A DNA stretch of 64,000 nucleotides from Candidatus Gagatemarchaeum stordalenia (GTDB lineage: Archaea; Thermoproteota; Nitrososphaeria; Nitrososphaerales; Gagatemarchaeaceae), in NCBI GenBank assembly GCA_003164815.1, contig PLUF01000094.1, positions 1 through 64,000 on the forward strand, in the 5' to 3' direction. The position numbers were made by a program, and so were the translations under genes. This document shows, piece by piece, positions 1 through 64,000 of the stretch. Position 1 is the first letter of the stretch, and every line of letters begins with the position of its first letter. The notes below the pieces were generated by a model that had not been told where the DNA came from, did no database searches, and was given only the letters and a program-made list of their open reading frames with translations.

Positions 1-20
1 CGAAATTATGCCGATATCAA

Positions 21-35
21 TAACTCACGGTTGAT
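21..35 (-). repeat. 15-base inverted repeat, copy 1 (3' end of the membrane protein gene)
   Basis: The minus strand here reads ATCAACCGTGAGTTA and covers the last codons and the stop of the first gene. The same 15 bases occur on the plus strand at 869-883, so the gene lies between two inverted copies. No longer match extends beyond the 15 bases. Confidence 0.6.
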
Positions 36-750
36 GGGTGCGGCGCAGATAGACCTCCGTCACGATGACGGAGGCAAGGACCAGCGCAGAGCTGACTCCA
101 AGGACATAGTTTGTCAGCCAGACCGGAGCAGAATCGGTGAAGTGAACATTGAAACTTGACCTGTCGAAGAAGTAGACGATGGTTGAGAGCTCCAGAAGCA
201 AGAATGAAGCCAATGTGGTGGAGTTGAGGAAAGCCAGAAGTCTTGAGCCCTTTGAGAGAAGAAAGACTGATAGAAATGCAATGACAAGTGCTGCCAAACA
301 GACGAAGTCGAGAAATTGAGAAACATGGATAAAGCCTAGGAAAAGGCCCGGGCCTGAGTCGTTTCTAAGCACCATCGCGATGAACACGACTCCATCATAG
401 GGCGTGCTGAGGAGCGGATAGGTCAACGGCAGATTGACTATCCACAGAAACGCTCCTTCAAGGAAAGTCACAGACGAGATGGCAAGCACGATGCGTCCAA
501 TATGAGATCTGAACGCAGTCAGAATCAGCGCTGCTAGCTCGAGGAATAGAGCAACGATGATGTAACCGTCTGCGGCAAAGCCGTCGTCAACAAGAGTTGG
601 AGACAGAGGTGTAGTCGAGACAGCGTATATTCTGACTAACTTGTAGACTCCGATACAGAGAACGACAAACCCTATTGCTCTGAGGATGTTGGCAATCAAA
701 GGCACGACCGCTCTCAGATTCATGTTGGCCAGGTTCACCATTCCTATCAT
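25..750 (-). CDS. Multi-pass membrane protein of unknown function
   Basis: A 241-residue protein with about six hydrophobic segments (roughly residues 12-38, 63-82, 84-108, 130-165, 170-195 and 205-232) and a short basic tail ending RRTHQP. I recognise no family motif. ATG at 750 is one of three close in-frame ATGs (also 741 and 723). Several lines of this gene are about 43-57% GC against about 60% or more in the neighbours, and codon use is less GC-biased, which suggests transfer. A 15-base inverted repeat lies at its 3' end and about 120 bases upstream of its start. It has no operon partner in the window. Confidence 0.6.
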   Translation of the reverse strand: MIGMVNLANMNLRAVVPLIANILRAIGFVVLCIGVYKLVRIYAVSTTPLSPTLVDDGFAADGYIIVALFLELAALILTAFRSHIGRIVLAISSVTFLEGAFLWIVNLPLTYPLLSTPYDGVVFIAMVLRNDSGPGLFLGFIHVSQFLDFVCLAALVIAFLSVFLLSKGSRLLAFLNSTTLASFLLLELSTIVYFFDRSSFNVHFTDSAPVWLTNYVLGVSSALVLASVIVTEVYLRRTHQP

Positions 751-868
751 ATGAACTTCACCCGCCCGGGGTTTTCATGCCTCCGGGATTACGAGCTTGC
801 GCTCAAACTTCACAATCAAAATCGGAAGGTCTTGTCGGCTACTTCTTCAGAAAGAAAGTTCCGATTGA

Positions 869-883
869 ATCAACCGTGAGTTA
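869..883 (+). repeat. 15-base inverted repeat, copy 2 (upstream of the membrane protein gene)
   Basis: The plus strand reads ATCAACCGTGAGTTA, identical to the 3' end of the gene at 25-750 in opposite orientation. It sits in the 259-base gap between that gene and the amidohydrolase. The rest of the gap shows no gene or RNA that I can recognise. Confidence 0.6.
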
Positions 884-1009
884 ACACGGCCAACGCGGAG
901 AGCATTCAACCGTCAAGTTAAGAGAACCCTAGGTTCACCACCTCCCGATCGGCCTCGTCAGGGTCGAAGTCGAGCGGTGACGGCAATCAGCGACAAGGTC
1001 CTCGTCGGG

Positions 1010-1741
1010 TTAGAGCCTCAGGACTTCCTTGGCGTTCGCGTAGAAGACCTTCTCGAGCTGAGCCTGAGAGAGCCCGGAGGCGCACACCCGCGCGATCTCC
1101 ACGCCTGGGTCGTGGAACGGGACGTCGGAGCCATACATGACCCTCTCCTCTCCTATTACCTCGACGGCCTCCTTGATCTTCGTGTGCATCGGCATCCCGC
1201 TGGTCTCGAGGTAGACGTTGTCGTACCGCTTGGCGACGCTGAGAGCGGCCTGGATGTAGACTCCGTGCCCGTGCCCCATGTGGAGCATGACGATGGTAAC
1301 GTCCCTGAAGTTCTCGGCGAGCTCCCCTATGCTCCAGGGCAGCGAGAAGGGCGGATGTCCCGAATGGATCAGGACGGGGACCCTCGCCTTCCTGGCCTCC
1401 TCCATTATGGGGTAGACGATCTCGTCGTTCGGGAGGAATGCGTGGATGAGAGGGTGCAGCTTGACCCCCTTGAAGTGCCAGTCGGTCAGGGCCCGGTGGA
1501 CCAGGTCTCGGGCACCCCTCTGCCGCGGGTCCGGCCACACGATGCCGGTGATCTTTCGCGGGTGCTCGACCGCGGCCCTGTGCACCATGGCGTTGTCCCA
1601 GTAGAAGACGCACGACCTCTCGACGTTGTGGAGCCGCATCAGGGCGAGGAGCTCGTCGGGGTCGCAGGCGACGTTCGCCCAGCCGCCAAATTCGCCTATG
1701 TGGGCGTGCGCGTCGATCTTCACACCTTCGTAGAGCTTCAC
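1010..1741 (-). CDS. Metal-dependent hydrolase, amidohydrolase-2 family (TIM barrel)
   Basis: 243 residues starting at GTG. The N-terminal metal motif HAH is at residues 12-14, with KGVKLHP at about 91-97, an IHSGH histidine at about 126, LHMGHGH at about 153-159 and the late aspartate in YGSD at about 206. This is the expected order for the PF04909 family (ACMSD and isomerase/hydrolase relatives). The substrate cannot be told from sequence. It lies 50 bases downstream of an APC permease on the same strand, so the two are probably co-transcribed and may handle the same imported compound. A second in-frame GTG six codons in is an alternative start. Confidence 0.75.
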   Translation of the reverse strand: MKLYEGVKIDAHAHIGEFGGWANVACDPDELLALMRLHNVERSCVFYWDNAMVHRAAVEHPRKITGIVWPDPRQRGARDLVHRALTDWHFKGVKLHPLIHAFLPNDEIVYPIMEEARKARVPVLIHSGHPPFSLPWSIGELAENFRDVTIVMLHMGHGHGVYIQAALSVAKRYDNVYLETSGMPMHTKIKEAVEVIGEERVMYGSDVPFHDPGVEIARVCASGLSQAQLEKVFYANAKEVLRL

Positions 1742-1791
1742 CGGCTTCAGCCGGGGCCTCTCCCTAGTCGCGGCGAATCACCAGCCACCCA

Positions 1792-3381
1792 CTACTCGGG
1801 TGGGAGCTCCCCAGTGATAAGGCTGAGGTCGAAGCCCCTGCTCCTGTTGTAGTAGTACGAGACGGCGTAGATGACCATCGGAACCAGGATGACTGCGAGG
1901 ATGACGAGCCTGGCGCTCTCGGCGCTGGGGCCAATGGCAGGGTTGGTGAAGGCGTTGTAGCTGAAGTAGCCCAGGACCCCCACCGAGACAAGCCCTATCC
2001 AGGAGAGTACGGGGAGGCCCAGGAACTTGGACCTCGCGTCGGACATCTGGAAGATCGCCTTCCTGCGCAAGGGGAGGACCACCGCGGCCACCGCAGAGAT
2101 GAGCCACGCGACCGTGAAGAGGAAGACGCCGTTGAGCTGGGTGCTGATGAAGGAAGTGAAGAAGATCAAATACATCGGGATGGTGGAGAGGAGGACGGTC
2201 AGCATTATCGAGAAGGTGGGGGTGTGGAACCTGTCGCTCACGTGGGCGAGCCCGGTGGGGACCACCCTGTCGAACGCCCAGGCCATCGGGATCCGGCTCG
2301 CGAAGACTAGCGCCAGCCACCACCAGCCGATGTTCCCGACGAAGAGCCCGATCGTTATCACCCAGAGGAGGATCACGTTCGGGTAGAAGACCATGGCGAG
2401 GGCCGAAGGGACGGTCGAAGACCCCCCGCCGACCGAAAGGGTCCAGGCCTCAAGGAAGGAGATGCCTATTGAGTGGTCGAAGAGGAAGGTCATGAGAAGA
2501 AAGACGGCTATCGAGGCGAACTCAGCGCCCACTGCGCCCAGCAGGAGCGACCTCTTGGGGTTGTTAATCTCGCCTCCGACCATCTGCATGGTCGGATATG
2601 GTCCGAGGCTGACGAAGATGACCGGGATTATCAGACCTAGAGAGGCGAGGCTGTAGCCGGGACTATACCCTGCATTCCCGAGAGCGCTCGCGTAGACACC
2701 GGGGACGCCTCCGGGGAAATACTTCGCGTAGTCGGCTGCGAATGTCGTCTGGTTGTTCAGGGCGAACATCGCCATGACGACGACGAGGACTATCGCCCCG
2801 TACGCGAAGAAGCCATAGATCATCGTTCGGAAGACTCTTCCGCCTAGTATCACCCCGACTGCTCCGACGAGGAGCAGAATGGCGCTGAACGCGAAGAGGG
2901 TGATCGGACTGGAGGTTGTGAACGGGCTTAGGAATGTGCCTAGGTTCGTGATGCCCGGGTTGTTGAGGATCTGCCCCGCGAAGGAGAGCTGAAGCCCCGC
3001 CTCCGAGAACCCCCAGAAGGCCCCTGTAGAGCCAGGGTCGGCGAGGAGCGCGACGTAGAAGACGAATGACGCGACGAAGCCGACCGAACCGGCGATCGCC
3101 CTTGAGACGAAGACGTAGTCGCCTCCCGACCTCGGCATCGCGGTGGTGAGCTGCCAGTAGAGGACGACCACGACGAGGGCCGTGAGGGCCCAGACCCCAA
3201 GGGAGAGGTAGTAGTTCACGTTCTGATAGTAGTCGGGCGTGACCCAGAAGAGCCCCGACCAGCTCGTGAGCCAGGGAAAGAAGATGATGCTCCAGACGAA
3301 GACGTCTATCCAGGAGAGCTGCTTGACGAGTCCCGTCGCTTCGCGGACGAACCCCGTCTTTCCGGCGGCTCCTTCTGGCAA
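1792..3381 (-). CDS. APC superfamily amino acid/polyamine permease
   Basis: 529 residues with about 12 or more membrane segments. The signature of the family lies after the second segment (MPRSGGDYVFVSR, about residues 82-94), where glycine-rich TM helices contact the substrate. It would import an amino acid or related amine across the cytoplasmic membrane by proton or sodium coupling. The start is TTG at 3381, 28 bases from the centre of a TATA-like box, so the transcript is probably leaderless. The amidohydrolase follows 50 bases downstream. Substrate unknown. Confidence 0.82.
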   Translation of the reverse strand: MPEGAAGKTGFVREATGLVKQLSWIDVFVWSIIFFPWLTSWSGLFWVTPDYYQNVNYYLSLGVWALTALVVVVLYWQLTTAMPRSGGDYVFVSRAIAGSVGFVASFVFYVALLADPGSTGAFWGFSEAGLQLSFAGQILNNPGITNLGTFLSPFTTSSPITLFAFSAILLLVGAVGVILGGRVFRTMIYGFFAYGAIVLVVVMAMFALNNQTTFAADYAKYFPGGVPGVYASALGNAGYSPGYSLASLGLIIPVIFVSLGPYPTMQMVGGEINNPKRSLLLGAVGAEFASIAVFLLMTFLFDHSIGISFLEAWTLSVGGGSSTVPSALAMVFYPNVILLWVITIGLFVGNIGWWWLALVFASRIPMAWAFDRVVPTGLAHVSDRFHTPTFSIMLTVLLSTIPMYLIFFTSFISTQLNGVFLFTVAWLISAVAAVVLPLRRKAIFQMSDARSKFLGLPVLSWIGLVSVGVLGYFSYNAFTNPAIGPSAESARLVILAVILVPMVIYAVSYYYNRSRGFDLSLITGELPPE

Positions 3382-3403
3382 AGGTCGTGAAATTGCCCGC
3401 GAC

Positions 3404-3414
3404 GTTATTTAAAG
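3404..3414 (-). promoter_or_regulatory. TATA-like box for the APC permease
   Basis: The minus strand reads CTTTAAATAAC, centred 28 bases before the TTG start at 3381. This is the spacing expected for a leaderless archaeal transcript and supports the TTG start. Confidence 0.6.
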
Positions 3415-3500
3415 TTAGTAACACGGTCGGGGCTCTCGCAGGCTATGGAGGCGCCCCCGGGCAAGACCGCGGAGCGAGACCGCGATGCAGAGCTCGAATG

Positions 3501-3510
3501 ACTAAATAGA
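3501..3510 (+). promoter_or_regulatory. TATA-like box for the LLM oxidoreductase
   Basis: ACTAAATAGA lies about 28 bases upstream of the ATG at 3533, which implies a leaderless or near-leaderless transcript. Confidence 0.55.
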
Positions 3511-3532
3511 CCGACGCGCCCCGGCAGTACGA

Positions 3533-4561
3533 ATGAGCCATATCCGGTCCAGGGACCAAGAGGAGCCGCGGCTCGGGTACTGGTCGGCACAGGAGCAGTA
3601 CACGATGAGCGACCTGCTTGACTTCGCGGTGGAGGCAGAGAGAGGCGGCTTCCGCTCGATGATGGCGAGCGACCACTTCCACCCCTGGTTTCACACCGGC
3701 GGGTTCGGGAACTTCACCTGGGTCTGGATGGCCGCCGCGGCCGAGCGGACGAAGAGGATGAGCTTCTTCACGGGTGTCACCTGCCCAATCTTCCGTTACA
3801 CCCCTGGCGTGGTCGCTCAGGCGTTCGCGAGCCTCGACGACCTCTATCCTGGCAGGATAGGGCTCGGGGTAGGGACCGGGGAGGCGATGAACGAGGTCCC
3901 CAACGGTTTCGAGTGGGGGACCCAGGCGGAGAGGCTGGAGAGGACGAAGGAGGCGATCGAGATCATCAAGGCGCTCTGGGAGGGCGGGAACGGGTTCCTC
4001 GACTACCGGGGAACATACTACAGGACCGACAGGGCGCGGCTCTACACGCCGCCGAAGGGTCACATCCCGCTGTACATGGCCGCGGTCGGGAAGAACTCGA
4101 CGAGGACGGCCGCGAAGTACTCGGACGGGCTCATAACCTTCCTCAAGGGCGTCGAGCTCGAACAACAGATCTCGGCGTTCAAGAGCGCGGTGGTGAAGGA
4201 GGGAAGGGACCCAGAATCGCTCGAGGTCGTCGCCGAGTACAAGCTCTCCTACGACCCCGACTACGACAGGGCATTCGATTCGGTCAAGCGCTGGAGGCCC
4301 ACCAGGCTCCAGGGGGTGCTGATGTCGGAGATCCACGACCCGAGGGAGCTCGAGAAGAAGGCGGAAGAGGAGGTCTCCGACGAGAGCCTGAAGGAGTCCT
4401 GGGAGGTGGTCACATCCATAGAAGCGTCTGCAGATTCGATCGACCGGTACTTCAAGGCCGGGTTCACCAAGGTCTACGTCCACAGCTCAAGTCCCGACGA
4501 GCACGGGTTCATCCGGGCGTTCACGTCCAAGGTGCTGCCCCACTTCGCGTCCGGAGGCTGA
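3533..4561 (+). CDS. F420-dependent LLM-class oxidoreductase, FGD/Adf-like
   Basis: 342 residues of the luciferase-like monooxygenase fold. The conserved SDHFHPW near residue 46 is typical of the F420-dependent glucose-6-phosphate and secondary-alcohol dehydrogenase branch, and the GVGTGEAMNE stretch near residue 112 is the usual cofactor-loop region. It probably transfers hydride between a sugar phosphate or alcohol and coenzyme F420; the substrate is uncertain. Genes for making F420 (cofC, cofD, cofE) are in the same window. The ATG follows a TATA-like box at leaderless spacing. A MobA/MocA-like gene begins 8 bases after its stop. Confidence 0.82.
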   Translation: MSHIRSRDQEEPRLGYWSAQEQYTMSDLLDFAVEAERGGFRSMMASDHFHPWFHTGGFGNFTWVWMAAAAERTKRMSFFTGVTCPIFRYTPGVVAQAFASLDDLYPGRIGLGVGTGEAMNEVPNGFEWGTQAERLERTKEAIEIIKALWEGGNGFLDYRGTYYRTDRARLYTPPKGHIPLYMAAVGKNSTRTAAKYSDGLITFLKGVELEQQISAFKSAVVKEGRDPESLEVVAEYKLSYDPDYDRAFDSVKRWRPTRLQGVLMSEIHDPRELEKKAEEEVSDESLKESWEVVTSIEASADSIDRYFKAGFTKVYVHSSSPDEHGFIRAFTSKVLPHFASGG

Positions 4562-4569
4562 AGGAACCT

Positions 4570-5241
4570 GTGACGAGAGTGGCTCGCGGCGGAAGAGGCC
4601 CCTCTGAGGATCACGGGGTCTCGGCGATCCTGCTCGCGGCGGGGCTCTCCACCCGCTTCGGGAAGACCAAGCAGCTGGCGGACCTCGACGGCACGACGCT
4701 AGTCAGGCGGGCCTACTCGACGCTCCGGCAGACGCTCGTCGGAGATGTCGTCGTCGTTGTGGGGCACAGGGCGAGCCGGGTAGCGAGCGAACTGCGGGGG
4801 ACGAGCGCGAGGGTCGTGGTTAACGAGGGGTATGGTACGGGAATCGGCTCGTCGCTCAGGGTCGGCGTCTCGGCCCTCGGCGACGAGAGCCGGGCGGTCG
4901 TGGTCTGTCTTGCGGACCAGCCGTTCGTCACCTCTGGGCTCATCAATCGGATCATCGCGAGGCATCGCAGGACTGGGGCCGAGGTAGTTGCCTCTGTCTC
5001 CGGGGACCTCGTCAGCCCGCCGGTGCTCTTCGGCAGGAGGCTCTACGGCGAGCTGGCGGGACTGAGCGGAGACAAGGGCGCCAAGTCGGTGATCACGAGG
5101 CACGCGGGGTTCGAGAAGGTCAGGGTAAGGCCAGACGTCCTCCTCGACGTGGACTCGGAGGAGGACCTCGAGAGGGCGCGGAGGATCCTGAAGGCCGGCG
5201 GCGTCACAGGGACGACAGGCCGGCCAGTCGGTGGACCCTGA
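4570..5241 (+). CDS. MobA/MocA-like nucleotidyltransferase (molybdenum cofactor)
   Basis: 223 residues from GTG at 4570 (a second GTG at 4579 is possible). The N-terminal LLAAGLSTRFGKTKQL is the nucleotide-binding loop of NTP_transf_3 enzymes, followed by a CLADQPFV motif with the metal-binding aspartate. MocA moves CMP, and MobA moves GMP, onto molybdopterin; the LAAGxSxRFGxxK form looks closer to MocA. Its last 38 bases overlap the end of moeA on the other strand, so it sits beside the moa operon it would serve. It probably shares the transcript of the LLM gene 8 bases upstream. Confidence 0.75.
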   Translation: MTRVARGGRGPSEDHGVSAILLAAGLSTRFGKTKQLADLDGTTLVRRAYSTLRQTLVGDVVVVVGHRASRVASELRGTSARVVVNEGYGTGIGSSLRVGVSALGDESRAVVVCLADQPFVTSGLINRIIARHRRTGAEVVASVSGDLVSPPVLFGRRLYGELAGLSGDKGAKSVITRHAGFEKVRVRPDVLLDVDSEEDLERARRILKAGGVTGTTGRPVGGP

Positions 5242-6460
5242 CCAGCTCCCCGTTCTTCAGCGCGGTGGTCGCTTCCCCCACAATCAGGTACCCGTCGCTC
5301 TGCGTGAGGAATGTGATCTTCTCTGTCTCGCCTATCGAGGGTTCGACGATGACCTCCTCCCCCTCGGTCTTCATCCTAACGTAGACGACCTTCGTGAAGT
5401 CGCGGTACCGCTTCCCCACGTCCCAGTCGCTCCCCACCCTCGCAGGGATTGAGGGGGGCGACTCGAACCCCCTCCCAAGGAGCGCTCGTATCAGAGGGTA
5501 CACCATCACCACGAAGGCGTTCACCGCGCCCTGAATCGGACCGGGGAGGATCACCACGGCCTTGCCGCGTGCCACCCCGAACCCCATGACGCGGCCGCGG
5601 TGGACCTTCATCCCGTGGACCAAGACGCCGGGCCTCCCCGCGCCGTCGATCGCCTGGTCTGCCAGGTCGGTGTCGCTGACCGACGAGCCGGCGACCGTGA
5701 GGACGACATCGGCGACGCTGAGTCCGACGCTGATGCTCTGTCCTATCTCGCCCGCGTCGTCGCGGACTATGGGCATGTGCACGGGGATCGCGCCCGCGCC
5801 CTCCACCAGCTTTGAGAGCAGGAGCGTGTGCGTCTCCGCCACCTTCCCCGGTTCGGTGTCGCCGATGGACTCGCTGAGCTCGTTGCCCGTTGGGATTATC
5901 GCCACCCTCGGTTTTGCGTACACGGGAATCGTCTCCATGTGCAGAGAACCAAGGAGGACCAGGTCGGGCCCTCTCAGCGTCCGACCCGCGTCCAGTACCG
6001 TGTCCCCCTTCTTGACGTCGCGACCCCTGGGGTAGACGAACTCTCCCTTGGCCGCGGGGTTCGGGACCTCGACCGCACCAGGGCTCACCTTGACCCTCTC
6101 GACCTGGACCACAGCGTCGGCGCCAGCCGGGAGGAACCCACCCGTGAGGATCGAGTGTGCGTCGCCTTTCTTCAGGACGCGGTTCGGTATCTCGCCGAGC
6201 GCGCTCCCCTCCACCCTCCGAAGGCGCACCGGGCTCGAGGGGGACGCGGCGGCTAGGTCCGAAGACCTCACAGCGAATCCGTCCATGTGCGAGCTGTCCC
6301 TAGTGGGTATGTCATACCTCGAGAGGACGTCGCCGTAGAGCACGCGCCCATAGGCCCGCCCGAGGGGGACCGTCTCGCGCCTCGGTGCGACCTTCGCGTT
6401 CTTCTTCAGCAGTGCCATCGCCGCCTCGAGCGACGTGTAGCTTGTGAATTCTCGGACCAA
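5204..6460 (-). CDS. moeA: Molybdopterin molybdenumtransferase MoeA
   Basis: 418 residues with the MoeA domain order: SHMDGFAVRS (adenylylated molybdopterin site), the LTGGFLPAGADAVVQVE block, the MPT-binding IIPTGNEL region and a C-terminal beta domain. The enzyme inserts molybdate into molybdopterin. An open frame continues upstream to 6982 but overlaps moaE out of frame and has no MoeA similarity. I place the start at TTG 6460, preceded by GGAGGG eight bases earlier and 14 bases after the moaE stop. The GGSVSDT-like region reads VAGSSVSDTD here, a small departure from the usual TGGVSVGD. Last gene of moaA-D-E-moeA. Confidence 0.9.
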   Translation of the reverse strand: MVREFTSYTSLEAAMALLKKNAKVAPRRETVPLGRAYGRVLYGDVLSRYDIPTRDSSHMDGFAVRSSDLAAASPSSPVRLRRVEGSALGEIPNRVLKKGDAHSILTGGFLPAGADAVVQVERVKVSPGAVEVPNPAAKGEFVYPRGRDVKKGDTVLDAGRTLRGPDLVLLGSLHMETIPVYAKPRVAIIPTGNELSESIGDTEPGKVAETHTLLLSKLVEGAGAIPVHMPIVRDDAGEIGQSISVGLSVADVVLTVAGSSVSDTDLADQAIDGAGRPGVLVHGMKVHRGRVMGFGVARGKAVVILPGPIQGAVNAFVVMVYPLIRALLGRGFESPPSIPARVGSDWDVGKRYRDFTKVVYVRMKTEGEEVIVEPSIGETEKITFLTQSDGYLIVGEATTALKNGELVRVHRLAGLSSL

Positions 6461-6474
6461 CTGAGAACCCTCCG

Positions 6475-6939
6475 CTAGGGAGATCCCTGCCGTCCACCGC
6501 GGCTCGAGCCCATGGTCCTGCCATCGACCCACCTCTCCTGGCCATCGGCGAGGCGCTCCTTCTTCCAGATGGGTACGTCGTGCTTTATGCTCTCTATGGC
6601 GCGCCTGCAGGCTTCGAAGGCCTCGGCGCGGTGGGGGGCGGAGACCGCGACTGCGACGCTCACCTCTCCCACGCTCAGCTCCCCGATCCTGTGCTGCATG
6701 GCGACCTTCCCGGGGTGCAGAGAGCGCCTCACATCCTCCTCGATCTCGAGCATCCTCTTCTCGGCCATCGGGACGTAGGCGTCGTAGACTATCCTGTCCA
6801 CGCTCCCGGCTTCGCTGTTGTTCCTCACCGTGCCGACGAAGAGCACTGCCCCGCCGGAACTGGGGTCGTCCGTCTCGGCCAGGATTGCCTGGACGTCTAT
6901 ACGCGAATTGGTTACCCTCTCTGCGTTCTTCAATCTCAA
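6475..6939 (-). CDS. moaE: Molybdopterin synthase catalytic subunit MoaE
   Basis: 154 residues. GAVLFVGTVRN, the YDAYVPMAEKRM segment, the HRIGELSVGE strand and the IKHDVPIWKKE motif with catalytic lysines match MoaE. With MoaD it adds two sulfurs to precursor Z. The start is TTG at 6939, which overlaps the moaD stop in the four bases TTGA, so the two subunits are translationally coupled. The last 12 residues are a basic Gly/Arg tail absent from many homologues. Confidence 0.92.
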   Translation of the reverse strand: MRLKNAERVTNSRIDVQAILAETDDPSSGGAVLFVGTVRNNSEAGSVDRIVYDAYVPMAEKRMLEIEEDVRRSLHPGKVAMQHRIGELSVGEVSVAVAVSAPHRAEAFEACRRAIESIKHDVPIWKKERLADGQERWVDGRTMGSSRGGRQGSP

Positions 6940-7187
6940 CCACCTGCGACGGGAGGAAGCAGCGCGACGACGTCTCCGTCACGGAGCAACTGGCCTGGCT
7001 CGGCGATCTCCTCGTTGACGGCAGCCTGCATCGACCCTCTCAACTTCTGGATCTGAGAGTGCGCCAGCGACGACCTTTCGACTAGATTGTCCACCGACGA
7101 GCCGTCCGGGAGCACGTAGTCCTCCTCTCCCTTGCCCGCGGCGTCCCGCGCCTGCCCGAAGTAGAGCAGCCTGACGTGGATCGGCAA
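6936..7187 (-). CDS. moaD: Molybdopterin synthase sulfur carrier MoaD
   Basis: 83 residues of the ubiquitin-like fold ending in PPVAGG; the C-terminal Gly-Gly is the site that becomes a thiocarboxylate. LLYFGQARDAAG at the N-terminus is typical. The start is TTG at 7187, four bases after the moaA stop, with a purine-rich GGTAGAGG upstream. It overlaps moaE by four bases. Confidence 0.9.
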   Translation of the reverse strand: MPIHVRLLYFGQARDAAGKGEEDYVLPDGSSVDNLVERSSLAHSQIQKLRGSMQAAVNEEIAEPGQLLRDGDVVALLPPVAGG

Positions 7188-7191
7188 ACCT

Positions 7192-8214
7192 CTACCCGCC
7201 GATGGTGTACATTGGCCGCACGTGCTTGAGCTCCGCGCCTCCCTTCAGCATGCTCTCGACCCCCTCTGACTTTAGCATGAAAGTGCTGCGCAGGTATCTG
7301 GAGATCTCCTCGTCGCCCGCCCCTCCCCTGAGCAGCGGCTTTAGCTCGTACTCTGCCTTGCTGAAGAGGCACGGGACCATCCTCCCGTCCGCCATCAGCC
7401 GGATCCTGTCGCAGTCTGAGCAGAACGGCTTCGTCATGGAGGCGATGATGCCGATCTCTCCCCGGGAGCCGTCGGCGAACCTGTGGTGCACCGCGGTCGC
7501 GCCGTGCTCGCGTTCGAGTGGGATGAGCTCGTACTTCTCCTCGATACGCCGGATGATCTCCTCCCCGCTCACGACCCTCTCAGGGTCCCAGACCTTCGTC
7601 CCGTCGAAGGGCATGTACTCGATGAAGCGGACGGAGACGCCGGCGTCGTGCGCCATCTTCGCGAACTCGGGTATCTCGTCCTCGTTGCAGCCTCTCGTCA
7701 CCACGCAGTTCACCTTCACCCTCTCGAATCCGACGGCCCGAGCCTCTTCGAGCCCCTCCATGACCCGCCAGAACATGTCCTTCGTCCCCGTTATGGCATC
7801 GTAGCGTTCCGGTTTGAGGCTGTGGAGGCTGACGGTCACGCAGTGCAGCCCGCTCTCCTTCAACGCCCGCGCCTTCTGCTTCAGAAGCGCCCCGTTGGTG
7901 GTAAGCGCCACGACCTTGATCCCGGGGACCTCGACCAGCATCTTCACGAGCGTCTCCAGGTCCTTCCTGACCAGAGGCTCCCCGCCGCTCAAGCGGATCG
8001 AGCTGACGCCCATCCTGGCGGTAATCGTGGACACCCTGGCGATCTCCTCGAAGGTGAGGACCTCCTTCTGGTCGAGCCAGACGGGGGTGGTAGGCATGCA
8101 AAAGTCACATCTGAAGTTGCAGCGGTCGGTAACCGAGAGACGGAGCTTCCGAGCGTGGCGGCCGAAGGAGTCGGCGAGCCTTTCGGAATCAAAAGCCTGG
8201 GAAGCAGGAGCCAA
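7192..8214 (-). CDS. moaA: GTP 3',8-cyclase MoaA (radical SAM)
   Basis: 340 residues. The radical SAM cluster motif CxxxCxxC is at C32, C36 and C39, followed by the SGGEPL SAM-binding motif near 77-82. The second iron-sulfur cluster ligands are C265, C268 and C282, and the protein ends in Gly-Gly, as active MoaA proteins do. It converts GTP to the cyclic precursor with MoaC, whose gene lies 13 kb away at 21.5 kb. The start is TTG at 8214; no ATG or GTG gives a full N-terminus. First gene of the operon, with a TATA-like box and a palindrome upstream. Confidence 0.93.
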   Translation of the reverse strand: MAPASQAFDSERLADSFGRHARKLRLSVTDRCNFRCDFCMPTTPVWLDQKEVLTFEEIARVSTITARMGVSSIRLSGGEPLVRKDLETLVKMLVEVPGIKVVALTTNGALLKQKARALKESGLHCVTVSLHSLKPERYDAITGTKDMFWRVMEGLEEARAVGFERVKVNCVVTRGCNEDEIPEFAKMAHDAGVSVRFIEYMPFDGTKVWDPERVVSGEEIIRRIEEKYELIPLEREHGATAVHHRFADGSRGEIGIIASMTKPFCSDCDRIRLMADGRMVPCLFSKAEYELKPLLRGGAGDEEISRYLRSTFMLKSEGVESMLKGGAELKHVRPMYTIGG

Positions 8215-8247
8215 GAACGACGCCTAGGCGGAAACGCTTACACGGGC

Positions 8248-8276
8248 ACTTAAGTCTATCCACGAGGCCCTCGTGG
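8248..8276 (-). promoter_or_regulatory. moaA promoter with adjacent 17-base palindrome
   Basis: The minus strand has a TATA-like GACTTAAGT at 8248-8256, about 38 bases before the moaA TTG. Just upstream, at 8260-8276, is CCACGAGGCCCTCGTGG, two 7-base arms around GCC. Its position next to the TATA box suits a regulator. The rest of the gap (8277-8377) also holds a palindrome, CTGGCGGCCCGCCAG, at 8297-8311. Confidence 0.4.
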
Positions 8277-8377
8277 AGGCACTTGCGCGCAGCCGCCTGG
8301 CGGCCCGCCAGCCTCGGGCCGACCGGAGGTCCAGCCGGAGCCGTGAGGGAGCTGGAGGTGGCCTACGCCATCTCAAA

Positions 8378-8408
8378 GTATATCAAACACGATATATGTA
8401 TATAATAC
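8378..8408 (+). promoter_or_regulatory. AT-rich promoter and probable PadR operator
   Basis: A 31-base AT-rich stretch in GC-rich surroundings. It begins GTATAT and ends ATATAATAC, giving inverted GTAT/ATAC ends, and contains a TATA box (GTATATAAT, 8398-8406) about 32 bases before the padR TTG. PadR proteins commonly bind inverted repeats of this type over their own promoter. Confidence 0.45.
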
Positions 8409-8433
8409 CGCTGGATGGCCCATCTCGATACGA

Positions 8434-9012
8434 TTGTCAACAAAGGAAGAAGTCGAGCGGGGCCTCGCTCACCCGCAGGGAGCCCCTAGAGGGCTGCTCC
8501 TGCACTATATGCTTCACAAGATCTCGAAGAATCCCTGCCATGGGTACGAGATCCTCCAGGAGATTGACGCCAAGACCGAGGGTGCGTGGAGACCCGGCGC
8601 AGGTTCGATCTACCCCATACTCAAGAAGCTTCTGGAGAACGGCTACATCCAGTCCGACCAGAAGACGGGCGCCGACAGGAGGATCTACTCGATAACCACG
8701 AAGGGAGTGGAGACACTCAAGGAGGATGAGAAGACGTTCCTGTTCTCCGGACAGAAGTGGATGGCCATGAGGAGGCTCTTCATCGAGCTGATCGAGCCCG
8801 ACCAGTTGGTTCGGTTCCTCAGCGACGGGACGAGGGGGCAATTCGAGATGGCTCAGGAGATTATCCGGACCAAGTCGAACGAGATCCCGCCGAAGGACCT
8901 CGAGTACCTGCTGAAGGAGTACAAACTCACCCTGGAGCGGCAGCTCGACTGGGCGGCCCAGACCCTGACCGAGCTCGAACCCGTCGCAGGCACGAAGACG
9001 AAGAGGAAGTGA
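8434..9012 (+). CDS. PadR-family transcriptional regulator
   Basis: 192 residues. The winged-helix domain (about residues 18-95) contains HGYEILQEID, the GAGSIYPILKKLLENGYI recognition region and the wing DRRIYSITTKG. A C-terminal helical region follows, the dimerisation part of PadR subfamily 1. The start is TTG at 8434, close to the start of the predicted transcript. It lies 10 bases before a DrrA-like ATPase, so it probably represses its own operon until a drug or other ligand binds. Confidence 0.88.
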   Translation: MSTKEEVERGLAHPQGAPRGLLLHYMLHKISKNPCHGYEILQEIDAKTEGAWRPGAGSIYPILKKLLENGYIQSDQKTGADRRIYSITTKGVETLKEDEKTFLFSGQKWMAMRRLFIELIEPDQLVRFLSDGTRGQFEMAQEIIRTKSNEIPPKDLEYLLKEYKLTLERQLDWAAQTLTELEPVAGTKTKRK

Positions 9013-9022
9013 GTCGATAGAG

Positions 9023-10060
<1,038 letters not shown>

Positions 10061-10075
10061 AGGGAGAGGATTGAG

Positions 10076-11023
10076 TTGGACAACAACCCGCACTCGAACA
10101 TAGACGAAGCGGCGAAGCAGGACTCCGCCCTGCGCGAGCCCGAAGCGGCAGCTCCTTACCAGGTTGCTCCCGGGATGCCGAACCCGAAGGTCAACAAGAG
10201 CCCGACCCACGGCCTGTGGGCCTTGACGAGGAGAGACCTCAGGAAGTGGTACACTAATCCCTACCAGCTGATAATCTCGCTCATACAGCCGGTGATCTGG
10301 ATGGGGCTCTTCGGGAAGGCCCTCAACTTCAGCTCCTTCATCACGGCCGGCGCCGGGGCGGGCGCCAGTACTGCCGCGATAGACCAGACTCTCATTGGCT
10401 TTTTTGGCACGGACAGCTACTTCTCGTACCTGGTGTGCGGGATGCTGGTCTTCATCATACTCTTCAGCTCCTCGTTTGCGGGAATGTCGGTGGTCTGGGA
10501 CAGGCGGTTCGGGTTCATGAACAAGGCCCTCAGCACACCCGTCAGCCGCGGGACGATAGTCATGGCCAAGATCCTGCAGAGCGTGGCCCGTTCGCTCATC
10601 CAAGCCGCGGTGGTCGTGGTTATCGGCGTGGCGCTCGGCATGGAGACTGGCGACTTCTCGGTCCTGGGAATCACAGGGACGTTCGTGATCATATTCCTGG
10701 TCGCGATGGGCCTCTCGGGCCTCTTCGTCATGCTCTCCCTTAGGTCGAGCAACTGGCAGACGCAGATGGCGATCATCAACCTGCTCAACCTGCCCCTCCT
10801 CTTCGCGAGCAACGCCCTCTTCCCGGTGAAGATAATGCCCGGGTGGTTGCAGGACGTCGTGAAGGTCAACCCTGTCAGCTACGCCATCGACGGGATACGC
10901 CAGCTCCTGATAGGGGCGACCGGGACCTATGCGCTCTGGCTGGACTTCACCGTTGTCATCGGGTTCGCGGCCTTCTTCTCCATAGTGGGGATAGTCGCGT
11001 CGTGGAGACTCCTCAGCAAGTAG
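10076..11023 (+). CDS. ABC-2 type exporter permease, DrrB-like
   Basis: 315 residues. A polar N-terminal 55 residues is followed by six membrane segments of the ABC-2 type, with the intracellular GFMNKALSTPVSRGTIVMAK segment and a C-terminal PVSYAIDGIRQLL motif typical of DrrB/NodJ permeases. The start is TTG at 10076 with GGGAGAGG about 10 bases upstream. It pairs with the DrrA-like ATPase. Confidence 0.86.
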   Translation: MDNNPHSNIDEAAKQDSALREPEAAAPYQVAPGMPNPKVNKSPTHGLWALTRRDLRKWYTNPYQLIISLIQPVIWMGLFGKALNFSSFITAGAGAGASTAAIDQTLIGFFGTDSYFSYLVCGMLVFIILFSSSFAGMSVVWDRRFGFMNKALSTPVSRGTIVMAKILQSVARSLIQAAVVVVIGVALGMETGDFSVLGITGTFVIIFLVAMGLSGLFVMLSLRSSNWQTQMAIINLLNLPLLFASNALFPVKIMPGWLQDVVKVNPVSYAIDGIRQLLIGATGTYALWLDFTVVIGFAAFFSIVGIVASWRLLSK

Positions 11024-11034
11024 CCGCGGACAAG

Positions 11035-11043
11035 TCTTTTATC
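11035..11043 (+). promoter_or_regulatory. TATA-like box for the zinc-ribbon protein
   Basis: TCTTTTATC, centred 28 bases upstream of the GTG at 11067, implies a leaderless transcript. Confidence 0.55.
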
Positions 11044-11066
11044 GCAGCCGCGGCCGTAAAGGCTAG

Positions 11067-11342
11067 GTGAGCGGGTCTACGCCAAGAGAAGACTCCGGCC
11101 GGAGCAAGCCGAGCTCCACTCTGGCGCTGGTCGGGAAGAAGTGCCCGAACTGCGGGCTCGAGCTCCACGTCCTCGAGAACCCCCCGGTGATAGTCCCGGA
11201 CGACCTCGGCGAGCTCGAGTGGGACTACGTCAAGAACCTCTCGCTGGTGCCCAAGGTGCTCGCGATCTGCCTGAAGTGCGGCTTCGTCGCCGTCGAGTGC
11301 CTCACGCCGGTGGAGGCGCGGGAAACCTACGCAGGGACCTGA
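11067..11342 (+). CDS. Small zinc-ribbon protein, function unknown
   Basis: 91 residues with two CxxC pairs (KKCPNCG near residue 26 and AICLKCG near residue 70) that would bind one zinc. The middle segment, PDDLGELEWDYVKNL, is acidic and the N-terminal 20 residues are basic and polar. I do not recognise a named family. The GTG start fits the TATA-like box 28 bases upstream. It stands alone between the drug exporter and the surface protein. Confidence 0.65.
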   Translation: MSGSTPREDSGRSKPSSTLALVGKKCPNCGLELHVLENPPVIVPDDLGELEWDYVKNLSLVPKVLAICLKCGFVAVECLTPVEARETYAGT

Positions 11343-11383
11343 AATCGGATTCCCTAGAGATTTGGGAACGATTCCGGAAATCC

Positions 11384-11392
11384 GCTATATAC
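11384..11392 (+). promoter_or_regulatory. TATA-like box upstream of the surface protein
   Basis: GCTATATAC is centred near 11388 and predicts a transcript start near 11415. That is about 110 bases before the surface protein start, an unusually long leader for this window, and coincides with an ATG at 11414. Confidence 0.5.
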
Positions 11393-11413
11393 CAATCCGT
11401 ATGCCTTGAATAC

Positions 11414-11458
11414 ATGGCTTGTGGCGGGAGAGAGGGGGGGCTGGACAAGTCGTCTTGA
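11414..11458 (+). CDS. Possible leaderless 14-residue leader ORF
   Basis: ATG at 11414 lies within a base or two of the predicted transcript start and opens a 14-codon frame (MACGGREGGLDKSS) ending TGA at 11458. The surface protein TTG follows 67 bases later with its own ribosome site. It could be a regulatory leader peptide, or chance; there is no further support. Confidence 0.25.
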   Translation: MACGGREGGLDKSS

Positions 11459-11525
11459 CACGTAACCACCTGAAGAAATTCGATGGACCTCGCGACGGTC
11501 TCCAAAAAGCAAGGAGTGGCCGCAT

Positions 11526-12872
11526 TTGAAGGCCTTGTCAAGAAATTCGTTGCTTCCCGTGGTCGTGCTGCTCCTGGCCTTGACGGCCATGACGCCGGGA
11601 CTAACGGCCGCCGTGACTCCCCGGCCGGCGCTCGTGACGACCCACGTCGTCTCACCGGCTGACTCTGCGGTCTCCGCAGGATCTGCGACCGTTGCACAGG
11701 GTTCCCCCCCTTTCAGGGGCCATCCTCCTCCAGCCGGGACTGCCTATGACGAACAGCTCGGCATGACATTCACCCAGGACTTCACGTCCATGGAGTACAA
11801 CGTCACGGCGGTGGAGCAGGTCGACCCGACCCTCGGGACCGGCCCCGGCTATCTCCTGAGCGGGGTTTCTACCACAGGATACTGGTATCAGGTGGGTCTC
11901 TCCTGGGACTGGAGCACCGGCACAGGGTTCCAGATGAGCTACGAGGTCTTCGATTCCCAGGGCAACTCGATCTTTCCGTCGGGCGGCGGTGGCGGATTGG
12001 CGGCCTTCTCCGGCACGGTGAACGAGGGCGACATCGTGACCCTCAACCTCTACTTCAACGGCGCAGGCCAGGTCGTGCTCCTGGCCATGGACACGGCCAC
12101 CGGGGCGTCCGCCCAGATGGAATACTCGACGGTGGGGAGCACGTACTTCGTGGGGCAGCCGACAGGCGATGCGAACTTCAATGGCTACTTCACAGGCCTG
12201 ATGACCGAATGGTACCATGGAGCGCCGTACTACGGCAATGTCCAGCAGGTGATCTACACGTCAAACTTCTCGCTCTCTTCGGCGTGGCTTTGGATGGACG
12301 AGTTCAACGCGAACACGTTGCAGATCGTCTTCGCGACCAACTCATCCACGCTCTACACATTCAGCTCAAACCCCTTCCTGCTGCAGGGGCTCTCCTACGG
12401 CAGCATAACCGAGTACTGCGACGCCCAGCAGTTCATCACGGGCCCCCAGACGAACTCCACCACGACCTCCTCTTCGTCGTCTAGCTCGACCTCGAGTGTT
12501 ACCTCTACCAGGGTGGTGACGTCAACGGAGGTGATCACCACCACCGTCCCGGTCACGGTGACCCAGACCTCGACGGCGACAGCCACGGTGACCCAGGCGG
12601 TCACCACCACGGTGACATCGACCCAGCCCACCACGGTCACGTACACCTCGACGTCGACTTCGACCTCCACCGCGACGTCGACCCTCCCTGCGAGCACGAC
12701 CACGACGACCCAGACGGTGACCCAGACGGCGACGGCGTTCAGCTCCCTCCCCGGCTGGTCCTACGCGCTCATGGCAGTCCTTCTGCTGGCCGGGCTGGGT
12801 CTGGGGTACGTCCTGAAGAGGGCGCCCGTCGGTCCCATAGCTCCTGGCGCTCCGCCTCAAAGCACCCCGTGA
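11526..12872 (+). CDS. Secreted, membrane-anchored Ser/Thr-rich surface protein
   Basis: 448 residues. An N-terminal signal peptide (about residues 8-30) is followed by a Gly/Tyr/Trp-rich beta-type domain with many N-glycosylation sequons. A Thr/Ser/Val linker (about 305-405) made mostly of TST, TVT and TTT repeats comes next, and one C-terminal membrane helix (about 411-432) with KR after it. This is the layout of an archaeal cell-surface protein held by its C-terminus with a probably O-glycosylated stalk. The ectodomain resembles lectin/glucanase-like folds only loosely. The start is TTG at 11526, with AAGGAG nine bases upstream. Function unknown. Confidence 0.75.
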   Translation: MKALSRNSLLPVVVLLLALTAMTPGLTAAVTPRPALVTTHVVSPADSAVSAGSATVAQGSPPFRGHPPPAGTAYDEQLGMTFTQDFTSMEYNVTAVEQVDPTLGTGPGYLLSGVSTTGYWYQVGLSWDWSTGTGFQMSYEVFDSQGNSIFPSGGGGGLAAFSGTVNEGDIVTLNLYFNGAGQVVLLAMDTATGASAQMEYSTVGSTYFVGQPTGDANFNGYFTGLMTEWYHGAPYYGNVQQVIYTSNFSLSSAWLWMDEFNANTLQIVFATNSSTLYTFSSNPFLLQGLSYGSITEYCDAQQFITGPQTNSTTTSSSSSSSTSSVTSTRVVTSTEVITTTVPVTVTQTSTATATVTQAVTTTVTSTQPTTVTYTSTSTSTSTATSTLPASTTTTTQTVTQTATAFSSLPGWSYALMAVLLLAGLGLGYVLKRAPVGPIAPGAPPQSTP

Positions 12873-12960
12873 ACGTCCGGGAGCCTGCGCCGCCACTCTG
12901 AGCGCGAGGTCGAGGACCGGGCGGAAAGAGCGGTCTTCTGGGAGAAACAACCCGCCAAGG

Positions 12961-12969
12961 CATAAATAG
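12961..12969 (+). promoter_or_regulatory. TATA-like box for aspS-gatCAB
   Basis: CATAAATAG lies about 31 bases upstream of the aspS ATG at 12996; the transcript is leaderless or nearly so. Confidence 0.55.
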
Positions 12970-12995
12970 AATCCGGGGTCCGGACTGCCGCATTC

Positions 12996-14318
12996 ATGAA
13001 AAGCGAAGACGAGCTGGGAGACTGGCGGAGGACCCACTACTCCTCTCAGGTGACCCCAGACCTCGACGGGAAGGAGGTCACCGTCTTCGGCTGGGTCAGC
13101 AGCGTCAGGACCCAGGGCGGCATCACCTTCCTCATCGTCAACGACAAGGAGGGGATCTTCCAGGTCACGACCATCAGGGGCAAGTCCAGCGACGCGCTCG
13201 TCGAGAAGATGGGGACGATAGCCGAGCAGACGAGCATCGGCGTCAGGGGGATCGTCAAGAAGATCGCAAAGGCCCCCAACGGGGCGGAGGTAATCCCCAC
13301 GGAGATCAAGATACTCAACCCGGCCAAGAAGAAGCCGCCCTTCAGCGTCTTCGGGGGCGCGCTCCCCTCAATCGACAAGCGCCTGGACATCAGGGCCGTC
13401 GACCTCCGGAGGGAGAAGGCGCAGGCGATCTTCAGGATCCAGAGCGTCCTCCTGCGGAGCCTCAGGGAGTTCTTCATGGAGAGGGGGTACTTCGAGGTCA
13501 GGACGCCGAAGCTGATCTCGACCGCGACCGAGGGAGGGGCGTCCCTGTTCTCGGTGCTGTACTACAACCGGCCTTCCTTCCTGACCCAGAGCCCGCAGCT
13601 CTACAAGGAGGAGCTGGTCATGCCGTTCGAGAAGGTCTTCGAGATCGGGCCGGCGTTCAGGGCCGAGGAGTCGCGGACTCAGAAGCACCTGAGCGAGATC
13701 ACCTCGATCGACATCGAGGAGGCATACGTGGACTATCAGGACATAATGGCGACGCTCGAGGCGCTGATCCGCAAGGCTGCCGGGGATGTCGCCGACTCGT
13801 GCTCCAAGGAGTTCGAGAAGCTCAAGAGGGCTCCCGTCGAGGTCCCGGGCCGCTTCGACCGCCTGACCTACGGCGCTGTGATAAAGGAGATCACAAAGAG
13901 GAGGGATGGGATTGCGTGGGGGGATGACGTCACGGGCCCTGACGGAGAGGAGCTCGCAAAGTCGCACCCTGGCTTCTACTTCATAACCGATTGGCCCACC
14001 TCCTCGAAGCCGTTCTACATCAAGCCGAAGACCGCCGAACCCAAGGTGAGCGAGTCGTTCGACCTCATGCACGGGTCCCTGGAGCTCGCGTCGGGTGGGA
14101 CCAGGGTCACCTCGAAGAGCGCACTAGTGAAGAGGCTGAAGGACCAGAAGCTGAAGCCGCAGGCGTTCGAGTACCACCTCGACGCGTTCGACTATGGCAT
14201 GCCGCCGCATGCGGGGTTCGGGCTCGGTCTCGAGAGGCTGATGATGACGCTCACGGGTGAGGAGAACATCAGAGAGGTGACGCTCTTCCCGAGGGATAAA
14301 CTCCGGCTTGTCCCGTAG
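12996..14318 (+). CDS. aspS: Aspartyl-tRNA synthetase, archaeal type, probably non-discriminating (AspRS/Asx)
   Basis: 440 residues. The N-terminal OB anticodon domain (about 20-110) is followed by a class II catalytic domain with motif 2 (FRAEES near 221) and motif 3 (GLGLERL near 418). In Thermococcus the discriminating enzyme has a Trp after GWV and a Lys in PKAKLGFE; here these positions are Ser (GWVSSV) and Pro (AKAPNGAE). By my alignment this is the form that also charges tRNA-Asn. That fits gatC, gatA and gatB following directly, which would convert Asp-tRNA-Asn to Asn-tRNA-Asn. Confidence 0.93.
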   Translation: MKSEDELGDWRRTHYSSQVTPDLDGKEVTVFGWVSSVRTQGGITFLIVNDKEGIFQVTTIRGKSSDALVEKMGTIAEQTSIGVRGIVKKIAKAPNGAEVIPTEIKILNPAKKKPPFSVFGGALPSIDKRLDIRAVDLRREKAQAIFRIQSVLLRSLREFFMERGYFEVRTPKLISTATEGGASLFSVLYYNRPSFLTQSPQLYKEELVMPFEKVFEIGPAFRAEESRTQKHLSEITSIDIEEAYVDYQDIMATLEALIRKAAGDVADSCSKEFEKLKRAPVEVPGRFDRLTYGAVIKEITKRRDGIAWGDDVTGPDGEELAKSHPGFYFITDWPTSSKPFYIKPKTAEPKVSESFDLMHGSLELASGGTRVTSKSALVKRLKDQKLKPQAFEYHLDAFDYGMPPHAGFGLGLERLMMTLTGEENIREVTLFPRDKLRLVP

Positions 14319-14601
14319 AACCAGGACAACGGTGACGCCGGAGGAGGTCCGGCGGCTTGCGAGCCTATCCAAGCTCTCGATGACGAGGCAGGAGGAGGAG
14401 CGGCTGCGGGAGGAACTCACTTCGATTCTCGATTACTTCAGGGTGGTGGACGGAGTCCCGGCGACCGGCGGCGGAGTTCGGCAGCGGCAGAGCGCCGAGA
14501 CCCTCAGGGAGGACGAGGTGAGGCCATCCGACCCAGAGGGGGTCCTCGGAGGGGTCCCCCGCAAGAAGGGGCGCCTCGTCAGGGCGCCGAGGGTCTTCTG
14601 A
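14308..14601 (+). CDS. gatC: Asp/Glu-tRNA amidotransferase subunit C
   Basis: 97 residues. The helical VTPEEVRRLASLSKLSMTRQE start, ILDYF, then a loop and LREDEVRPSDP, are typical of GatC, which stabilises GatA. TTG at 14308 overlaps the aspS end by 11 bases; GTG at 14329 is an alternative start closer to the family N-terminus. Between aspS and gatA in a tight operon. Confidence 0.87.
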   Translation: MSRRTRTTVTPEEVRRLASLSKLSMTRQEEERLREELTSILDYFRVVDGVPATGGGVRQRQSAETLREDEVRPSDPEGVLGGVPRKKGRLVRAPRVF

Positions 14602-14612
14602 GGTCATCGGAG

Positions 14613-16037
14613 TTGGGAAGGCTCGCTCCCTCGGCGGCGGAGGTCGCCCGGAGGATTGCGGATCAGGAGATCAGCTGCGAGGATAGGGTCGCCTCGAGGC
14701 TCGACCGTATCCCTAGGATGGACAAGGACGTCCACGCGTTCCTCTCCGTGGCGAAGGACGAAGCACTCGAGAAGGCGAGGGAGATAGACAAGCGCGTCAG
14801 GCGCGGGGAGAAAGTCGGAAGGCTGGCAGGGATAACGATCGCAGTCAAGGACAACATCTGCGTCCGAGGCATGCCCGCGACCTGCGGGTCGAAGATACTC
14901 GAGGGCTTCCGGCCGCCTTACGACGCCACCGTCATCGAGCGGATAAAGGCCCAGGACGGGATAATCGTAGGCAAGACCAACATGGACGAGTTTGCCATGG
15001 GGAACACGACGCAGTCTGGTGCATACGGGCCGACGAGGAACCCTTGGAACCTGGAGAGGGTGCCTGGAGGGTCCTCGGGGGGGAGCGCCGCGGCCGTCGC
15101 AGGGGGCATGGTCACCCTCGCGCTCGGGTCGGACACCGGTGGGTCGGTGAGGTGCCCGGCCAGCTTCTGCTCCATACTGGGTCTCAAGCCCACGTACGGC
15201 GCCGTGAGCAGATACGGGCTGATCCCGTACGCGAACAGCCTTGAGCAGGTCGGGCCGATGGCGAGGCGAGTCGAGGACCTGTCCCTCCTCTACGAGATCA
15301 TCTCGGGACACGACCCCAAGGACTCCACGACGTCGAGGCGTACCGCCCCCCACGGAAGGCGACCCGCCGGCGTGAAGGGCTTGAGGATTGGGGTGGTCAA
15401 GGAGCTCTTCGGCGAGGGAACCCAGAAGGACGTAAGCAGGCTGGTCCTCGACGCCACCGGCGAGCTCGAGGCCCTTGGCGCCGTTGTCGGAGACGCCCGG
15501 GTGGGGAACCTGGGCTACGCCCTCGCGGCCTACTACATCGTCGCGATGGCGGAGGCCAGCTCGAACCTGTCGAGGTACGACGGGGTCCGGTACGGGGCCT
15601 CCGTGGAGAAGGGCAATGCGGACTGGAATGAGGCGTTTGCCGCGACGAGGACGGAGTGCTTCGGCGCGGAGGTGAAGAGGCGGATCATTCTCGGGACGTT
15701 CGTTCTTTCGGCAGGATACTACGAGGCCTACTATCTCAAGGCCGAGAAGGCTAGGGACCTCATCCGAAGGGAGTTCGAGCGCGCGTTCAAGAAGTTCGAC
15801 GTCCTTCTCGGGCCGACGATGCCGGTGCTGCCCCCAAAGATAGGTGAGAAGGTGACCCCGCTCGAGGACTACATGATCGACGTCAACACCGTCCCGGCCA
15901 ACCTCGCAGGATTCCCCGCGCTCTCGTTACCCGTGGGATTCGCCGAGGGGCTCCCGGTCGGCATGCAGCTCATGGCGCCGCACTTCGAGGAGGAGAGGCT
16001 CTTCACGGTCGCCGCTTCGTACGAGGTCAGAGCATGA
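14613..16037 (+). CDS. gatA: Asp/Glu-tRNA amidotransferase subunit A (amidase)
   Basis: 474 residues of the amidase signature family. The Ser-cisSer-Lys triad is K79 (AVKDN), S154 (GGSSGGS) and S178 (TGGSVR), the same numbering as in characterised GatA. It releases ammonia from glutamine or asparagine for transamidation. The start is TTG at 14613, with GAGGT overlapping the gatC stop eight bases upstream. Its stop overlaps the gatB start (ATGA). Confidence 0.95.
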   Translation: MGRLAPSAAEVARRIADQEISCEDRVASRLDRIPRMDKDVHAFLSVAKDEALEKAREIDKRVRRGEKVGRLAGITIAVKDNICVRGMPATCGSKILEGFRPPYDATVIERIKAQDGIIVGKTNMDEFAMGNTTQSGAYGPTRNPWNLERVPGGSSGGSAAAVAGGMVTLALGSDTGGSVRCPASFCSILGLKPTYGAVSRYGLIPYANSLEQVGPMARRVEDLSLLYEIISGHDPKDSTTSRRTAPHGRRPAGVKGLRIGVVKELFGEGTQKDVSRLVLDATGELEALGAVVGDARVGNLGYALAAYYIVAMAEASSNLSRYDGVRYGASVEKGNADWNEAFAATRTECFGAEVKRRIILGTFVLSAGYYEAYYLKAEKARDLIRREFERAFKKFDVLLGPTMPVLPPKIGEKVTPLEDYMIDVNTVPANLAGFPALSLPVGFAEGLPVGMQLMAPHFEEERLFTVAASYEVRA

Positions 16038-17464
16038 AGGGCCGAGATGACGCGGCAGCAGGGGTGACGATCGGGCTCGAGATACACTGCCAGCTCACCG
16101 CCCTGAAGACCAAGCTCTTCTGCGGTTGCTCCTCCGACTACCGCGGCAGAGAGCCGAACGAACTGATCTGCCCTGTCTGCTTCGGTCTTCCAGGCACGCT
16201 CCCTGTCTTGAACGCCAAGGCCGTCGAGTACGCCATCAGGATAGCGGACGCGCTCGGGTGCAAAGTCGCGGCCGAGACCACTTTCTACAGGAAGAACTAC
16301 TTCTATCCTGACCTCTCGAAGAACTTCCAGATCAGCCAGTACGACAAGGCCGGCGGCGTGCCGATCGCCTCCGGTGGCTCCGTCCAAGTCGGTGGGAAGA
16401 AGGTAAGGGTCCGCAGGATCCAGCTCGAGGAGGACCCGGGGAAGCTTACCTACGAGGGGACGATCGAGAAGTCGTCCTACAGCCTTGTGGACTACAACAG
16501 GGCTGGGATCGCGCTCGTCGAGATAGTGACCGAGCCGGACTTCGGGTCCGCCAAGGAGGCGAAGGTCTTCCTCGAGACGCTCAGGTCCACCGTGGAGGCG
16601 CTGGGGGTCTCGGACGGGGAGCTGGAGGGTGCGATGCGGTGCGACGCCAACGTCTCGGTCTCGGGAGGCGGTCGTGTCGAGGTCAAGAACATCTCCTCGT
16701 TCAAGGAGGTGGAGAAGGCCCTGAACTACGAGGTGCTGAGGCAGGGGACCTTCGCCGGGACCGGACCGGGGGCGCCCAACGAGACCCGACACTGGGACGA
16801 GAGGCGCAGCATCACAATCTCGCTCAGGCTCAAGGAGGGGGAGCAGGACTATCGTTACTTTCCAGAACCGGACCTTCCCGCGGTATCGATAGGCGCGGAG
16901 TTCCTCGAGACGGTCAGGAGGGCCACCCCGGAGGTTCAGGGCTTGAGGGCGGAACGCTACGCCCGGGACTACCACCTGAAACCCCAGGTAGCCGGGGAGC
17001 TTTCCAGAGACGAGGCGCTATCGAGATTCTTCGAGGAGACCTGGAAGACCTTTGATAAGCCGACTGAGATCGCTAACTGGCTGATCGGGGAGGTCCGAGG
17101 CGCGGTCCGTTCCAGGCTCGTGGGCGAGTCGCCGCCTGTCACGCCAGCGGGGCTCTCAGAGCTCCTCGCGATGCTCGATGGGGGCGAGCTCACCCGCCCC
17201 CAGGCCAGGGAGCTCTTCAGGGAGATGGTCTCGACCGGGAGGCGGCCCTCCGAGCTGACGAAGGGGAAAGCAGGACCGGCGATCGACGAGGGCTCGATCG
17301 CCAAGGTCGTCTCGAGGCTCTTGAGCGAGGGCGGCGCGGCGAGCGACGCGAAGAAGAACCCCAAGGCGTTCAACTACCTCATAGGGCAGGTGCTCAGGCT
17401 TGAGCCTGGCGCTGACCCTAAGGTCGTCGCAAAGACGCTTGCACGGATGCTTAAGCAGGAGTGA
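16034..17464 (+). CDS. gatB: Asp/Glu-tRNA amidotransferase subunit B
   Basis: 476 residues. The GLEIHCQL start, CGC and CPVC zinc cysteines (about residues 32-54), the VDYNRAGIALVEIVTEPD block and the YRYFPEPDLP motif are all present. A C-terminal tail domain runs from about 330, including the KGKAGPAIDEG motif. It phosphorylates the Asp (or Glu) on tRNA and receives ammonia from GatA. The start overlaps the gatA stop by four bases. End of the aspS-gatCAB operon; purD converges on it with a 37-base gap. Confidence 0.95.
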   Translation: MKGRDDAAAGVTIGLEIHCQLTALKTKLFCGCSSDYRGREPNELICPVCFGLPGTLPVLNAKAVEYAIRIADALGCKVAAETTFYRKNYFYPDLSKNFQISQYDKAGGVPIASGGSVQVGGKKVRVRRIQLEEDPGKLTYEGTIEKSSYSLVDYNRAGIALVEIVTEPDFGSAKEAKVFLETLRSTVEALGVSDGELEGAMRCDANVSVSGGGRVEVKNISSFKEVEKALNYEVLRQGTFAGTGPGAPNETRHWDERRSITISLRLKEGEQDYRYFPEPDLPAVSIGAEFLETVRRATPEVQGLRAERYARDYHLKPQVAGELSRDEALSRFFEETWKTFDKPTEIANWLIGEVRGAVRSRLVGESPPVTPAGLSELLAMLDGGELTRPQARELFREMVSTGRRPSELTKGKAGPAIDEGSIAKVVSRLLSEGGAASDAKKNPKAFNYLIGQVLRLEPGADPKVVAKTLARMLKQE

Positions 17465-17501
17465 TCGAGCCAAGGCTCCGAAGAGGTGGCCGAGGCTCGA
17501 G

Positions 17502-19823
17502 CTAGAGATAGCCCCAGGCGAAGAGCATGTCTGAGTCCTTGGACCACCTGCGACCAATGTCGTCCCGGTAGAACATGTTCGGGAGCATCACGTTCTTCAC
17601 AGACTGGTAGGCTTGGGAGATTGCCTCCTGCATCGTCATGCCAGACCCTGTAACGACCAGAGAGTATCCTGACCTCCCTGCCAGTTTCCAATCACCCTCC
17701 TCAAGCTTGACCTCCCCGATGTGGATTCCGTTGAGGTTTGGCTTCCTGAAGAGGATCGTCGCGTCCTCGGAGTACTTCCTGAAGGCCTTCTCGTCCTCGA
17801 ACGGGAAGGGCGGGACCGCGATCACGACGCCGATCTGGTAGCCCCGCTTGCACTTTAGCTGGGTCGGCTTTCCGCGGGCGATGTCGCTGAGAAACGTTCC
17901 CCATTCGCTCAGTACGCCTTCCATGTGAATCGATATGGTCGGATATCCAAATCTCGTCGTGAACTCGAGAGGGAAGACTCCCTTGCCGTTGGCTATGCAG
18001 TTGATGTCGATGTAGCCCACGTACTTCGAGGCCCGAAGCTGTTCCTTCATCCTGCCCAGCGTAAGATCGAAGATCTGGTTCGGCTTAGACCACAACATCG
18101 AGGTATTCCCGCACCAGTACGGCTTTCCGTTTCTGCGCACATACATTATGTGGTTCTTCACGGTTGCACAGTAGACTGTTCCGTCGTAGTCGATGGTGTG
18201 TGTGTCTCTTTTGTCTATCCAGGAATCGAGCTTCCTAACACACTCGTGAACTTCGTATTGCAGCCCTGATGCGTCGGCATCGTGATCTCCAATCCTTATC
18301 CTCCCGCTTCTCTTCCGCTCTTTTACGATGCCGATCCTCCCGACCTTCAGAAGCAACTCCTGGACACCGTCGGCAAGGTTCGGTGAGGCAGTGTAGAAGA
18401 TTCGGAACCCCTTCTCCATCAGGGTCCCATCACCCAAAGAGTACCAGTCGAGGAAAGTGGCTATTTGTCTGGGCGAGGCCTCCTTCACGAATCGTGGAAC
18501 ATATTTTTCTCGAGCGCCTCCGAACTCATCCAGGAATGTGCCCAGCTGTTTGTCGTAGCAGTAGAACTCACCCTCTCCTCTTGTGAACCTGAAGGGGAGG
18601 CTAGATAGCAGGCTTGCTATCCTCTCGGATTTCTCTCCTGTCTTCTGCGCCACATCTATCCTGAAACTCTCGTGGCTCCTGCTCACAGAACCGTCAGCGA
18701 GCCAGATTCCGAAGAACGCAAGCCAGTCATCCATCGGCAATTGCCTCTCGCCGCTCCCGTGCATCACCACCTGGCGCCCTTCGTAATGTCCGATTGAGAC
18801 CGAGGGCAGGGTGAAGACGGCACACTCGGAACCCGTCCAAGCTGCGGTCCTCTTGATGCGCGATTGGGTCTGCAGATCTTTGGCCTTTACGAATTTGAAG
18901 GAATTGCGATGTTTCTTCGCGTCTTGTTGGGATTCGACGTACATGTTATGGTCCGGAGTTACCATTATGTCCAGGGCGCGGTTCTGAATCGAGATCAGCT
19001 TCTTGTGGTGCGTGAAAGACACTAGGCCACTGGGCCTCTCGTACTCAATGGTATTGTTCGACGGGTTTAGTGTACAGATCTCATCGTCCGAGCATAACTC
19101 CTTGAAGAACTTCCAGCCTTGCATAGTCAGGACCTCCGTCTTATCGTCGTAGCATCCCATCTCGCCGGTGCTCGGTCCGATGTCGTTCGGGAAGAGACGT
19201 TTGTGCTCGAAGTTGACGTTGACCGGCTCCACGAAATCGGTGCCGTTGAAGAAGGCGCCGACCGCTATCTCGACGCCTTGAGCATACTTCTGAAGCAGGA
19301 AAACCTTGATCTTGCTCGACCACTTCTTCTTGTAGTGCTCGAGGACCTGCTCGACGTCTTTCCCGTCCTCCTCCTGTCCGACGAAGAGCAGCTCCTTCTC
19401 GTTCTGCGCCTTGCCGCTGGGCTTTATCACGTAGCGGTCCGGGTTCAGCTTGATGAACGCAATGGCCTCGTCGAAGGAGGTGAAATTCCAGCTCGGGAGT
19501 ATCGGCACCCCGGCCCTCTTCAGCTCTTCCTGGCCGAACTCCCTGTCATCCTCGAGCCGGTCGGTGTACGCGGTTCCCCCCACGACGAACTTCCCTTCGG
19601 CCCTGAGCTTCTCTGCGGTCGCGGCGAACCCGATGTCGTCGAAGATTATCACGTCGGCCCAGTCCTTTTGGGGCTCCCACTGGTCGACCTTCTGCACGAA
19701 GCCGTCCCCCACGTCCTTTTCGCTCGCGTCCTGGACGAAGAAGTTGACTTCATGGCCTTCCTTCTTTAGCTGCCACGCCAGGTCTACCGAGAGCGCCTCA
19801 CGCGTGACGAAGAGGAACTTCAA
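17502..19823 (-). CDS. purD: Phosphoribosylamine-glycine ligase-like ATP-grasp protein with intein
   Basis: 773 residues, of which 224-573 are an intein, leaving a 423-residue host of PurD length. The host has the ATP-grasp core (YVIKPSGKAQNEKEL near 131, VEIAVGAFF near 184, PLEFTTRFGYP after the intein) and GPSTGEMG, the equivalent of GPNTGGMG in PurD. The usual N-terminal GSGGREHA motif is missing; the start reads MKFLFVTREALSVDLAWQL. It is therefore a divergent PurD or a close ATP-grasp relative; the purine step is inferred. TTG at 19823 follows a TATA-like box at 28-31 bases. Confidence 0.75.
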   Translation of the reverse strand: MKFLFVTREALSVDLAWQLKKEGHEVNFFVQDASEKDVGDGFVQKVDQWEPQKDWADVIIFDDIGFAATAEKLRAEGKFVVGGTAYTDRLEDDREFGQEELKRAGVPILPSWNFTSFDEAIAFIKLNPDRYVIKPSGKAQNEKELLFVGQEEDGKDVEQVLEHYKKKWSSKIKVFLLQKYAQGVEIAVGAFFNGTDFVEPVNVNFEHKRLFPNDIGPSTGEMGCYDDKTEVLTMQGWKFFKELCSDDEICTLNPSNNTIEYERPSGLVSFTHHKKLISIQNRALDIMVTPDHNMYVESQQDAKKHRNSFKFVKAKDLQTQSRIKRTAAWTGSECAVFTLPSVSIGHYEGRQVVMHGSGERQLPMDDWLAFFGIWLADGSVSRSHESFRIDVAQKTGEKSERIASLLSSLPFRFTRGEGEFYCYDKQLGTFLDEFGGAREKYVPRFVKEASPRQIATFLDWYSLGDGTLMEKGFRIFYTASPNLADGVQELLLKVGRIGIVKERKRSGRIRIGDHDADASGLQYEVHECVRKLDSWIDKRDTHTIDYDGTVYCATVKNHIMYVRRNGKPYWCGNTSMLWSKPNQIFDLTLGRMKEQLRASKYVGYIDINCIANGKGVFPLEFTTRFGYPTISIHMEGVLSEWGTFLSDIARGKPTQLKCKRGYQIGVVIAVPPFPFEDEKAFRKYSEDATILFRKPNLNGIHIGEVKLEEGDWKLAGRSGYSLVVTGSGMTMQEAISQAYQSVKNVMLPNMFYRDDIGRRWSKDSDMLFAWGYL
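18105..19154 (-). mobile_element. Intein in purD, with LAGLIDADG endonuclease
   Basis: Residues C224-N573 (350 residues), inserted between GPSTGEMG and TSMLW. Block A begins with Cys (CYDDKTEVLT), block B is VTPDHN, the two DOD motifs are GIWLADG (D377) and YSLGDG (D465), and block F is VYCATVKNH. The C-terminus is WCGN followed by Thr. The penultimate residue is Gly, not the usual His. Both endonuclease aspartates are kept, so homing may be active. GC content is lower than in the host parts. Confidence 0.92.
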
Positions 19824-19846
19824 CTGGCCGCAGAGAGCTAGTGCTT

Positions 19847-19855
19847 CATATTAGG
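19847..19855 (-). promoter_or_regulatory. TATA-like box for purD
   Basis: The minus strand reads CTAATATGA, centred about 28 bases before the TTG at 19823. The 108-base gap to the divergent glycosylase gene carries both promoters. Confidence 0.45.
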
Positions 19856-19895
19856 TCTATCTGAATCTGGATCGTAGTCCGCCTTCCGACGACAA

Positions 19896-19904
19896 CTCTT
19901 TATC
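19896..19904 (+). promoter_or_regulatory. TATA-like box for the glycosylase-rhodanese pair
   Basis: CTCTTTATC is centred about 32 bases before the TTG at 19932. Confidence 0.45.
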
Positions 19905-19931
19905 GGCGCAGAGAGACTCGTTGTCCCTTCG

Positions 19932-20573
19932 TTGTCTCGACCGAGAGAGAGCCTTGCGAATCCGAGGGTCTTCAAGCGCGGCTACGACCACATCAGGAAG
20001 CGCGACCCCGTGCTAGGGAAGGTGCTTGAGAAGCACGGCCCGCTCAAGTTCAGCGCGGAGGGGGACATCTTCGAGGCCCTCGTCGAGTCGATTCTCTCAC
20101 AGCAGCTCGCGGGCGCAGCTGCGAACTCGATAATCAGGAAGGTCCGGGCGATCTACCCCGAGGGCAGGCTGGAGGCGGGGACGATGTACAGGACGCCGAC
20201 GAAGAAGCTCCGCTCCGCCGGAGTCTCTCCCCAGAAGCTCACGTACCTCAAGGACCTCTCGAAGAGGGTCTCGAAAGGCGAGATCGACCTGGAGTCGCTG
20301 AGGGCGATGGATGACGACGAGATTATCCGGATACTCGACGAGGTGAGGGGCATCGGTCCCTGGACGGTCCAGATGCTCCTGATCTTCACGCTGGGGAGGA
20401 CCGACGTCTTTCCGACGGACGACCTCGGGGTCAAGAGGGGGGTACAGGGGGTCTACTCCCTCGCCGAGCCGCCCGACAAGGCTGCGATGGAGGAGCTCGC
20501 GCTGAGCTGGCACCCCTACAGGACGGTGGGTTCGCTCTACCTCTGGCGGCACAAGGACACCAAGGAGCGATGA
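19932..20573 (+). CDS. DNA-3-methyladenine glycosylase, AlkA-like (HhH-GPD)
   Basis: 213 residues. ILSQQLAGAAANSI near residue 55 and the helix-hairpin-helix EVRGIGPWTVQMLL near 136 lead to the catalytic aspartate in FPTDDLGVKRG near 160. This is the AlkA branch that removes alkylated bases. It lacks the C-terminal FeS cysteines of EndoIII/MutY. The start is TTG at 19932. The stop overlaps the rhodanese ATG (ATGA). Confidence 0.88.
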   Translation: MSRPRESLANPRVFKRGYDHIRKRDPVLGKVLEKHGPLKFSAEGDIFEALVESILSQQLAGAAANSIIRKVRAIYPEGRLEAGTMYRTPTKKLRSAGVSPQKLTYLKDLSKRVSKGEIDLESLRAMDDDEIIRILDEVRGIGPWTVQMLLIFTLGRTDVFPTDDLGVKRGVQGVYSLAEPPDKAAMEELALSWHPYRTVGSLYLWRHKDTKER

Positions 20574-21403
20574 GAGGCTTGGCCGAAAAGAACTACAAAG
20601 GATACCCGGACCCGTCACACGTCGTCTCGGTCGAGGAGGCCTCGAGGCTCGTCGAGGACAAGAAGGTCGTCTTCGTCGACACCCGGAACTACTGGAAGTA
20701 TGCCAAGGGGCACGTGCCTGGCGCCGTGAACCTGGAGCTCTACGCGTTCCACTGGTTCGACACCTCCAAGGAGGGCCTGGAGATATTCGCCCGAGAGATG
20801 GCACGTCTCTTCGGCGCCTACGGGATCGATGAGAAGAAGCAGGTTGTGTTCTATCAGAACGACAGCGGATACGACGCCGCGCGGGGAGTCTGGCTGCTCG
20901 AGTTCCTCGGGAACAGGCGGGGACGGATGCTGGACGGCGGCCTGAGGGCGTGGAAGAGGAGGGGGTTGCGGCTCTCGAAGACCGACCCAGACGTCGCGAG
21001 GGTCCGGTTCGAGTCCAAGCCAAACCTGAGAGTCGTGTGTGGGTTAGAAGAGCTTGCCGGGAGTATCGGACGCGCAGGCCTGAGGATAGTAGACGCGCGC
21101 GCGCCCGGAGAGTACGACGGCACGTTCAAGCGGGCGCTCAAGGCCGGGCACGTGCCTGGCGCCGTGAATATCGAGTGGAAACGGGCGATGCGCAGGGATG
21201 GGACCCTCAAGAACGCCAGGCAGCTGGCGGCGCTGTACGGTGGACTGCCCATCCAAGAGAAGGTCGTTACGTACTGCCAGAGCGGATTCCGCGCCGCGCA
21301 CTCGTGGCTGGTCCTGAGGCTTCTCGGGTACGAAAAGGCGAGGAACTATCTGGGCTCATGGTACGAGTGGGGCAACGCCGCCAAAACATCCGTCGAGAAA
21401 TAG
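20570..21403 (+). CDS. Thiosulfate/3-mercaptopyruvate sulfurtransferase, two rhodanese domains
   Basis: 277 residues with tandem rhodanese domains (about 18-132 and 155-270). Only the second has the catalytic cysteine, C236 in TYCQSGFRAAHSW; the first has YQNDSGYDAAR at the equivalent site and is structural. It moves sulfane sulfur to an acceptor and could feed sulfur to MoaD or Fe-S assembly (inference). ATG overlaps the preceding stop by four bases. moaC lies about 110 bases downstream. Confidence 0.9.
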   Translation: MRGLAEKNYKGYPDPSHVVSVEEASRLVEDKKVVFVDTRNYWKYAKGHVPGAVNLELYAFHWFDTSKEGLEIFAREMARLFGAYGIDEKKQVVFYQNDSGYDAARGVWLLEFLGNRRGRMLDGGLRAWKRRGLRLSKTDPDVARVRFESKPNLRVVCGLEELAGSIGRAGLRIVDARAPGEYDGTFKRALKAGHVPGAVNIEWKRAMRRDGTLKNARQLAALYGGLPIQEKVVTYCQSGFRAAHSWLVLRLLGYEKARNYLGSWYEWGNAAKTSVEK

Positions 21404-21480
21404 AGTCGGGCTTGTCGACACCGCATCGCTCAAGGTCATTAGCCCAATCATCGGCTCGGCGTGACGCCGGCCGCGACAAA

Positions 21481-21490
21481 GGCTAAATCC
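21481..21490 (+). promoter_or_regulatory. TATA-like box that decides the moaC start
   Basis: GGCTAAATCC is centred 26 bases before ATG 21512. Upstream candidates at GTG 21461 and ATG 21503 would lie before or too close to this box. Confidence 0.45.
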
Positions 21491-21511
21491 GCTGCCGTAA
21501 GGATGTGCGGC

Positions 21512-21952
21512 ATGGATATCAGACAGGCGGACATATCGGCGAAGCCGGTCTTGTTCCGGGAGGCCACGGCCTGGGGCCGAATAATGCTCAAACCGGAGAC
21601 GGTGAAGCGGATCAAAGAGGGCAGGCTGGAGAAGGGCGACGCCCTCGCCATCTCCAAGACGATGGCGGTCGTTGCGGCGAAGTCCACGCCCGACATGCTC
21701 GCGCTCTGCCATCCCCTGAGGATCGAGAGCACGCGGGTGGAGACCAAGCTGAACAGGGACTCGATCGAGGTCACCGTTGAGGTGTCGGCCCACGAGAAGA
21801 CGGGGGTAGAGATGGAGGCCCTGACGGGTGTGGGCATCGCCCTCCTGAACATCTGGGACGTCGTGAAGGCCTACGAGAAGGACGACGAGGGGCAGTATCC
21901 CTCGACGAGGATAGAGGAGATACGCGTCCTGAGGAAGGCGAAGCACGAATGA
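21512..21952 (+). CDS. moaC: Cyclic pyranopterin monophosphate synthase MoaC
   Basis: 146 residues. The ALCHPLRI motif with the catalytic His, the VEVSAHEKTGVEMEALTGV block and NIWDVVKAYEKDD are diagnostic. It completes the first molybdopterin step with MoaA. The frame is open from GTG 21461, but the family N-terminus and the TATA box favour ATG 21512 (or ATG 21503). The stop overlaps the moaB start (ATGA). Confidence 0.92.
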   Translation: MDIRQADISAKPVLFREATAWGRIMLKPETVKRIKEGRLEKGDALAISKTMAVVAAKSTPDMLALCHPLRIESTRVETKLNRDSIEVTVEVSAHEKTGVEMEALTGVGIALLNIWDVVKAYEKDDEGQYPSTRIEEIRVLRKAKHE

Positions 21953-22479
21953 AGGCGCAGGACTCACACAGGGACGCGGCGCCGAAGCAGCTCGGATTCT
22001 ACATCGTCACGGTAAGCTCGAGCAGGTACGCAAAGAAGGAACGCGGCAGCAGGTTCCGGGACGAGTCGGGCGACATTGCCGAGAAGCTCGTCGAGAAGGC
22101 GGGGCACAGGCTCGCCGGGAGGGAGCTGATATCGGACGACAAGGCGATGCTCGAGGGCTCCCTTGTGAAGGCCCTGGCCAACAACGAGGCTGACGTCGCG
22201 ATCTTCACCGGCGGGACAGGCGTCTCGCCGCGCGACATCACCGTCGAGGCCATCCAACCCCACTTCGAGAAGGAGCTCGAGGGGTTCGGCGAGCTGCTCC
22301 GCTCGATCAGCTACGCGAAGATAGGCGCGCCGGGAGTGCTGACGCGGGCCACCGCCGGACTCATAGGCGGGAAGCTCATATTCTGCCTGCCCGGCTCGCC
22401 CGACGCGGTCGAGACCGCGCTGAACATCTTCATGGGCGACATCCCGCACGTGATCTACATAGCTCGGAAGAGCCCCTAG
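21949..22479 (+). CDS. moaB: Molybdenum cofactor biosynthesis protein MoaB/Mog
   Basis: 176 residues. The IFTGGTGVSPRDITVEA motif near residue 85 and LPGSPDAVETALN near 155 are the molybdopterin-binding features of MoaB/MogA, which adenylates molybdopterin before MoeA acts. An extra N-terminal 15 residues precede the GFYIVTVSSSR strand. It overlaps moaC by four bases, so these form a second Moco operon 13 kb from moaA-D-E-moeA. Confidence 0.9.
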   Translation: MKAQDSHRDAAPKQLGFYIVTVSSSRYAKKERGSRFRDESGDIAEKLVEKAGHRLAGRELISDDKAMLEGSLVKALANNEADVAIFTGGTGVSPRDITVEAIQPHFEKELEGFGELLRSISYAKIGAPGVLTRATAGLIGGKLIFCLPGSPDAVETALNIFMGDIPHVIYIARKSP

Positions 22480-22587
22480 GCGGCCATCCTTCAGCGGTCC
22501 AGGCCTTCCTGTACGGGCCGCGTCTGCTCTTCCTCGTCTTCTTCGAGGCGTCGTCCCTATCGAGGAGCGGACATTCCTCAGCCAAGG

Positions 22588-25500
22588 CTACTGGCCCTGA
22601 TTGTAGGCGACCATGCTTATCATCCCGGCGACCCTGAAGGCTACTTCCTTGAACGCGAGGCTCTCGGGAGAGTCCGGCGCGGCGATTACCATCGGCACTC
22701 CCAGGTCGGACTGTTCGCGGATGCGCGGGTGGAGCGGGATGTCGCCGAGGAACTGCACGTCGAGCGCGGCCGCGGCCTTCCTCCCGCCGCCGGAGGAGAA
22801 GATGAACGACTTCTCTCCGCAATTGTGCACCACTTGATATGGTGTGCAGTAACTATTGTCCTCCTCGACACGGAGATTGTAGACCTTGCCCGAATATGGG
22901 AACCGCCTAACATTCTTGACTCTCAAGTACACGTAGTCATTGTCGAAGCGAGTTCTCTTGGACAGGGTGAATCCAACCCTGAATATCCTATTCGCCCGAA
23001 CCCTTCGACCCTGAATTATCGCGCTGCCTCTGCGCACTGTGATGGAGGGAACGTATCCAAGTTTAAGCCCAATCTCCCGGAAAGCCGCGGCAAGCTGCAA
23101 CGAGATTGTTGTGGCACTCGACTCAATCTCCGTTCGGTGCCCGTCTCCGTTAAGGTAGCTCTCAAAAAGCCAATGGAGTTTCTGAGGAGGCAAAAGCCTA
23201 ACCCAAAGAGGAATACGCTTAGACTTGGCACCCCTTCCAAATTCAAGCGCGAGCCATCTAGCGAGAACTACCGAAGATATCTCCACTCTCCAGCCGGATT
23301 CTCCCTTGTAGAGATTAGGTCGGAAACCCAATCTTGAGGAGGCGGCAGTGAGTTCCATCGCGAAGCGAAGCTCCTTTTCAACCTTCCCAAATGTGAATCT
23401 CACCGCACAAACGCCTCGATTCTTCCGTTCGGCGATGGACCCCTCCGCCAGGTAGTACCCGAGCAGAATCATGAAATCTGGGCCAACGGGAAGGCTGACT
23501 TTCTTTTCCCTGTGATAATAGGGGGCGCTGAATTCCAATCGCTCCATATCCTCAATCTGGACAGTTCGTGGAAAAGCGATGAGATCCGTTGATCCACCTT
23601 CCTTCGCTACTTGGATCCTCGCGGCCTCCTCCCACATGAGTTCAGTCAAGAAGTTTCCAGCCATCCTATGTGAAAGATGTCTCGTCAGGATAGGATGATC
23701 TTCCGTGAGAGTTAGCTGGAATTCTGGAGTTCTTGCTGATTTCGTGCCAATCTCCACCATTTGACCAGTGAAATCGCGTTCGAACTTTTCAGCAACGCGT
23801 CTGTATCTTCCCTTATGCGTCGCGACCAGATCCCCAACATTTACTTCTGAAATCGGGACTAGACCATTCGCTGTTACGATTCTCTGATGGGGCGGAAGAC
23901 AGTGGGGGCAGACGAAGTAGCTCATGTTCTCCACCATCCCGAGGATCGGGACGTTCAGCTTCCTGAACATCCCCACAGCCTTGGTGGCGATGTTGAGGGC
24001 GGCCTCCTGCGGGGTGGTCACTATCACGACTCCTCCGAGGGGGACGGTCTGTGCGAGCGTCAGTCCGCTGTCCCCCGTGTTGTGGACCACGAAACCGTTA
24101 GCTACGAAATTCTCAAATTCCTCCACCTGCAGGTCGTAGGTCTCCACTTCTCCCGCGGGTTCAATTGCAGTTACTCGTGCTATCTTGAAAGGTCGTGGAT
24201 CGAGTTTCATCGAGCACTGGAAGGCGTATGACGTCACATTGTAGCACTCTCTCCCTCTAGGGAGCTTCTTGACTTCATCAGACGACTCTAGCACGTTACC
24301 GGCTCGGAGGCCGCTCATCGCACAGAGCTCGTGCATCTGACGAACGAGTAGTTCGTTCGTGCTCTCCATTTGCACCGTCTCCTGGACGATTGTCACTACC
24401 CGTTGCAGCCCACGCCAATCGGGCAACGATTTCGTCGTCTCCCTGTGCCGAATGGTCGCGTCCGCTTCAGAGTATCCTCGAATGAACGCCAGTCTCTGGT
24501 CTAGGGGAAGCCCGAAAATCCAATCCGGGACCCTCTTGGCCGCTGCCTTGTGATTCAAATCAAGGGCGGTGAACATCTTCGCGAGAGGTGCGGAACCTAT
24601 CGCGAACTTCTGGCCACCGTTGTCGTCGAATGTCTTGCAGGCAAAGACCTTCCTGTAAAGAGATTCATAGGTCTCTCTGAACTTGCTCCCTCTGGGCTCG
24701 CAGATTCGGATCCCTACCGGGTCCTTCTTTCCCTTCTGGACTTTGAAACCCTCCCCTACGAAATGTCCGACGACGCGCATGAAATCAGGGGTCGTCTTGG
24801 CAGGGAGGCTGATGAATCGAGAGTCGTGGTCTGTCTTCGGAAGAGTGAGCGGTTGTCCGCCTTCGATGCAATTTGCGACAATCACCCTGTCTCGGATCTT
24901 GAGTTGACCGACACTCCTCCACGTCAACTTTCTATGGTACTTGAGGAAGGGGTGGTTCCCGCTCGCAAGAATCGTCCTGTTGGGCGTCCTTATTCTGTAG
25001 ACTCGTTGCTTCCCCTGCGGAATCACTCCGACCACCCGCCGCGGTACGAGCTTCTCGCCATCATGGCTCAGCACAAATTCTCCAACCCTGATTTGCTCGA
25101 TCGGCTTTGGAACATTATTGGCGGTAAGTACGAAAGTTCCCGCGGGAAGACAACCAGGGGGGAGATCGACTACCAGGTAGTCGAGGTCGCCCCAGTCGAC
25201 CTGGGTGAGGAGCTGCCTGACGGCCCCCGCGACCATGGGCCCCCTCCAGACCAGAGGCGTCTCGTCCTTGTAGAAGAACCCGAGTGAGGCCACCTTGAGG
25301 CCGTGGGCCACTGGGGGTATGATCGTCTCACCCCTTATCTCCGGGCGTCCGCTGACTCCCATCATCAGCGGTATGCTCGGGCCGTAGACGTCCGCGTCGA
25401 GGATGCCCACTTTGGCTCCTGACCCCGCCAGGGCCAGGGCAAGATTCACCGTTACGGTAGACTTGCCGACCCCTCCCTTGCCGCTCGCCACGGCGATGAT

Positions 25501-25794
25501 GTTCTTCACACCCTTCAGGATCTCCTTGTCTCCGGAGGGGTGGGTCGCGGCGACCTGCGCCCCGACCTTCATCTCGACCGTCCTTACGCCCTTCACGGAC
25601 GCCGCCGCCGCCCGAGCCTCCTGCTCAATCTTCGCCCTGAGCGGACAGGCCGGCGTTGTGAGATTGAGTGTAAAGGCAACCTTGTCGCCATCGATGCTTA
25701 TGTCCTGCACCATGTTGAGCTCCACGAGGTCCTTTCGAAGCTCCGGGTCGGTCACTGACCGGAGCGCCTCGAGAACTTCCTCCTTCGAGACCAT
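22588..25794 (-). CDS. Mrp/ApbC/NBP35-type iron-sulfur carrier ATPase, with two inteins
   Basis: 1068 residues; removing inteins at 215-572 and 632-991 leaves a 350-residue Mrp. The host has an N-terminal MIP18/DUF59 domain (1-80), the deviant Walker A SGKGGVGKST (104-113), DADVYGPS, DLPPGTGD across the first insertion and ENMSYFVCPHCGE across the second. The two cysteines of CPHC hold the bridging 4Fe-4S cluster in the dimer; the second Cys is also the +1 residue of intein 2. It carries and delivers Fe-S clusters in the cytoplasm. ATG 25794 lies 28 bases from a TATA box. Confidence 0.93.
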   Translation of the reverse strand: MVSKEEVLEALRSVTDPELRKDLVELNMVQDISIDGDKVAFTLNLTTPACPLRAKIEQEARAAAASVKGVRTVEMKVGAQVAATHPSGDKEILKGVKNIIAVASGKGGVGKSTVTVNLALALAGSGAKVGILDADVYGPSIPLMMGVSGRPEIRGETIIPPVAHGLKVASLGFFYKDETPLVWRGPMVAGAVRQLLTQVDWGDLDYLVVDLPPGCLPAGTFVLTANNVPKPIEQIRVGEFVLSHDGEKLVPRRVVGVIPQGKQRVYRIRTPNRTILASGNHPFLKYHRKLTWRSVGQLKIRDRVIVANCIEGGQPLTLPKTDHDSRFISLPAKTTPDFMRVVGHFVGEGFKVQKGKKDPVGIRICEPRGSKFRETYESLYRKVFACKTFDDNGGQKFAIGSAPLAKMFTALDLNHKAAAKRVPDWIFGLPLDQRLAFIRGYSEADATIRHRETTKSLPDWRGLQRVVTIVQETVQMESTNELLVRQMHELCAMSGLRAGNVLESSDEVKKLPRGRECYNVTSYAFQCSMKLDPRPFKIARVTAIEPAGEVETYDLQVEEFENFVANGFVVHNTGDSGLTLAQTVPLGGVVIVTTPQEAALNIATKAVGMFRKLNVPILGMVENMSYFVCPHCLPPHQRIVTANGLVPISEVNVGDLVATHKGRYRRVAEKFERDFTGQMVEIGTKSARTPEFQLTLTEDHPILTRHLSHRMAGNFLTELMWEEAARIQVAKEGGSTDLIAFPRTVQIEDMERLEFSAPYYHREKKVSLPVGPDFMILLGYYLAEGSIAERKNRGVCAVRFTFGKVEKELRFAMELTAASSRLGFRPNLYKGESGWRVEISSVVLARWLALEFGRGAKSKRIPLWVRLLPPQKLHWLFESYLNGDGHRTEIESSATTISLQLAAAFREIGLKLGYVPSITVRRGSAIIQGRRVRANRIFRVGFTLSKRTRFDNDYVYLRVKNVRRFPYSGKVYNLRVEEDNSYCTPYQVVHNCGEKSFIFSSGGGRKAAAALDVQFLGDIPLHPRIREQSDLGVPMVIAAPDSPESLAFKEVAFRVAGMISMVAYNQGQ
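22822..23901 (-). mobile_element. Mrp intein 2, inside the Fe-S CxxC motif
   Basis: Residues C632-N991 (360 residues), between CPH and CGE. Block A is CLPPHQRIVTANG, block B is LTEDHP, the DOD motifs are GYYLAEG (E784) and YLNGDG (D884), the terminus is QVVHN and the +1 residue is Cys. The His-Asn end is canonical. GC is about 48% in sampled lines against well over 60% in the host. Confidence 0.94.
24079..25152 (-). mobile_element. Mrp intein 1, inside the DLPPG-TGD nucleotide motif
   Basis: Residues C215-N572 (358 residues), between DLPPG and TGDSGLTLAQ. Block A is CLPAGTFVLTANN, block B includes ASGNHP, the DOD motifs are GHFVGEG (E348) and GYSEADA (D445), the terminus is FVVHN and the +1 residue is Thr. 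Little identity to intein 2 is visible beyond the blocks, so the two probably arrived separately. Confidence 0.94.
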
Positions 25795-25817
25795 CGGAAA
25801 AAACCATTCGGGCCCCG

Positions 25818-25827
25818 ATTAAAGCTT
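25818..25827 (-). promoter_or_regulatory. TATA-like box for the Mrp gene
   Basis: The minus strand reads AGCTTTAATC, about 28 bases before the ATG at 25794: leaderless spacing. Confidence 0.55.
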
Positions 25828-25882
25828 TGGCCCCGGCCCGCTGACCTGAGGCGAAGTGACAGGAATCTGCGGATACCAAGAT

Positions 25883-25892
25883 TTCATTAACA
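25883..25892 (+). promoter_or_regulatory. TATA-like box for cofE-cofD
   Basis: TTCATTAACA is centred about 31 bases before ATG 25919. The upstream GTG at 25856 would precede the box, so it is unlikely to be the start. Confidence 0.45.
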
Positions 25893-25918
25893 TCCTTCTC
25901 ATGGGCCTGATGTTCGAA

Positions 25919-26671
25919 ATGGACGGAATGGTTCAGGTCTTTCCCCTCCGTGGGATCCCGCGCGTGAAGCCAGGCGACGACCTGCTCGAGTACCTCGCGC
26001 GGTCCCTCGAGGACGGTGGGATTGTCCTCCAGGACTCTGACGTGGTGGTGATAACTCAGAAGGTGGTCTCGAAGGCAGAGGGGAGGGTGGTCAAGATAGA
26101 CGATGTCCGTCCCGGGAGGAAGGCGAAGCTCCTGGCCGAGGAGCTCGGGAAGGACCCCAGGACGGTCCAGGTTATCCTGGGCGAGTCCAAGAGGGTCGTC
26201 CGGAAGGGCCACGGGGTCCTTATCATGGAGACGAAGCATGGTTTCGTCTGCGCCAACGCAGGCATAGACCAGTCGAACGTCGAGGAGGGATACCTGACTC
26301 TGCTCCCCGAGGACCCTGACAGGAGCGCGAGACGAATCAGGAAGAAGCTCGAGGCCGCGACGGGGAAGAAGCTGGCTGTGGTGATCACCGATACCTTCGG
26401 GAGGCCGTGGCGGGACGGCCAGATCGACGTGGCGATCGGCTGCTCGGGCCTGGCGCCCCTGGAGGACCTTGTGGGGACGACCGACCCCTATGGCCACATG
26501 CTCCGGGTGACCCAGCCCGCCATCGTGGATGAGATCGCCTCTGCCTCGGAGCTGGTGATGAGGAAGCACTCGCTCACCCCCGCGGCCGTCGTCCGGGGGG
26601 TCACCTACAAGCGCGGAGACGCGGGCGTGCGCAGCATAGTCCGGGAAAGACGGATGAACCTCTTCAGGTGA
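25919..26671 (+). CDS. cofE: Coenzyme F420-0:L-glutamate ligase CofE
   Basis: 250 residues, the family length. VFPLRGIPRVKPGDDL at the N-terminus, VITQKVVSKAEGR, VCANAGIDQSNV and ITDTFGRPWRDGQIDVAIG are signature blocks of CofE. It adds glutamates to F420-0 using GTP. An open frame reaches GTG 25856, but the start at ATG 25919 (or 25928) matches family N-termini and the TATA box. cofD begins 15 bases after the stop. Confidence 0.92.
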   Translation: MDGMVQVFPLRGIPRVKPGDDLLEYLARSLEDGGIVLQDSDVVVITQKVVSKAEGRVVKIDDVRPGRKAKLLAEELGKDPRTVQVILGESKRVVRKGHGVLIMETKHGFVCANAGIDQSNVEEGYLTLLPEDPDRSARRIRKKLEAATGKKLAVVITDTFGRPWRDGQIDVAIGCSGLAPLEDLVGTTDPYGHMLRVTQPAIVDEIASASELVMRKHSLTPAAVVRGVTYKRGDAGVRSIVRERRMNLFR

Positions 26672-26686
26672 GCTGCCCTGAGACTC

Positions 26687-27592
26687 GTGGTCCTCGCTGG
26701 CGGGACGGGCTCGGCGAAGCTTCTGAGGGGCCTAAAGGGGGAGGCGGGCGAGTTCACCGTGATCTCCAACGTGGCCGACAACTTCTGGCATCACGGCCTG
26801 TACATCGCGCCCGACGTCGACATCGCGGTCTACACGCTCGCGGGGCTCGAGGACGCCGTCAGGGGATGGGGGCTGAGGGGCGACACCTTCAACTCGCTGG
26901 GCCAGTTGGCGAGGATGGGCGAGGAGACGTGGTTCAACCTGGGTGACAGGGACCTGGCGACCCACATCTTCAGGACCGAGCAGATGGGTCGCGGGAAGAG
27001 GCTGGGGGAGATCACAGCGATGATGTGCGCAAGGCTGGGAGTGAGGCAGAGGGTTATCCCGTGCACGGACGACAGGCTGGAGACCTACGTGACGACGAGG
27101 ACGGGGGCGATGCACCTCCAGGAGTTCTGGGTGAAGAACAGGGGCGAGCCGGAGGTCGAGGGGGTGGAGTACAGGGGCGAGGAGGGCGCGAAGCCGGAGC
27201 GGGGCGCGATCGAGGCGCTCGACGCCGCAGAGAGGATAGTCTTCTGCCCCGCCAACCCTGTGACGAGCATCATGCCTATGCTCGCCGTCGGCGGAATCAG
27301 GGAATCGATTGTCAGGAGCAGGGCGAGGAAGGTGGCCGTCTCTCCGATGGTCGGCGGCGCGCCGGTCACGGGGCCGGCCGGGAAGCTGATGAGGGCGATC
27401 GGCCTGGAGCCGAGCTCGCTCGCGGTCTCGAAGCTATACAGGGGGCTGATCGACTGCATGATGGTGGACCCCGCGGACGCGCACTACGCGGAGGCCATGC
27501 GTGCGGAAGGTGCGAGAGCAGTCGTGGGATCCATACTCATGAGGACGCCCGCTGACGAGGTCCAGCTGGCTCGCGAAGTCCTGAGCGCGTGA
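26687..27592 (+). CDS. cofD: 2-phospho-L-lactate transferase CofD
   Basis: 301 residues. VLAGGTGSAKLLRGL at the start, NVADNFWHHGLYIAPDVDIAVYTLAG, FNLGDRDLATHIFR and the late CPANPVTSI and MVGGAPVTGPA motifs identify CofD, which joins the lactyl (or related) phosphate unit to Fo. The start is GTG at 26687; CTG at 26678 would place the ribosome site AGGTGAG at better spacing and add three residues. Co-transcribed with cofE. Confidence 0.92.
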   Translation: MVLAGGTGSAKLLRGLKGEAGEFTVISNVADNFWHHGLYIAPDVDIAVYTLAGLEDAVRGWGLRGDTFNSLGQLARMGEETWFNLGDRDLATHIFRTEQMGRGKRLGEITAMMCARLGVRQRVIPCTDDRLETYVTTRTGAMHLQEFWVKNRGEPEVEGVEYRGEEGAKPERGAIEALDAAERIVFCPANPVTSIMPMLAVGGIRESIVRSRARKVAVSPMVGGAPVTGPAGKLMRAIGLEPSSLAVSKLYRGLIDCMMVDPADAHYAEAMRAEGARAVVGSILMRTPADEVQLAREVLSA

Positions 27593-27604
27593 ACGAATTA
27601 CTGC

Positions 27605-28300
27605 TCAGAGGTCCCGTTCCGTGTCCCGAGGGGCCCGCTCCCAAGGCGTCCTCTCCAGCCTGCGGGAGTGCTTAAGGGTCCTCTCCAGGAAATTCATCGT
27701 GCTGTTCCTCCGGCCGAACTTGAAGTACCGGTGCACGTCTCCCGCGTGGTCGATGTCGAAAGCCACGTTCTCGGAGTAGTAGACCGCAGCGTGAGCGCCA
27801 GTTGCGGTCGCGTCCCGGACATGCTTGTTGAAGCTGTCGTCGTCGTAGTGAAGCTCTATCCTCCTCCGCTTGGTCATCAGGAGGAGGTTCGTCCCGCTGT
27901 AGTCCTCGGAGGGGGAGACGATGATGGAGGAGCCCATCCTGTGGAGGGTAAAGACAGTCTTGATGTCGTTCGGCGAGATAAGGGGTAGGTCTGCTGGCAT
28001 TATGAGCCATCCGTCGTAGCCGTCGAGCCGGGCAATCGCGCCCTCGACGGCCTCGTTGACCCCGCTGTCCCGCTCCTCTTCGAGCGAGCCCACGCCGTAG
28101 CGACCCGCGAACTGGAGGATCTCATGGTCGGACGAGACCACGTAGGTATGGAGGTTCTTCTTCGCCTTCGCGATGGCGTAGAGGGTGTCCTCGAGCATGG
28201 CGACCTGGAGCTGCTTTCTCTCCCTCGGACCGAACAGGGAGGCGAGCCTCGCCTTCGGGTTCGACCCCTTGACGGGTACTACGAGCGCTATCTTGTTCAT
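27605..28300 (-). CDS. cofC: 2-phospho-L-lactate guanylyltransferase CofC
   Basis: 231 residues. ALVVPVKGSNPKARLASLFGPRER at the N-terminus is the nucleotide loop of CofC, followed by VVSSDHEIL, MPADLPLISPNDI and SPSEDYSGTNLLL. It activates 2-phospholactate (or phosphoenolpyruvate) with GTP for CofD. The C-terminal 30 residues are a basic tail. It converges on cofD with a 12-base gap. ATG overlaps the stop of the AAA-associated protein (ATGA), so cofC is the fourth gene of an ABC transporter operon. Confidence 0.9.
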   Translation of the reverse strand: MNKIALVVPVKGSNPKARLASLFGPRERKQLQVAMLEDTLYAIAKAKKNLHTYVVSSDHEILQFAGRYGVGSLEEERDSGVNEAVEGAIARLDGYDGWLIMPADLPLISPNDIKTVFTLHRMGSSIIVSPSEDYSGTNLLLMTKRRRIELHYDDDSFNKHVRDATATGAHAAVYYSENVAFDIDHAGDVHRYFKFGRRNSTMNFLERTLKHSRRLERTPWERAPRDTERDL

Positions 28301-28827
28301 GCTCCGTGCGACCTCTTGATCGGCTCGAACCGTCCGCTCTTGTTGTAGTTCAGGAGCCCTGCGTAGATCGCCCAGTGTATCAGAATCGTCGTGAGGAGCG
28401 ACTGGTTCATCTCAGGTTCGTGGTGCCAGGTGATCCCCCTCTCAGCGAGGGCTTCCCCGACCTCCTCCGCGGAGACCGAGCCCTGCTTGTTGGCGAGCTC
28501 GACGGCGGTCTTGAAGGGCTCTATCTTGGCTATCAGGTCGGTCAGGAGCTTCACCTTGTTCTTGGACGTCTTCTGGAACTTGTGCCCGAACTCGGTGAGC
28601 GAGATGTCGCCCTTCTCGCTCTTCACCAGGCCGAGTAGTTCGGCTGTGTCGAGTATCGGCAAAAGGACCGCGATGTCAGCTCCGAGCTCGTCGCCGAGAC
28701 GTGCGGCGTCGATGGCCGAGCCCAACCCTCCGGTCACCTCCACGAGGCTGATGACCTGTCCGGCCCTAACGTTTCCCGGCATCATCGGGACCTTCTTGGC
28801 CTGAGTCTGGGATCTTCTATCTGCCAT
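28297..28827 (-). CDS. AAA-associated (AAA_assoc_C-like) domain protein
   Basis: 176 residues, soluble, with a run of alpha helices and winged-helix-like character: LPILDTAELLGLVKSEKGDISLT near 56-78 and VSAEEVGEALAERGI near 118. It resembles the C-terminal AAA-associated domain that is often fused to nitrate/sulfonate-type ABC ATPases. Here it is a separate gene 15 bases after such an ATPase, and probably works with it as a regulatory subunit (inference). It overlaps cofC by four bases. Confidence 0.6.
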   Translation of the reverse strand: MADRRSQTQAKKVPMMPGNVRAGQVISLVEVTGGLGSAIDAARLGDELGADIAVLLPILDTAELLGLVKSEKGDISLTEFGHKFQKTSKNKVKLLTDLIAKIEPFKTAVELANKQGSVSAEEVGEALAERGITWHHEPEMNQSLLTTILIHWAIYAGLLNYNKSGRFEPIKRSHGA

Positions 28828-28842
28828 CGGGATTTGTCATCT

Positions 28843-29745
28843 CTAAGCTAGGTATGAATAAAGCTTGTCCACCCAGAGCATGAACTCGTCGGACTTCTTG
28901 TTCCGCGGCCTCGGCAGGTCTATCTTGAGGTCGACGATGACATGTCCGGGCCTGGGAGAGAGCACTACGACCCTGTCGGCGAGTTCGACTATCTCTTCGA
29001 CGTTGTGGCTGACCATTATCACCGTCTGGATCGAGCTCGTGGGGTTCATGAGGAGCGAGTAAATCTCTCGCCGCAGGCGGTCGGCGGTAAGGTTGTCGAG
29101 AGCGCTGAACGGTTCGTCCATGAGCAGGACCTGAGGCCCGAGCGCGAGGGCTCTGGCGATCCCGACCCTCTGCTTCATCCCTCCGGACAGCTCGCCCGGA
29201 TAGACGTTCTCGAACCCCCCGAGACCCGCGTCTTCGAGCGCCTCGGTGGCGATCTTCTTCTTCTCTAGGTCGGCGAGGTCGTTTCTCGACGATAGACCGA
29301 AGACGACGTTGTCGAGCGAGGTCTTCCACGGGAGTAGGACGAAGTTCTGGAATATCATCGCAAGCTCGGCGCGGGGCTCGCGGATCTCCTGCCCGCGGAA
29401 CTTCACCATTCCTGTGCTCGCCATAGTCAGGCCCGCGATTATCCGGAGCAGGGTGGACTTCCCACAGCCGGACGGGCCGGTCAGGGCGACATACTCGTTC
29501 TTGTATGCGGAGAGCGAGACGTCGACCAGCACCTGCATCTCCCCCTTCTCCCTTCTGAAGCTCAGGTTCACGTGCTCGACATCCACGATCGGGCCCTCGC
29601 CACTCTGGAGCAGTTCTCCGGATGGACCCGACGAAGATCCGACCTGGTCGGGTGTCGGCTGGGCGGCTCGGATTCTCTCAGACGGACCGCCTGTTACCCT
29701 AGGGAGCCGGGCTGTCAAGATAGCCGCCCGTGCGGGATTGTTCAT
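28843..29745 (-). CDS. ABC transporter ATPase, NitT/TauT family
   Basis: 300 residues. About 50 disordered residues precede the ATPase: Walker A GPSGCGKST near 89-97, Q-loop FQNFVLLPW, signature LSGGMKQR, Walker B LLMDEPFSALD and the switch VSHNVEE. The FQN..LLPW form is typical of nitrate/taurine/aliphatic sulfonate importers (SsuB, TauB). It follows the double permease by 27 bases. No binding protein gene is adjacent, so the substrate is unknown. Confidence 0.85.
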   Translation of the reverse strand: MNNPARAAILTARLPRVTGGPSERIRAAQPTPDQVGSSSGPSGELLQSGEGPIVDVEHVNLSFRREKGEMQVLVDVSLSAYKNEYVALTGPSGCGKSTLLRIIAGLTMASTGMVKFRGQEIREPRAELAMIFQNFVLLPWKTSLDNVVFGLSSRNDLADLEKKKIATEALEDAGLGGFENVYPGELSGGMKQRVGIARALALGPQVLLMDEPFSALDNLTADRLRREIYSLLMNPTSSIQTVIMVSHNVEEIVELADRVVVLSPRPGHVIVDLKIDLPRPRNKKSDEFMLWVDKLYSYLA

Positions 29746-29772
29746 CGGGATATCCTTTCTGGTCGCCCCTGC

Positions 29773-31293
29773 TCACCTGTTGTAGGCGTACCGTTTGGTC
29801 ACGAAGTGATAGACCCTTCTCCAGACGGTGAGGTTGAACGCAACGACCAGCGCGGTCATGGAGAGCACCGCGAGGGCCAGGGTGGACAGGTCGTTCTGGG
29901 TCGTCGCAATCACGATCACCTTGCCAATCCCGCTCCCCACCTGCGTGATGGGCACGGTGCCGTTCCCGACGAAGTACTCTGCGACGATCAGGGTGTTCCA
30001 TGCAGCCCCCACGGCCGTTATCGAACCTGTGACGAAGGCGGTCGCTATGGCCGGGAGGTAGATGTTCCTCCACGCCTGCAGCGTCGAGACACGGAGGCTC
30101 GCCCTGAGCTCGAAGAGTTCCGCGGGGAGGGTCCTGATTCCAGCCATGACGTTGAACAGTACATACCAGATCATCCCGGTGAAGATGACGATGGCGGCGG
30201 TGAGCTCGCCAGCGTAGGCTCCTGCGATCATTGTGGCGGGGACGAGCGCTGGAAGGAGGATCGGTGCTGGGACCGACGCTATCACCTCAATCACGGGTAC
30301 CATGGAGTTGTAGAGCCGCTCGTTCAAGGCGATCACGATGCCGAGTGGCACGGCGACAGCGATGACGATGAAGTAGACGTACCAGATGCGGACGAAGGAG
30401 GTAGCCAGAGCGACGAGTACCCTCGATTCGTCGGACGGGAGAGCGGAGAGGTTGAACCCTGCGAGCCCCGCCCTCGCCGAGTTCAAGGTCGCTGCGACCT
30501 CGAAGACCAGGAAGACCGCGAGGAGGATGAGGATCGCATACTTCAGCCCTCGTCTGTAGCGGGCGACCGAGGCGGTCAGGCTCGTGGCGCCCCTGGCCGG
30601 CCTGAGGAGGAAGAGCTTGGAGACGCTCTTCTGGTTCACCCAGTGATAGAACTTCATCAGCGGGTCTCTCGAGACCGCCCGCGGCTCCTCGACGAACTTG
30701 TAGCGCTCCGCCCAGAGGCTGAATTCGCGGAGGAAGACGAACTGCCAGATTATCACTGCGATGACGAGAAGAAGTATCGAGTAGAAGTACGCCGTGTAGT
30801 CCTTCGCGAGGCCGTAGGTGATGATGTCGACACCTATCCCCCGAACCGGGATCCTGGTCGCGCCCTCCGTGATTATCTCGCTCGAGACCAGGTAGAAGAG
30901 TCCCACGGCCCAGGAAGTCTGCGTGTTGTAGGCGATCCTGCTCAGGGAGGCGGGTATGTAGAGGGAGGTTATCCTCTGGAGGGAGGTGCTCTTCGACATG
31001 AAGGAGAGGTCGATGTAGTCCTGGGGGATCGACTTCACCGCCTCGTATACGCCGAAGGCGATGTTCCATGACATGCTCGTGAAGATCAGGAAGACGACCG
31101 CCAGGCTGTACCCGGCCTGACCGGGTATGAGCCCGGAGATTGCGAAGATGACGAACGGGAAGAAGCCGAGTATGGGTATGGACTGAAGCACGTCGAGGAG
31201 CGGGATGATGACCGTCTCCGCCCTGTGGTTGCGGGCGGCGATGATGCCCACGGCGAGGCTGAAGATGATGCTGAAGATCAGCGCGAGTATCAT
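29773..31293 (-). CDS. ABC transporter permease, NitT/TauT family, two fused permease domains
   Basis: 506 residues with two BPD_transp_1 domains: the first at about 1-215 (EAA loop EAVKSIPQDYIDLSF) and the second at about 265-500 (EAA loop AGIRTLPAELFELRA). One chain would therefore supply both halves of the channel. ATG 31293 starts within the first predicted helix. The frame stays open for 33 codons upstream and those residues (LLSTVIDLLFSWSR just before the Met) look like the missing N-terminus, but they contain no ATG, GTG or TTG. The start may be non-standard or the sequence may carry an error. Confidence 0.82.
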   Translation of the reverse strand: MILALIFSIIFSLAVGIIAARNHRAETVIIPLLDVLQSIPILGFFPFVIFAISGLIPGQAGYSLAVVFLIFTSMSWNIAFGVYEAVKSIPQDYIDLSFMSKSTSLQRITSLYIPASLSRIAYNTQTSWAVGLFYLVSSEIITEGATRIPVRGIGVDIITYGLAKDYTAYFYSILLLVIAVIIWQFVFLREFSLWAERYKFVEEPRAVSRDPLMKFYHWVNQKSVSKLFLLRPARGATSLTASVARYRRGLKYAILILLAVFLVFEVAATLNSARAGLAGFNLSALPSDESRVLVALATSFVRIWYVYFIVIAVAVPLGIVIALNERLYNSMVPVIEVIASVPAPILLPALVPATMIAGAYAGELTAAIVIFTGMIWYVLFNVMAGIRTLPAELFELRASLRVSTLQAWRNIYLPAIATAFVTGSITAVGAAWNTLIVAEYFVGNGTVPITQVGSGIGKVIVIATTQNDLSTLALAVLSMTALVVAFNLTVWRRVYHFVTKRYAYNR

Positions 31294-31379
31294 CCTGCTC
31301 CACGAGAAGAGAAGGTCGATGACGGTGGAGAGTAGATTGAAATCTGCTGTCGTGCCGCGTCTTTCGCGGCTGAGCCCGT

Positions 31380-31412
31380 GCTGTATTAGAGGCTATTGGC
31401 GCGAGACGCGCC
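31380..31412 (-). promoter_or_regulatory. Possible promoter with GC palindrome for the ABC-cofC operon
   Basis: The minus strand has CCTCTAATACAGC (TATA-like, about 31380-31392). Directly upstream at 31398-31412 is GGCGCGAGACGCGCC, two 6-base arms around AGA. The layout is like that before moaA. The leader to ATG 31293 would be about 65 bases. Confidence 0.3.
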
Positions 31413-31445
31413 GGGGCGCGTCCGCGGAGGGAAGTGCCGCCGATT

Positions 31446-31955
31446 TCAGCGGATGTAGGGGGTGCTGGAAGAGTCGAAACGCTCTACTGTCTCGAACTGT
31501 CCCTTGTCCCTGAACATCGAGAGCTGCGGCACCTGCGGGAAGAAATCGCCGAGCGGCCTCATCGCCATCTCTCCCGCGATGTGGCCTTTGCCAAGGAAGT
31601 CGTCGGCGATCTTCTTGCCAAGGTCGCGGACCTGGACCTCTTCTGTGAACCCGAGCGCGTGTAGGTACTCGTGGAGCAAAATCATGAAGGTGAAAGCATT
31701 CCGCTTGCTCCTGGCCCTCGTGGACCGCCAGACGATCTTCACTATGTTCCTGTTCATGACAATCGCGTTGGAGCCGAGCTCGTGATAGGCGCCCACGTTG
31801 TTGGAGATATCTCCTAGGACTAGGGAAAGACCGGCCCTGTGCATGCCCAACGAGGCTTCCGCGGCCCGCTTTACCAGTTCGAAGACCTGGTCGAAGCCTG
31901 AGGCGAGTGCGAGCCGCCTAGAATTGGAGTCTGAGGTAGTTCGATCCACTGCCAT
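31446..31955 (-). CDS. Putative zinc metalloprotease-like protein (HExxH)
   Basis: 169 residues. LLHEYLHALGF, near residue 94, is an HExxH zinc motif. A GAYHELGSNAIVMNR stretch before it and the absence of membrane segments suggest a soluble metallopeptidase or a metal-binding relative. A third ligand is not obvious; H126 in GKGHIAGEMAMR is a candidate. ATG 31955 or GTG 31949 could start it; TTAATTA on the minus strand near 31975 may be the TATA box. Substrate unknown. Confidence 0.6.
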   Translation of the reverse strand: MAVDRTTSDSNSRRLALASGFDQVFELVKRAAEASLGMHRAGLSLVLGDISNNVGAYHELGSNAIVMNRNIVKIVWRSTRARSKRNAFTFMILLHEYLHALGFTEEVQVRDLGKKIADDFLGKGHIAGEMAMRPLGDFFPQVPQLSMFRDKGQFETVERFDSSSTPYIR

Positions 31956-32037
31956 TGCATGAGCTCCTAGTAATTAAGCACCTCTACCGCTCCTCGGGAT
32001 CGGATGGCGCTTGGTGTCGCCGGAGGACCCGACGGCC

Positions 32038-32514
32038 CTAGCTCGTCTGGTTCAGTTCGACCGTGCTCGTCCACGTCGCGGTCTGCTCGACGCTGTCTGT
32101 GATTGTTATGGTGTAGGAGCAGCTGAAGCCCAAGAACTGACCGGTCGGTCCGAAAGTGATGTAGTTCTGTTTGGTCTGCGAGTCATAGCTGATCGTGATG
32201 TTGGTATAGACTAGTGCAGCCCCCTTGTTGTTCGCGGTCGGATTTAGGCAGAGCCGGGTCACCGACGGCAGACCGGGAGCAGTGTGTGGGGGCAGCGAGA
32301 AGAACAGGGATATGCTGCTGGCGTTGGTCGTCTCGGTGTTCACGGCGGAACCCTTGAGGACGACGTCGGCCGCGGGGTCGCCCCAGTACACCTTCCCCAC
32401 CGTCGCGGTCGTAACGCTGCTGTTCACTATGCCGGCGTAGTTTCCCAGGAGCAGGATGACCACTGCGAGGGCGATGAACTGCCCGCCGACTATTGCGGCC
32501 TCTCCCTTTTCCAA
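32038..32514 (-). CDS. Single-pass surface or pilin-like protein
   Basis: 158 residues from TTG 32514. A short charged start (MEKGEAAIVGG) precedes one hydrophobic helix (about 12-30), then an extracellular beta-rich domain with several N-glycosylation sequons (NSS, NAS, NIT, NQT) and two cysteines. The charged-glycine-helix start resembles archaeal class III signal peptides of pilins, with possible cleavage after GG, but no conserved pilin core is recognisable. It could equally be a simple anchored surface protein. Confidence 0.5.
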   Translation of the reverse strand: MEKGEAAIVGGQFIALAVVILLLGNYAGIVNSSVTTATVGKVYWGDPAADVVLKGSAVNTETTNASSISLFFSLPPHTAPGLPSVTRLCLNPTANNKGAALVYTNITISYDSQTKQNYITFGPTGQFLGFSCSYTITITDSVEQTATWTSTVELNQTS

Positions 32515-32644
32515 GATCGGTTCCTATTCGGACCACCACCGAGGACTGCAGATAAGTCTAGTGCTCCCCTGGCCGAGCGGCGAGATTCTAGACCGGACCG
32601 AGGGATGCTGCGGGGCAGACCGCGTCCTCGTTGTTCCCGGCTGC

Positions 32645-33616
32645 CTAGTCGTTCGACCTGCCGCAGTTCGGGCAGAAGACCACCCCTGGCGCCAAGTAGT
32701 TCTTGCAGTAGACGCAGGTCCGCTGGGTCGGGGCGGCGGCCGGGGCGGGGAGGGCGAAGGGCCGGGAGGCAGAGGGGCTCGGCGGTGGCGATTCAGGGGG
32801 CGCCGCTGCGGAGGGAACCGCGGTCCCCTCGCTCTTCCTCAGAGAGCGCGCCCTGCTCCTTCCTCCGATGAAGACCGCGATCTCCAGAAGCACTATGATC
32901 GGGACGAAGAGTATGACGTCCAGAAGTGGACCTCCGTCCGGAGTTATCACCGCGCAAAGGATGTAGGCGACAGCCCAGATGATGATGCGGTTCTTCCGGA
33001 AGGTCTCGGCCTTGACAACCCCGAGGACGATCAGCGTGTAGACGTAGACTGGGACGGTGAACGCGAAACCACTCATGGCTATCGTAAGGAAGATCGTGAA
33101 GTAGAAGCTCCCCGCGTCGACGAGTGGGGCTATGCCCGCCGTGACGAAGAAGGGCTTGAGGGCTACGAGGAGGAACTTTGCAAGGAAGAAGTAGCCGAAC
33201 ACCACCCCGAACGCGAAGAGGAGCGTGTTTGCCGCGACGAACGGATAGACAAGGCCTTTCTCCTTATCGTTCAGGGCTGGGCTGATGAAGCGAATCGTCT
33301 CGTAGGCGAAAATCGGTGCGTTGAACATGACCGCGAAGAGGACCGAGGCGACGAGGTAGATCTCAAGGGGCTGGCTCAGGCCTCCGGAGGCTATGAGGGT
33401 CCATCCGGTGGGGAGGAGCTGCGAGTCGACGCTCTGGATGAAGAAGCCGATCATCGGCCTGAAGGCGGTGTACCCGCCGGTTAGGAGGGCAACCGGGTTT
33501 TCAGGGACGACCAGGAAGACCGTCAGGATTATCACGAAACTGGTGAATGCTACCTTGAACCTGCCCTTCAGTTCGGAGAGGTGCTCCCGCAGTGACATCA
33601 CAGTTTCGGAGGACAA
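32645..33616 (-). CDS. tatC: Twin-arginine translocase subunit TatC with C-terminal zinc ribbon
   Basis: 323 residues. SLREHLSELKGR at the N-terminus, six membrane segments, the FNAPIFAYETIRFISPAL region and AVITPDGGP identify TatC, the receptor for folded Tat substrates. After about residue 250 there is a Pro/Ala/Ser linker and then a zinc ribbon (CVYCKNYLAPGVVFCPNCG) facing the cytoplasm, not part of ordinary TatC. TTG 33616 or ATG 33598 may start it. No tatA is nearby. Confidence 0.88.
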   Translation of the reverse strand: MSSETVMSLREHLSELKGRFKVAFTSFVIILTVFLVVPENPVALLTGGYTAFRPMIGFFIQSVDSQLLPTGWTLIASGGLSQPLEIYLVASVLFAVMFNAPIFAYETIRFISPALNDKEKGLVYPFVAANTLLFAFGVVFGYFFLAKFLLVALKPFFVTAGIAPLVDAGSFYFTIFLTIAMSGFAFTVPVYVYTLIVLGVVKAETFRKNRIIIWAVAYILCAVITPDGGPLLDVILFVPIIVLLEIAVFIGGRSRARSLRKSEGTAVPSAAAPPESPPPSPSASRPFALPAPAAAPTQRTCVYCKNYLAPGVVFCPNCGRSND

Positions 33617-33705
33617 TGTTCCACTCTGGTCTCGAGCGTCTCACGCGAGCGCTATCTTACCCGATGAGCTGCTCGACAATTGGCTAGAACGGGGCGATTT
33701 GTTAA

Positions 33706-33715
33706 GGTTTTAAGC
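33706..33715 (+). promoter_or_regulatory. TATA-like box for the MalK-like ATPase
   Basis: GGTTTTAAGC, about 31 bases before ATG 33742. Confidence 0.5.
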
Positions 33716-33741
33716 TTTCGAGAACACAGGGGTATCCTCGC

Positions 33742-34833
33742 ATGACAGGTGTAACCCTAGAAAATCTCGTCAAAAAATACGGTTCAGTTCAGGCGGTGAA
33801 GGGCGTTTCACTTGAGATCGAGGACGGGTCTTTCGTGGTCCTGCTGGGTCCCTCGGGTTGCGGAAAGACCACGACCCTGCGGTGCATCGCGGGCCTCGAA
33901 GTCCCGGACTCGGGCGATATCAAGATTGGCGACGTGAGGGTCAACGACATGCAGCCGAAGGACAGGGACATCGCGATGGTGTTCCAGAACTACGCGCTGT
34001 ATCCCCACATGACGGTCTACAACAACATCGCGTTTCCCCTGAAGATGCGGAAGGTCCCGAACAACGAGGTGAAGCTGCGCGTCCAGAAGGTGGCCGAACT
34101 TCTCAACATAGCCGAGCTGCTCCCCAGGAAGCCGGGACAGCTCAGCGGAGGGCAGCAGCAGAGGGTCGCCCTGGCGAGGGCAATCGTGAGGCAGCCGAAG
34201 GTCTTCCTCATGGACGAGCCCCTCAGCAACCTCGACGCCAGGCTCAGGCTCTACACCCGGGCCGAACTCAAGAGGCTGAAGCAGGAGCTGAAGATCACCA
34301 CGATCTTCGTGACGCACGACCAGGCAGAGGCGATGTCGATGGCGGACAAGATAGCGGTCATGAACGCCGGAGAGCTCGTGCAGTACGCGGAGCCGTACAC
34401 CATCTACAGCAAGCCGGCGTCGACCTTCGTCGCGAGCTTCATCGGCAGCCCCCCGATGAACCTGATGAAGGCCACGATGTCCTCTCTCGGAGACGGGCTC
34501 TCCCTCGACACAGGGTCCTTCAAGTACAACGTGCCTGCCGAGGACGTCAAGGTGATAAAGGACGCCGGAGTCACTGAGGTGACTCTCGGGATCAGGCCTG
34601 AGGACCTCACGCTCACCACCAAGCAGACGCCCGACGCGATATTCGACGCGGAGGTCTACGTCGTGGAGCCGCTCGGGGCGAACACGGTCGTCGACCTGAA
34701 GTTGAAGGACGGGCTCTACAAGGCAGTGGCGTCAGGCACGTTCCGTGCCGACGTCGGGTCGAAGGTCTGGGTCACCTTCGCGCCGGAGCACATCCACGTC
34801 TTCAACACGGCGAGCGGCGCGGCGATCATCTAG
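33742..34833 (+). CDS. ABC sugar-type importer ATPase, MalK/UgpC-like
   Basis: 363 residues. Walker A GPSGCGKTT near 38-46, Q-loop VFQNYALYPHMTV, signature LSGGQQQRVALARA, Walker B FLMDEPLSNLDA, then a C-terminal OB/TOBE regulatory domain (about 235-363) with GIRPEDL. This is the CUT1/MalK type. No permease or binding protein is adjacent, so it may energise several importers encoded elsewhere. It is a single-gene unit with its own promoter. Confidence 0.87.
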   Translation: MTGVTLENLVKKYGSVQAVKGVSLEIEDGSFVVLLGPSGCGKTTTLRCIAGLEVPDSGDIKIGDVRVNDMQPKDRDIAMVFQNYALYPHMTVYNNIAFPLKMRKVPNNEVKLRVQKVAELLNIAELLPRKPGQLSGGQQQRVALARAIVRQPKVFLMDEPLSNLDARLRLYTRAELKRLKQELKITTIFVTHDQAEAMSMADKIAVMNAGELVQYAEPYTIYSKPASTFVASFIGSPPMNLMKATMSSLGDGLSLDTGSFKYNVPAEDVKVIKDAGVTEVTLGIRPEDLTLTTKQTPDAIFDAEVYVVEPLGANTVVDLKLKDGLYKAVASGTFRADVGSKVWVTFAPEHIHVFNTASGAAII

Positions 34834-34864
34834 GCAGGTATTCCCGGGCGGGCGCGCCCCGCTC

Positions 34865-36976
34865 CTAGAGGGGCTTCACGAAGTAGAGCGGGTGCATCGC
34901 CCTGAGACCGGTCCCGTCCGTTATCTGCATGGAGCAGACGCTGCTCTCGCTTGCGACGAGCTTCGTCTTGCTCTCCTCGAAGAGCTCGAAGAGCCGGTCA
35001 CCGACAGCCATCGAAAGGTCGTATCCGAGCGCGCCTTGCTTCATCCCGAACGTCCCTGCCATGCCGCAGCAGGTCCCGGTCTCGACCACCTTAACCTTGA
35101 ATCCTGCCCGCTCCAAGAACGCAATCGCCGGGACCCCGCCGGTAAGCGCCCTCTCGTGGCATGGGATGTGGAAGCCGATGGGTTCCTCGGTCGGGAACGC
35201 CGCCGTGATGTTCTTGGCCCCGGCGAGGTCGCCCTGTATCCTCGCGAAGAAGCTCGAGCTGACTGCCGCGACCTTCTTGGAAGTCTCCCCGGGCACGAGG
35301 TTTGGGTACATCTCTGTGAGCATGTAAGCCGCCGTCGGCTCGGTCGCGACCACCCCGTAGCCTGAGGTGACGAACGGCTCGAGGACCTTCAGGTTGAACT
35401 CAGCCACCTCCGTCGCCTTGGCCACGTCTCCGTAGGAGATGTACGGCATCCCGCTCCACTTCAGGTCCGGGACCTCTACCGAGTAGCCCAGAGAGCGGAG
35501 CAGCGCTATCGCCCTGTACCCGAGCTCAGGGTCGTTGTAGTCGGCATAGATGTCGGGGAAGTAGACGAGCTTGCCCTTCTCACCGGTCCCCTGGGCCGCG
35601 CCCGACAGCATGTCCTTCAACCTCCTGTGGCTGAAGCTGGGGAGGGTCCTCCTCCGGTCGACGCCGACCGCCTTCTCCAAGATGTAGCGGCTCAAGGACC
35701 TACGTATCATCCAGTTTGAGAGGGGGGCGGTCGCCGATGCGAGGCCGGCGAGACGGTCCGATCTCATGAAGAACCCGTTCACCCGGAGCTGTCCGTTCTT
35801 CGCGACCTCCTGGGACTTCACCTTGGCTATCATCAGGGGCATGTCGATGTCGACGGGGCAGATATCCCTACAGAGTCCGCATGAGATGCAGAGGTGCGCG
35901 AACGTGGCGTTGTCCAGGCCGTGGACGGACGCCGTCCAGGGAATCCCGATTGGACCAGGGTAGAGGTATCCGAAGACATGTCCGCCCACGATGCCGTAGG
36001 TGGGGCAGATGTTCATGCACGCCCCGCACCGTAAGCAGTTCAGGGCGTCGTTGAAGGACGGGTCGTCGTGCATCTTGGACCTCCCGTTGTCGAGTATCAC
36101 GACATGGAACTCCCGCCCCTCCGAGGAACCGGCGAGCGGGACGTGCTGGGTGAAGATCGAGACGTAGACGGTCTGGCTCTGGCCGGTGGCGCTCACCGCA
36201 TGCGCCTCGAGCAGCTGGCCGACGTCGTCCCACGACTCGATGATCTTCTCCATCCCCATTATCACGACGTGGACCTTGGGGAGGCTTGCCACCAGCCTCG
36301 CGTTCCCTTCGTTCGTCTCGACGATTATGGTCCCGGTTTCGGCCACGCCGATGTTGGCCCCGGTCACGCCCATCTGGGCAGTCAGGAAGAGGGGGCGCAG
36401 GTACGGCCTGACCTCCTTGAGGATCGCCTCGGGGTCGGCGGGAATCTTCTTGTTTAGCTCGCGCGAGAAGATCTCCGCTATGTCCGCTGTCGAGAGGTGC
36501 GCCGCTGGGGCGACCAAGTGGACCGGCTTCTCGTGGTTGAGTTGCACGATGAGCTCTCCGAGGTCGGTCTCGACGCACTTTATGCCGGCATCAGAGAGGT
36601 GGTGGTTGAACTCTATCTCCTCCGTCGTGAGGGACTTTGACTTTACGATGAGCTCTGTGCCGGTCCTCTTTGCGAGCTCCGCCACGTAGCGGACGGCGTC
36701 CTCGCCCGTCTCGGCCATGTATACCTGGCCCCCGTTCTTCCTCACCGACTCGGCGAACCTCTCTACGAGAGCCGGGTCGCAGGTCTTACCGGCCTTCACG
36801 CGCCTGTCGGCCGCCTTCATCTCCTCGACCTCGATGCCGAACTCCGCGAGACCGGCCTTTCTGTTGCTCCGGCTTCTCGCCATCGACCCCCACATCTTGT
36901 CCGAGGCCGGGCGGTTCGCTATCGCGAGCTCGACGTCCTTCTTGAGCTTCTCTCTGGCTGTCGTCATGCTCGCCAC
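34865..36976 (-). CDS. Fused LutB-LutA: iron-sulfur lactate-utilisation protein
   Basis: 703 residues. A LUD domain (about 60-300, GVTGANIGVAETGTI) is followed by two 4Fe-4S motifs (C314, C317, C320, C324 and C363, C366, C369, C373). A C-terminal half of the LutA/HdrD CCG type includes HIPCHERALTG and TGTCCGMAG. In bacteria LutB and LutA are separate; here they are one chain. With LutC it would oxidise lactate (or another 2-hydroxyacid) to the oxoacid and pass electrons to the quinone pool or another acceptor. GTG 36976 shares one base with the lutC stop. Confidence 0.87.
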   Translation of the reverse strand: MASMTTAREKLKKDVELAIANRPASDKMWGSMARSRSNRKAGLAEFGIEVEEMKAADRRVKAGKTCDPALVERFAESVRKNGGQVYMAETGEDAVRYVAELAKRTGTELIVKSKSLTTEEIEFNHHLSDAGIKCVETDLGELIVQLNHEKPVHLVAPAAHLSTADIAEIFSRELNKKIPADPEAILKEVRPYLRPLFLTAQMGVTGANIGVAETGTIIVETNEGNARLVASLPKVHVVIMGMEKIIESWDDVGQLLEAHAVSATGQSQTVYVSIFTQHVPLAGSSEGREFHVVILDNGRSKMHDDPSFNDALNCLRCGACMNICPTYGIVGGHVFGYLYPGPIGIPWTASVHGLDNATFAHLCISCGLCRDICPVDIDMPLMIAKVKSQEVAKNGQLRVNGFFMRSDRLAGLASATAPLSNWMIRRSLSRYILEKAVGVDRRRTLPSFSHRRLKDMLSGAAQGTGEKGKLVYFPDIYADYNDPELGYRAIALLRSLGYSVEVPDLKWSGMPYISYGDVAKATEVAEFNLKVLEPFVTSGYGVVATEPTAAYMLTEMYPNLVPGETSKKVAAVSSSFFARIQGDLAGAKNITAAFPTEEPIGFHIPCHERALTGGVPAIAFLERAGFKVKVVETGTCCGMAGTFGMKQGALGYDLSMAVGDRLFELFEESKTKLVASESSVCSMQITDGTGLRAMHPLYFVKPL

Positions 36977-37569
36977 TAGATCCAGTCGAGCAGCAGGACG
37001 TGGAGCTCGTGGGGCCCGTGCACCCCGTACAAGAGACGCAGCTCGATGTCGGCCGTCTTGCTGGGGCCGGAGATGAACGAGATGACCGGCTTCACGTCGG
37101 CCGCCGAACGTATGATCCCGGCAGTCAGCTTGACCGCGGCGGACATGTCAGGGCACAGGTTCCTCGACGAGAGGAGGAAGACGCTCACCCGGGGGAGCGA
37201 CGAGACGAGCTTCACAGCGTCGTCGTAGGCCACTTCAAGGAGGGCACCCTGGCGCGCCGCTCCGTAACGGGCCCAGCTTATCCCCACGTCGGCCTTCGAG
37301 ATGACGCCTGCAGCCTCAGACGGCTTGAGGTCCTCGGCGAAGGCGTGCTTGGTCCCCTTCAGCGCGGCCTCGACCAGCATCTTTGCCGGCGTCGGTAGTC
37401 CCCCGGCAACGACCGACTTTGCGTCGGCCTCTGTCAGAATCGATTTGATAATGTCGACCGTCGTCTTGGCGTCTCCGACGGAGTGCGGAGTCGTGTGCAG
37501 GTTGCGGAGCGCCGCAAAGAAGGCGTCCGGGCTGCCGAGTACAGGTATCTGGTCGGTGAATTCCTGCAT
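36976..37569 (-). CDS. lutC: Lactate utilisation protein C (LUD domain)
   Basis: 197 residues of the LUD fold: ISKADVGISWARYGAARQGALL and ISGPSKTADIELRLLYGVHGPHELHVLLLD match the LutC end of the family. It works with the LutB-LutA fusion that follows directly (stop TAG and start GTG share one base). ATG 37569 lies about 32 bases from a TATA-like box. Confidence 0.87.
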   Translation of the reverse strand: MQEFTDQIPVLGSPDAFFAALRNLHTTPHSVGDAKTTVDIIKSILTEADAKSVVAGGLPTPAKMLVEAALKGTKHAFAEDLKPSEAAGVISKADVGISWARYGAARQGALLEVAYDDAVKLVSSLPRVSVFLLSSRNLCPDMSAAVKLTAGIIRSAADVKPVISFISGPSKTADIELRLLYGVHGPHELHVLLLDWI

Positions 37570-37595
37570 GGCCCGGGCGTCGTCGAAGCCTTTCT

Positions 37596-37606
37596 GTATT
37601 TTAAGG
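37596..37606 (-). promoter_or_regulatory. TATA-like box for lutC-lutBA
   Basis: The minus strand reads CCTTAAAATAC, centred 32 bases before ATG 37569. Confidence 0.55.
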
Positions 37607-37635
37607 TGATGCGCCGCAAGAGGCGGTCACGGGGC

Positions 37636-37896
37636 TCAGTCCGGCTGGTTCAGCTCGACGTCCGGGACGGGTCCCTCGACCGATCGGACGGCAACGTACT
37701 CCTGGGGTTCTGCGAGCGTGACACCGCCCTTCGCATCGGGGACCATGAGCCTCAGTTCTGACGTGATTCCCTTCTTCTTGGCATGATCGCGCAGGGCCGC
37801 TTCGGAGAGGAACACCCCAACGACGCTGTACCATGTCCATTCCTCCGATGCGCCCATCTGGTAGAGGACGAAGAGCTCGGTGCCGGGGTGAGCCAT
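37636..37896 (-). CDS. Small conserved-looking protein, function unknown
   Basis: 86 residues from ATG 37896: FVLYQMGASEEWTWYSVVGVFLSE, then EAALRDHAKKKGIT and a tail PDVELNQPD. It resembles small EF-hand-free, YCII-like alpha/beta folds in size but I recognise no motif. The frame is open to an ATG at 37974, but the TATA-like box at 37921-37929 is 29 bases from ATG 37896, which decides the start. It is divergent from the FAH-family gene. Confidence 0.55.
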   Translation of the reverse strand: MAHPGTELFVLYQMGASEEWTWYSVVGVFLSEAALRDHAKKKGITSELRLMVPDAKGGVTLAEPQEYVAVRSVEGPVPDVELNQPD

Positions 37897-37920
37897 TGGA
37901 GCGGCCGCGTGCAGCCCTCG

Positions 37921-37929
37921 TATTAATCC
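37921..37929 (-). promoter_or_regulatory. TATA-like box deciding the start of the 86-residue protein
   Basis: The minus strand reads GGATTAATA, 29 bases before ATG 37896. Confidence 0.5.
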
Positions 37930-37974
37930 TAGGTTCCGTGATGGGGGAGAAGACTTCGAGGACCCGTTCGTCAT

Positions 37975-37984
37975 GCTTTATACC
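37975..37984 (+). promoter_or_regulatory. TATA-like box for the FAH-family gene
   Basis: GCTTTATACC lies 44 bases before TTG 38023, leaving a leader of about 17 bases that contains GGGAGAAGAGG. Confidence 0.45.
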
Positions 37985-38022
37985 GGCCGCCGGCGACACC
38001 AGGGAGAAGAGGACCAGCAGAC

Positions 38023-38913
38023 TTGAAACTAGCAAATTACGAGAAGGACGGGCTGATCAGGGCGGGCATCGTCAAGGGCGACAGGATTTACGACATCGCG
38101 CAGGCCGCGGAGGGCGCTGGGGTGCCGCGCCTGAAGTCGGTGAGCAGCGTCGATCAGCTCCTTGACGACGGCCTCATCGACGCCCTGCGGAAGGCCGAGG
38201 CCAAGCTCACGGCGGGCAAGAGCGAGGCTCTCAAATCGGTGAAGCTCAAGAGCCCGGTCCAGTTCCCCGAGAAGATATTCATGGTCGCGGTGAACTACGG
38301 CTCACATGGGAAGGAGACGCGCACGCCACCGCCGCCATATCCGTACCTCTTCACGAAGTTCAGGAACGCCTTGATCGGACCGGGGGATGCGATCATCGCG
38401 CCCAAGAGCTCGAAGAAAGTCGACTGGGAGGTGGAGCTGGCAGTCGTGATTGGAAAGGAGGGAAAGAACATCAAGAAGGAGAAGGCCTACGAACACGTCG
38501 CCGGTTACACAATCTCGAACGACATCAGCTTCCGCGACTTCCAGGGCCAGAAGAACGAGTCGCTGGGCCTGAACTGGGTCAAGGGGAAGGGGATGGACGC
38601 CTCATTCCCGCTCGGTCCCTGGCTCGTCACCCGGGACGAGATAGAGGACCCTCACTCGCTGAAGATATCCCTCACCGTCAACGGTAAGCAGCAGCAGAGC
38701 TCGAACACGAACGAGCTAATGATCAAGATAGACGAACTGGTCGCCTATGCCTCAATAGGGACGACTCTGAGACCGGGGGACATTATCTCGACAGGGACCC
38801 CTGAGGGGATCGCCGCGGCGACCGGGGAGCCTTTCCTCAAGGCCGGCGACATCGTCGAGGCCAAGATAGAGAAGATCGGGACCCTGCGCAACCCCGTGAA
38901 AGCGGAGACCTGA
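38023..38913 (+). CDS. Fumarylacetoacetate hydrolase family protein
   Basis: 296 residues. The metal-binding core has DWEVELAVVIGKEG near 138 and SNDISFRDFQ near 168, then STGTPEGIAAATGEPFLKAGD near 260. The family covers acylpyruvases, oxaloacetate decarboxylases and hydratases of 2-oxo acids; the FAHD1-like layout suggests an acylpyruvate-type C-C hydrolase, substrate unproven. The start is TTG at 38023. It converges on the LLM gene with a five-base gap. Confidence 0.87.
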   Translation: MKLANYEKDGLIRAGIVKGDRIYDIAQAAEGAGVPRLKSVSSVDQLLDDGLIDALRKAEAKLTAGKSEALKSVKLKSPVQFPEKIFMVAVNYGSHGKETRTPPPPYPYLFTKFRNALIGPGDAIIAPKSSKKVDWEVELAVVIGKEGKNIKKEKAYEHVAGYTISNDISFRDFQGQKNESLGLNWVKGKGMDASFPLGPWLVTRDEIEDPHSLKISLTVNGKQQQSSNTNELMIKIDELVAYASIGTTLRPGDIISTGTPEGIAAATGEPFLKAGDIVEAKIEKIGTLRNPVKAET

Positions 38914-38918
38914 CCGGG

Positions 38919-40028
38919 TCAGCCGCGAAGCACCGGGATAACGTCCTTCGCGAAGCGCTCCAGCGTGCCCGGGCCGCCTAGGACGTTCTGGAGGAGGACG
39001 TGGGTAGCTCCCGCCTTCACGAAGCGGGCCACCGACTCTATGCATTCCGAGGGAGTTCCGACGGCCATCATCTCCGCGATACCGCGCTCGAGCACCTCAT
39101 CGGAGACCGGGAGCGAGCGGTAGGTCTTCTCGAGGACCTTAGCAAAGGCCGGCGTCGGCGCGATCATCTGGTACTGCAGGGTCTTGGAGACCATTTCGTA
39201 GGCCTCCTCCGCCCCCAGCAGCCTCAGCATGTACCGGTTTATCACCAGGGCCCGCCTGTAGTAGCTCTTCAGGGCATCCATCGTCTTCCTATCGCTCGCG
39301 AAGACGACAGGCACGTTGGCGACCAGGTCGATCCCACCCGGCTTCCTCCCCGCGGCGCGGGCCGCCCCCAGAACGACGTCCGCCTTCTCCCTGAACGCGC
39401 CCGGCGAGAAGAACGAGCCGGGATACCAGCCCTCCGCCAGCTCCCCTGCGATCTCGAGCATGGGCTTCGAGGCGAACGCCCCCACATAGACCGGCGGCCC
39501 CGGCTTCTGGAGCGGGGGCAGGCTGAGGTGGGCTTCCTTGAAGTTGTAGAGCGTGCCTTCGAAGCCGACCGGTCTCTCGAACGACGAGGACCAGAGCCTC
39601 TTGACGACCTGTATGTACTCCCTCACGCGCCGCACCCTGACCTCGGTCGGCTCCCATTCCATGCCGAAGGGCCTCGTGTTCATCACCTCTCCGGCCCCGA
39701 TCCCCAGGACGGCCCTCCCTCCGGTCAGGTTGTCCAGGGTCGCTACGGTGTTGGCCGTCTTCGCCGGGTGCATCCTCTGGGTGTCTGTCACTCCGGAACC
39801 CAGCATGACTCTGGTCGTCTTCGCGCCGATGTAGGCGAGCATCGTCCAAGCGTCGTAGATGGCGGTGGCCGGAGGGATGTCGGTGAGGTGGTCGGGGACC
39901 CAGACGAGGTCGTAGCCGAGCTTCTCCGCCTGGTAGGCTTCCTTGAGCATCGGGTCGAGGGGCCCGCCCACGCCGATGGAGAACCTGAGCCTCCTGCTGC
40001 TCCCGGCGGCGTTGGATAATCGGGGCAT
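38919..40028 (-). CDS. F420-dependent LLM-class oxidoreductase, Mer-like
   Basis: 369 residues. The TIM-barrel features are LGYDLVWVPDHL near 35, GSGVTDTQRMHPAKTANTVATLD near 80, AVLGIGAGEVMN near 109 and PPVYVGAFASKPMLEIAG near 180. It is in the methylene-H4MPT reductase/LLM branch that uses F420. No methanogenesis genes are present, so the substrate is open. The frame continues upstream over the cupin gene, but ATG 40028, 20 bases after the cupin stop with a GGGGGAGCGGGGAG leader, is the sensible start. Confidence 0.83.
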   Translation of the reverse strand: MPRLSNAAGSSRRLRFSIGVGGPLDPMLKEAYQAEKLGYDLVWVPDHLTDIPPATAIYDAWTMLAYIGAKTTRVMLGSGVTDTQRMHPAKTANTVATLDNLTGGRAVLGIGAGEVMNTRPFGMEWEPTEVRVRRVREYIQVVKRLWSSSFERPVGFEGTLYNFKEAHLSLPPLQKPGPPVYVGAFASKPMLEIAGELAEGWYPGSFFSPGAFREKADVVLGAARAAGRKPGGIDLVANVPVVFASDRKTMDALKSYYRRALVINRYMLRLLGAEEAYEMVSKTLQYQMIAPTPAFAKVLEKTYRSLPVSDEVLERGIAEMMAVGTPSECIESVARFVKAGATHVLLQNVLGGPGTLERFAKDVIPVLRG

Positions 40029-40048
40029 GCTCCCCGCTCCCCCGGAGT

Positions 40049-40459
40049 CTACTTCTTCCTCTCTTCCTTCTTGGGCGCGACGATCTCCCACTCCGGCCAG
40101 ACCGGGAAGGGGGGAGACGTAGTGACCATGACCTTCATCATGGTCTTCCCGGTGTTCTCGAGCCCGTGCTCGGCGTTGGCTGGCAGATGGAAGAACATCC
40201 CGGGCTCGATGTCGATGGGCTTGCCGAGGCCGAATTGGCCCCTCCCGGTCCCCTCCAACAGGATGTAGACCTCCTCGTTCTCGTGGGAGTGCGGGTCGAC
40301 CTTCCCTCCGGGCGCTATGTACAGGAGCTGCACGCTGAGGTTCTTCGACGGCGCCTTCGGGTTCTGGGGATGGACGATCCTGACCCCGAAGCCTCTCTTG
40401 AACTCCTTGTAGAGCATAGGGATGCCGTCCTCCTCTCGCACGATGTTGGCCTTTACCAT
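40049..40459 (-). CDS. Single-domain cupin
   Basis: 136 residues. Cupin motif 1 is PHSHENEEVYILLEG (about 56-70), with His and Glu ligands, and motif 2 is PGMFFHLPANAEHGLEN (about 86-102). This small-barrel type often binds a metal and acts as an isomerase, dioxygenase or ligand sensor; which one cannot be told. First gene of a pair with the LLM oxidoreductase. Confidence 0.82.
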   Translation of the reverse strand: MVKANIVREEDGIPMLYKEFKRGFGVRIVHPQNPKAPSKNLSVQLLYIAPGGKVDPHSHENEEVYILLEGTGRGQFGLGKPIDIEPGMFFHLPANAEHGLENTGKTMMKVMVTTSPPFPVWPEWEIVAPKKEERKK

Positions 40460-40489
40460 GATTTAGACACGCTCCGGAGGCTCGGACGC

Positions 40490-40499
40490 TCTATAACCT
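40490..40499 (-). promoter_or_regulatory. TATA-like box for cupin-LLM
   Basis: The minus strand reads AGGTTATAGA, about 35 bases before ATG 40459. Confidence 0.45.
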
Positions 40500-40540
40500 T
40501 TGTTCCGTCCCTGCCGGACTTTCGTCTAGACAGACCCGGG

Positions 40541-40550
40541 AACAGATAAA
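40541..40550 (+). promoter_or_regulatory. TATA-like box for the isomerase-MmgE/PrpD pair
   Basis: AACAGATAAA lies 38 bases before TTG 40584. Confidence 0.4.
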
Positions 40551-40583
40551 GCCGGGCGGAGGACAAGAGGGCCCGCTACAAAC

Positions 40584-41417
40584 TTGGCGCGCCAGACTCC
40601 TTTGATCAGGGCCGGAGGAATCAGCTTCAAGGACTATCCACTCGAGGAGGCGATCGAACGGATGAAGCGGGCGGGATACGACGGGTGGGAGGTCTTCACC
40701 CCGCAGATCGCTAAGGTCAAGACGCCCGAGCTGCTCGAACAGTTCGTCGAGTATACGAAGCGCGCCGGCCTGGAGGTGTGCGCGCTCAACGACAACGACA
40801 ACGACCAGTTCCGGCCGTTCGACACCGAGAGCGGGTTCGAGAGGACACTCCAGCTCATGAAGGAGGGGGTGAGGCTCGCGAACGCCCTTCACGTCAGGGA
40901 CGTGATGTACTGGGAGGGCGTGCGGCCGAGGGGGGACAACAGGAGCGACGAGGAGCTCCTCAAGGTCGCGACCAGGCTCTACAAGGAGGCGATATCCTAC
41001 TCTTCGAGATTCGGGGTCAGGTTCCTCGCGGAGCCGCACCCTTTCTCCCTGGGGATGAACCTCGAGTACCTGGCCAAGCTGTGCGACGGCCTGGACTCGA
41101 GATACTTCGGCGTGCTCTACGACACGTGCCACTTCGGAGTCGGGAAGCCCAAGGGTTACATCGAGGCCATCCGCTACCTGGGCAAGAGGATAAGGTACAT
41201 CCACTTCTCCGACAGCGACCTAAGGACCTCCGAGCTCCACTACCCTCTCGGAAGGGGGAAGCTCGACATAGCCGGCATCGTGGATGCCTTCGCGGAGATA
41301 GGGTACGACGGCCAGATATCGCTCGACACGTGGGGGTACCCGCTGCCGGAGGAGACCTCGAGGATCGGCATCCCGGTCCTGAAGAAGACGCTGCGAAAGC
41401 TCGGTCTGGACCGGTGA
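40584..41417 (+). CDS. Sugar phosphate isomerase/epimerase-like TIM barrel
   Basis: 277 residues of the xylose isomerase-like (AP endonuclease 2) fold. Metal ligands are likely in LAEPHPF (Glu, near 150), LYDTCHFG (Asp/His, near 180), YIHFSDSD (His, near 212) and a late DTWGYPL. The family includes hexulose and inosose isomerases and dehydratases. The start is TTG at 40584. The MmgE/PrpD frame begins two bases after the stop, so the two probably act in one pathway. Confidence 0.8.
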   Translation: MARQTPLIRAGGISFKDYPLEEAIERMKRAGYDGWEVFTPQIAKVKTPELLEQFVEYTKRAGLEVCALNDNDNDQFRPFDTESGFERTLQLMKEGVRLANALHVRDVMYWEGVRPRGDNRSDEELLKVATRLYKEAISYSSRFGVRFLAEPHPFSLGMNLEYLAKLCDGLDSRYFGVLYDTCHFGVGKPKGYIEAIRYLGKRIRYIHFSDSDLRTSELHYPLGRGKLDIAGIVDAFAEIGYDGQISLDTWGYPLPEETSRIGIPVLKKTLRKLGLDR

Positions 41418-41418
41418 C

Positions 41419-42780
41419 CTGCGGACGGAGCACGCCTCAGAGGCGCTGGCGGAGTTCGCGGCGGGCACCAGCATAGACGCCGTGCCTGACAGAGTCCTGA
41501 AGACGGCGAAGCTGAGCATTCTTGACGCCATAGGGACGGCTCTGCTGTCGTCGGGGCTGGAGAAGTCCAAGCGGACCGCGAGGGCCGTGAAGAGCGCCTC
41601 GTCGGGCGGGAGGACCACGGCGTGGGGGTTCGGCTTCAGGGCGTCGGCGCTCGAATCGGCGCTCCTCAACGGGATGCTGATCGAGGGGCTGGACTACAGC
41701 GACATCCACGTGGGCGCCGGCCTCCATCCGACTTCGGTCATCCTCCCTGCGGTCGCATCGTACGGCGAGCTCAAACATGCCAGCGGAGGCCGGGTGCTAA
41801 TCTCGCACGTCCTCGGGTGCGAGACGATGATCAGGCTCGGGTTGAGTGCCCCGGGCAGGTTCCACGCCCGCGGGTTCCAGCCGACTTCGCTCACGGGTGT
41901 CGTGGGAGCGGCGGTCGCCGCCTCCAAGATGATGGGACTCCCCAAGAGGGGGACGGAGGAAGCCATGAGCCTCGGGAGCACCCTGGCATTCGGGTCCTCG
42001 CTCTCGGTCCGGGTCGGAGCCTGCTTCGGAGGGGTCGACTCAGGGATGGCGGCGGAGAGCGGGCTCCTCGCAGCCCTCCTTGCGAGGGAGGGGATAGAGG
42101 GGATTGCACGCGACTCGATCGAGGGGAGGTTTGGGTTCATGGACGCCCACGCCGGACCGGGCAACTACGATCTTGGACCGGTCACGAAGGGGCTCGGGAA
42201 GACCTGGGAGACTGCGCACATCTTCCTCAAGCGATACCCAACGAGCTACGCGTGCACGCCTATGCTTGACGCGGCCCTCAGGCTCAGGAGAAGGTCGAAG
42301 CTCAGAGCCGGCGAGATAGAGGAGATAAGGTTCGGTGACACGGCCCCAAACATCGGGCTCTTCTCGGAGCCGGAGCAGGTGAAGCGGAGGCCCACGAACA
42401 TCTACGACGCGAAGACGAGTCACTACTTCCTCCTTGCCCTCGCCCTCGGCTACGGCGAGGTGATGCCCGCCGACCTTGCAGCCAAGCTGGCGGACCCCAA
42501 AGTCCAAGAGCTCTCTGACAGGGTGAGGTACTCGTTGGATGAGAAGAGCCACTGGGTAGAGGTCAGGACGAAGGACGGGAGGGTGCTCAGGGAGACCCAG
42601 GACAGCCTCGTACCCACGCCAGAGCGCGAGGTGAGGCGCAAGTTCAGCGAGAACGCGTCCGCTGTGGTCGGCGCCAAGAGGTCGGACGAGATAGAGGCGA
42701 TGGTTGACGCCTTGGAGGAACTCCCCGACATCGTCCAGCTGACCCGCCTGCTGGGCACGGGTCGGCGTTCTCAGGCCTAG
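41419..42780 (+). CDS. MmgE/PrpD family protein (2-methylcitrate dehydratase-like)
   Basis: About 453 residues. LDYSDIHVGAGLHPTSVILPA near 90-110 holds the conserved Asp and His residues of the MmgE/PrpD fold; KRYPTSYACTPMLDAAL near 272 and a C-terminal alpha/beta lid follow. Members include 2-methylcitrate dehydratase, cis-aconitate decarboxylase and iminodisuccinate epimerase; the substrate here is not clear. The first standard start is GTG 41482, but the family N-terminus (EALAEFAAGTSIDAVPD) is encoded upstream in frame. I therefore extend to CTG 41419, just after the isomerase stop; this start is unproven. Confidence 0.78.
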   Translation: MRTEHASEALAEFAAGTSIDAVPDRVLKTAKLSILDAIGTALLSSGLEKSKRTARAVKSASSGGRTTAWGFGFRASALESALLNGMLIEGLDYSDIHVGAGLHPTSVILPAVASYGELKHASGGRVLISHVLGCETMIRLGLSAPGRFHARGFQPTSLTGVVGAAVAASKMMGLPKRGTEEAMSLGSTLAFGSSLSVRVGACFGGVDSGMAAESGLLAALLAREGIEGIARDSIEGRFGFMDAHAGPGNYDLGPVTKGLGKTWETAHIFLKRYPTSYACTPMLDAALRLRRRSKLRAGEIEEIRFGDTAPNIGLFSEPEQVKRRPTNIYDAKTSHYFLLALALGYGEVMPADLAAKLADPKVQELSDRVRYSLDEKSHWVEVRTKDGRVLRETQDSLVPTPEREVRRKFSENASAVVGAKRSDEIEAMVDALEELPDIVQLTRLLGTGRRSQA

Positions 42781-42910
42781 GGGGCGACTGCCTTCCGGAT
42801 CGCATCGAGAGCGGCCGCGATCCTAGCCGTCCGGTCCTCGACCCTGGACCATGGAGAGACCAACTCCGTGGAGACGGAGAAGAACAAGACGACGGCAGCT
42901 CCGCCCCTCG

Positions 42911-42920
42911 GCTTATTAAT
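42911..42920 (+). promoter_or_regulatory. TATA-like box for the HpaI-type aldolase
   Basis: GCTTATTAAT lies 35 bases before TTG 42951. The 170-base gap before the aldolase holds no gene I can support. Confidence 0.5.
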
Positions 42921-42950
42921 CAACGAGCCCGAACAGGGCCGCGAAGGTCT

Positions 42951-43709
42951 TTGGAGAACACCCTGAAGAGAAGGCTGGAGAGGAACGAGGTGGCCATTGG
43001 GGCATGGATATCGTCCGGAAGTCCGACCATGGTCGACCTGCTGCGTAAGCTCCCCTTCGACTGGTTCGTAATGGACATGGAGCACTCGGCAATCTCAATC
43101 GAGACGGTGGGGCACATGATACAGGTCCTGAACGGGAGCACCGCGACCCCGCTCGTCAGGGTCGGCCAGATCGACCAGGCTCTCTTCAAGATCGTACTTG
43201 ACACCGGCGCCCAGGGATTGGTGGTGCCGCTCGTGAACTCGGCCGAAGAGGCCGAGCGGGCCGTCCGGTTCTGCAAGTACCCTCCGACCGGGGTGAGGGG
43301 GGTGGCGGCGGCGAAGGCCTCTGACTATGGGCTGAGCTTGGGGAGCTACATCCGGACGGCGAACGACGAGACGATGGTCATCGCCCAGATCGAGACGCCG
43401 CAGGCGGTAGCGAACATAAGGGAGATCGTCGGGGTAAAGGGGGTCGACCTGGCCTTCGTGGGCCCGTCCGACCTGACCATGACCATGGGGCTTCTCGACG
43501 ACAGGTCGAACCCCATGGTGGCGGAGGCCATGATGAAGGTGGTGAAGGCGTGCGACGAGGCGGGCAAGGCCGCAGGCGTGATGGCGTCGACGCTGGACGA
43601 GGCGAGGCTGGCCGTGGAGAGGGGCTTCAAGTTCATCTCTCTGGCAACCGACCTGCGGCACGCAACGATGGGCGCCAGGTCCTTCCTCGAGGCCGTGGGA
43701 AGGAAGTAG
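42951..43709 (+). CDS. HpcH/HpaI-type class II 2-oxo acid aldolase
   Basis: 252 residues. FDWFVMDMEHSA near 38-49 contributes the active-site Asp/Glu and His, IAQIETPQAV near 145 the metal-binding Glu, and AFVGPSDLTMTMG near 167 the second metal ligand (Asp). Such enzymes split 2-oxo-4-hydroxy acids to pyruvate (or oxaloacetate) and an aldehyde. The start is TTG at 42951. It converges with the 2-hydroxyacid dehydrogenase with a two-base gap. Its aldehyde product would fit the dehydrogenases nearby (inference). Confidence 0.86.
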   Translation: MENTLKRRLERNEVAIGAWISSGSPTMVDLLRKLPFDWFVMDMEHSAISIETVGHMIQVLNGSTATPLVRVGQIDQALFKIVLDTGAQGLVVPLVNSAEEAERAVRFCKYPPTGVRGVAAAKASDYGLSLGSYIRTANDETMVIAQIETPQAVANIREIVGVKGVDLAFVGPSDLTMTMGLLDDRSNPMVAEAMMKVVKACDEAGKAAGVMASTLDEARLAVERGFKFISLATDLRHATMGARSFLEAVGRK

Positions 43710-43711
43710 GG

Positions 43712-44716
43712 TCAGCGGCGCCTTCGGGGAATCACGTCGGGGTTCAGCATGTTCTGCGGAACCCTCCCCTCGATCGCGTCAATCATCTGGTACGCCGCGT
43801 GATAGATCATGGCGCGCCCTGTGCGCGATCCGTAGCCAAGGTGCGGAGTCATTATCAGGTTCGGCAGCCGGTCCTGAAGCTTGTACAGGGGATGAGGTGG
43901 GGCAAGAGGCTCCACCGAGTACGCGTCGATGCACGCGCCCGCGATCCGGCCAGACTCCAGGGCCCTGACGAGCGCAGCCTCGTCGACGACGGCCCCCCTC
44001 GCGGTGTTGACGAGGATGGCAGAGGCCTTCATCCTTGAGAACGCTGCGTCGTTGATGATTCCTCTGGTGGAGGCCAAGAGGGGCGTGTGCAGGGAGAGGA
44101 CGTCGGACTCGGCTAGGAGCTTGTCGAACGTCACGTACTTCATCCCGAGAGACTGTTCGAGGTCCTCCCTCCTGACCACATCGTTGTAGATTATCTTCAT
44201 GTCGAAGGCCTTCGCCCTCTTGGCGACCTCGCTCCCTATCCTTCCCACCCCCAGAAGGCCGATGGTAAGGCCGTAGAGGTCGGTAACCTGCCGCCCCCAG
44301 TAGGTCGTCCGCCATTCGCCCTCCCGCAGACTCGCGTTCATCTGGGGGACCCTCTTGGCCACGCTGAGCAGCAGCGCGAACGTGTGCTCGGCCATCGCCT
44401 GGGCGAGCTCGTGGACCGGCGTGGTCGTGACTATCACCCCACGCTCGGTCGCTGCTTTCACGTCGACGGCGTCGAACCCTACGCCCACCCTCGAGACGAC
44501 CTTCAGGGCGGGGAGGGCGTCGAAGACCATAGCCGTGTAGGGCTCGTTCGCGGCGAGAGTCCCCTCGGCCCCCTTGATGAGTTCTATGAGCTGGTCCTCG
44601 CTGATCGCGCCGGAGTACGGGTTGCCTATGACCTCGAAACCGTGCGACGATAGGAAGTCCTTGATGTCCTCGGGGAACCTCGGGTCACGGCCGTTCGCGG
44701 CCACGTAGCACTTCAA
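43712..44716 (-). CDS. D-isomer-specific 2-hydroxyacid dehydrogenase
   Basis: 334 residues. The Rossmann motif is GLLGVGRIGSEVAKRAKAF near 143, and the catalytic set is Arg in NTARGAVVDE, Glu in YSVEPL and His in TPHLGYGSR. It resembles phosphoglycerate or hydroxypyruvate dehydrogenases but lacks any C-terminal ACT domain, so serine synthesis is not implied. The start is TTG at 44716 with GAGGGTG six to seven bases upstream, 10 bases after the BKACE stop. Co-transcribed with BKACE. Confidence 0.87.
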   Translation of the reverse strand: MKCYVAANGRDPRFPEDIKDFLSSHGFEVIGNPYSGAISEDQLIELIKGAEGTLAANEPYTAMVFDALPALKVVSRVGVGFDAVDVKAATERGVIVTTTPVHELAQAMAEHTFALLLSVAKRVPQMNASLREGEWRTTYWGRQVTDLYGLTIGLLGVGRIGSEVAKRAKAFDMKIIYNDVVRREDLEQSLGMKYVTFDKLLAESDVLSLHTPLLASTRGIINDAAFSRMKASAILVNTARGAVVDEAALVRALESGRIAGACIDAYSVEPLAPPHPLYKLQDRLPNLIMTPHLGYGSRTGRAMIYHAAYQMIDAIEGRVPQNMLNPDVIPRRRR

Positions 44717-44726
44717 ACTCGCACCC

Positions 44727-45545
44727 TCAGCTGTTGCGGACCCCGATGGCCTTCCGCGCCGCATCGGGCTTGGCGACGTCCCTTCCGACCTCCTTGGCTA
44801 TCCTCACCATCCTGGCGACGAGCTCCCCGCTATTCTTGGCGAGCCGGTCGGGGAAGTAGTAGGGGTTGTCCTCGGTCCCCACCCTGAGGTGATGGCCGAG
44901 GATGAGTGAAATCGCGGCTATCGAGGTCTGGGCGTGGCTCATTATGCTGACGCTGCAGATCGAGTCCTCCCTCTGCTGCTTGAGGCGGTGGAGCAGCTCC
45001 TCCGCCGTTGCCGGCGACCAGATGCCACCGGGCCAGTCGAAGAAGAGCGTGACGAAATGCGGCGGCTTGACAAGCCCCTTCCCCACGAGATGGTTCAGGT
45101 TCCAGACCGAGCCTGCGTGCCAGACCTCCCACTCCGGCCTGATGCCGTGCTTCGTGCAGAGCCTGGCGTACTCCTCCAGCTCGTCCGTGTTGTGGAGCAG
45201 GCTCATCTTGAAACCGGGGAACGACTCGTCGTGATGGTTGAGTATTATCGAGAGCATGTCCGGCTTCATCTTGATGACGGGGAGACGGTCGGGGATCTTC
45301 AGGGCCGAGAGGCCGACCTGGACGATGGCGTCCGTCTGGTCCCTGAGAGTCTTGATGACCCGCCTCCACTCGTCTTCGGTGAAGTTCATCCTCCCGTGGA
45401 TGTGGATGACCGCGGCGCCGGCCTTCCACGCAGAGATCGCCTCTTCGATGGCGTCGTCAGCTGTCTTTGCGTTGTTCTTCGCGTCGGGGTAGATCCAAGA
45501 TGGTGCCACGGTTGAGGTAATGATTAGCGGTGCCTGCTTGACCAT
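44727..45545 (-). CDS. Beta-keto acid cleavage enzyme (BKACE, DUF849 family)
   Basis: 272 residues. AAVIHIHGR near 44-52 gives the zinc histidines, SIILNHHDE lies near 100 and LRVGTEDNPYY near 224 is the family signature. BKACE enzymes transfer the acetyl end of a beta-keto acid to acetyl-CoA, giving acetoacetate and a new acyl-CoA. The usual HxHxR form is kept (HIHGR), but several specificity positions differ from the 3-keto-5-aminohexanoate enzyme, so the substrate is open. ATG 45545 lies 30 bases from a TATA-like box. First gene of a two-gene operon. Confidence 0.85.
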   Translation of the reverse strand: MVKQAPLIITSTVAPSWIYPDAKNNAKTADDAIEEAISAWKAGAAVIHIHGRMNFTEDEWRRVIKTLRDQTDAIVQVGLSALKIPDRLPVIKMKPDMLSIILNHHDESFPGFKMSLLHNTDELEEYARLCTKHGIRPEWEVWHAGSVWNLNHLVGKGLVKPPHFVTLFFDWPGGIWSPATAEELLHRLKQQREDSICSVSIMSHAQTSIAAISLILGHHLRVGTEDNPYYFPDRLAKNSGELVARMVRIAKEVGRDVAKPDAARKAIGVRNS

Positions 45546-45570
45546 GCAGAGCCGTGGATTGCAACCTATG

Positions 45571-45580
45571 TTATTTAATC
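45571..45580 (-). promoter_or_regulatory. TATA-like box for BKACE
   Basis: The minus strand reads GATTAAATAA, 30 bases before ATG 45545. Confidence 0.55.
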
Positions 45581-45591
45581 GCAGCGAAAGC

Positions 45592-46608
45592 TCAGCCGAC
45601 CTTCAGGACGACCCTGCCCGACGCGCCCCTACGGACCCGCTCGATTGCCTCGTTGGCGTCCTCGAGCGAGAAGACGTCGGAGATTACGGGCTTCACGATG
45701 CCCCTTGCGAGGAACTGCAGCGCAGCTTCCATGTTCCTGCGGGAGCCGTTCCGGGAACCGACGATCTCGAGCTCGTACTGGGCGATCAGCGTGCTGCTGG
45801 CCGGGAAGAGGGAATCCTCCTCCCCCACCAAGACGATCCTTCCGCACCTCTTCACGATGGCCAATGCGTCCTTCATCGACTCGGCGGATCCGACGCAGTC
45901 GAAGACCACGTCGATGCCCTCCTGGGAGAACCCCCGAGAGAGGGCGTCGATCCTGCCGTCCCCCGCCTGCCACGCAGCCTCGGCGCCGAGCCTCCTCGCG
46001 ACCTCGAGCTTGGCTTCGCTCCTGCTGACCGCGACGACGCGCACGCCCAGGTCCTTCAAGAGCTGGATGATCACCTGCCCCACCCCTCCCGACCCCACGA
46101 CCGCCGCCGAGGACGCCGTTGGGACGTTCCCCCTGTCATAGACGGCGTGGACCGAGGTGATGACAGCGTCCGCCGTTAGGGCCCCGATGTCGAAAGGAAC
46201 ATTCGCTGGGAGAGGGAAGAGGTTGCGGGCCGGCGTCTTGAAGAATCCGGCGAACGCGCCGTTGGTGGTCACCCCGGTGATCCCCTTGAGCCGGGAGCAC
46301 ATGCTGTCCCTTCCGTTCTGGCAGTACCAGCACTTGCCGCAGGTGAGGAAGAGATAGGGGACGACCCTGTCCCCCACCTTGAAGTCCTCCACCGCGTCTC
46401 CGACCTTGGCCACGACGCCCGAGGGCTCGTGACCGAGGATGTGCGGGAGCTTGGGGACGTACCCTCTCCCCTCAACTATGTGAAGGTCTGTCCCACAAAT
46501 CCCGCAGAACTTAGTCTCGACGAGCACTTCGTCGCCGGAGACCTCTGGAACCGGCACGTCCCGGATTGCGAGGGGCTTCCCTAGCTCCGCGAGGACGGCG
46601 GCTCTCAT
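45592..46608 (-). CDS. Zinc-dependent medium-chain alcohol dehydrogenase
   Basis: 338 residues. The catalytic zinc site uses CGICGTDLH (about 35-43) and GHEPSG (about 59-64); the four structural-zinc cysteines are in CGKCWYCQNGRDSMC (about 90-104). The NAD-binding motif is VVGSGGVGQVIIQL near 171. ATG 46608, with AGGAG eight bases upstream, is preferred over GTG 46617. The alcohol substrate cannot be deduced. Confidence 0.88.
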   Translation of the reverse strand: MRAAVLAELGKPLAIRDVPVPEVSGDEVLVETKFCGICGTDLHIVEGRGYVPKLPHILGHEPSGVVAKVGDAVEDFKVGDRVVPYLFLTCGKCWYCQNGRDSMCSRLKGITGVTTNGAFAGFFKTPARNLFPLPANVPFDIGALTADAVITSVHAVYDRGNVPTASSAAVVGSGGVGQVIIQLLKDLGVRVVAVSRSEAKLEVARRLGAEAAWQAGDGRIDALSRGFSQEGIDVVFDCVGSAESMKDALAIVKRCGRIVLVGEEDSLFPASSTLIAQYELEIVGSRNGSRRNMEAALQFLARGIVKPVISDVFSLEDANEAIERVRRGASGRVVLKVG

Positions 46609-46647
46609 CTGGGGCACTCCTGTTCACGGGCGAAGGACGGCTCCGGC

Positions 46648-46656
46648 ATTATAGAC
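46648..46656 (-). promoter_or_regulatory. TATA-like box for the alcohol dehydrogenase
   Basis: The minus strand reads TCTATAATG, about 44 bases before ATG 46608. This gives a short leader that holds the AGGAG site. Confidence 0.45.
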
Positions 46657-46684
46657 CTTGCGCGGTGGTCGCGTGCCTGTCCGA

Positions 46685-47722
46685 CTACCTGGCGCGAAGC
46701 GGAGAGATCCCAAGCTTGCTCGAGAGGGAATTGAAGTAGTCCCAGGTCTCGGTGTCCACCGGGATCCCTTCGCGAAGCCGCGTTGCCCTGGTCTCAACCT
46801 CGGGCTCGCCCGGAAGGTAGACCTTCTCGAACCCCTCCGCGATCCTCGAGCCGTGTATCCTGCGCGTCAGCCTCTTCATGTCCCGCAGGTATCCCGAGTA
46901 GTCCCGGAACGCGCCGATGTCCGTCGCCTGGATGAAGAACCCCCCCTGGAAATATCGCCCTTCTCCTGCGTAGGAGAGGACGCCGCCGCCCAGCAGGGCG
47001 GAGTAGAATTCAGAGGCAAACATCAACCCGTATCCCTTGTGCCCTCCGAATGGGAGGAGGACTCCCTCCATAGCTCGGGACGGGTCGGTCGTTGGCCTGC
47101 CCTCGCGGTCGAGGGCCCATCCAGCCGGTATCGTCTTCCCGTCCCTTATCGCGATGACTACCTTCTGGCCCGCACCGGCTGTGGTCGCGATGTCGAATAC
47201 GACCCCGTCGCCCCCATCGGGGAACGCATAGCAGAGCGGGTTGGTGCCGAAGACCCGGCTCGAGCCGCCCCAGGGCGCGGCGAGGTGGCTCGAGTTCGTG
47301 AAGGCCATCGCCGCCATCTTCTCCCTTGCGACCATCAGGCCGTAGTAGGAGAGCGCGCCGCAGTGCGTGAGATTCACGAGAGAGACGGCGCCTATCCCCG
47401 TCTTCCTTGCCTTCCCGATGGCGAGCCTCGTCGCCTGGGTGGCCACGAAGGCCCCGAGGCCGCTGTCCCCATCGACGACCGCGACCGATTTCGAGGACCT
47501 CAGGACCTTGGGTCGGGGCCGCTTGTTGATCTCCCCGGACCGGATCCCCTCGATGTAGCGCTCGGCCAACACTATCCCGTGCGTGTCGACGCCGCGTAGG
47601 CTGGTCGTGACCAGGAGGTCCACCACCGAGTCCGTCTGGGTCTTTGTCAGCCCCACGCTGGAGAACGCCTTACGCAGGAACTGGTCTATTTCGACGCTCG
47701 AGACCTTCCGGAGCGAATCCAC
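46685..47722 (-). CDS. Malate/L-lactate dehydrogenase, Ldh2 family
   Basis: 345 residues. RGVDTHGIVLAERYIEGI near 44-61, NLTHCGALSYYGLM near 117 (catalytic His), the NPLCYAFP loop and FGGHKGYGLMFASE near 225 are hallmarks of the family, which includes ureidoglycolate, sulfolactate and 2,3-diketogulonate dehydrogenases. It uses NAD(P) on an L-2-hydroxyacid. The GTG start at 47722 is 27 bases from a TATA-like box, a leaderless GTG. Confidence 0.88.
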   Translation of the reverse strand: MDSLRKVSSVEIDQFLRKAFSSVGLTKTQTDSVVDLLVTTSLRGVDTHGIVLAERYIEGIRSGEINKRPRPKVLRSSKSVAVVDGDSGLGAFVATQATRLAIGKARKTGIGAVSLVNLTHCGALSYYGLMVAREKMAAMAFTNSSHLAAPWGGSSRVFGTNPLCYAFPDGGDGVVFDIATTAGAGQKVVIAIRDGKTIPAGWALDREGRPTTDPSRAMEGVLLPFGGHKGYGLMFASEFYSALLGGGVLSYAGEGRYFQGGFFIQATDIGAFRDYSGYLRDMKRLTRRIHGSRIAEGFEKVYLPGEPEVETRATRLREGIPVDTETWDYFNSLSSKLGISPLRAR

Positions 47723-47743
47723 GCTCGAATCGACCCCACAGGG

Positions 47744-47753
47744 CGATAAATCC
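47744..47753 (-). promoter_or_regulatory. TATA-like box for the Ldh2 gene
   Basis: The minus strand reads GGATTTATCG, 27 bases before GTG 47722. Confidence 0.55.
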
Positions 47754-47844
47754 TTTCGGCGCTCTTCGATACCACTGCCTTCGACAGGGCGTCTACGCCA
47801 GCCGAGAGGGTCTAGAATGGTTAGGTCTGACCCAGCGGGGCGAC

Positions 47845-48585
47845 CTATCGCTTCGGCGTGTAGGCATTCGAGAGGCTCAGCTGTCGCCTATCGTGCGAGA
47901 AGATCCAGTCGGCGTTCTTAATCTCGAGCAGCCTGTTCATCGAGTCGATCGCCGCTCTCCGGTCACAACCACTCATCGCGACGCGCCCAGTGAGGTTCTC
48001 CCTCAGGGGGGCGACGTCCCCGGAGTAAACGAGCTTCTTCTTGCCGTTCGAGATGACCACCGACTGGTGCCCTGTCGTATGACCGGGCGTCGCCATGACG
48101 CGCACCTCGTCGGTAATCTGATACTCCCCCTTCATCTCGTTGACGCTCTTCAGTCTGTTATAGTTCTCGGTGATGTAGGCGGTCTGGTTGGGGTCCTCGC
48201 CGATCGACCTGTCGATGAACCTGAACTCGCTCCTCGAGATGTAGAACTGCGCGTTCGCGAACAGGTTGTTGCCCCCGCTGTGCGCGTTGTGCAGGTGCGT
48301 GTTGACCACCGCAGTAATCTGCTCGGGCTGGACCCCTAGCCTCGCGAGCCCGACCTTGATGCCCTGACTCTTTGTGCGCGTTACCCTCTGGACGCGCCTT
48401 ATGGCGTCGAACTTCGGGTCGTAAGGCACCGTCCCGAGCCCCGTGTCGACGAGGATCTTCTCCTTCCCGGACTCGATCAGGAGGCTCTTCGCCGCAGCAG
48501 AATATGTCGACCGCGGGCCCTCCGGCAGAAAGATTCGCCTGTCGGCTTCGAAGATCCCGTCCACTATGAGGTGCAGTCTTGCCAT
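47845..48585 (-). CDS. Metallo-beta-lactamase-fold hydrolase with altered metal motif
   Basis: 246 residues, laid out like N-acyl homoserine lactonases: LVDTGLG near 45, THLHNAHSGG near 95, ATPGHTTGH near 164, YSGD near 186 and a late FSHDRR. The usual HxHxDH reads HLHNAH, so the Asp that holds the second metal is Ala, confirmed in the DNA (AAC GCG CAC). It may bind one metal or act differently. ATG 48585 follows the M24 peptidase stop by 18 bases with GTGGAGAG upstream. Confidence 0.82.
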   Translation of the reverse strand: MARLHLIVDGIFEADRRIFLPEGPRSTYSAAAKSLLIESGKEKILVDTGLGTVPYDPKFDAIRRVQRVTRTKSQGIKVGLARLGVQPEQITAVVNTHLHNAHSGGNNLFANAQFYISRSEFRFIDRSIGEDPNQTAYITENYNRLKSVNEMKGEYQITDEVRVMATPGHTTGHQSVVISNGKKKLVYSGDVAPLRENLTGRVAMSGCDRRAAIDSMNRLLEIKNADWIFSHDRRQLSLSNAYTPKR

Positions 48586-48603
48586 CTCTCCACACCGGAC
48601 AGG

Positions 48604-49839
48604 TTACGCGGCGACGCTGGGGCCGCTCTCCCTCTTGGGGGTGAGCTCGTTCGGTCCCTTGCGCGTTATCTGAAAGGTCCTCTCCACCTGATAAGCGCCC
48701 TTTCCATGTACGTCCATCGGGGTCTCGATGTTTATGACCATGCCTTCCTCGAACGGGATGTCGATGCCGATGTCCACCACATCGTCGGCTATCCTCTTGT
48801 GGTCGCTGTAGTTGATTATCGGGAGTTCCCTCGTCTGGAGGCCTATGGCGTGCCCCTGGTACCCTACTCCCTTCATCCTCTGCTTCTCGTAGGACTTTGC
48901 GAACGCCTTGAGGACCGCCGATGGCCTCTTCCCGGGGGAGAGGAGGTCGACGTGGGACTCGAAGATGTCCCACAAGGCCCGATGGGTCTTCTCTACCTCC
49001 GGGTTGCTCCCGAAGACGAGCGTCGTCCCGGTGTCCGAGTAGTACTCTTTGTAGATCACACCGCAGTCGATCATGGTGAAATCCCCCGAGTGGAACTTGA
49101 AGCGAGGCGAGCTCGATATCCCGTAGCCGCGGGGGTTGTAGATGTAGTGGTCGGGGATTGCACCGTGGCGCGCGACCTCGGCGAGGTACGCGCGGCTCAT
49201 CTCTCCGGCAGTGGCCCCCTCGCCGGCGCCCCTGAAGCTCCTCTTCACCCCCTTCTCGGTTATCTCCGCGGCGGTCCTCATCCGGGAGACCTCCTCGGGC
49301 GTCTTGACCATCCTGATCAGCCTGATGAACTCGGAGGCGTCGAGCCAGTCGACCCTGTCGAGTTTCTTGTGTATGTGCTTGCGGGAGGCCCGTGTAAGAT
49401 TGGAGAACTCAATCCCGACACGGCCCTTCTTGACGCCGCACTCGTGCAGGGTGGCGACGAGCGCTTCCTGCGGGGTCGGCTTCGCGGACCTAACTGCTTC
49501 GCGGAGCAGCGAAAGGTTCTTCGGCTCTCCGGGCCTCTTCGAAGGCAGGCGCGTCCCCACCCCTCCGTAGGTGCGCCGTTCGATGCCTGAGAGCTCGTCG
49601 GTGAACTGGACGCTCCCGGTGCTCGTGACCAAGGTCGGGTCGTGGTCCGGGACAATGACGGCATATGTCTGGAGGAGGGAGTTGGAGGCGCCGGGCGTCG
49701 CCATGTTCTCGCGGAAGTCCCTGTACTGCCAGCAGTCGAAGTCGGTGAAGTAGGCGACGCTGAAAGGCGTAGTCGCGACGACCGCCGCGAGGTTGTATTC
49801 CTTTAGATACTCTGCCGCACGCTTCCGGTTGTAAAGCAT
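48604..49839 (-). CDS. M24 family metallopeptidase (Xaa-Pro dipeptidase/creatinase-like)
   Basis: 411 residues. A creatinase N-terminal domain (about 1-170) precedes the pita-bread domain with metal ligands in IDCGVIYKEYYSDTG (two Asp), GHAIG (His), NIETP (Glu) and QVERTF (Glu). These are the five ligands expected for an active di-metal enzyme. It would split Xaa-Pro dipeptides or hydrolyse a creatine-like compound. ATG 49839 lies 29 bases from a TATA-like box. It leads the operon with the beta-lactamase-fold protein. Confidence 0.86.
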   Translation of the reverse strand: MLYNRKRAAEYLKEYNLAAVVATTPFSVAYFTDFDCWQYRDFRENMATPGASNSLLQTYAVIVPDHDPTLVTSTGSVQFTDELSGIERRTYGGVGTRLPSKRPGEPKNLSLLREAVRSAKPTPQEALVATLHECGVKKGRVGIEFSNLTRASRKHIHKKLDRVDWLDASEFIRLIRMVKTPEEVSRMRTAAEITEKGVKRSFRGAGEGATAGEMSRAYLAEVARHGAIPDHYIYNPRGYGISSSPRFKFHSGDFTMIDCGVIYKEYYSDTGTTLVFGSNPEVEKTHRALWDIFESHVDLLSPGKRPSAVLKAFAKSYEKQRMKGVGYQGHAIGLQTRELPIINYSDHKRIADDVVDIGIDIPFEEGMVINIETPMDVHGKGAYQVERTFQITRKGPNELTPKRESGPSVAA

Positions 49840-49863
49840 CGAAGGTCCATCTTTCGCCGCACG

Positions 49864-49873
49864 GGATATAAGT
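49864..49873 (-). promoter_or_regulatory. TATA-like box for the M24 peptidase
   Basis: The minus strand reads ACTTATATCC, 29 bases before ATG 49839. Confidence 0.55.
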
Positions 49874-49902
49874 TTGCGGAGGCGGACCGCCCCCGAAAAC
49901 CC

Positions 49903-51378
49903 TCACCACTTCGATATCGTGATCTTCTTGTCGGTGAAGAACTCGATCGTGTCGATCTGGGCGTGCAGGACGCCGTAGAATGAGTCCCTGCGCCCTCCGA
50001 ACGGATAGTAGGCCGAGGGTGCGGCGACGCCGATATTGACCCCTATGTTCCCGGCGTCTACCCTTCTCCTGAACTCCCGGGCGCTCTTCCCGCTGGACGT
50101 GTAGATGCACCCCATGTTCCCGAAGTTCGTGGACCCGTTTATGATCTCGATCGCCTGGTCGAGCGTCCGGGCGCTTATCACGCTCGCTATGGGACCGAAG
50201 ACCTCCTCCCGCGCGATGCGCATGTCGGGCGTGACCTGGTCAAGTATGGTCGCTCCGAGGTAGAATCCGTCGGGATGCTCCAGGATCTTCAGGCCCCTGC
50301 CGTCCGAGACCGGCTTCGCCCCTTCGCCAAGCCCGGTCTCGACGTAGTCGGAGACCCTCTTGCGCGCCTTCTCTGTTACCAGAGGCCCCATCTGGACCCC
50401 GCTCTCCAGGCCGTAGCCTACCTTCAGGGCGAGGGCGGTCTTGGTGAACTTGCTGAGCAGCGAGTCATGGACATCGCCCACGGAGATGAGGTTGGCCCCC
50501 GCGAGGCAGCGCTGCCCCGTGTTCCCGAAGAACGACGAGACCAGGTTTGACATCGAACCGTCGAGGTCGGCGTCGGGCATGACGAGGACGCTGTTCTTCG
50601 CCCCGCCGTTTGCGATGGCCCTCTTGCCGTGCTCACCGGCCATGCGGTAGATCTGCTTCGCCACGGGCGTCGACCCCACGAAGGTGACCCCTTTGACGTC
50701 CCGGTTCGCGATGAGGCGCTCCACGACATGCCTCCCGCCGTGGACTATGTTGACCACGCCCGGGGGGAGGCCCACCTCGTCCTTGATGAGCTCCGCGACC
50801 CGCTGCATCGGAACTGGCGTCAGCTCGCTGGGCTTGACCACTATGGTGTTTCCCAGGACGATCGCATAGGGGATGAACCAGAACGGGACCATCATCGGGA
50901 AGTTGAAGGGGCAGACGATGGTGAAGACGCCGAGGGGTTCCTTAGACATGCTCACGTCTATCCCCTGGGCGATCTGGTCGAGGGTGTCGCCCTTCGCGAG
51001 GGTGTACGCCGCCGCTATGGCGACGTCGACGTTCTCGACGCACCGCTTCAGCTCGCCCAGGCTCTCCTCCAGCGTCTTGCCGTGGTTCTGGGTGTTTATC
51101 GTCGCGAGCTCGTCCGTGTTGCGCTCGAGCGCGTCCTTCAGCTTGTAGAGGTACTTCACGCGTTCCAGTATCGAGACGTCCTTCCATTTCTCGAAGGCGC
51201 TCTGCCCCGCTGCAACGGCCCTGTCCGCCTCCTCGGGCAGGGCGAAGGGGACGAGGGCCAGAGGAGCGCCCTTGCCGGGGTCGAAGGCCTGTCCGAGTTC
51301 GGAGGACTGGGATTCGACCCATTCGCCACCCACCAGGAGCTTGAGCTTGCCGTAGTCCGGCCGCGGTTCTCTCGACAT
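49903..51378 (-). CDS. Aldehyde dehydrogenase, methylmalonate-semialdehyde (CoA-acylating) type
   Basis: 491 residues, the MmsA length. FNFPMMVPFWFIPYAI near 158, the FVGSTPVA coenzyme loop near 233, GGAKNSVLVM near 258 and the catalytic C291 in GNTGQRCLAG are seen. The Asn in GGAKN, where most aldehyde dehydrogenases have Glu, is typical of the CoA-acylating methylmalonate/malonate-semialdehyde group. It would oxidise such semialdehydes to acyl-CoA with NAD. An open frame extends 35 codons upstream, but ATG 51378 fits the family start and the TATA-like box. Confidence 0.87.
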   Translation of the reverse strand: MSREPRPDYGKLKLLVGGEWVESQSSELGQAFDPGKGAPLALVPFALPEEADRAVAAGQSAFEKWKDVSILERVKYLYKLKDALERNTDELATINTQNHGKTLEESLGELKRCVENVDVAIAAAYTLAKGDTLDQIAQGIDVSMSKEPLGVFTIVCPFNFPMMVPFWFIPYAIVLGNTIVVKPSELTPVPMQRVAELIKDEVGLPPGVVNIVHGGRHVVERLIANRDVKGVTFVGSTPVAKQIYRMAGEHGKRAIANGGAKNSVLVMPDADLDGSMSNLVSSFFGNTGQRCLAGANLISVGDVHDSLLSKFTKTALALKVGYGLESGVQMGPLVTEKARKRVSDYVETGLGEGAKPVSDGRGLKILEHPDGFYLGATILDQVTPDMRIAREEVFGPIASVISARTLDQAIEIINGSTNFGNMGCIYTSSGKSAREFRRRVDAGNIGVNIGVAAPSAYYPFGGRRDSFYGVLHAQIDTIEFFTDKKITISKW

Positions 51379-51406
51379 CGTAATGGGCCGAGTTGGGCTT
51401 CGGGGG

Positions 51407-51416
51407 TCTAAAAGAA
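51407..51416 (-). promoter_or_regulatory. TATA-like box for the aldehyde dehydrogenase
   Basis: The minus strand reads TCTTTTAGAC, about 33 bases before ATG 51378, in the gap after the threonine synthase stop. Confidence 0.45.
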
Positions 51417-51439
51417 TTTTCCCGGCCGCTCTCTCGCCG

Positions 51440-52681
51440 TCACTTGGAGAGGTATCTCGAGAAGCCCTCCAGGTCGAGCTCAACGGTGGGCGGCCTCCCC
51501 CACGCCGCGATGGTAGCGTCCGGCTGGTTGGACCCGGAACCGGTCGCGAAGAGGACGACCGACTCGTCCGCGCCCATTGTGCCGTCGCCGACGAGCTTCC
51601 CGAGGGCGGCGAGCGGGGCCGCGGACGCGGGCTCGAGGTAGAGCCCCTCCCGGCCTGAGAGAGTCTTCATCGATTCCAGGAGCTCCTCGTCGCTCACTCC
51701 GACCGCGAGGCCGCCCGAGTCGCGGATGGCGGTAAGGGCCTGGTCGCCGTCGGGAGCCCAGCTGTCCAGTATGCTGTGCGCTATCGTGCTCGGGTTGGCG
51801 ATGATCGGGATCTGGTCCGGGGGCAGCCCCAGGCGGAAGGCCTCGACTACGGGGGCACAGTCCTTGCCCTGCACGCCGACTATGCGGGGGAATCTCTCGA
51901 TGAGGCCGAGTAGCTTCAGCTCTCGGAGCCCCTTGTAGATTCCGGCGAGGTTCCCGCCCCCTCCGATCGGGACGAAGATCCAGTCCGGGAGGGACCCGCC
52001 GAGCTGCTCGAAGACCTCGAAGATCGACGTCTTTGACCCCTCTTTGACGTAGGGGTTGAATCTTGACGCGGCGGTCATGTTCACCATGCCGTACCGCTTG
52101 GCGACGTCGCCGACGAAGGTCATCAGCTCCTTCGTGGGCGCGTTCGTCCTGAAGACCCTCGCGCCATAGGAGAGCAGCTTCGCCAGCTTGGAATCCGAGA
52201 TCCCGTCTATGGTGAAGATGTAGGCGGGTATCCCGGCCCTGGACGCATAGGCCGCTACGGACGCGCCGGCGTTCCCCGCCGTCATGTTGACGACCCCAGT
52301 CGCGCCGAACTCCGCCGCCTTGCTGATCGCGACAGTGGACTTGCGGTCCTTGAACGAGAGGGTCGGGTTCCGGCTGTCGTCCTTGACGTATACGCGCTCG
52401 AGGCCCATCGCCTCCGCGACCCTCGATGCCCTGACCAGGGGCGTGTCTCCCTCGCCCAGGGTCACGACAGGCGTGCCAGGATTCTTTGGAAGCAGGGGCG
52501 AGTACCTCCAGACGCCCGCCTGGCTCTGGTCGACGGGGAGGCCACCGTGGGCCTTCCTGAGGGCCTCGTACTCATAGACCGCTTCGAGCGGGCCGCCGCA
52601 GTTGGCGCAGACAAGGTTGTGCGAGTCCGAGGGGAACTCGCATCCGTGGGGCATGCATCTGAGGATGAACGCTGAAGTCAA
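51440..52681 (-). CDS. Threonine synthase-like PLP enzyme
   Basis: 413 residues of PLP fold II. An N-terminal zinc-ribbon-like part (VCANCGGPLE, with HGC before it) precedes the PLP lysine in NPTLSFKDRKS near 113, the MTAGNAGASVAAYA loop and the IGGGGNLAGIYKGL phosphate loop. It converts O-phosphohomoserine to threonine, or acts as a related lyase. The start is TTG at 52681; ATG 52654 would drop the first strand. A weak TATA-like CATTAGATG lies 29 bases upstream. Confidence 0.84.
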   Translation of the reverse strand: MTSAFILRCMPHGCEFPSDSHNLVCANCGGPLEAVYEYEALRKAHGGLPVDQSQAGVWRYSPLLPKNPGTPVVTLGEGDTPLVRASRVAEAMGLERVYVKDDSRNPTLSFKDRKSTVAISKAAEFGATGVVNMTAGNAGASVAAYASRAGIPAYIFTIDGISDSKLAKLLSYGARVFRTNAPTKELMTFVGDVAKRYGMVNMTAASRFNPYVKEGSKTSIFEVFEQLGGSLPDWIFVPIGGGGNLAGIYKGLRELKLLGLIERFPRIVGVQGKDCAPVVEAFRLGLPPDQIPIIANPSTIAHSILDSWAPDGDQALTAIRDSGGLAVGVSDEELLESMKTLSGREGLYLEPASAAPLAALGKLVGDGTMGADESVVLFATGSGSNQPDATIAAWGRPPTVELDLEGFSRYLSK

Positions 52682-52724
52682 GGTAGCAGCGCCCCGGGAG
52701 CAGCCATCTAATGACCCTTCTGGG

Positions 52725-53825
52725 TCAGCGGACCTGCTTCAGGACGCTTCCGAGCGCGGCGAGCGTCATCTCGATGTTCTCGTGCCTGGCAGAGCGGCCC
52801 ATGTGCCCCACCCGGACGACCTGGCCCTTCAGTGTGCCGAGGCCCCCGGCGATCATGATGTTATAGTCTTTGACGAGCCTGTTGCGGAGCTCCAGGTCCC
52901 ACGCCGCCTCCACCTTGGCGACGCTGACGGTGTTCGAGTAGTACTTCGGGTCGGTGAAGATCTCCAATCCCAGCGCCTCCAAGCCGCCCCTGAGCTCCTT
53001 CGCCGCCTGGGCGTGCCTCCTGTACCTCTTCTCGAGCCCCTCCTCGAGCGCCATCGAGACGGCCTTGCGCAGGGCCATGATCAGGGACGTCGGCATGGAG
53101 GTAGGGTGCGGGTGTCCCCACGACGAGTCGACGTCGATGGCCTCGCGCCAGGAGTTGAGGTCGAGGAAGGTGCTGTGTATCTTGCCCTTCCTCAGGAGAG
53201 CGCGGTCCCACACATCCTTCGATATGGCCACGGGGTCCGCTCCGTTGACCCCACCGAGGGCCTTGCTGGAATACCCGATCGAGAAGTCCACGTCCCACTC
53301 GTCCGTCTTCAGCTCCATCCCGCCGATCGCGGAGATGGCGTCCAGGACCGTGAACATCCCCTTCTTCTTGCAGTATCGGAAGATCTCGCCGGGGTTGACC
53401 GCCGCGCCGGTGGAGGTCTCGTTCTGGACGACGAAGATGCTCTTCCCGGAGAGGTCCTTCGCCCCGTCGAGGGCCGACTTCACCTGGTCGAGCGTCGGTC
53501 CGGTCCCGAGGTTCGACTGGATAGCGACGGCCTTCCCTCCAATCGCGTTGATAGCCTCGATTATCGAGTTCGAGAAGAGCCCGTTGACGCAGACGAATGC
53601 CTCCTCCCCCTTGGCCACGAGGTTGACCGCGGCCATCTCGACGGCCAGCTGGCCCGGGATCGGGACGATGATGACCTCGTTCTTTGTCCCGAAGACCTTC
53701 TGGAGCATCTCGGTCGTCTCCTTGTAGGCGGACATCCAAGCCGCGCCGTAGTGCGGAAGTATCGGCAACGAGAGCTCGGCGAGGACTTCTGGTTCTGGCT
53801 CCGAGGGTCCGGGAATCATTAACAA
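52725..53825 (-). CDS. Class V aminotransferase (alanine/serine-glyoxylate type)
   Basis: 366 residues. MIPGPSEPEPEVL at the N-terminus, QNETSTGA near 134 and the PLP lysine K188 in GYSSKALGG match the serine-pyruvate/alanine-glyoxylate group; GHMG near 347 is the C-terminal motif. It would exchange amino groups between serine or alanine and glyoxylate or a related oxo acid. TTG 53825 or ATG 53819 begins it. Threonine synthase follows 43 bases downstream; together they suggest Ser/Gly/Thr metabolism. Confidence 0.85.
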   Translation of the reverse strand: MLMIPGPSEPEPEVLAELSLPILPHYGAAWMSAYKETTEMLQKVFGTKNEVIIVPIPGQLAVEMAAVNLVAKGEEAFVCVNGLFSNSIIEAINAIGGKAVAIQSNLGTGPTLDQVKSALDGAKDLSGKSIFVVQNETSTGAAVNPGEIFRYCKKKGMFTVLDAISAIGGMELKTDEWDVDFSIGYSSKALGGVNGADPVAISKDVWDRALLRKGKIHSTFLDLNSWREAIDVDSSWGHPHPTSMPTSLIMALRKAVSMALEEGLEKRYRRHAQAAKELRGGLEALGLEIFTDPKYYSNTVSVAKVEAAWDLELRNRLVKDYNIMIAGGLGTLKGQVVRVGHMGRSARHENIEMTLAALGSVLKQVR

Positions 53826-53856
53826 GGTAGTCTACCTCGCGTGACCGGCTCCAGTC

Positions 53857-53867
53857 GTTATTTAAGT
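53857..53867 (-). promoter_or_regulatory. TATA-like box for the aminotransferase
   Basis: The minus strand reads ACTTAAATAAC, about 37 bases before TTG 53825, leaving a leader of about 10 bases. Confidence 0.5.
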
Positions 53868-53903
53868 TGGAAGGCGACGCGGACCACTCATACTCTCGCT
53901 GAA

Positions 53904-53913
53904 GACTAAATAG
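53904..53913 (+). promoter_or_regulatory. TATA-like box for the 53-residue membrane protein
   Basis: GACTAAATAG is centred 29 bases before TTG 53937; it supports a real leaderless gene here. Confidence 0.5.
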
Positions 53914-53936
53914 CCGGAGGCCAAACCGCAGGGTCG

Positions 53937-54098
53937 TTGTCAAAGGATGAGGGGGAGCCGACGGACGATTCGGTCAGGTTGGGTTGGAAGGACTACCTGG
54001 CGCTCTTCGCGGCCGCGCTCGAGACGGTGGGCCTCCCGGTCCTGGTCTTCATCTTCGTCGTCGTTGTCGTCCTCGTGCTGACCAGGTCCATCAGGTAG
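53937..54098 (+). CDS. Small single-pass membrane protein (53 residues)
   Basis: TTG 53937 to TAG 54098. An acidic N-terminus (KDEGEPTDDS, then RLGWKDY) is followed by one long hydrophobic helix rich in Leu, Phe and Val (about residues 21-48) ending TRSIR. The TATA-like box at leaderless spacing, the charge pattern and the codon-like composition support it. Its last eight bases overlap the end of the oppF-like gene on the other strand. Function unknown; it may be a small subunit or modulator of a membrane complex. Confidence 0.5.
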   Translation: MSKDEGEPTDDSVRLGWKDYLALFAAALETVGLPVLVFIFVVVVVLVLTRSIR

Positions 54099-55107
54099 CG
54101 GGCACCTCTTTCTTCGACCCGGACTTGAAGTCGATGTCGTAGAAGCACTCTGCCCCGTGGCCCGGTCCGAATTCGAAGAGCCCCGGCGACGTGAGTGCGC
54201 ACTTCTCGGTCGAGTACGCGCACCTCGCCCGGAACCTGCAGCCCGGCGGTATGTTGACAGGGCTCGGAACGTCCCCCTCGAGGGCGACGAGGTCGGTCCT
54301 CTTGGAAGGGTCAGGAAGAGGCACGGAGGCGAGCAGCGCCTTTGTGTACGGGTGCTTCGGGTTCTCGAAGAGCGTCTCGGTGGGCGCCACCTCGACCACC
54401 CTCCCGAGGTACATCACGGCGGTCCGGTGGCATATCTGCCTCACCACCGCCAGGTTGTGCGAGACGAACATGTAGGTGAGGTCCAGTTCAAGCTGGAGCT
54501 TCTGGAGGAGCGAGAGTATCTGCGCCTGCACGGAGACGTCGAGGGCCGAGGTGGGCTCGTCGAGCGCGATGAACTCCGGGTTCACCGCGAGCGCCCTGGC
54601 GATCGCGATCCTCTGCCTCTGACCGCCCGAGAACTCGTGCGGGAAGCGGGCCAGGTGGTCCGGGTTGAGCCCCACTATCTCGACGAGCTTCTCGACGGCG
54701 CGGTTCCTGTCCTCGCCGGAGTGCTGGATGTGGTGGATTCCCATCGGCTCCATCAGGGTCGACCTGACGTTCTGCCGGGGGTCGAGAGAGGCGTAGGGGT
54801 CCTGGAAGACCATCTGCATGCGCCGCCTGAACGGCTTCAGGTCTCTCCCTTTCAGCTTCGAGATGTCGGTACCGTCGAAGACTATGCTTCCGGAGGAGGG
54901 GTCGAGAAGGCGCATCACGGTCCGGCTGAGGGTCGTCTTGCCGCAGCCCGACTCTCCGACGATGCCGAGCGTCTCCCCCTTCTTTATCGCTATCGAGACG
55001 CCGTCGACGGCGCGCACGTGACCCACCGTCCTGCCGAGGAGCCCGCCCCGTATCGGGAACCACTTGAGGAGGTTGTCAACCTTGAGGAGGTACTCGTCGT
55101 CCTTCAT
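54091..55107 (-). CDS. Oligopeptide ABC importer ATPase, OppF-like
   Basis: 338 residues from ATG 55107. Walker A GESGCGKTT near 56, Q-loop VFQDPYASLDPR, signature SGGQRQRIAIARAL and Walker B FIALDEPTSALD are present. A C-terminal Opp/Dpp domain has CRFRARCAYSTEKC, whose cysteines probably bind an Fe-S cluster as in other OppD/F proteins. An open frame 40 codons longer overlaps oppD out of frame and is rejected; the ATG overlaps the oppD stop (ATGA). Last gene of the opp operon. Confidence 0.9.
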   Translation of the reverse strand: MKDDEYLLKVDNLLKWFPIRGGLLGRTVGHVRAVDGVSIAIKKGETLGIVGESGCGKTTLSRTVMRLLDPSSGSIVFDGTDISKLKGRDLKPFRRRMQMVFQDPYASLDPRQNVRSTLMEPMGIHHIQHSGEDRNRAVEKLVEIVGLNPDHLARFPHEFSGGQRQRIAIARALAVNPEFIALDEPTSALDVSVQAQILSLLQKLQLELDLTYMFVSHNLAVVRQICHRTAVMYLGRVVEVAPTETLFENPKHPYTKALLASVPLPDPSKRTDLVALEGDVPSPVNIPPGCRFRARCAYSTEKCALTSPGLFEFGPGHGAECFYDIDFKSGSKKEVPAT

Positions 55108-56240
55108 GCTTGTCCACCCTCGTAGAGGAAGCAGGCCACGAAGTGGCCCTTGGAGACCTCGAGGAGCTTCGGTTTCTCGAGGGGGCAGCGCTCGAACGCG
55201 AAGTCGCACCGCGGATGGAAACGGCACCCGCTTGGGGGGAAGATCAGGTTCGGGACCGAGCCTCGGATGGACTTCATCTCCTGCTCCTTGAGGTCGGGCC
55301 GGGGAATCGAGGCGAGCAGCCCCTTTGTGTAGGGGTGGAGCGGGTTCCGGAAGAGCTCGTTCACGTCCGCCACCTCCACTATGTTCCCTGCGTACATCAC
55401 GGCGACCCTGTCGCAGACCTCTGCCACTATGGCGAGGTCGTGGGTGATCAGGATGACGGAGGTGTCGATCTGCTCTCGCAGCTCGGTGAGGAGCTTCAGG
55501 ATCTGGGCCTGGACGGTCACGTCGAGTGCGGTGGTTATCTCGTCCGCGAGGAAGAGCTTGGGACGCCTGACCAGGGCCATGGCTATCATGGCTCTCTGCT
55601 TCATCCCGCCGGACAGCTCGAACGGATAGTCCTTGAAGATCCTCTCGGGCTCGGGCAGCCGGACCTGGCGCAGGATGTTGATGGCGTAGAGTCGCGAGAG
55701 CCTCTTGAACTCCCGCTTGCTTATCTTCGCCCCGGACGAGAGCGACTTGAGCTTGGCCCTCTCCTTCTCCAGCACGGGCGTGATCCTGCCTTCGCCCTCG
55801 AGCCGGTCGAGCTCGATCAGGCGGTCCGCGATGACCTGCTTGGTGAAGAGCTTCGCCTCGCTCTCGATTATCTCGGTTATCTGTGACCCGACCGTGAGCA
55901 CAGGGTTGAGGTAGGTCGTGGGGTCCTGGAAGACCATCGCCATGTCCGTGACCCGCGAGATCCGGAGGTCGGCGCTGCTCTCCTTGAGCAGGTCGTTGCC
56001 CGCGAGGATTATCTGGCCGCTGACAACCTCGCCGTTCTGGGGGAGGAGCCCTTCGATGGTGAGCGCGGTGACCGACTTTCCGCTCCCGGACTCGCCCACG
56101 AGCCCGAGGACCTCCTTCCTCCTCACGGTGAGATCGACCCCGTCAAGGGCCTTGACTTCGCCGGCGTAGGTGTGGAAGACGACCCTCAGGTCCTTCACTA
56201 CGAGGACGTCCTGGTCCAAGCCTTGGCTCATGGCGACCAT
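55104..56240 (-). CDS. Oligopeptide ABC importer ATPase, OppD-like, with central insertion
   Basis: 378 residues. Walker A GESGSGKSV near 50, Q-loop VFQDPTTYLNPV, signature LSGGMKQRAMIAMAL and Walker B LFLADEITTALD are present. The C-terminal CRFHPRCDFAFERC matches the Opp/Dpp Fe-S region. Between the Q-loop helix and the signature there are about 82 residues where Escherichia coli OppD, from memory, has about 42; the extra part is Lys/Arg/Glu-rich and helical. ATG 56240 has AGGAG five bases upstream, one base after the oppC stop. Confidence 0.9.
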   Translation of the reverse strand: MVAMSQGLDQDVLVVKDLRVVFHTYAGEVKALDGVDLTVRRKEVLGLVGESGSGKSVTALTIEGLLPQNGEVVSGQIILAGNDLLKESSADLRISRVTDMAMVFQDPTTYLNPVLTVGSQITEIIESEAKLFTKQVIADRLIELDRLEGEGRITPVLEKERAKLKSLSSGAKISKREFKRLSRLYAINILRQVRLPEPERIFKDYPFELSGGMKQRAMIAMALVRRPKLFLADEITTALDVTVQAQILKLLTELREQIDTSVILITHDLAIVAEVCDRVAVMYAGNIVEVADVNELFRNPLHPYTKGLLASIPRPDLKEQEMKSIRGSVPNLIFPPSGCRFHPRCDFAFERCPLEKPKLLEVSKGHFVACFLYEGGQA

Positions 56241-56241
56241 C

Positions 56242-57177
56242 TCATCTCCTGAGGCGCGGGTCGAAGACATCCCTTATGCCGTCACCCAGCAGGTTGAAGC
56301 CGAGCGAGATGACCAGGATGGTCACCCCCGAGAATATTATGAGCCACGGCGCGGTGAAGATGTATGTCGAGCCCGCGTTCGCGAGGTTCCCCAGCTCCGG
56401 GATCAGGGGGCTCGGGCTGAACCCGAGGAAGGTGAGCGCGGACACGGTCAGGATGACGCTCCCTATGTCGAGGGTGGCCTGCACGAAGACCGGGTAAATC
56501 GAGTTCGGGACGACGTGCCGGAAGAGTATGCGCACCCTCCCTGCCCCCATCGCCCTGAGGCCCTCGACGTAGGGCTTCTCCTTCTCACCCAGGACCTGCG
56601 AGCGTATCAGACGGACGTAGGTCGGCCACCAGGTGATCACGATGGCGAACGTCAGGATGGAGAACGAGCGGCCGAGGATGACGAGAAGGACGATGGCCAA
56701 GAGGATTGCCGGAACCGCCAGGAAGATGTCCGTTATCCTCAGTATGACCTCGTCGATGACCCCGCCCGCATAGGCGGCGATGGCACCGAAGAAGACCCCG
56801 ATTACGACCGCCGATATCACGACTTCGAGGGCGATCTGGAGGTCGAGAGGTATCGCAAGGATTATCATCGAAAGGACGCTCCTTCCATAGGTGTCGGTGC
56901 CGAGCGGGTACACCGTTCCTCCGCAGTTGAAGACGTTCGTGATGTGCCAGTTCAGGGCCGGGTTGTTCCAGCACAGCCGAAGGTCGAGGTCGGTCGACCG
57001 TCCCAGCTTCGGGTTCACGATGACGTTCGCGAAGATCGCTATCAGGATGGTCCCGATCGAGATTACGGAGCCTGCGATGATCAGCGGGTTCTGGCGGAAG
57101 CGGTGAAGCGCGTACCTGAGGTCCGCCGACCTGGAGGGCGGGCCGGGCTCTGTCTTCACTGGGTTATTCTCGCTCAA
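56242..57177 (-). CDS. Oligopeptide ABC importer permease, OppC-like
   Basis: 311 residues. The cytoplasmic start is followed by six membrane segments, the LGTDTYGRSVLSMII motif near 93 and the EAA loop VEGLRAMGAGRVRILFRHVVPNS near 203. A two-cysteine external loop (LCWNN to FNCGG) replaces the usual short linker. The start is TTG at 57177, 9 bases after the oppB stop, with GAGGTG upstream. Confidence 0.9.
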   Translation of the reverse strand: MSENNPVKTEPGPPSRSADLRYALHRFRQNPLIIAGSVISIGTILIAIFANVIVNPKLGRSTDLDLRLCWNNPALNWHITNVFNCGGTVYPLGTDTYGRSVLSMIILAIPLDLQIALEVVISAVVIGVFFGAIAAYAGGVIDEVILRITDIFLAVPAILLAIVLLVILGRSFSILTFAIVITWWPTYVRLIRSQVLGEKEKPYVEGLRAMGAGRVRILFRHVVPNSIYPVFVQATLDIGSVILTVSALTFLGFSPSPLIPELGNLANAGSTYIFTAPWLIIFSGVTILVISLGFNLLGDGIRDVFDPRLRR

Positions 57178-57186
57178 ATCAACACC

Positions 57187-58305
57187 TCAATAACGGATCC
57201 TCGGATCCAGCTTGGCGTAGAGGATATCGACGACCAGGTTCGTCAGGACGATTATCAGCGCGGTCACGAGAACGTAGAGCTCAAGGAAGTTGATGTCGAG
57301 GGAGTTCGCGGCGGCGAGCGAGGCGCTCCCCACCCCGGGCCAGGTGAAGACTATCTCGATCACGATCGCACCTCCCAGGAGGAAGGCGGCCAGCAGACCA
57401 GCGATCGTGACGGCGGGGAGCAGCGCGTTCCTAAGGGCGTGCCTGTAGATCACGACCCTGCCCCGCAGACCCTTCGACCTCGCGAGCAGTATGTAGTCCT
57501 GCTTCAGGGCGTCGACCATGCTCGACCTCACGATTCTCGTGAGGGCGCCTATGGACGTTATCGCTAGGGTGATCGCAGGGAGCGCGAGCGCGACCAGGGC
57601 GTCCCACGTGTAGGCGGGGTTGCCGGAGAGTATCCCGTCGAAGAGCGGGGCGCCGGTGTAAGCGGTGGCCGTCCCCGGGTTGGGGATGCATATTGCGCAG
57701 ATCGTCGCGAACGCGCCGTTCGCCGGGAACAGGCCCAGGCCCCCTACCCGGATATAGAGGACGAGCAGGATCTGCAGCATCGCCCCAAACCAGAACTGGG
57801 GTATGGAGTACCCCCCTAGAGAGACGATGCGCGAGAGGTGGTCGGGGAGCTTGTTGTTGTGCGTGGCAGAGACGATGCCCAGCGGGATCCCTATGAGTAT
57901 CGTGAGGCCGGCGCCGGCAATCGCAAGCTCGGCGGTGAGCGGGAACCTCTGGAAGAAGACCGTAAGGGTGGTCTCGGTCCCGGATATCCCCGGGAGCAGC
58001 GTGTACCCCCAGTTCCCTGTGAGGACGTTGTGAAGCCACCCGACGTACTGGCCCCAGAGGGGAACCACGCAGCCGGCCTGACTGTCAGAGAAAGCGGTGA
58101 AGTTTGGGCAGGACTTGGTGGCGACCCCGAGTGACTGGGCCAGCTGCAGCTTCGCGATGCTGTTCATCTTCGGTGTGATGTACTGTGAGATAGCGGAAGA
58201 AGCCGGGAGCAAGCCGCGGGTGAGGTAGAATATCAAGAGGCTGAGAAGAAAAAGTACGAGAACCATCAGGAGAAGTCGTCTAATAACGTACTCGTACAGC
58301 TTCAA
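57187..58305 (-). CDS. Oligopeptide ABC importer permease, OppB-like
   Basis: 372 residues. The N-terminal YVIRRLLLMVLVLFLLSLLIF helix region, GNWGYTLLPG near 98, six membrane segments and the EAA loop ARSKGLRGRVVIYRHALRNALLP near 275 are typical. An outer loop has Cys pairs (SCPNF and AGCVV) likely to form disulfides. The start is TTG at 58305. First of oppB-C-D-F. The binding-protein gene lies 75 bases upstream. Confidence 0.9.
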   Translation of the reverse strand: MKLYEYVIRRLLLMVLVLFLLSLLIFYLTRGLLPASSAISQYITPKMNSIAKLQLAQSLGVATKSCPNFTAFSDSQAGCVVPLWGQYVGWLHNVLTGNWGYTLLPGISGTETTLTVFFQRFPLTAELAIAGAGLTILIGIPLGIVSATHNNKLPDHLSRIVSLGGYSIPQFWFGAMLQILLVLYIRVGGLGLFPANGAFATICAICIPNPGTATAYTGAPLFDGILSGNPAYTWDALVALALPAITLAITSIGALTRIVRSSMVDALKQDYILLARSKGLRGRVVIYRHALRNALLPAVTIAGLLAAFLLGGAIVIEIVFTWPGVGSASLAAANSLDINFLELYVLVTALIIVLTNLVVDILYAKLDPRIRY

Positions 58306-58352
58306 CGTAGCGCCGCCATGATTCTCGCCATGACAGATAATGCGTGCTCAGC

Positions 58353-58363
58353 ATAAAAAACGC
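58353..58363 (-). promoter_or_regulatory. Possible TATA-like box for oppBCDF
   Basis: The minus strand reads GTTTTTTATGC near 58353-58363, just after the binding-protein stop, with a second candidate GCATTATCT at about 58337-58345. The importer genes may thus have their own promoter apart from read-through. Confidence 0.35.
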
Positions 58364-58380
58364 GGGGGCCCTCTACGCGT

Positions 58381-60555
58381 CTAGTAGAGGGTTGCGAAGT
58401 ATTCAGGTCCGACGCCACCAGCCGCTGCAGTACTCAGTGATGGGTTGAAGTAGAACCCTTGGACGTTCGTTGTCATCGTCACGAAGTTGACGTTGTACAG
58501 CGTCCAGAGGTACATTACCTCTTTGTTGGCCAGGGTGTTCATTGCGTTGCTTGCAGTAATGATTCCAGCGATGTTGCCTGCTGCACTAGCTGCATCTGCC
58601 TGTTGGTTGAGTGTGGCCATCTGTGGGAGGTTCCATCCATCAGCACCGGTGTATGCACCGTTGGGTGCGAGCATCGGAGTGAGGAAGTCGATAACCCACG
58701 GGTAGTCGTCGATCCAGCCAAGGGCGTACATGTAGTAGTGAGTTGGGACCGAGAAGGCGTTTTCGAGGAGCTGTCCCGATGGGACAGGCACGACAGTCAC
58801 CGTAAGGCCCATGTTGTAGGTCGCGCTGACGTTGTTGATCACTGACGCTATCTGGGTGAACACGGCTGTGTCGAAGGTATCGCCAGAGGGAACGTCAAGA
58901 GGCACTGTCTGACCGATGGGGCTGCTGCACTTGCCGTTCGACCCGAGGGCCGAACAACCGAATGCGTTGTTGAAGAACCCTGCAGGTGCTGCTGTCCCGT
59001 TCGTGAACTTGAACGAGGTCAGCGGCTTCTCCATTGCTGCGAGCAGGAGTGCCTGCACCTGGTCTGGGTTGAAGCTGTATGCCGGGGTGATGCCAGAGTT
59101 GTATGCGCCTGTGGGTGGGAGTCCGGGCGGGACCACGTTGATCGCGACCGTGCCTACCTTGTTGTTGACTGCGACGTTGACCTCTGTCATGTTGACAGAG
59201 TCGGCGAACGCTGTTCTGAGCCTGAGGTCAGCGAATGGCTGGAACTTGTAGTACTGGCCTGTGAGGGAACTCGTCACGTTCGTATCGAACGGGTCGAAGG
59301 TGAGCCCATAGAACGGGAAGGTCCCGTAGAGTGAGACACCTGAGATGTCCGATGTGAGCGTGTTGGTGTTTAGCCACGCGTTCCTGTCTGCGATGTCGTA
59401 GAGGTTGGTACCAGGCAGGTCGATTGCCATTGCTTGTCCGGACTTGGCTGCGTTCTGGAGGTCGATCTCCCTAGTCGTCACGTCCGGGACGAACTTGAAG
59501 ACGACCGTGTTGATCTTGGCTGCTATCGGGGTCGAGTACGGTCCTCCCCAGTAGCCCTGGCGGGCTGTGAGGGTGATCGTGTTGGATGCTACGTTGTTGC
59601 TGGTGAGCACGTACGGCCCTGTCCCTGCAAGTGAGCCCTGCTGGGACGTGTTCAGGTAGGTCGCACCGCAGCCCCCTTGTGTGGAGCCTGCGTTGCAGGT
59701 CGAAGATAGATCCTGCAGGTACGAGTTGATCTTGTTCGTGGTCGTGCCGGTCAGCTTGGCGTTCGGGAGGGTGTAACCTGCGCTCGAGGTGTTCCACAGA
59801 GCGAGGTCGTGTTGCATCACGTAGTTCGGGGCGAGGATCGTGGCCCACTGGCCTGCCAGAAGCTCTGGTACGGCCGAGGATGGGTTCATGACGTTGATGT
59901 TGAAGGTTAGGGGCCCTGTTATCTGGACGAAGTTCTCCGCGAGGACTGCCTTCACGTAGCTCGAGCCATAGGTCTGGCCCATCCCACTGACGGTGGTGCT
60001 CAGGCTCGTGTTCAGGAGCTGCTGGAGGAGCCAGGAGGCCTGGCTTGCGTGTCCTACAGGAGTGCTACCGTCCATCACCAGAAGCCTGTTGAGGGAGAAG
60101 TAGACCGCTGAGGAGTTGAGTTGTTCGCCGTCTGCGAAGGTGATACCCGACCTAAGCGTGAAGCTGTAGGTCATCTGGTTGGAGGATACGGTGTAGTTTT
60201 GCGCAAGCCAGTCGATGATGCACGTGGAACAACTTGCGTTGTACCAGAGGAGGGGCTCATACACGTTCTGCATGATGTTGTAGTCGTAGGAGAAGTACGA
60301 GACTCCCGGATCAAGATATTCCGGCGTCTCGGCTGTCTCGTAGGTGAACGTGGTGGGTATGGCGCTCTGCGAGGTACTCGAGGTGGTAGTCGTTAGACTT
60401 CCAGTAGTGGAGGATGTTGTGGTGGAACTGGTGGGGGAGGTTGTGGAGCTACCTGATGTGATGAAGTAGACTCCTGCTGCTACTGCAATGATGAGGATGA
60501 CGATGATAATTGCTGCGGCGGTGGTAGAGATTCCGTTTCTACCGCGTCTTTGCAT
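58381..60555 (-). CDS. Oligopeptide-binding protein (family 5 solute-binding), membrane-anchored
   Basis: 724 residues from ATG 60555. The start RRGRNGISTTAAAIIIV plus a hydrophobic helix (to about 36) resembles archaeal class III signal sequences, then a Ser/Thr linker to about 70. The SBP_bac_5 fold follows: the ETPEYLDPGVSYFSYD start, YTFTLRSGITFADGEQLNSSAVYFSLNRL-like core split over 130-165, and C-terminal DYPWVIDFLTPML. It captures peptides outside the cell for OppBCDF. The frame runs to TTG 60573, but that lies only about 12 bases from the TATA box, so ATG 60555 is chosen. Confidence 0.9.
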   Translation of the reverse strand: MQRRGRNGISTTAAAIIIVILIIAVAAGVYFITSGSSTTSPTSSTTTSSTTGSLTTTTSSTSQSAIPTTFTYETAETPEYLDPGVSYFSYDYNIMQNVYEPLLWYNASCSTCIIDWLAQNYTVSSNQMTYSFTLRSGITFADGEQLNSSAVYFSLNRLLVMDGSTPVGHASQASWLLQQLLNTSLSTTVSGMGQTYGSSYVKAVLAENFVQITGPLTFNINVMNPSSAVPELLAGQWATILAPNYVMQHDLALWNTSSAGYTLPNAKLTGTTTNKINSYLQDLSSTCNAGSTQGGCGATYLNTSQQGSLAGTGPYVLTSNNVASNTITLTARQGYWGGPYSTPIAAKINTVVFKFVPDVTTREIDLQNAAKSGQAMAIDLPGTNLYDIADRNAWLNTNTLTSDISGVSLYGTFPFYGLTFDPFDTNVTSSLTGQYYKFQPFADLRLRTAFADSVNMTEVNVAVNNKVGTVAINVVPPGLPPTGAYNSGITPAYSFNPDQVQALLLAAMEKPLTSFKFTNGTAAPAGFFNNAFGCSALGSNGKCSSPIGQTVPLDVPSGDTFDTAVFTQIASVINNVSATYNMGLTVTVVPVPSGQLLENAFSVPTHYYMYALGWIDDYPWVIDFLTPMLAPNGAYTGADGWNLPQMATLNQQADAASAAGNIAGIITASNAMNTLANKEVMYLWTLYNVNFVTMTTNVQGFYFNPSLSTAAAGGVGPEYFATLY

Positions 60556-60567
60556 TTTCGAAGCTGC

Positions 60568-60621
60568 TAACAACCGAGATTATTTAAGTGTGATACAGAA
60601 CGATAACAACCTACGTTGTTA
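60568..60621 (-). promoter_or_regulatory. Binding-protein promoter with repeated TAACAAC operator-like sites
   Basis: The TATA box (minus strand CACTTAAATA, 60581-60590) is 30 bases before ATG 60555. It is flanked by TAACAACC at 60568-60575, between TATA box and start codon, and at 60604-60611 upstream. The upstream copy is half of a palindrome, TAACAAC-CTAC-GTTGTTA (60604-60621), with perfect 7-base arms. The two direct copies are 36 bases apart. Confidence 0.5.
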
Positions 60622-60628
60622 GGCCCAT

Positions 60629-62638
60629 TCAGCGTACGTCGAGGCTTTGGTACGCGAGTCTGGCTTCTTCGACAGAGGTCTCGTCCTCGAGCGTCGCGAT
60701 GTCCCCGAGCGGCTTTCCCTCGGCCACGGCTCTGAGGAGCCTTCTCATTATCTTCCCGCTGCGCGTCTTCGGCAGCTTGCTGACGAAGAAGACGCGCGAG
60801 GGTTCGGCGATGGGGCTGAACCCGTCCCTCACCCACCTCCTGACCTCCCCGCGCAGCTCCTCCGACGCGTTGAAGCCCTGCTTGAGAACAACGAACGCGA
60901 TCGGGACCTCTCCTTTTATCGCGTCCGGGATCGCCACGACCGCGGCCTCCGATGCGGCGTGGTGGGAGACTATCGAGGACTCGATCTCGAAGGTCCCGAG
61001 CCTGTGCCCGGCGACTTTGAGAACCTCGTCGGCCCTGCCTGCGACCCAGATGTATCCGTCTCTGTCCTTCACTGCGTAGTCTCCGCAGAAGAAGAAGTCC
61101 CTGCCGGGGAACCGCGCGAAGTACTGCTTCTCGTACCGCTCAGGGTCCCCGTACATCCCCGTGGGCGGGCCCGGCATGCCGGGCCAGGGGTTCTTCAGGA
61201 CAAGGAGCCCCTTCGCGCCGGGGGCGACCGAGTCTCCCTTCTCGTCGACGACGTCGGCGTCGATCCCCGGGAGGGCGAGGCCGTTGGTCCCGGCCTTCAT
61301 CGGTATAAGCGACAGACCTGGGAGGATGCTGATCATCACGCCGCCGGTCTCGGTCATCCACCATGTCGAGCCCACGGGGCATCGTCCTCGTCCGACGAGC
61401 CTGAAGAGCCACATCCATGCGGACGGGTTTATGGCTTCCCCGACGCTCTGGATGAGACGGAGCGACGAGAGGTCGTGCTTCGTGACGTTCTCGTCCCCGA
61501 ACTTCATCTGGGACCGGGTCGCGGTCGGCGTAGTGTACAGGATCGAGACCCCGTACCGCTCGACTATCGACCACCACCGGTCGTATTGCGGCGTGTCTAT
61601 GGCTCCTTCGTAGAGGACGACCGTGGCGCCCTCCAGCAATGGTCCGAAGGCGACGTAGCTGTGGCCCGTCACCCAGCCGATGTCCGCGGGGCACCAGTAG
61701 ACGTCCTTGTCATTGATGTCGAAGACCCACTTCATCGTCGCATGGAGGAGGACCGCGTACCCTCCCGTGTCGCGAATCAGGCCCTTCGGCTTCCCGGTGG
61801 TCCCTGAGGTGTAGAGGACGTAGAGCGGATGCCCGCTCTCGACGGGCTCCGGCTCGACCGAAGCCCCCACAGGGTACTCCGATAGCAGGGCCTTCAGCTC
61901 GAAGTCCCTGCCCGCGCGCATCGGGCACGGTATCCCGAGCCTCTTCACGACCACGACCTCCTCTATCGTCGGGGTCTGCTCGAGCGCCGCGTCGACGATC
62001 TCCTTGAGCCGGACCTGGCGCCCCCTGCGGTAGAACCCGTCGGCGGTGATGAGCGCCTTCGCGCCCATGTCGTTTATCCTCGACGAGAGCGAGTCGGCGC
62101 TGTAGCCGCTGAACACGACCGTGAACGTAAGCCCGAGCCGCGCGGCCGCCAGAAGGGTCACGATCGCCTCGGGGATCAGTGGGAGATAGACCGCCACCTT
62201 ATCTCCCTTCTTCAGCCCGAACTTGGTCTTGAGGGCGAAGGCGAGCCTGTTGACCTCCCTCAGAAGCTCGCCGTAGGTCAGCTTCCTCACTTCCTTCGGG
62301 GCCCCGTTCTCGTCGGTGGGCTCCCCCTCCCAGATGAGCGCGACCTTGTTCTTCCTCCAGGTCCTCACGTGCCGGTCCAGCGCGAGGTTGGAGAGGTTCA
62401 GGGACCCTCCCCGGAACCACTCGTAGACGTGCGGGTGTCCGGTAGGTGAGACGACCGAGTCCCAGCCCCTGGACCATTCGAGCTCCTTCGCCAGCTTCTC
62501 CCACTGGGCACCAGAGTCGAGCAGGCTCTTCGCATGGAGGGCCTTGTATGAGCTTATGTCGCTGCGGGGGCCCTGCCAGTCGGGGACCTCGACGAACTCG
62601 TCGAGAGGGAGCGATTCGCCGAGGATCTCGGGGTTCAC
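60629..62638 (-). CDS. Acetyl/propionyl-CoA synthetase (AMP-forming)
   Basis: About 669 residues. An N-terminal ACAS domain (HVYEWFRGGSLNLSNLALDRH near 70), the A3 motif YTSGTTGKPKG, WWMTETGG, the hinge KVAGHRLGTFEIE and the catalytic lysine in KTRSGKIMRR are present. It makes acyl-CoA from a short-chain acid, ATP and CoA. The Trp in STWWMTE suits acetate/propionate-sized substrates. TTG 62659 would give seven more residues but is only about 11 bases from the TATA-like box; GTG 62638 fits better. The stop is 8 bases from the palindrome before the binding-protein gene. Confidence 0.9.
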   Translation of the reverse strand: MNPEILGESLPLDEFVEVPDWQGPRSDISSYKALHAKSLLDSGAQWEKLAKELEWSRGWDSVVSPTGHPHVYEWFRGGSLNLSNLALDRHVRTWRKNKVALIWEGEPTDENGAPKEVRKLTYGELLREVNRLAFALKTKFGLKKGDKVAVYLPLIPEAIVTLLAAARLGLTFTVVFSGYSADSLSSRINDMGAKALITADGFYRRGRQVRLKEIVDAALEQTPTIEEVVVVKRLGIPCPMRAGRDFELKALLSEYPVGASVEPEPVESGHPLYVLYTSGTTGKPKGLIRDTGGYAVLLHATMKWVFDINDKDVYWCPADIGWVTGHSYVAFGPLLEGATVVLYEGAIDTPQYDRWWSIVERYGVSILYTTPTATRSQMKFGDENVTKHDLSSLRLIQSVGEAINPSAWMWLFRLVGRGRCPVGSTWWMTETGGVMISILPGLSLIPMKAGTNGLALPGIDADVVDEKGDSVAPGAKGLLVLKNPWPGMPGPPTGMYGDPERYEKQYFARFPGRDFFFCGDYAVKDRDGYIWVAGRADEVLKVAGHRLGTFEIESSIVSHHAASEAAVVAIPDAIKGEVPIAFVVLKQGFNASEELRGEVRRWVRDGFSPIAEPSRVFFVSKLPKTRSGKIMRRLLRAVAEGKPLGDIATLEDETSVEEARLAYQSLDVR

Positions 62639-62665
62639 AATCGTCCTTCGGCGTGGCAAACCGGT

Positions 62666-62676
62666 GATTACTTAGC
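62666..62676 (-). promoter_or_regulatory. TATA-like box for the acyl-CoA synthetase
   Basis: The minus strand reads GCTAAGTAATC, 32 bases before GTG 62638; it argues against the TTG at 62659. Confidence 0.45.
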
Positions 62677-62718
62677 CTTTGTCGGCCGGACGACGATTGA
62701 GGGGACCCGAGGTGTAGC

Positions 62719-62727
62719 ATTAAATCA
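62719..62727 (+). promoter_or_regulatory. TATA-like box for the ABC-2 exporter
   Basis: CATTAAATC is centred about 33 bases before ATG 62756. Confidence 0.5.
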
Positions 62728-62755
62728 CCGCCCGGGTGAGGCGGCACGACAAGAG

Positions 62756-63526
62756 ATGGAGGAACTAGCGCTCCAGGCCAGCTCGCTCTCCAAGTCGTTC
62801 GGAACGCTGAAGGCGGTGAACGGGATTGACTTCAGCATGAGGAGAGGGGAGATACTGGGGCTCCTCGGTCCCAACGGGTCGGGAAAGTCGACGACCATGA
62901 AGATGATCCTCGGCATCCTCAAACCGGACACCGGGTCCATAGTCGTCGAGGGGATCGATGTGGCGCGCGACCCGATCGGGGTGAAGCGGATAGTCGGGTA
63001 CGTCCCCGAGACCCCCCAGATCTACGACTTCCTAACGGGGATCGAGTACCTGGACTTCATCTCGGACATGTACAGCATCCCCACAGGCGAGAGGGCTGGC
63101 AGGATAGGGCAGTTCCTGGACGGGCTGCAGCTCAGGGGCCACGAGAACGAGTTGATCAGCGGGTACTCGCAGGGGATGAAGCAGAAGATAGCGATAATCT
63201 CCGCGCTGCTGCACAGGCCGAAGGTGCTCGTCCTCGACGAGGCTCTCAATGGGCTCGACCCCCGCTCGGCGAAGCTGGTGAAGGACCTACTGAGGAGCCT
63301 TGCCGACGAGGGCGTCTCTGTCCTCTTCAGCACGCACGTGCTGGAGATCGCCGAGGCTCTCTGCGACGACGTCGCCATAATGTACCAGGGTTCGATACTC
63401 GCGAACGGGACGATCTCCGACCTGAGGCAGAAGGCGGGCCTCCCCGGCTCCACCCTCGAGGAGGTCTTCCTGAAGATAACGGGGACGGGCGACCTCGGAG
63501 ACGTGGTGAAGGAGCTCAGTCGTTGA
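62756..63526 (+). CDS. ABC-2 type transporter ATPase
   Basis: 256 residues. Walker A GPNGSGKST near 38-46, Q-loop VPETPQIYDFLTG, signature region SGYSQGMKQKIAI, Walker B VLVLDEALNGLD and the switch STHVLEIAE are present. The signature reads YSQGM where most have LSGGM, common in some ABC-2 ATPases. It pairs with the permease that begins at 63523, whose TTG overlaps its stop in TTGA. Substrate unknown. Confidence 0.87.
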   Translation: MEELALQASSLSKSFGTLKAVNGIDFSMRRGEILGLLGPNGSGKSTTMKMILGILKPDTGSIVVEGIDVARDPIGVKRIVGYVPETPQIYDFLTGIEYLDFISDMYSIPTGERAGRIGQFLDGLQLRGHENELISGYSQGMKQKIAIISALLHRPKVLVLDEALNGLDPRSAKLVKDLLRSLADEGVSVLFSTHVLEIAEALCDDVAIMYQGSILANGTISDLRQKAGLPGSTLEEVFLKITGTGDLGDVVKELSR

Positions 63527-64000
63527 ACCCTAGGAAGATATTCGCGATCACGATAGCCCTCTCAAAGTCGCAGCTGCGCGCCAGCCGGGGCGGAAGGGCG
63601 GCGCTAAGCTTCCTGAGGAAGCCCTCCATACTGCTGATCCTCGACATCGCCGCCTTTGCAATCTGCGCGGTCCTCGGATACGCCGGTGTCACGCTCCTGA
63701 AGGAGTTCTCCGGGCCGGGGGCTTCGACAGGGAGCCTGCAGGCCTACTCCGACGTCGAGAACGCGGTCAGGGAGGCCCTGATCTTCATCCCGGTCTTCGT
63801 CCCGGGGATGGTGCTGATCGCAGGCCTCCTCTTCGAGCTCAACGTCTCCTCGAAGTTCTCGGCCAGCGACACGGTGAACTGGCTCCCCATCACCCAGGCC
63901 GAGTACGTGATCGCGTCCGCGCTCTCGGTCGCCTACAACTACTCGATTTCCGTCGCGATAGCGCTCGGGATAACGCTCGCGCCCTCGGTCTACTTCGGAT
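63523..64000 (+). CDS. ABC-2 type transporter permease, N-terminal part (runs off the window)
   Basis: TTG 63523 opens a frame of about 159 codons with no stop before the window ends. It begins NPRKIFAITIALSKSQLRA, has a first membrane helix (ILLILDIAAFAICAVLGYAG), a second (FIPVFVPGMVLIAGLLF), WLPITQAEYVIAS and a further helix. This layout is that of ABC-2 permeases partnered with YxxGM-type ATPases. The TTGA overlap shows coupling to the ATPase. Confidence 0.75.
   Translation, partial: MNPRKIFAITIALSKSQLRASRGGRAALSFLRKPSILLILDIAAFAICAVLGYAGVTLLKEFSGPGASTGSLQAYSDVENAVREALIFIPVFVPGMVLIAGLLFELNVSSKFSASDTVNWLPITQAEYVIASALSVAYNYSISVAIALGITLAPSVYFG

Follow-up and report, generated by a model that had tools for sequence, protein, structure and literature searches.

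A class 1 intein of a penultimate-Gly group in the conserved glycine-rich loop of an archaeal PurD-like protein

A His before the terminal Asn is usual in class 1 inteins but not obligatory, and exceptions have been published (PMC5050341). Among the nearest described systems is the intein of gp51, the RDF of mycobacteriophage Bethlehem, a class 1 intein with a penultimate Gly that, as described in PMC5050341, splices fully; its Gly-to-His mutant is slower and accumulates precursor, and the authors consider that the role of the penultimate His can pass to the His of block F. Going by that published description, the gp51 intein resembles the one reported here in class, penultimate Gly, and possession of an endonuclease, yet it resides in a host protein other than a PurD-like one. 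A second relative is the insert in ThyX of Corynebacterium phage P1201 (DQ499600, where it is annotated "contains hypothetical intein"), which matched our intein at E 4e-23 and ends VYCATVPNHTLYVRRNGKPVWSGN before Ser; it differs in its phage ThyX host, in the Ser residues at G:5 and +1, and in sharing 25% identity. The TliVMA intein (PDB 7qsu and 7qss) has the same Hint plus LAGLIDADG fold, with a Z of 26.3 over 309 residues, although its host is a VMA protein and identity is 22%. As for the host, the GAR synthetases PDB 2qk4 and 2yrw share its fold (Z 29.8 and 29.4, respectively) and the GPxTGxMG motif, at 18-19% identity in the structural alignment. Searches for an intein together with purD or phosphoribosylamine-glycine ligase found no paper in the literature covered, many subscription papers falling outside that scope. 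Block names follow PMC4031507, which gives Asp as the commonest residue at F:4, followed by Cys and then Trp.

The window, that is, the whole stretch analyzed, comprises 64,000 nucleotides of contig PLUF01000094.1 (GCA_003164815.1) from Candidatus Gagatemarchaeum stordalenia, an archaeon with relatives labelled Thaumarchaeota or Nitrososphaerales. On its reverse strand, which carries all the features of this gene, positions 17502-19823 form a single, stop-free frame of 773 amino acids, with a TTG start and a stop codon at 17502-17504, in which GARS_A and GARS_C exceed their Pfam cut-offs. The N-extein (19155-19823; 223 amino acids) ends in GPSTGEMG, the intein (18105-19154; 350 amino acids, from Cys1 to Asn350) spans precursor residues 224-573, and the C-extein (17505-18104; 200 amino acids) opens with Thr at +1 (18102-18104), the junctions reading GPSTGEMG/CYDDKTEVLT...KPYWCGN/TSM. 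These bounds are fixed by host comparison, since the insert is absent at this very point in 13 related hosts and the spliced host measures 423 amino acids in 24 of 26 compared hosts, the exceptions being two empty-site genes with untrimmed starts (a partial gene, in genome G016, was excluded from the 26). The sequence-only reading had proposed an intein in the conserved glycine-rich loop of a PurD-like enzyme, and the empty-site relatives return the same coordinates; the loop takes the form GP(S/N)TG(E/G)MG and is interrupted here at GPSTGEMG/TSM, and the host is PurD-like both by its Pfam domains and by the GAR-synthetase fold of its model. The details it had given are likewise correct: WCGN before Thr, with Gly penultimate, is read directly from the sequence, the block F His is retained, and both endonuclease Asp residues are intact. 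Within the insert, LAGLIDADG_3 (PF14528) reaches 26.9 bits against a cut-off of 22.5. Pfam Intein_splicing gives E 0.024, below its own cut-off, and NCBIfam intein_Nterm left the intein undetected in a genome search at E 0.01; such general models overlook it. In the precursor's AlphaFold model (mean pLDDT 80.6, pTM 0.51, with low confidence for the loop around the insertion), residues 222-573 superpose on VMA inteins, TliVMA among them, at the Z cited above. The intein in the PurD-like gene is thus real and well bounded, not a chance resemblance.

Cys1 (19152-19154), the first nucleophile in the class 1 scheme as presented in PMC4031507, does not vary among the 31 aligned inteins, nor do T66 and H69 of the block B stretch T66-P-D-H69 (Thr B:7 and His B:10; 18948-18959). 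Alignment places the first LAGLIDADG acid at D154 (WLADG; 18693-18695) and the second at D242 (SLGDG; 18429-18431). The Cys at block F position 4 (C329; 18168-18170), the block F His (H335; 18150-18152), and the end of block G, Cys348-Gly349-Asn350 (18105-18113) followed by Thr+1, show no variation among the 20 precursors that carry an intein here. Cys1, the block B Thr and His, and the terminal Asn followed by Thr agree with class 1, the departure being Gly349 at the place of the penultimate His. Class 2 and class 3 mechanisms are rejected because Cys1 is present and the WCT triplet is absent: position 1 is Cys rather than the Ala of class 2, and Cys1, Met at B:12, and Cys at G:5 rule out class 3, with which the F:4 Cys alone is compatible. 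Splicing of the precursor, as predicted from these residues, would begin with a thioester at Cys1, continue by transfer to Thr+1 and cyclization of Asn350, the role of the penultimate His being taken by the block F His or by other residues, and finish with an acyl shift; the unspliced host is presumably inactive. With a probability of about 90%, we consider that this is a full-length, probably mobile class 1 homing intein in the GP(S/N)TG(E/G)MG loop of a PurD-like protein, that it probably splices in the usual manner, and that its Gly was inherited from its intein group. As a class 1 homing intein of the penultimate-Gly group, it is a further case of a known kind.

The sequence-only reading had singled out the penultimate Gly as an oddity of this intein, a view that gives way once the group is considered. 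Among 191 distinct parsed inteins of the group, which span archaea, bacteria, and viruses, the penultimate residue is Gly in 184, Ser in three, Lys in two, Leu in one, Cys in one, and His in none, bearing in mind that the set was defined by more than 12 bits to a C-block model (built from 31 aligned inteins, mostly ending in Gly-Asn) plus Asn before Cys, Ser, or Thr, a filter that favours the group's own Gly-Asn ending. A check without the C-block filter, on the best 80 of 201 loci fetched by N-terminal pattern only (an Asn, Gln, or Asp ahead of Cys, Ser, or Thr was still required), gave 77 Gly and one Ser among 78 readable loci, the two others (L102 and L111) having several inteins per frame and being misparsed and uncounted. 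All 21 distinct same-site inteins end WCGN/T. Other hosts of the group, identified by eye, include helicases, AAA+ ATPases, MCM-type and anaerobic ribonucleotide reductase-type sites, NAD synthetase, and a papain-like protein. The archaeon's own genome holds three inteins of the group (that of the window, L047, and L052), whereas its other intein groups have His-Asn ends, seven by eye in an inventory that may be incomplete: two in the window, L059, L060, L254, and two in L255. Read in the same way, a putative family B DNA polymerase (PolB) gene on another contig (L061, contig C14) contains two inteins, one with Gly-Gln before Ser and one with Lys-Asn before Thr. Since His-Asn closes the inteins of other groups in this genome and Gly recurs across the hosts of this group, Gly follows the intein group and not the organism or the gene; such a variation is already known, and within its group it is the rule. 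The block F His occurs in 148 of the 191 and is thus not universal in the wider group. Separately, three group inteins lack both the penultimate and the block F His (L038, L042, and L049, with VPTGVIMV, VPTGVILV, and STSTGFYV), and end in SGN or QGN. We also observed that the two His-Asn inteins of the window share one frame of 1076 amino acids (22591-25818, reverse strand), an Mrp/NBP35-like ATPase by eye, the first lying after LPPG and before TGDSG and the second within CPH/C, so placed that its +1 residue would supply the second Cys of a CPxC motif. In L047 and L040, a group intein lies directly before the Cys of NS/CTANAIAGA in the papain-like protein; this Cys looks catalytic, so splicing could act as activation there.

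The distribution of the intein is patchy. We searched 61 genomes, the window's own and 60 relatives, 48 of which gave some match at E 0.001, in some cases to the intein only. Judged by the pattern of matched segments, 27 of the 61 carry the PurD-like gene, with the site of the window (site a) filled in nine (in G016 the gene is cut at a contig end), no insert in 13, and an intein at a second site in five. Together with the window's copy, eight other relatives and 12 further contigs make up the 21 distinct same-site inteins; ten of these contigs bear labels of DPANN phyla, one that of an uncultured archaeon, and one that of a Nealsonbacteria bin, the other names being Nanoarchaeota, Diapherotrites, Aenigmatarchaeota, Micrarchaeota, Ca. 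Ainarchaeum, and Woesearchaeota. The second site of the PurD-like gene (site b), PLEWT/C...N/CRFGYP, is occupied by the same intein group. Its inteins (L054-L058, from five genomes) are 351-355 amino acids long, with SGN, SSN, SLN, or AGN before Cys. A genome of the same genus (G001) has a host 89% identical and an empty site, which may not be a current target since only 22 of its 30 central bases match. The Nealsonbacteria-labelled contig (L075) carries an archaeal-type PurD-like gene with its intein and clusters with a Nanoarchaeota-labelled copy in both trees; it is possibly misbinned. Mapped onto a tree of the 26 hosts, occupancy takes six changes at site a and two at site b. The extein tree unites four DPANN-group copies (L069, L075, L080, and L081), a clade that the intein data reject (AU p 2e-55); the intein tree in turn has a clade of L079, L080, and L081, which is rejected by the extein data (AU p 3.5e-6). 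Both p values are flattering because the clades were named after the trees had been seen. Transfer between Nitrososphaerales and DPANN was also considered, as pairwise identities had pointed that way: one Nanoarchaeota-labelled copy shares 64% identity with the window intein, against 46-59% for four copies of Nitrososphaerales type. The intein tree is, however, compatible with the Nitrososphaerales inteins forming one clade (AU p 0.685), so this transfer was dropped and the conflict is retained within the DPANN-labelled set only.

The endonuclease is in keeping with such mobility. Both of its key positions are acidic (Asp or Glu) in 17 of 20 copies and both acids are lost in three (G/G, N/N, and R/R), while the CGN/T junction is kept in all 20, including those without the acids, a combination that fits a homing cycle of invasion, nuclease decay, and retained splicing. 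The window intein has the two acidic motifs expected of a LAGLIDADG endonuclease; its two-motif domain would be able to cleave the empty site, and probably spreads the intein into empty copies of the same site. Patchy occupancy, the DPANN tree conflict, the kept or lost acids, and the related intein at the second site all make the intein look mobile. Relative to L065 and L066, its two nearest comparisons, intein dN is 0.21 against a dS of 1.7-2.0, which is near saturation, and purifying selection is about as strong on the intein as on its host. The GC content of the intein is 0.53 (0.68 at third positions) compared with 0.58 (0.83) in the host, and the lower third-position value fits acquisition but also a difference in constraint.

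Could the missing His nonetheless serve a purpose? One proposal would see a cross-domain group with a stable His-to-Gly change, in which a Cys pair at F:4 and G:5 replaces Asp/His, block F drives Asn cyclization, and a Cys-Cys bond or a metal gates it; we think this improbable as a whole, although, if such gating were true, maturation of the host would be redox dependent. The pair (C329/C348) is present in 20 of 20 same-site precursors and in 106 of the 191 parsed group inteins, and the redox reading takes its lead from a class 3 intein whose F:4 Cys, as described in PMC6195587, forms a reversible disulfide under oxidation. In raw counts, G:5 Cys accompanies F:4 Asp in 0 of 17 group inteins and F:4 Cys in 106 of 170. 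When each cluster counts as one row, p for this covariation rises from 0.0005 (clusters at 80% identity) to 0.02 (50%) and 0.21 (40%). Phylogenetically independent pairs run 3.6 the same way and 0.2 the opposite way, with a median p of 0.25; the covariation is suggestive only, and the claim of it was dropped. Another pattern concerns the +1 residue: among 190 inteins, F:4 Asp occurs solely with +1 Cys (16 of 16 listed), and most of those with F:4 Cys have Ser or Thr at +1, independent pairs being non-significant.

A related idea is that the missing His tunes splicing at this locus, slow or conditional splicing allowing the intein to regulate the PurD-like protein. The insertion in a conserved loop, a Cys pair that could be redox sensitive and is constant at this site, and the phage intein whose penultimate residue alters the rate (as described in PMC5050341) would be in keeping with it. 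However, Gly is common to the whole group across hosts and sites and therefore was not selected for the PurD-like host, empty-site relatives manage without the intein, and the F:4/G:5 covariation is weak on independent pairs; regulation of this kind is, in our opinion, quite unlikely.

The sequence-only reading had further held that purine synthesis would depend on splicing, which the genomic context speaks against. The host belongs to the PurD superfamily by GARS_A, GARS_C, and a modelled fold closest to GAR synthetases (Z up to 29.8, ahead of PurK at about 24 and PurT at 23.7), and its predicted structure and sequence make it a GAR-synthetase-fold PurD paralogue. Nevertheless, the spliced host scores 108.4 bits with TIGR00877, the purD equivalog model, against a cut-off of 288, and two motifs of 2yrw, KADGLAAGKG and EFNARFGDPE, align with KPSGKAQNEK and EFTTRFGYPT. 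These altered motifs we take to be the ATP loop and the metal site of PurD. A second PurD of 466 amino acids is encoded on the same contig beyond the window, near purH, purQ, purL, and purF (GARS_A match at 77.9-78.4 kb), and likewise scores below the TIGR00877 cut-off, at 160.4 bits. Among the 27 related genomes, drafts chosen for having the PurD-like gene, 13 encode a PurL that exceeds its cut-off, and 12 of these 13 (but no others) also yield a second GARS_A match, of 79-92 bits. The exception, G034 (a draft, 72% complete), has PurL without a second PurD match and is, besides the fold and domains, what could favour the host being the organism's GAR synthetase. Conversely, 14 of the 27, among them G017, rated 100% complete, and G016, with a contig-end piece of PurL only, retain the PurD-like gene but have neither a PurL above cut-off nor a second PurD. 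The 12 other genomes with a site-a gene have PurL over cut-off in four, just under it in one, and absent or as a weak match in seven, and six of them show a further GARS_A match of 110-271 bits (one as two contig-end pieces). Single gene absences mean little because the genomes are drafts, and in 16 loci inspected by eye no conserved neighbourhood was seen around the PurD-like gene. Overall, the presence pattern argues against a dedicated purine role; the PurD-like gene is probably not the purine-making one, and it is very unlikely that purine synthesis here needs splicing. Finally, that the intein has lost splicing and sits in a pseudogene or an unneeded gene would accord with the second PurD and with the endonuclease acids gone in three of 20 copies, but is very unlikely given that the group's splicing-block residues are all kept, the frame is open, and intein dN/dS is about as low as that of the host.

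We return to a probably mobile class 1 intein that probably splices and whose Gly before the terminal Asn is a stable group trait and no defect. For the host, the lesson is that a gene annotated as PurD-like need not encode the purine enzyme. For the intein family, the remaining interest lies in how large and widespread the penultimate-Gly group is and in the Cys pair at the C-terminal junction; with its patchy sites, intact and decayed endonucleases, and two sites per gene, the group offers material for the study of Asn cyclization without a penultimate His.

Follow-up and report, generated by a model that had tools for sequence, protein, structure and literature searches.

A mobile intein at a cluster-ligand cysteine of the Fe-S carrier Mrp in Candidatus Gagatemarchaeum stordalenia

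Inteins are known to occupy conserved sites of their host proteins (PMC2814812), and in the oxygen-labile enzyme MoaA of P. abyssi, as PMC10663303 describes for Callahan 2011, splicing is blocked by a disulfide between a cysteine of the N-extein and Cys1, the first residue of the intein. Similarly, splicing of the SufB intein of M. tuberculosis is sensitive to reactive oxygen and nitrogen species (PMC6195587), and the Pol II intein of Methanoculleus marisnigri is described (Nicastri 2013, cited in PMC4031507) as being switched by an internal disulfide. The host discussed in this article is Mrp, whose CXXC motif holds a bridging [4Fe-4S] cluster (PMC6345978), and a literature search for an intein in Mrp found none. 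I will describe an mrp gene that has two, one of them placed at a cysteine of this motif, and I will then consider the inteins found at Fe-S ligands across the family.

The window analysed here is a 64,000-nucleotide stretch of Candidatus Gagatemarchaeum stordalenia (positions 1-64,000 of contig PLUF01000094.1 in assembly GCA_003164815.1, genome label G000), and the mrp frame in it (Table 1) matches the NUBPL/Mrp, DUF59, intein splicing, Hint and LAGLIDADG domains of Pfam and NCBIfam. When the frame is cut at canonical intein borders it falls into pieces of 214 + 358 + 59 + 360 + 77 residues, and the three exteins join into a host of 350 residues that is 85% identical, across residues 1-350, to the intein-free Mrp of a relative (G002). 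As in the Mrp/NBP35/ApbC Fe-S carriers (PMC6345978; PDB 8zkc, 2ph1), the protein would carry, once spliced, both the Walker A GKGGVGKS and the cluster CxxC, and the deviant Walker A of Mrp, GKGGhGK[ST], is present as GKGGVGKST; unlike those carriers, the gene bears two inteins. Genes for molybdopterin (MoeA, MoaE, MoaA, MoaC and MoaB-like) and F420 (CofE, CofD) flank mrp at 5204-8214, 21461-22479 and 25856-27592.

Table 1. Positions in the window of the mrp gene, its exteins, its two inteins and the residues discussed in the text; a slash marks the point of insertion.
Feature	Position	Strand	Remark
mrp open reading frame	22588..25794	minus	1068 aa; DUF59 (MIP18-like) + Mrp/NBP35 P-loop ATPase, two inteins inside
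N-extein	25153..25794	minus	214 aa, host residues 1-214; DUF59, Walker A GKGGVGKST, C-terminal end DLPPG
Intein 1	24079..25152	minus	358 aa, DLPPG/TGD, +1 Thr; lineage apart from intein 2
Middle extein	23902..24078	minus	59 aa, host residues 215-273; C-terminal end CPH
Cys(-3)	23908..23910	minus	host Cys271, cluster CxxC ligand 1; invariant, 28 Mrp aligned
Intein 2	22822..23901	minus	360 aa (1080 bp), CPH/CGE
Intein 2 Cys1	23899..23901	minus	block A nucleophile; completes a CPHC with Cys(-3) before splicing
Intein 2 block B	23695..23706	minus	TEDH (TxxH)
Intein 2 LAGLIDADG motif 1	23437..23466	minus	LLGYYLAEGS
Intein 2 LAGLIDADG motif 2	23140..23169	minus	LFESYLNGDG
Intein 2 block G	22822..22833	minus	VVHN, C-terminal splice junction
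Cys+1	22819..22821	minus	host Cys274, cluster CxxC ligand 2 + splicing nucleophile
C-extein	22591..22821	minus	77 aa, host residues 274-350

The preliminary description had given the borders of intein 2, with CPH before and CGE after 360 residues, and these are exact; it had also proposed to align the joined host with Mrp proteins, and that alignment runs end to end with the intein-free relatives and lays CPHC on the CxxC of the two structures, being CSNC in E. coli Mrp/ApbC (PDB 8zkc) and CPNC in the archaeal protein 2ph1, also a PDB match. The motif is kept in 28 of the 28 Mrp aligned and both host cysteines are invariant. The claim that the +1 cysteine is the second cluster ligand is borne out. 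The ten residues around the insertion are of only average conservation (rank 0.485), yet the cysteine is invariant. No further Mrp with a CxxC was found in the genome, and the sole other Mrp-like protein found there (L205, contig C72, 79800-81500) has neither CxxC nor intein, so the intein-bearing gene probably must splice for Fe-S carriage to take place; the population may also hold an mrp allele that lacks the intein, because the assembly is a draft (115 contigs, 96% complete, 5% contamination).

Intein 2 is a full open intein in which blocks A, B, C, E and G were all found, and it is thus not a chance resemblance. Cys1 stands at its first position both in this copy and in the one other copy known from the family (genome G010), block B reads TEDH or TEEH, and the end consists of a penultimate His and a terminal Asn followed by Cys+1 (VVHN/C). 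Block F reads YNL and not YDL, a departure that may bear on the rate of splicing and that weighs somewhat against the assignment; Asn is usual at this place among the +1-Cys inteins examined, and Asp is frequent among inteins, neither universal nor strictly defining. The LAGLIDADG domain is recognized by PF14528 (E=5.7e-10), and both of its motifs are, like blocks A, B and G, intact in the two copies. The third-position GC content is 0.54 against 0.82-0.90 in the host, a deficit shared by 78 of 85 inteins and hence a general property of inteins here. A PDB sequence search with intein 2 gave 0 matches, and AlphaFold, given the middle extein, intein 2 and C-extein as a single sequence, returned a mean pLDDT of 36, too low for the model to be of use. 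Judged by its sequence, intein 2 is an authentic intein of class-1 type that carries a LAGLIDADG endonuclease domain and occupies a ligand cysteine of an Fe-S carrier.

Compared with the described systems, intein 2 shares with that of P. abyssi MoaA an Fe-S host and an N-extein cysteine that might pair with Cys1 in a disulfide, which would stop the first step; it differs in that its host is a carrier of Fe-S clusters and that a second intein sits in the same protein. With the M. tuberculosis SufB intein (PMC6195587, PMC8891592) it has in common a host in Fe-S biogenesis, a length of 359-360 residues, an endonuclease and a +1 Cys, although the host here is Mrp, the SufB inteins of the family have no Cys at -3 and intein 2 lies on a different branch of the tree. 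The M. marisnigri Pol II host is a DNA polymerase whose cysteine is not known as an Fe-S ligand, whereas the Mrp cysteine is one. The junction of that polymerase intein reportedly reads CPGC, against CPHC in Mrp.

If the residues present act by standard class-1 chemistry, Cys1 would attack the bond between His(-1) and itself, the acyl group would be transferred to Cys+1, and cyclisation of the terminal Asn would restore the host CPHCGE, so that splicing would create the site at which the Mrp dimer binds its bridging [4Fe-4S] cluster. Prior to splicing, host Cys(-3) would be paired with intein Cys1 as a decoy CPHC, and because a disulfide or a bound metal at this pair would block the first step, splicing is, by analogy, probably sensitive to oxidation. 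Here the preliminary description, which held that the cluster site is absent before splicing, needs to be amended: the mature ligand pair is indeed split, but the precursor has a CPHC of its own made of Cys(-3) and Cys1. Nor can intein 2 be the only gate, for the intein at DLPPG/TGD, which the preliminary description does not mention, must splice too, and the ATPase and the cluster site come into being only once both are removed. I infer the splicing itself, its redox sensitivity and any effect on Fe-S delivery from these features.

The two inteins of mrp have separate histories. In a maximum-likelihood tree of 62 inteins they stand on separate branches, from which it follows that mrp was invaded twice, intein 1 clustering with the NuoB-b and histidine ammonia-lyase inteins and intein 2 with a zinc-ribbon intein (starred branches). 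The site of intein 1 is filled in about ten other family genomes (G001, G003, G005, G006, G007, G008, G014, G026, G035 and G038), and G006 has two mrp copies (L040, L071), of which one contains intein 1 while the other has an empty site. A third intein, of 350 residues (GEMG/C...GN/TSML), lies within 8 kb, inside an ATP-grasp protein at 17502-19823 (minus) that resembles phosphoribosylglycinamide synthetase (PF01071, PF02843), and the same type occurs in G010 (L223). In addition, a split zinc-ribbon-like sequence, CKY/CGTLIP...CPYCGG, is found at the ends of contigs C109 (L187) and C80 (L189) of the same assembly, without a clean overlap.

Intein 2 is rarer, being present in two of the 46 family genomes. 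The preliminary description had suggested a search of relatives for the same insertion, and this turned it up in G010, of the same family and another genus, where the site of intein 1 is empty and that of intein 2 is filled by an intein 63% identical, with zero indels over 360 residues; in nearly all other relatives, including G002, the closest by host sequence, the site is empty. No intein-bearing Mrp was detected elsewhere in the phylum among 398 genomes (E<=1e-25), a scan of IMG/VR gave no match, a tblastn search of phages gave no donor and only distant inteins, none above 29% identity, in methylases and genes of that sort, and a scan of genome contigs returned four loci, all of them intein-free Mrp flanks. 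Between the two copies the fourfold-degenerate sites are saturated (0.34 identical), and the endonuclease region, with 65% amino acid identity, has held up at least as well as the N-terminal splicing part with 55%, the value for the host being 71%. These sequence comparisons show purifying selection on the endonuclease domain, and 63% identity without indels, together with a conserved nuclease at saturated synonymous divergence, is the pattern expected from a functional homing cycle, so that I infer homing activity. The empty site in the closest host relative and the distribution over two of the 46 genomes mark the element as mobile and dispensable. It is therefore very probable, in my opinion, that a mobile class-1-type LAGLIDADG intein invaded mrp at the codon of an invariant cysteine and that it persists since only exact excision keeps the protein.

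One could instead read the same site as an evolved redox or iron gate, in which splicing that is slow and sensitive to oxidation would keep back a reserve of Mrp, an intact cluster site appearing only in reducing, iron-sufficient cells. The CxxC geometry of Cys(-3) and Cys1 is that of the MoaA trap (PMC10663303), which gives partial support to the regulatory effect proposed in the preliminary description; the genome yielded no other CxxC Mrp, SufB of the same family is also intein-bearing, family inteins with a +1 Cys occupy many Fe-S ligands, and among 24 distinct +1-Cys sites nine have Cys at -3 while each of the other upstream positions has it at 0-2 sites, in a sample partly gathered by similarity to intein 2 and hence not an unbiased census. 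However, all the intein-free Mrp aligned already have the -3 Cys as a ligand, so it did not arise to control the intein and does not point to selection for a switch; the excess of Cys at -3 is to be expected where insertion strikes conserved metal-binding CxxC motifs, a common kind of metal site; a sporadic presence that skips the nearest relative argues against a needed regulator; and purifying selection on the endonuclease domain is explained by selfish homing. An oxygen-sensitive switch is possible by analogy, an evolved gate of this kind is unlikely, and I think that placement at a ligand cysteine brings the oxidation sensitivity with it as a by-product and that no switch has evolved.

Two further scenarios concern where intein 2 came from. 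The nearest relative of both Mrp copies is the CKY/CGT intein of G000 contigs C109/C80 (support 100/97), 37% identical to intein 2 and, like it, splitting a CxxC, so one may imagine a lineage specialised for a C-x-x/C-G coding motif whose endonuclease carried it between two genes of this genome, mrp and one for a zinc ribbon; but the DNA around the two sites matches at 20 of 54 bases, a chance level that 20 of 51 random CxxC-anchored sites reach, and the zinc-ribbon gene is divided over the ends of two contigs, its halves being not certainly one gene, which leaves this origin doubtful while worth keeping in mind. As for a duplication within the gene that made both Mrp inteins from one, similar lengths (358 and 360 residues) and a shared gene are what speaks for it, intein 1 is widespread where intein 2 is lacking, and the placement of the two with different partners in the tree rules it out, so that I give it virtually no credence. 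The reading I prefer is still that of independent invasion by a mobile element at the codon of an invariant cysteine.

Now considering the family as a whole, inteins occur in 45 of the 46 genomes. In a catalogue built up from the relatives of intein 2, which reaches into other families as well, the Cys at +1 binds an Fe-S cluster at about ten positions, spread over seven protein families. Besides CPH/C in Mrp, these include CPG/CGD in the 2-oxoacid:ferredoxin oxidoreductase beta subunit, YGR/CVFC and CGL/CVDAC in NuoI, TAC/CSVE and MGA/CITGG in NuoB (MGA/CSITGG at L104, L117 and L175), CSY/CQN and CSWA/CSYC in the AmmeMemoRadiSam radical SAM protein, and GYGCTT/CIGNSG in aconitase, where the cluster CxxC is split (L131 in G013, L148, L102 and L159); NPV/CGD in NifU and CHF/CTDYC in NuoI come from other families. 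The ligand roles of the split cysteines in Mrp, NuoI, NuoB, oxidoreductase beta, NifU, aconitase and radical SAM proteins I take to be established. In the SufB of family members the insertion (IEG/CSAP) is at the active Cys, and inteins further interrupt two zinc-ribbon-like CxxC motifs. Some proteins are occupied twice: five NuoI-like loci (L032, L035, L036, L171 and L176) have a pair of inteins separated by a few residues, the one at the first Cys of a single 4Fe-4S motif and the other at the third, and NuoB at L104, L117 and L175 has them at two different cluster ligands of what is apparently one gene. Among the AmmeMemoRadiSam enzymes at L179, L183 and L208, inteins are found at two different Cys of CxxxCxxC. 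In a histidine ammonia-lyase-like protein (L098, G023) an intein splits GSLGA/SGD, from which the MIO cofactor is built.

The share of such sites varies between genomes, from one of about nine inteins in G017 to five of at least seven in G013 (a single contig, 100% completeness), where the hosts are aconitase, oxidoreductase beta, NuoI, NuoB and the radical SAM protein. The inteins at Fe-S sites are not one clade in the 62-intein tree, which has seven label changes, at least five of them forced by supported branches, and on this tree the colonisations of Fe-S ligands are polyphyletic. The recurrence extends the rule of inteins at conserved sites (PMC2814812), and I regard it as a more interesting lead than regulation, a reading that is unproven. 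It would be bolder to say that Fe-S ligand cysteines are a preferred and repeatedly colonised niche and that the chemistry of Cys(-3) with Cys1, or of a ligand cysteine at +1, ties the maturation of a large part of the Fe-S proteome to the redox state of the cell, and this I consider improbable.

With Mrp, the hosts of inteins gain an Fe-S carrier, inserts of such a kind being already known. As one residue would serve both as the splicing nucleophile and as a cluster ligand, the gene provides a natural test of redox- or metal-sensitive splicing at metal ligands, for which the intein-free Mrp of close relatives is the control. For the family, the recurrence at Fe-S sites poses the question of whether it reflects the known preference for invariant Cys, Ser or Thr, or a niche that may have regulatory consequences.
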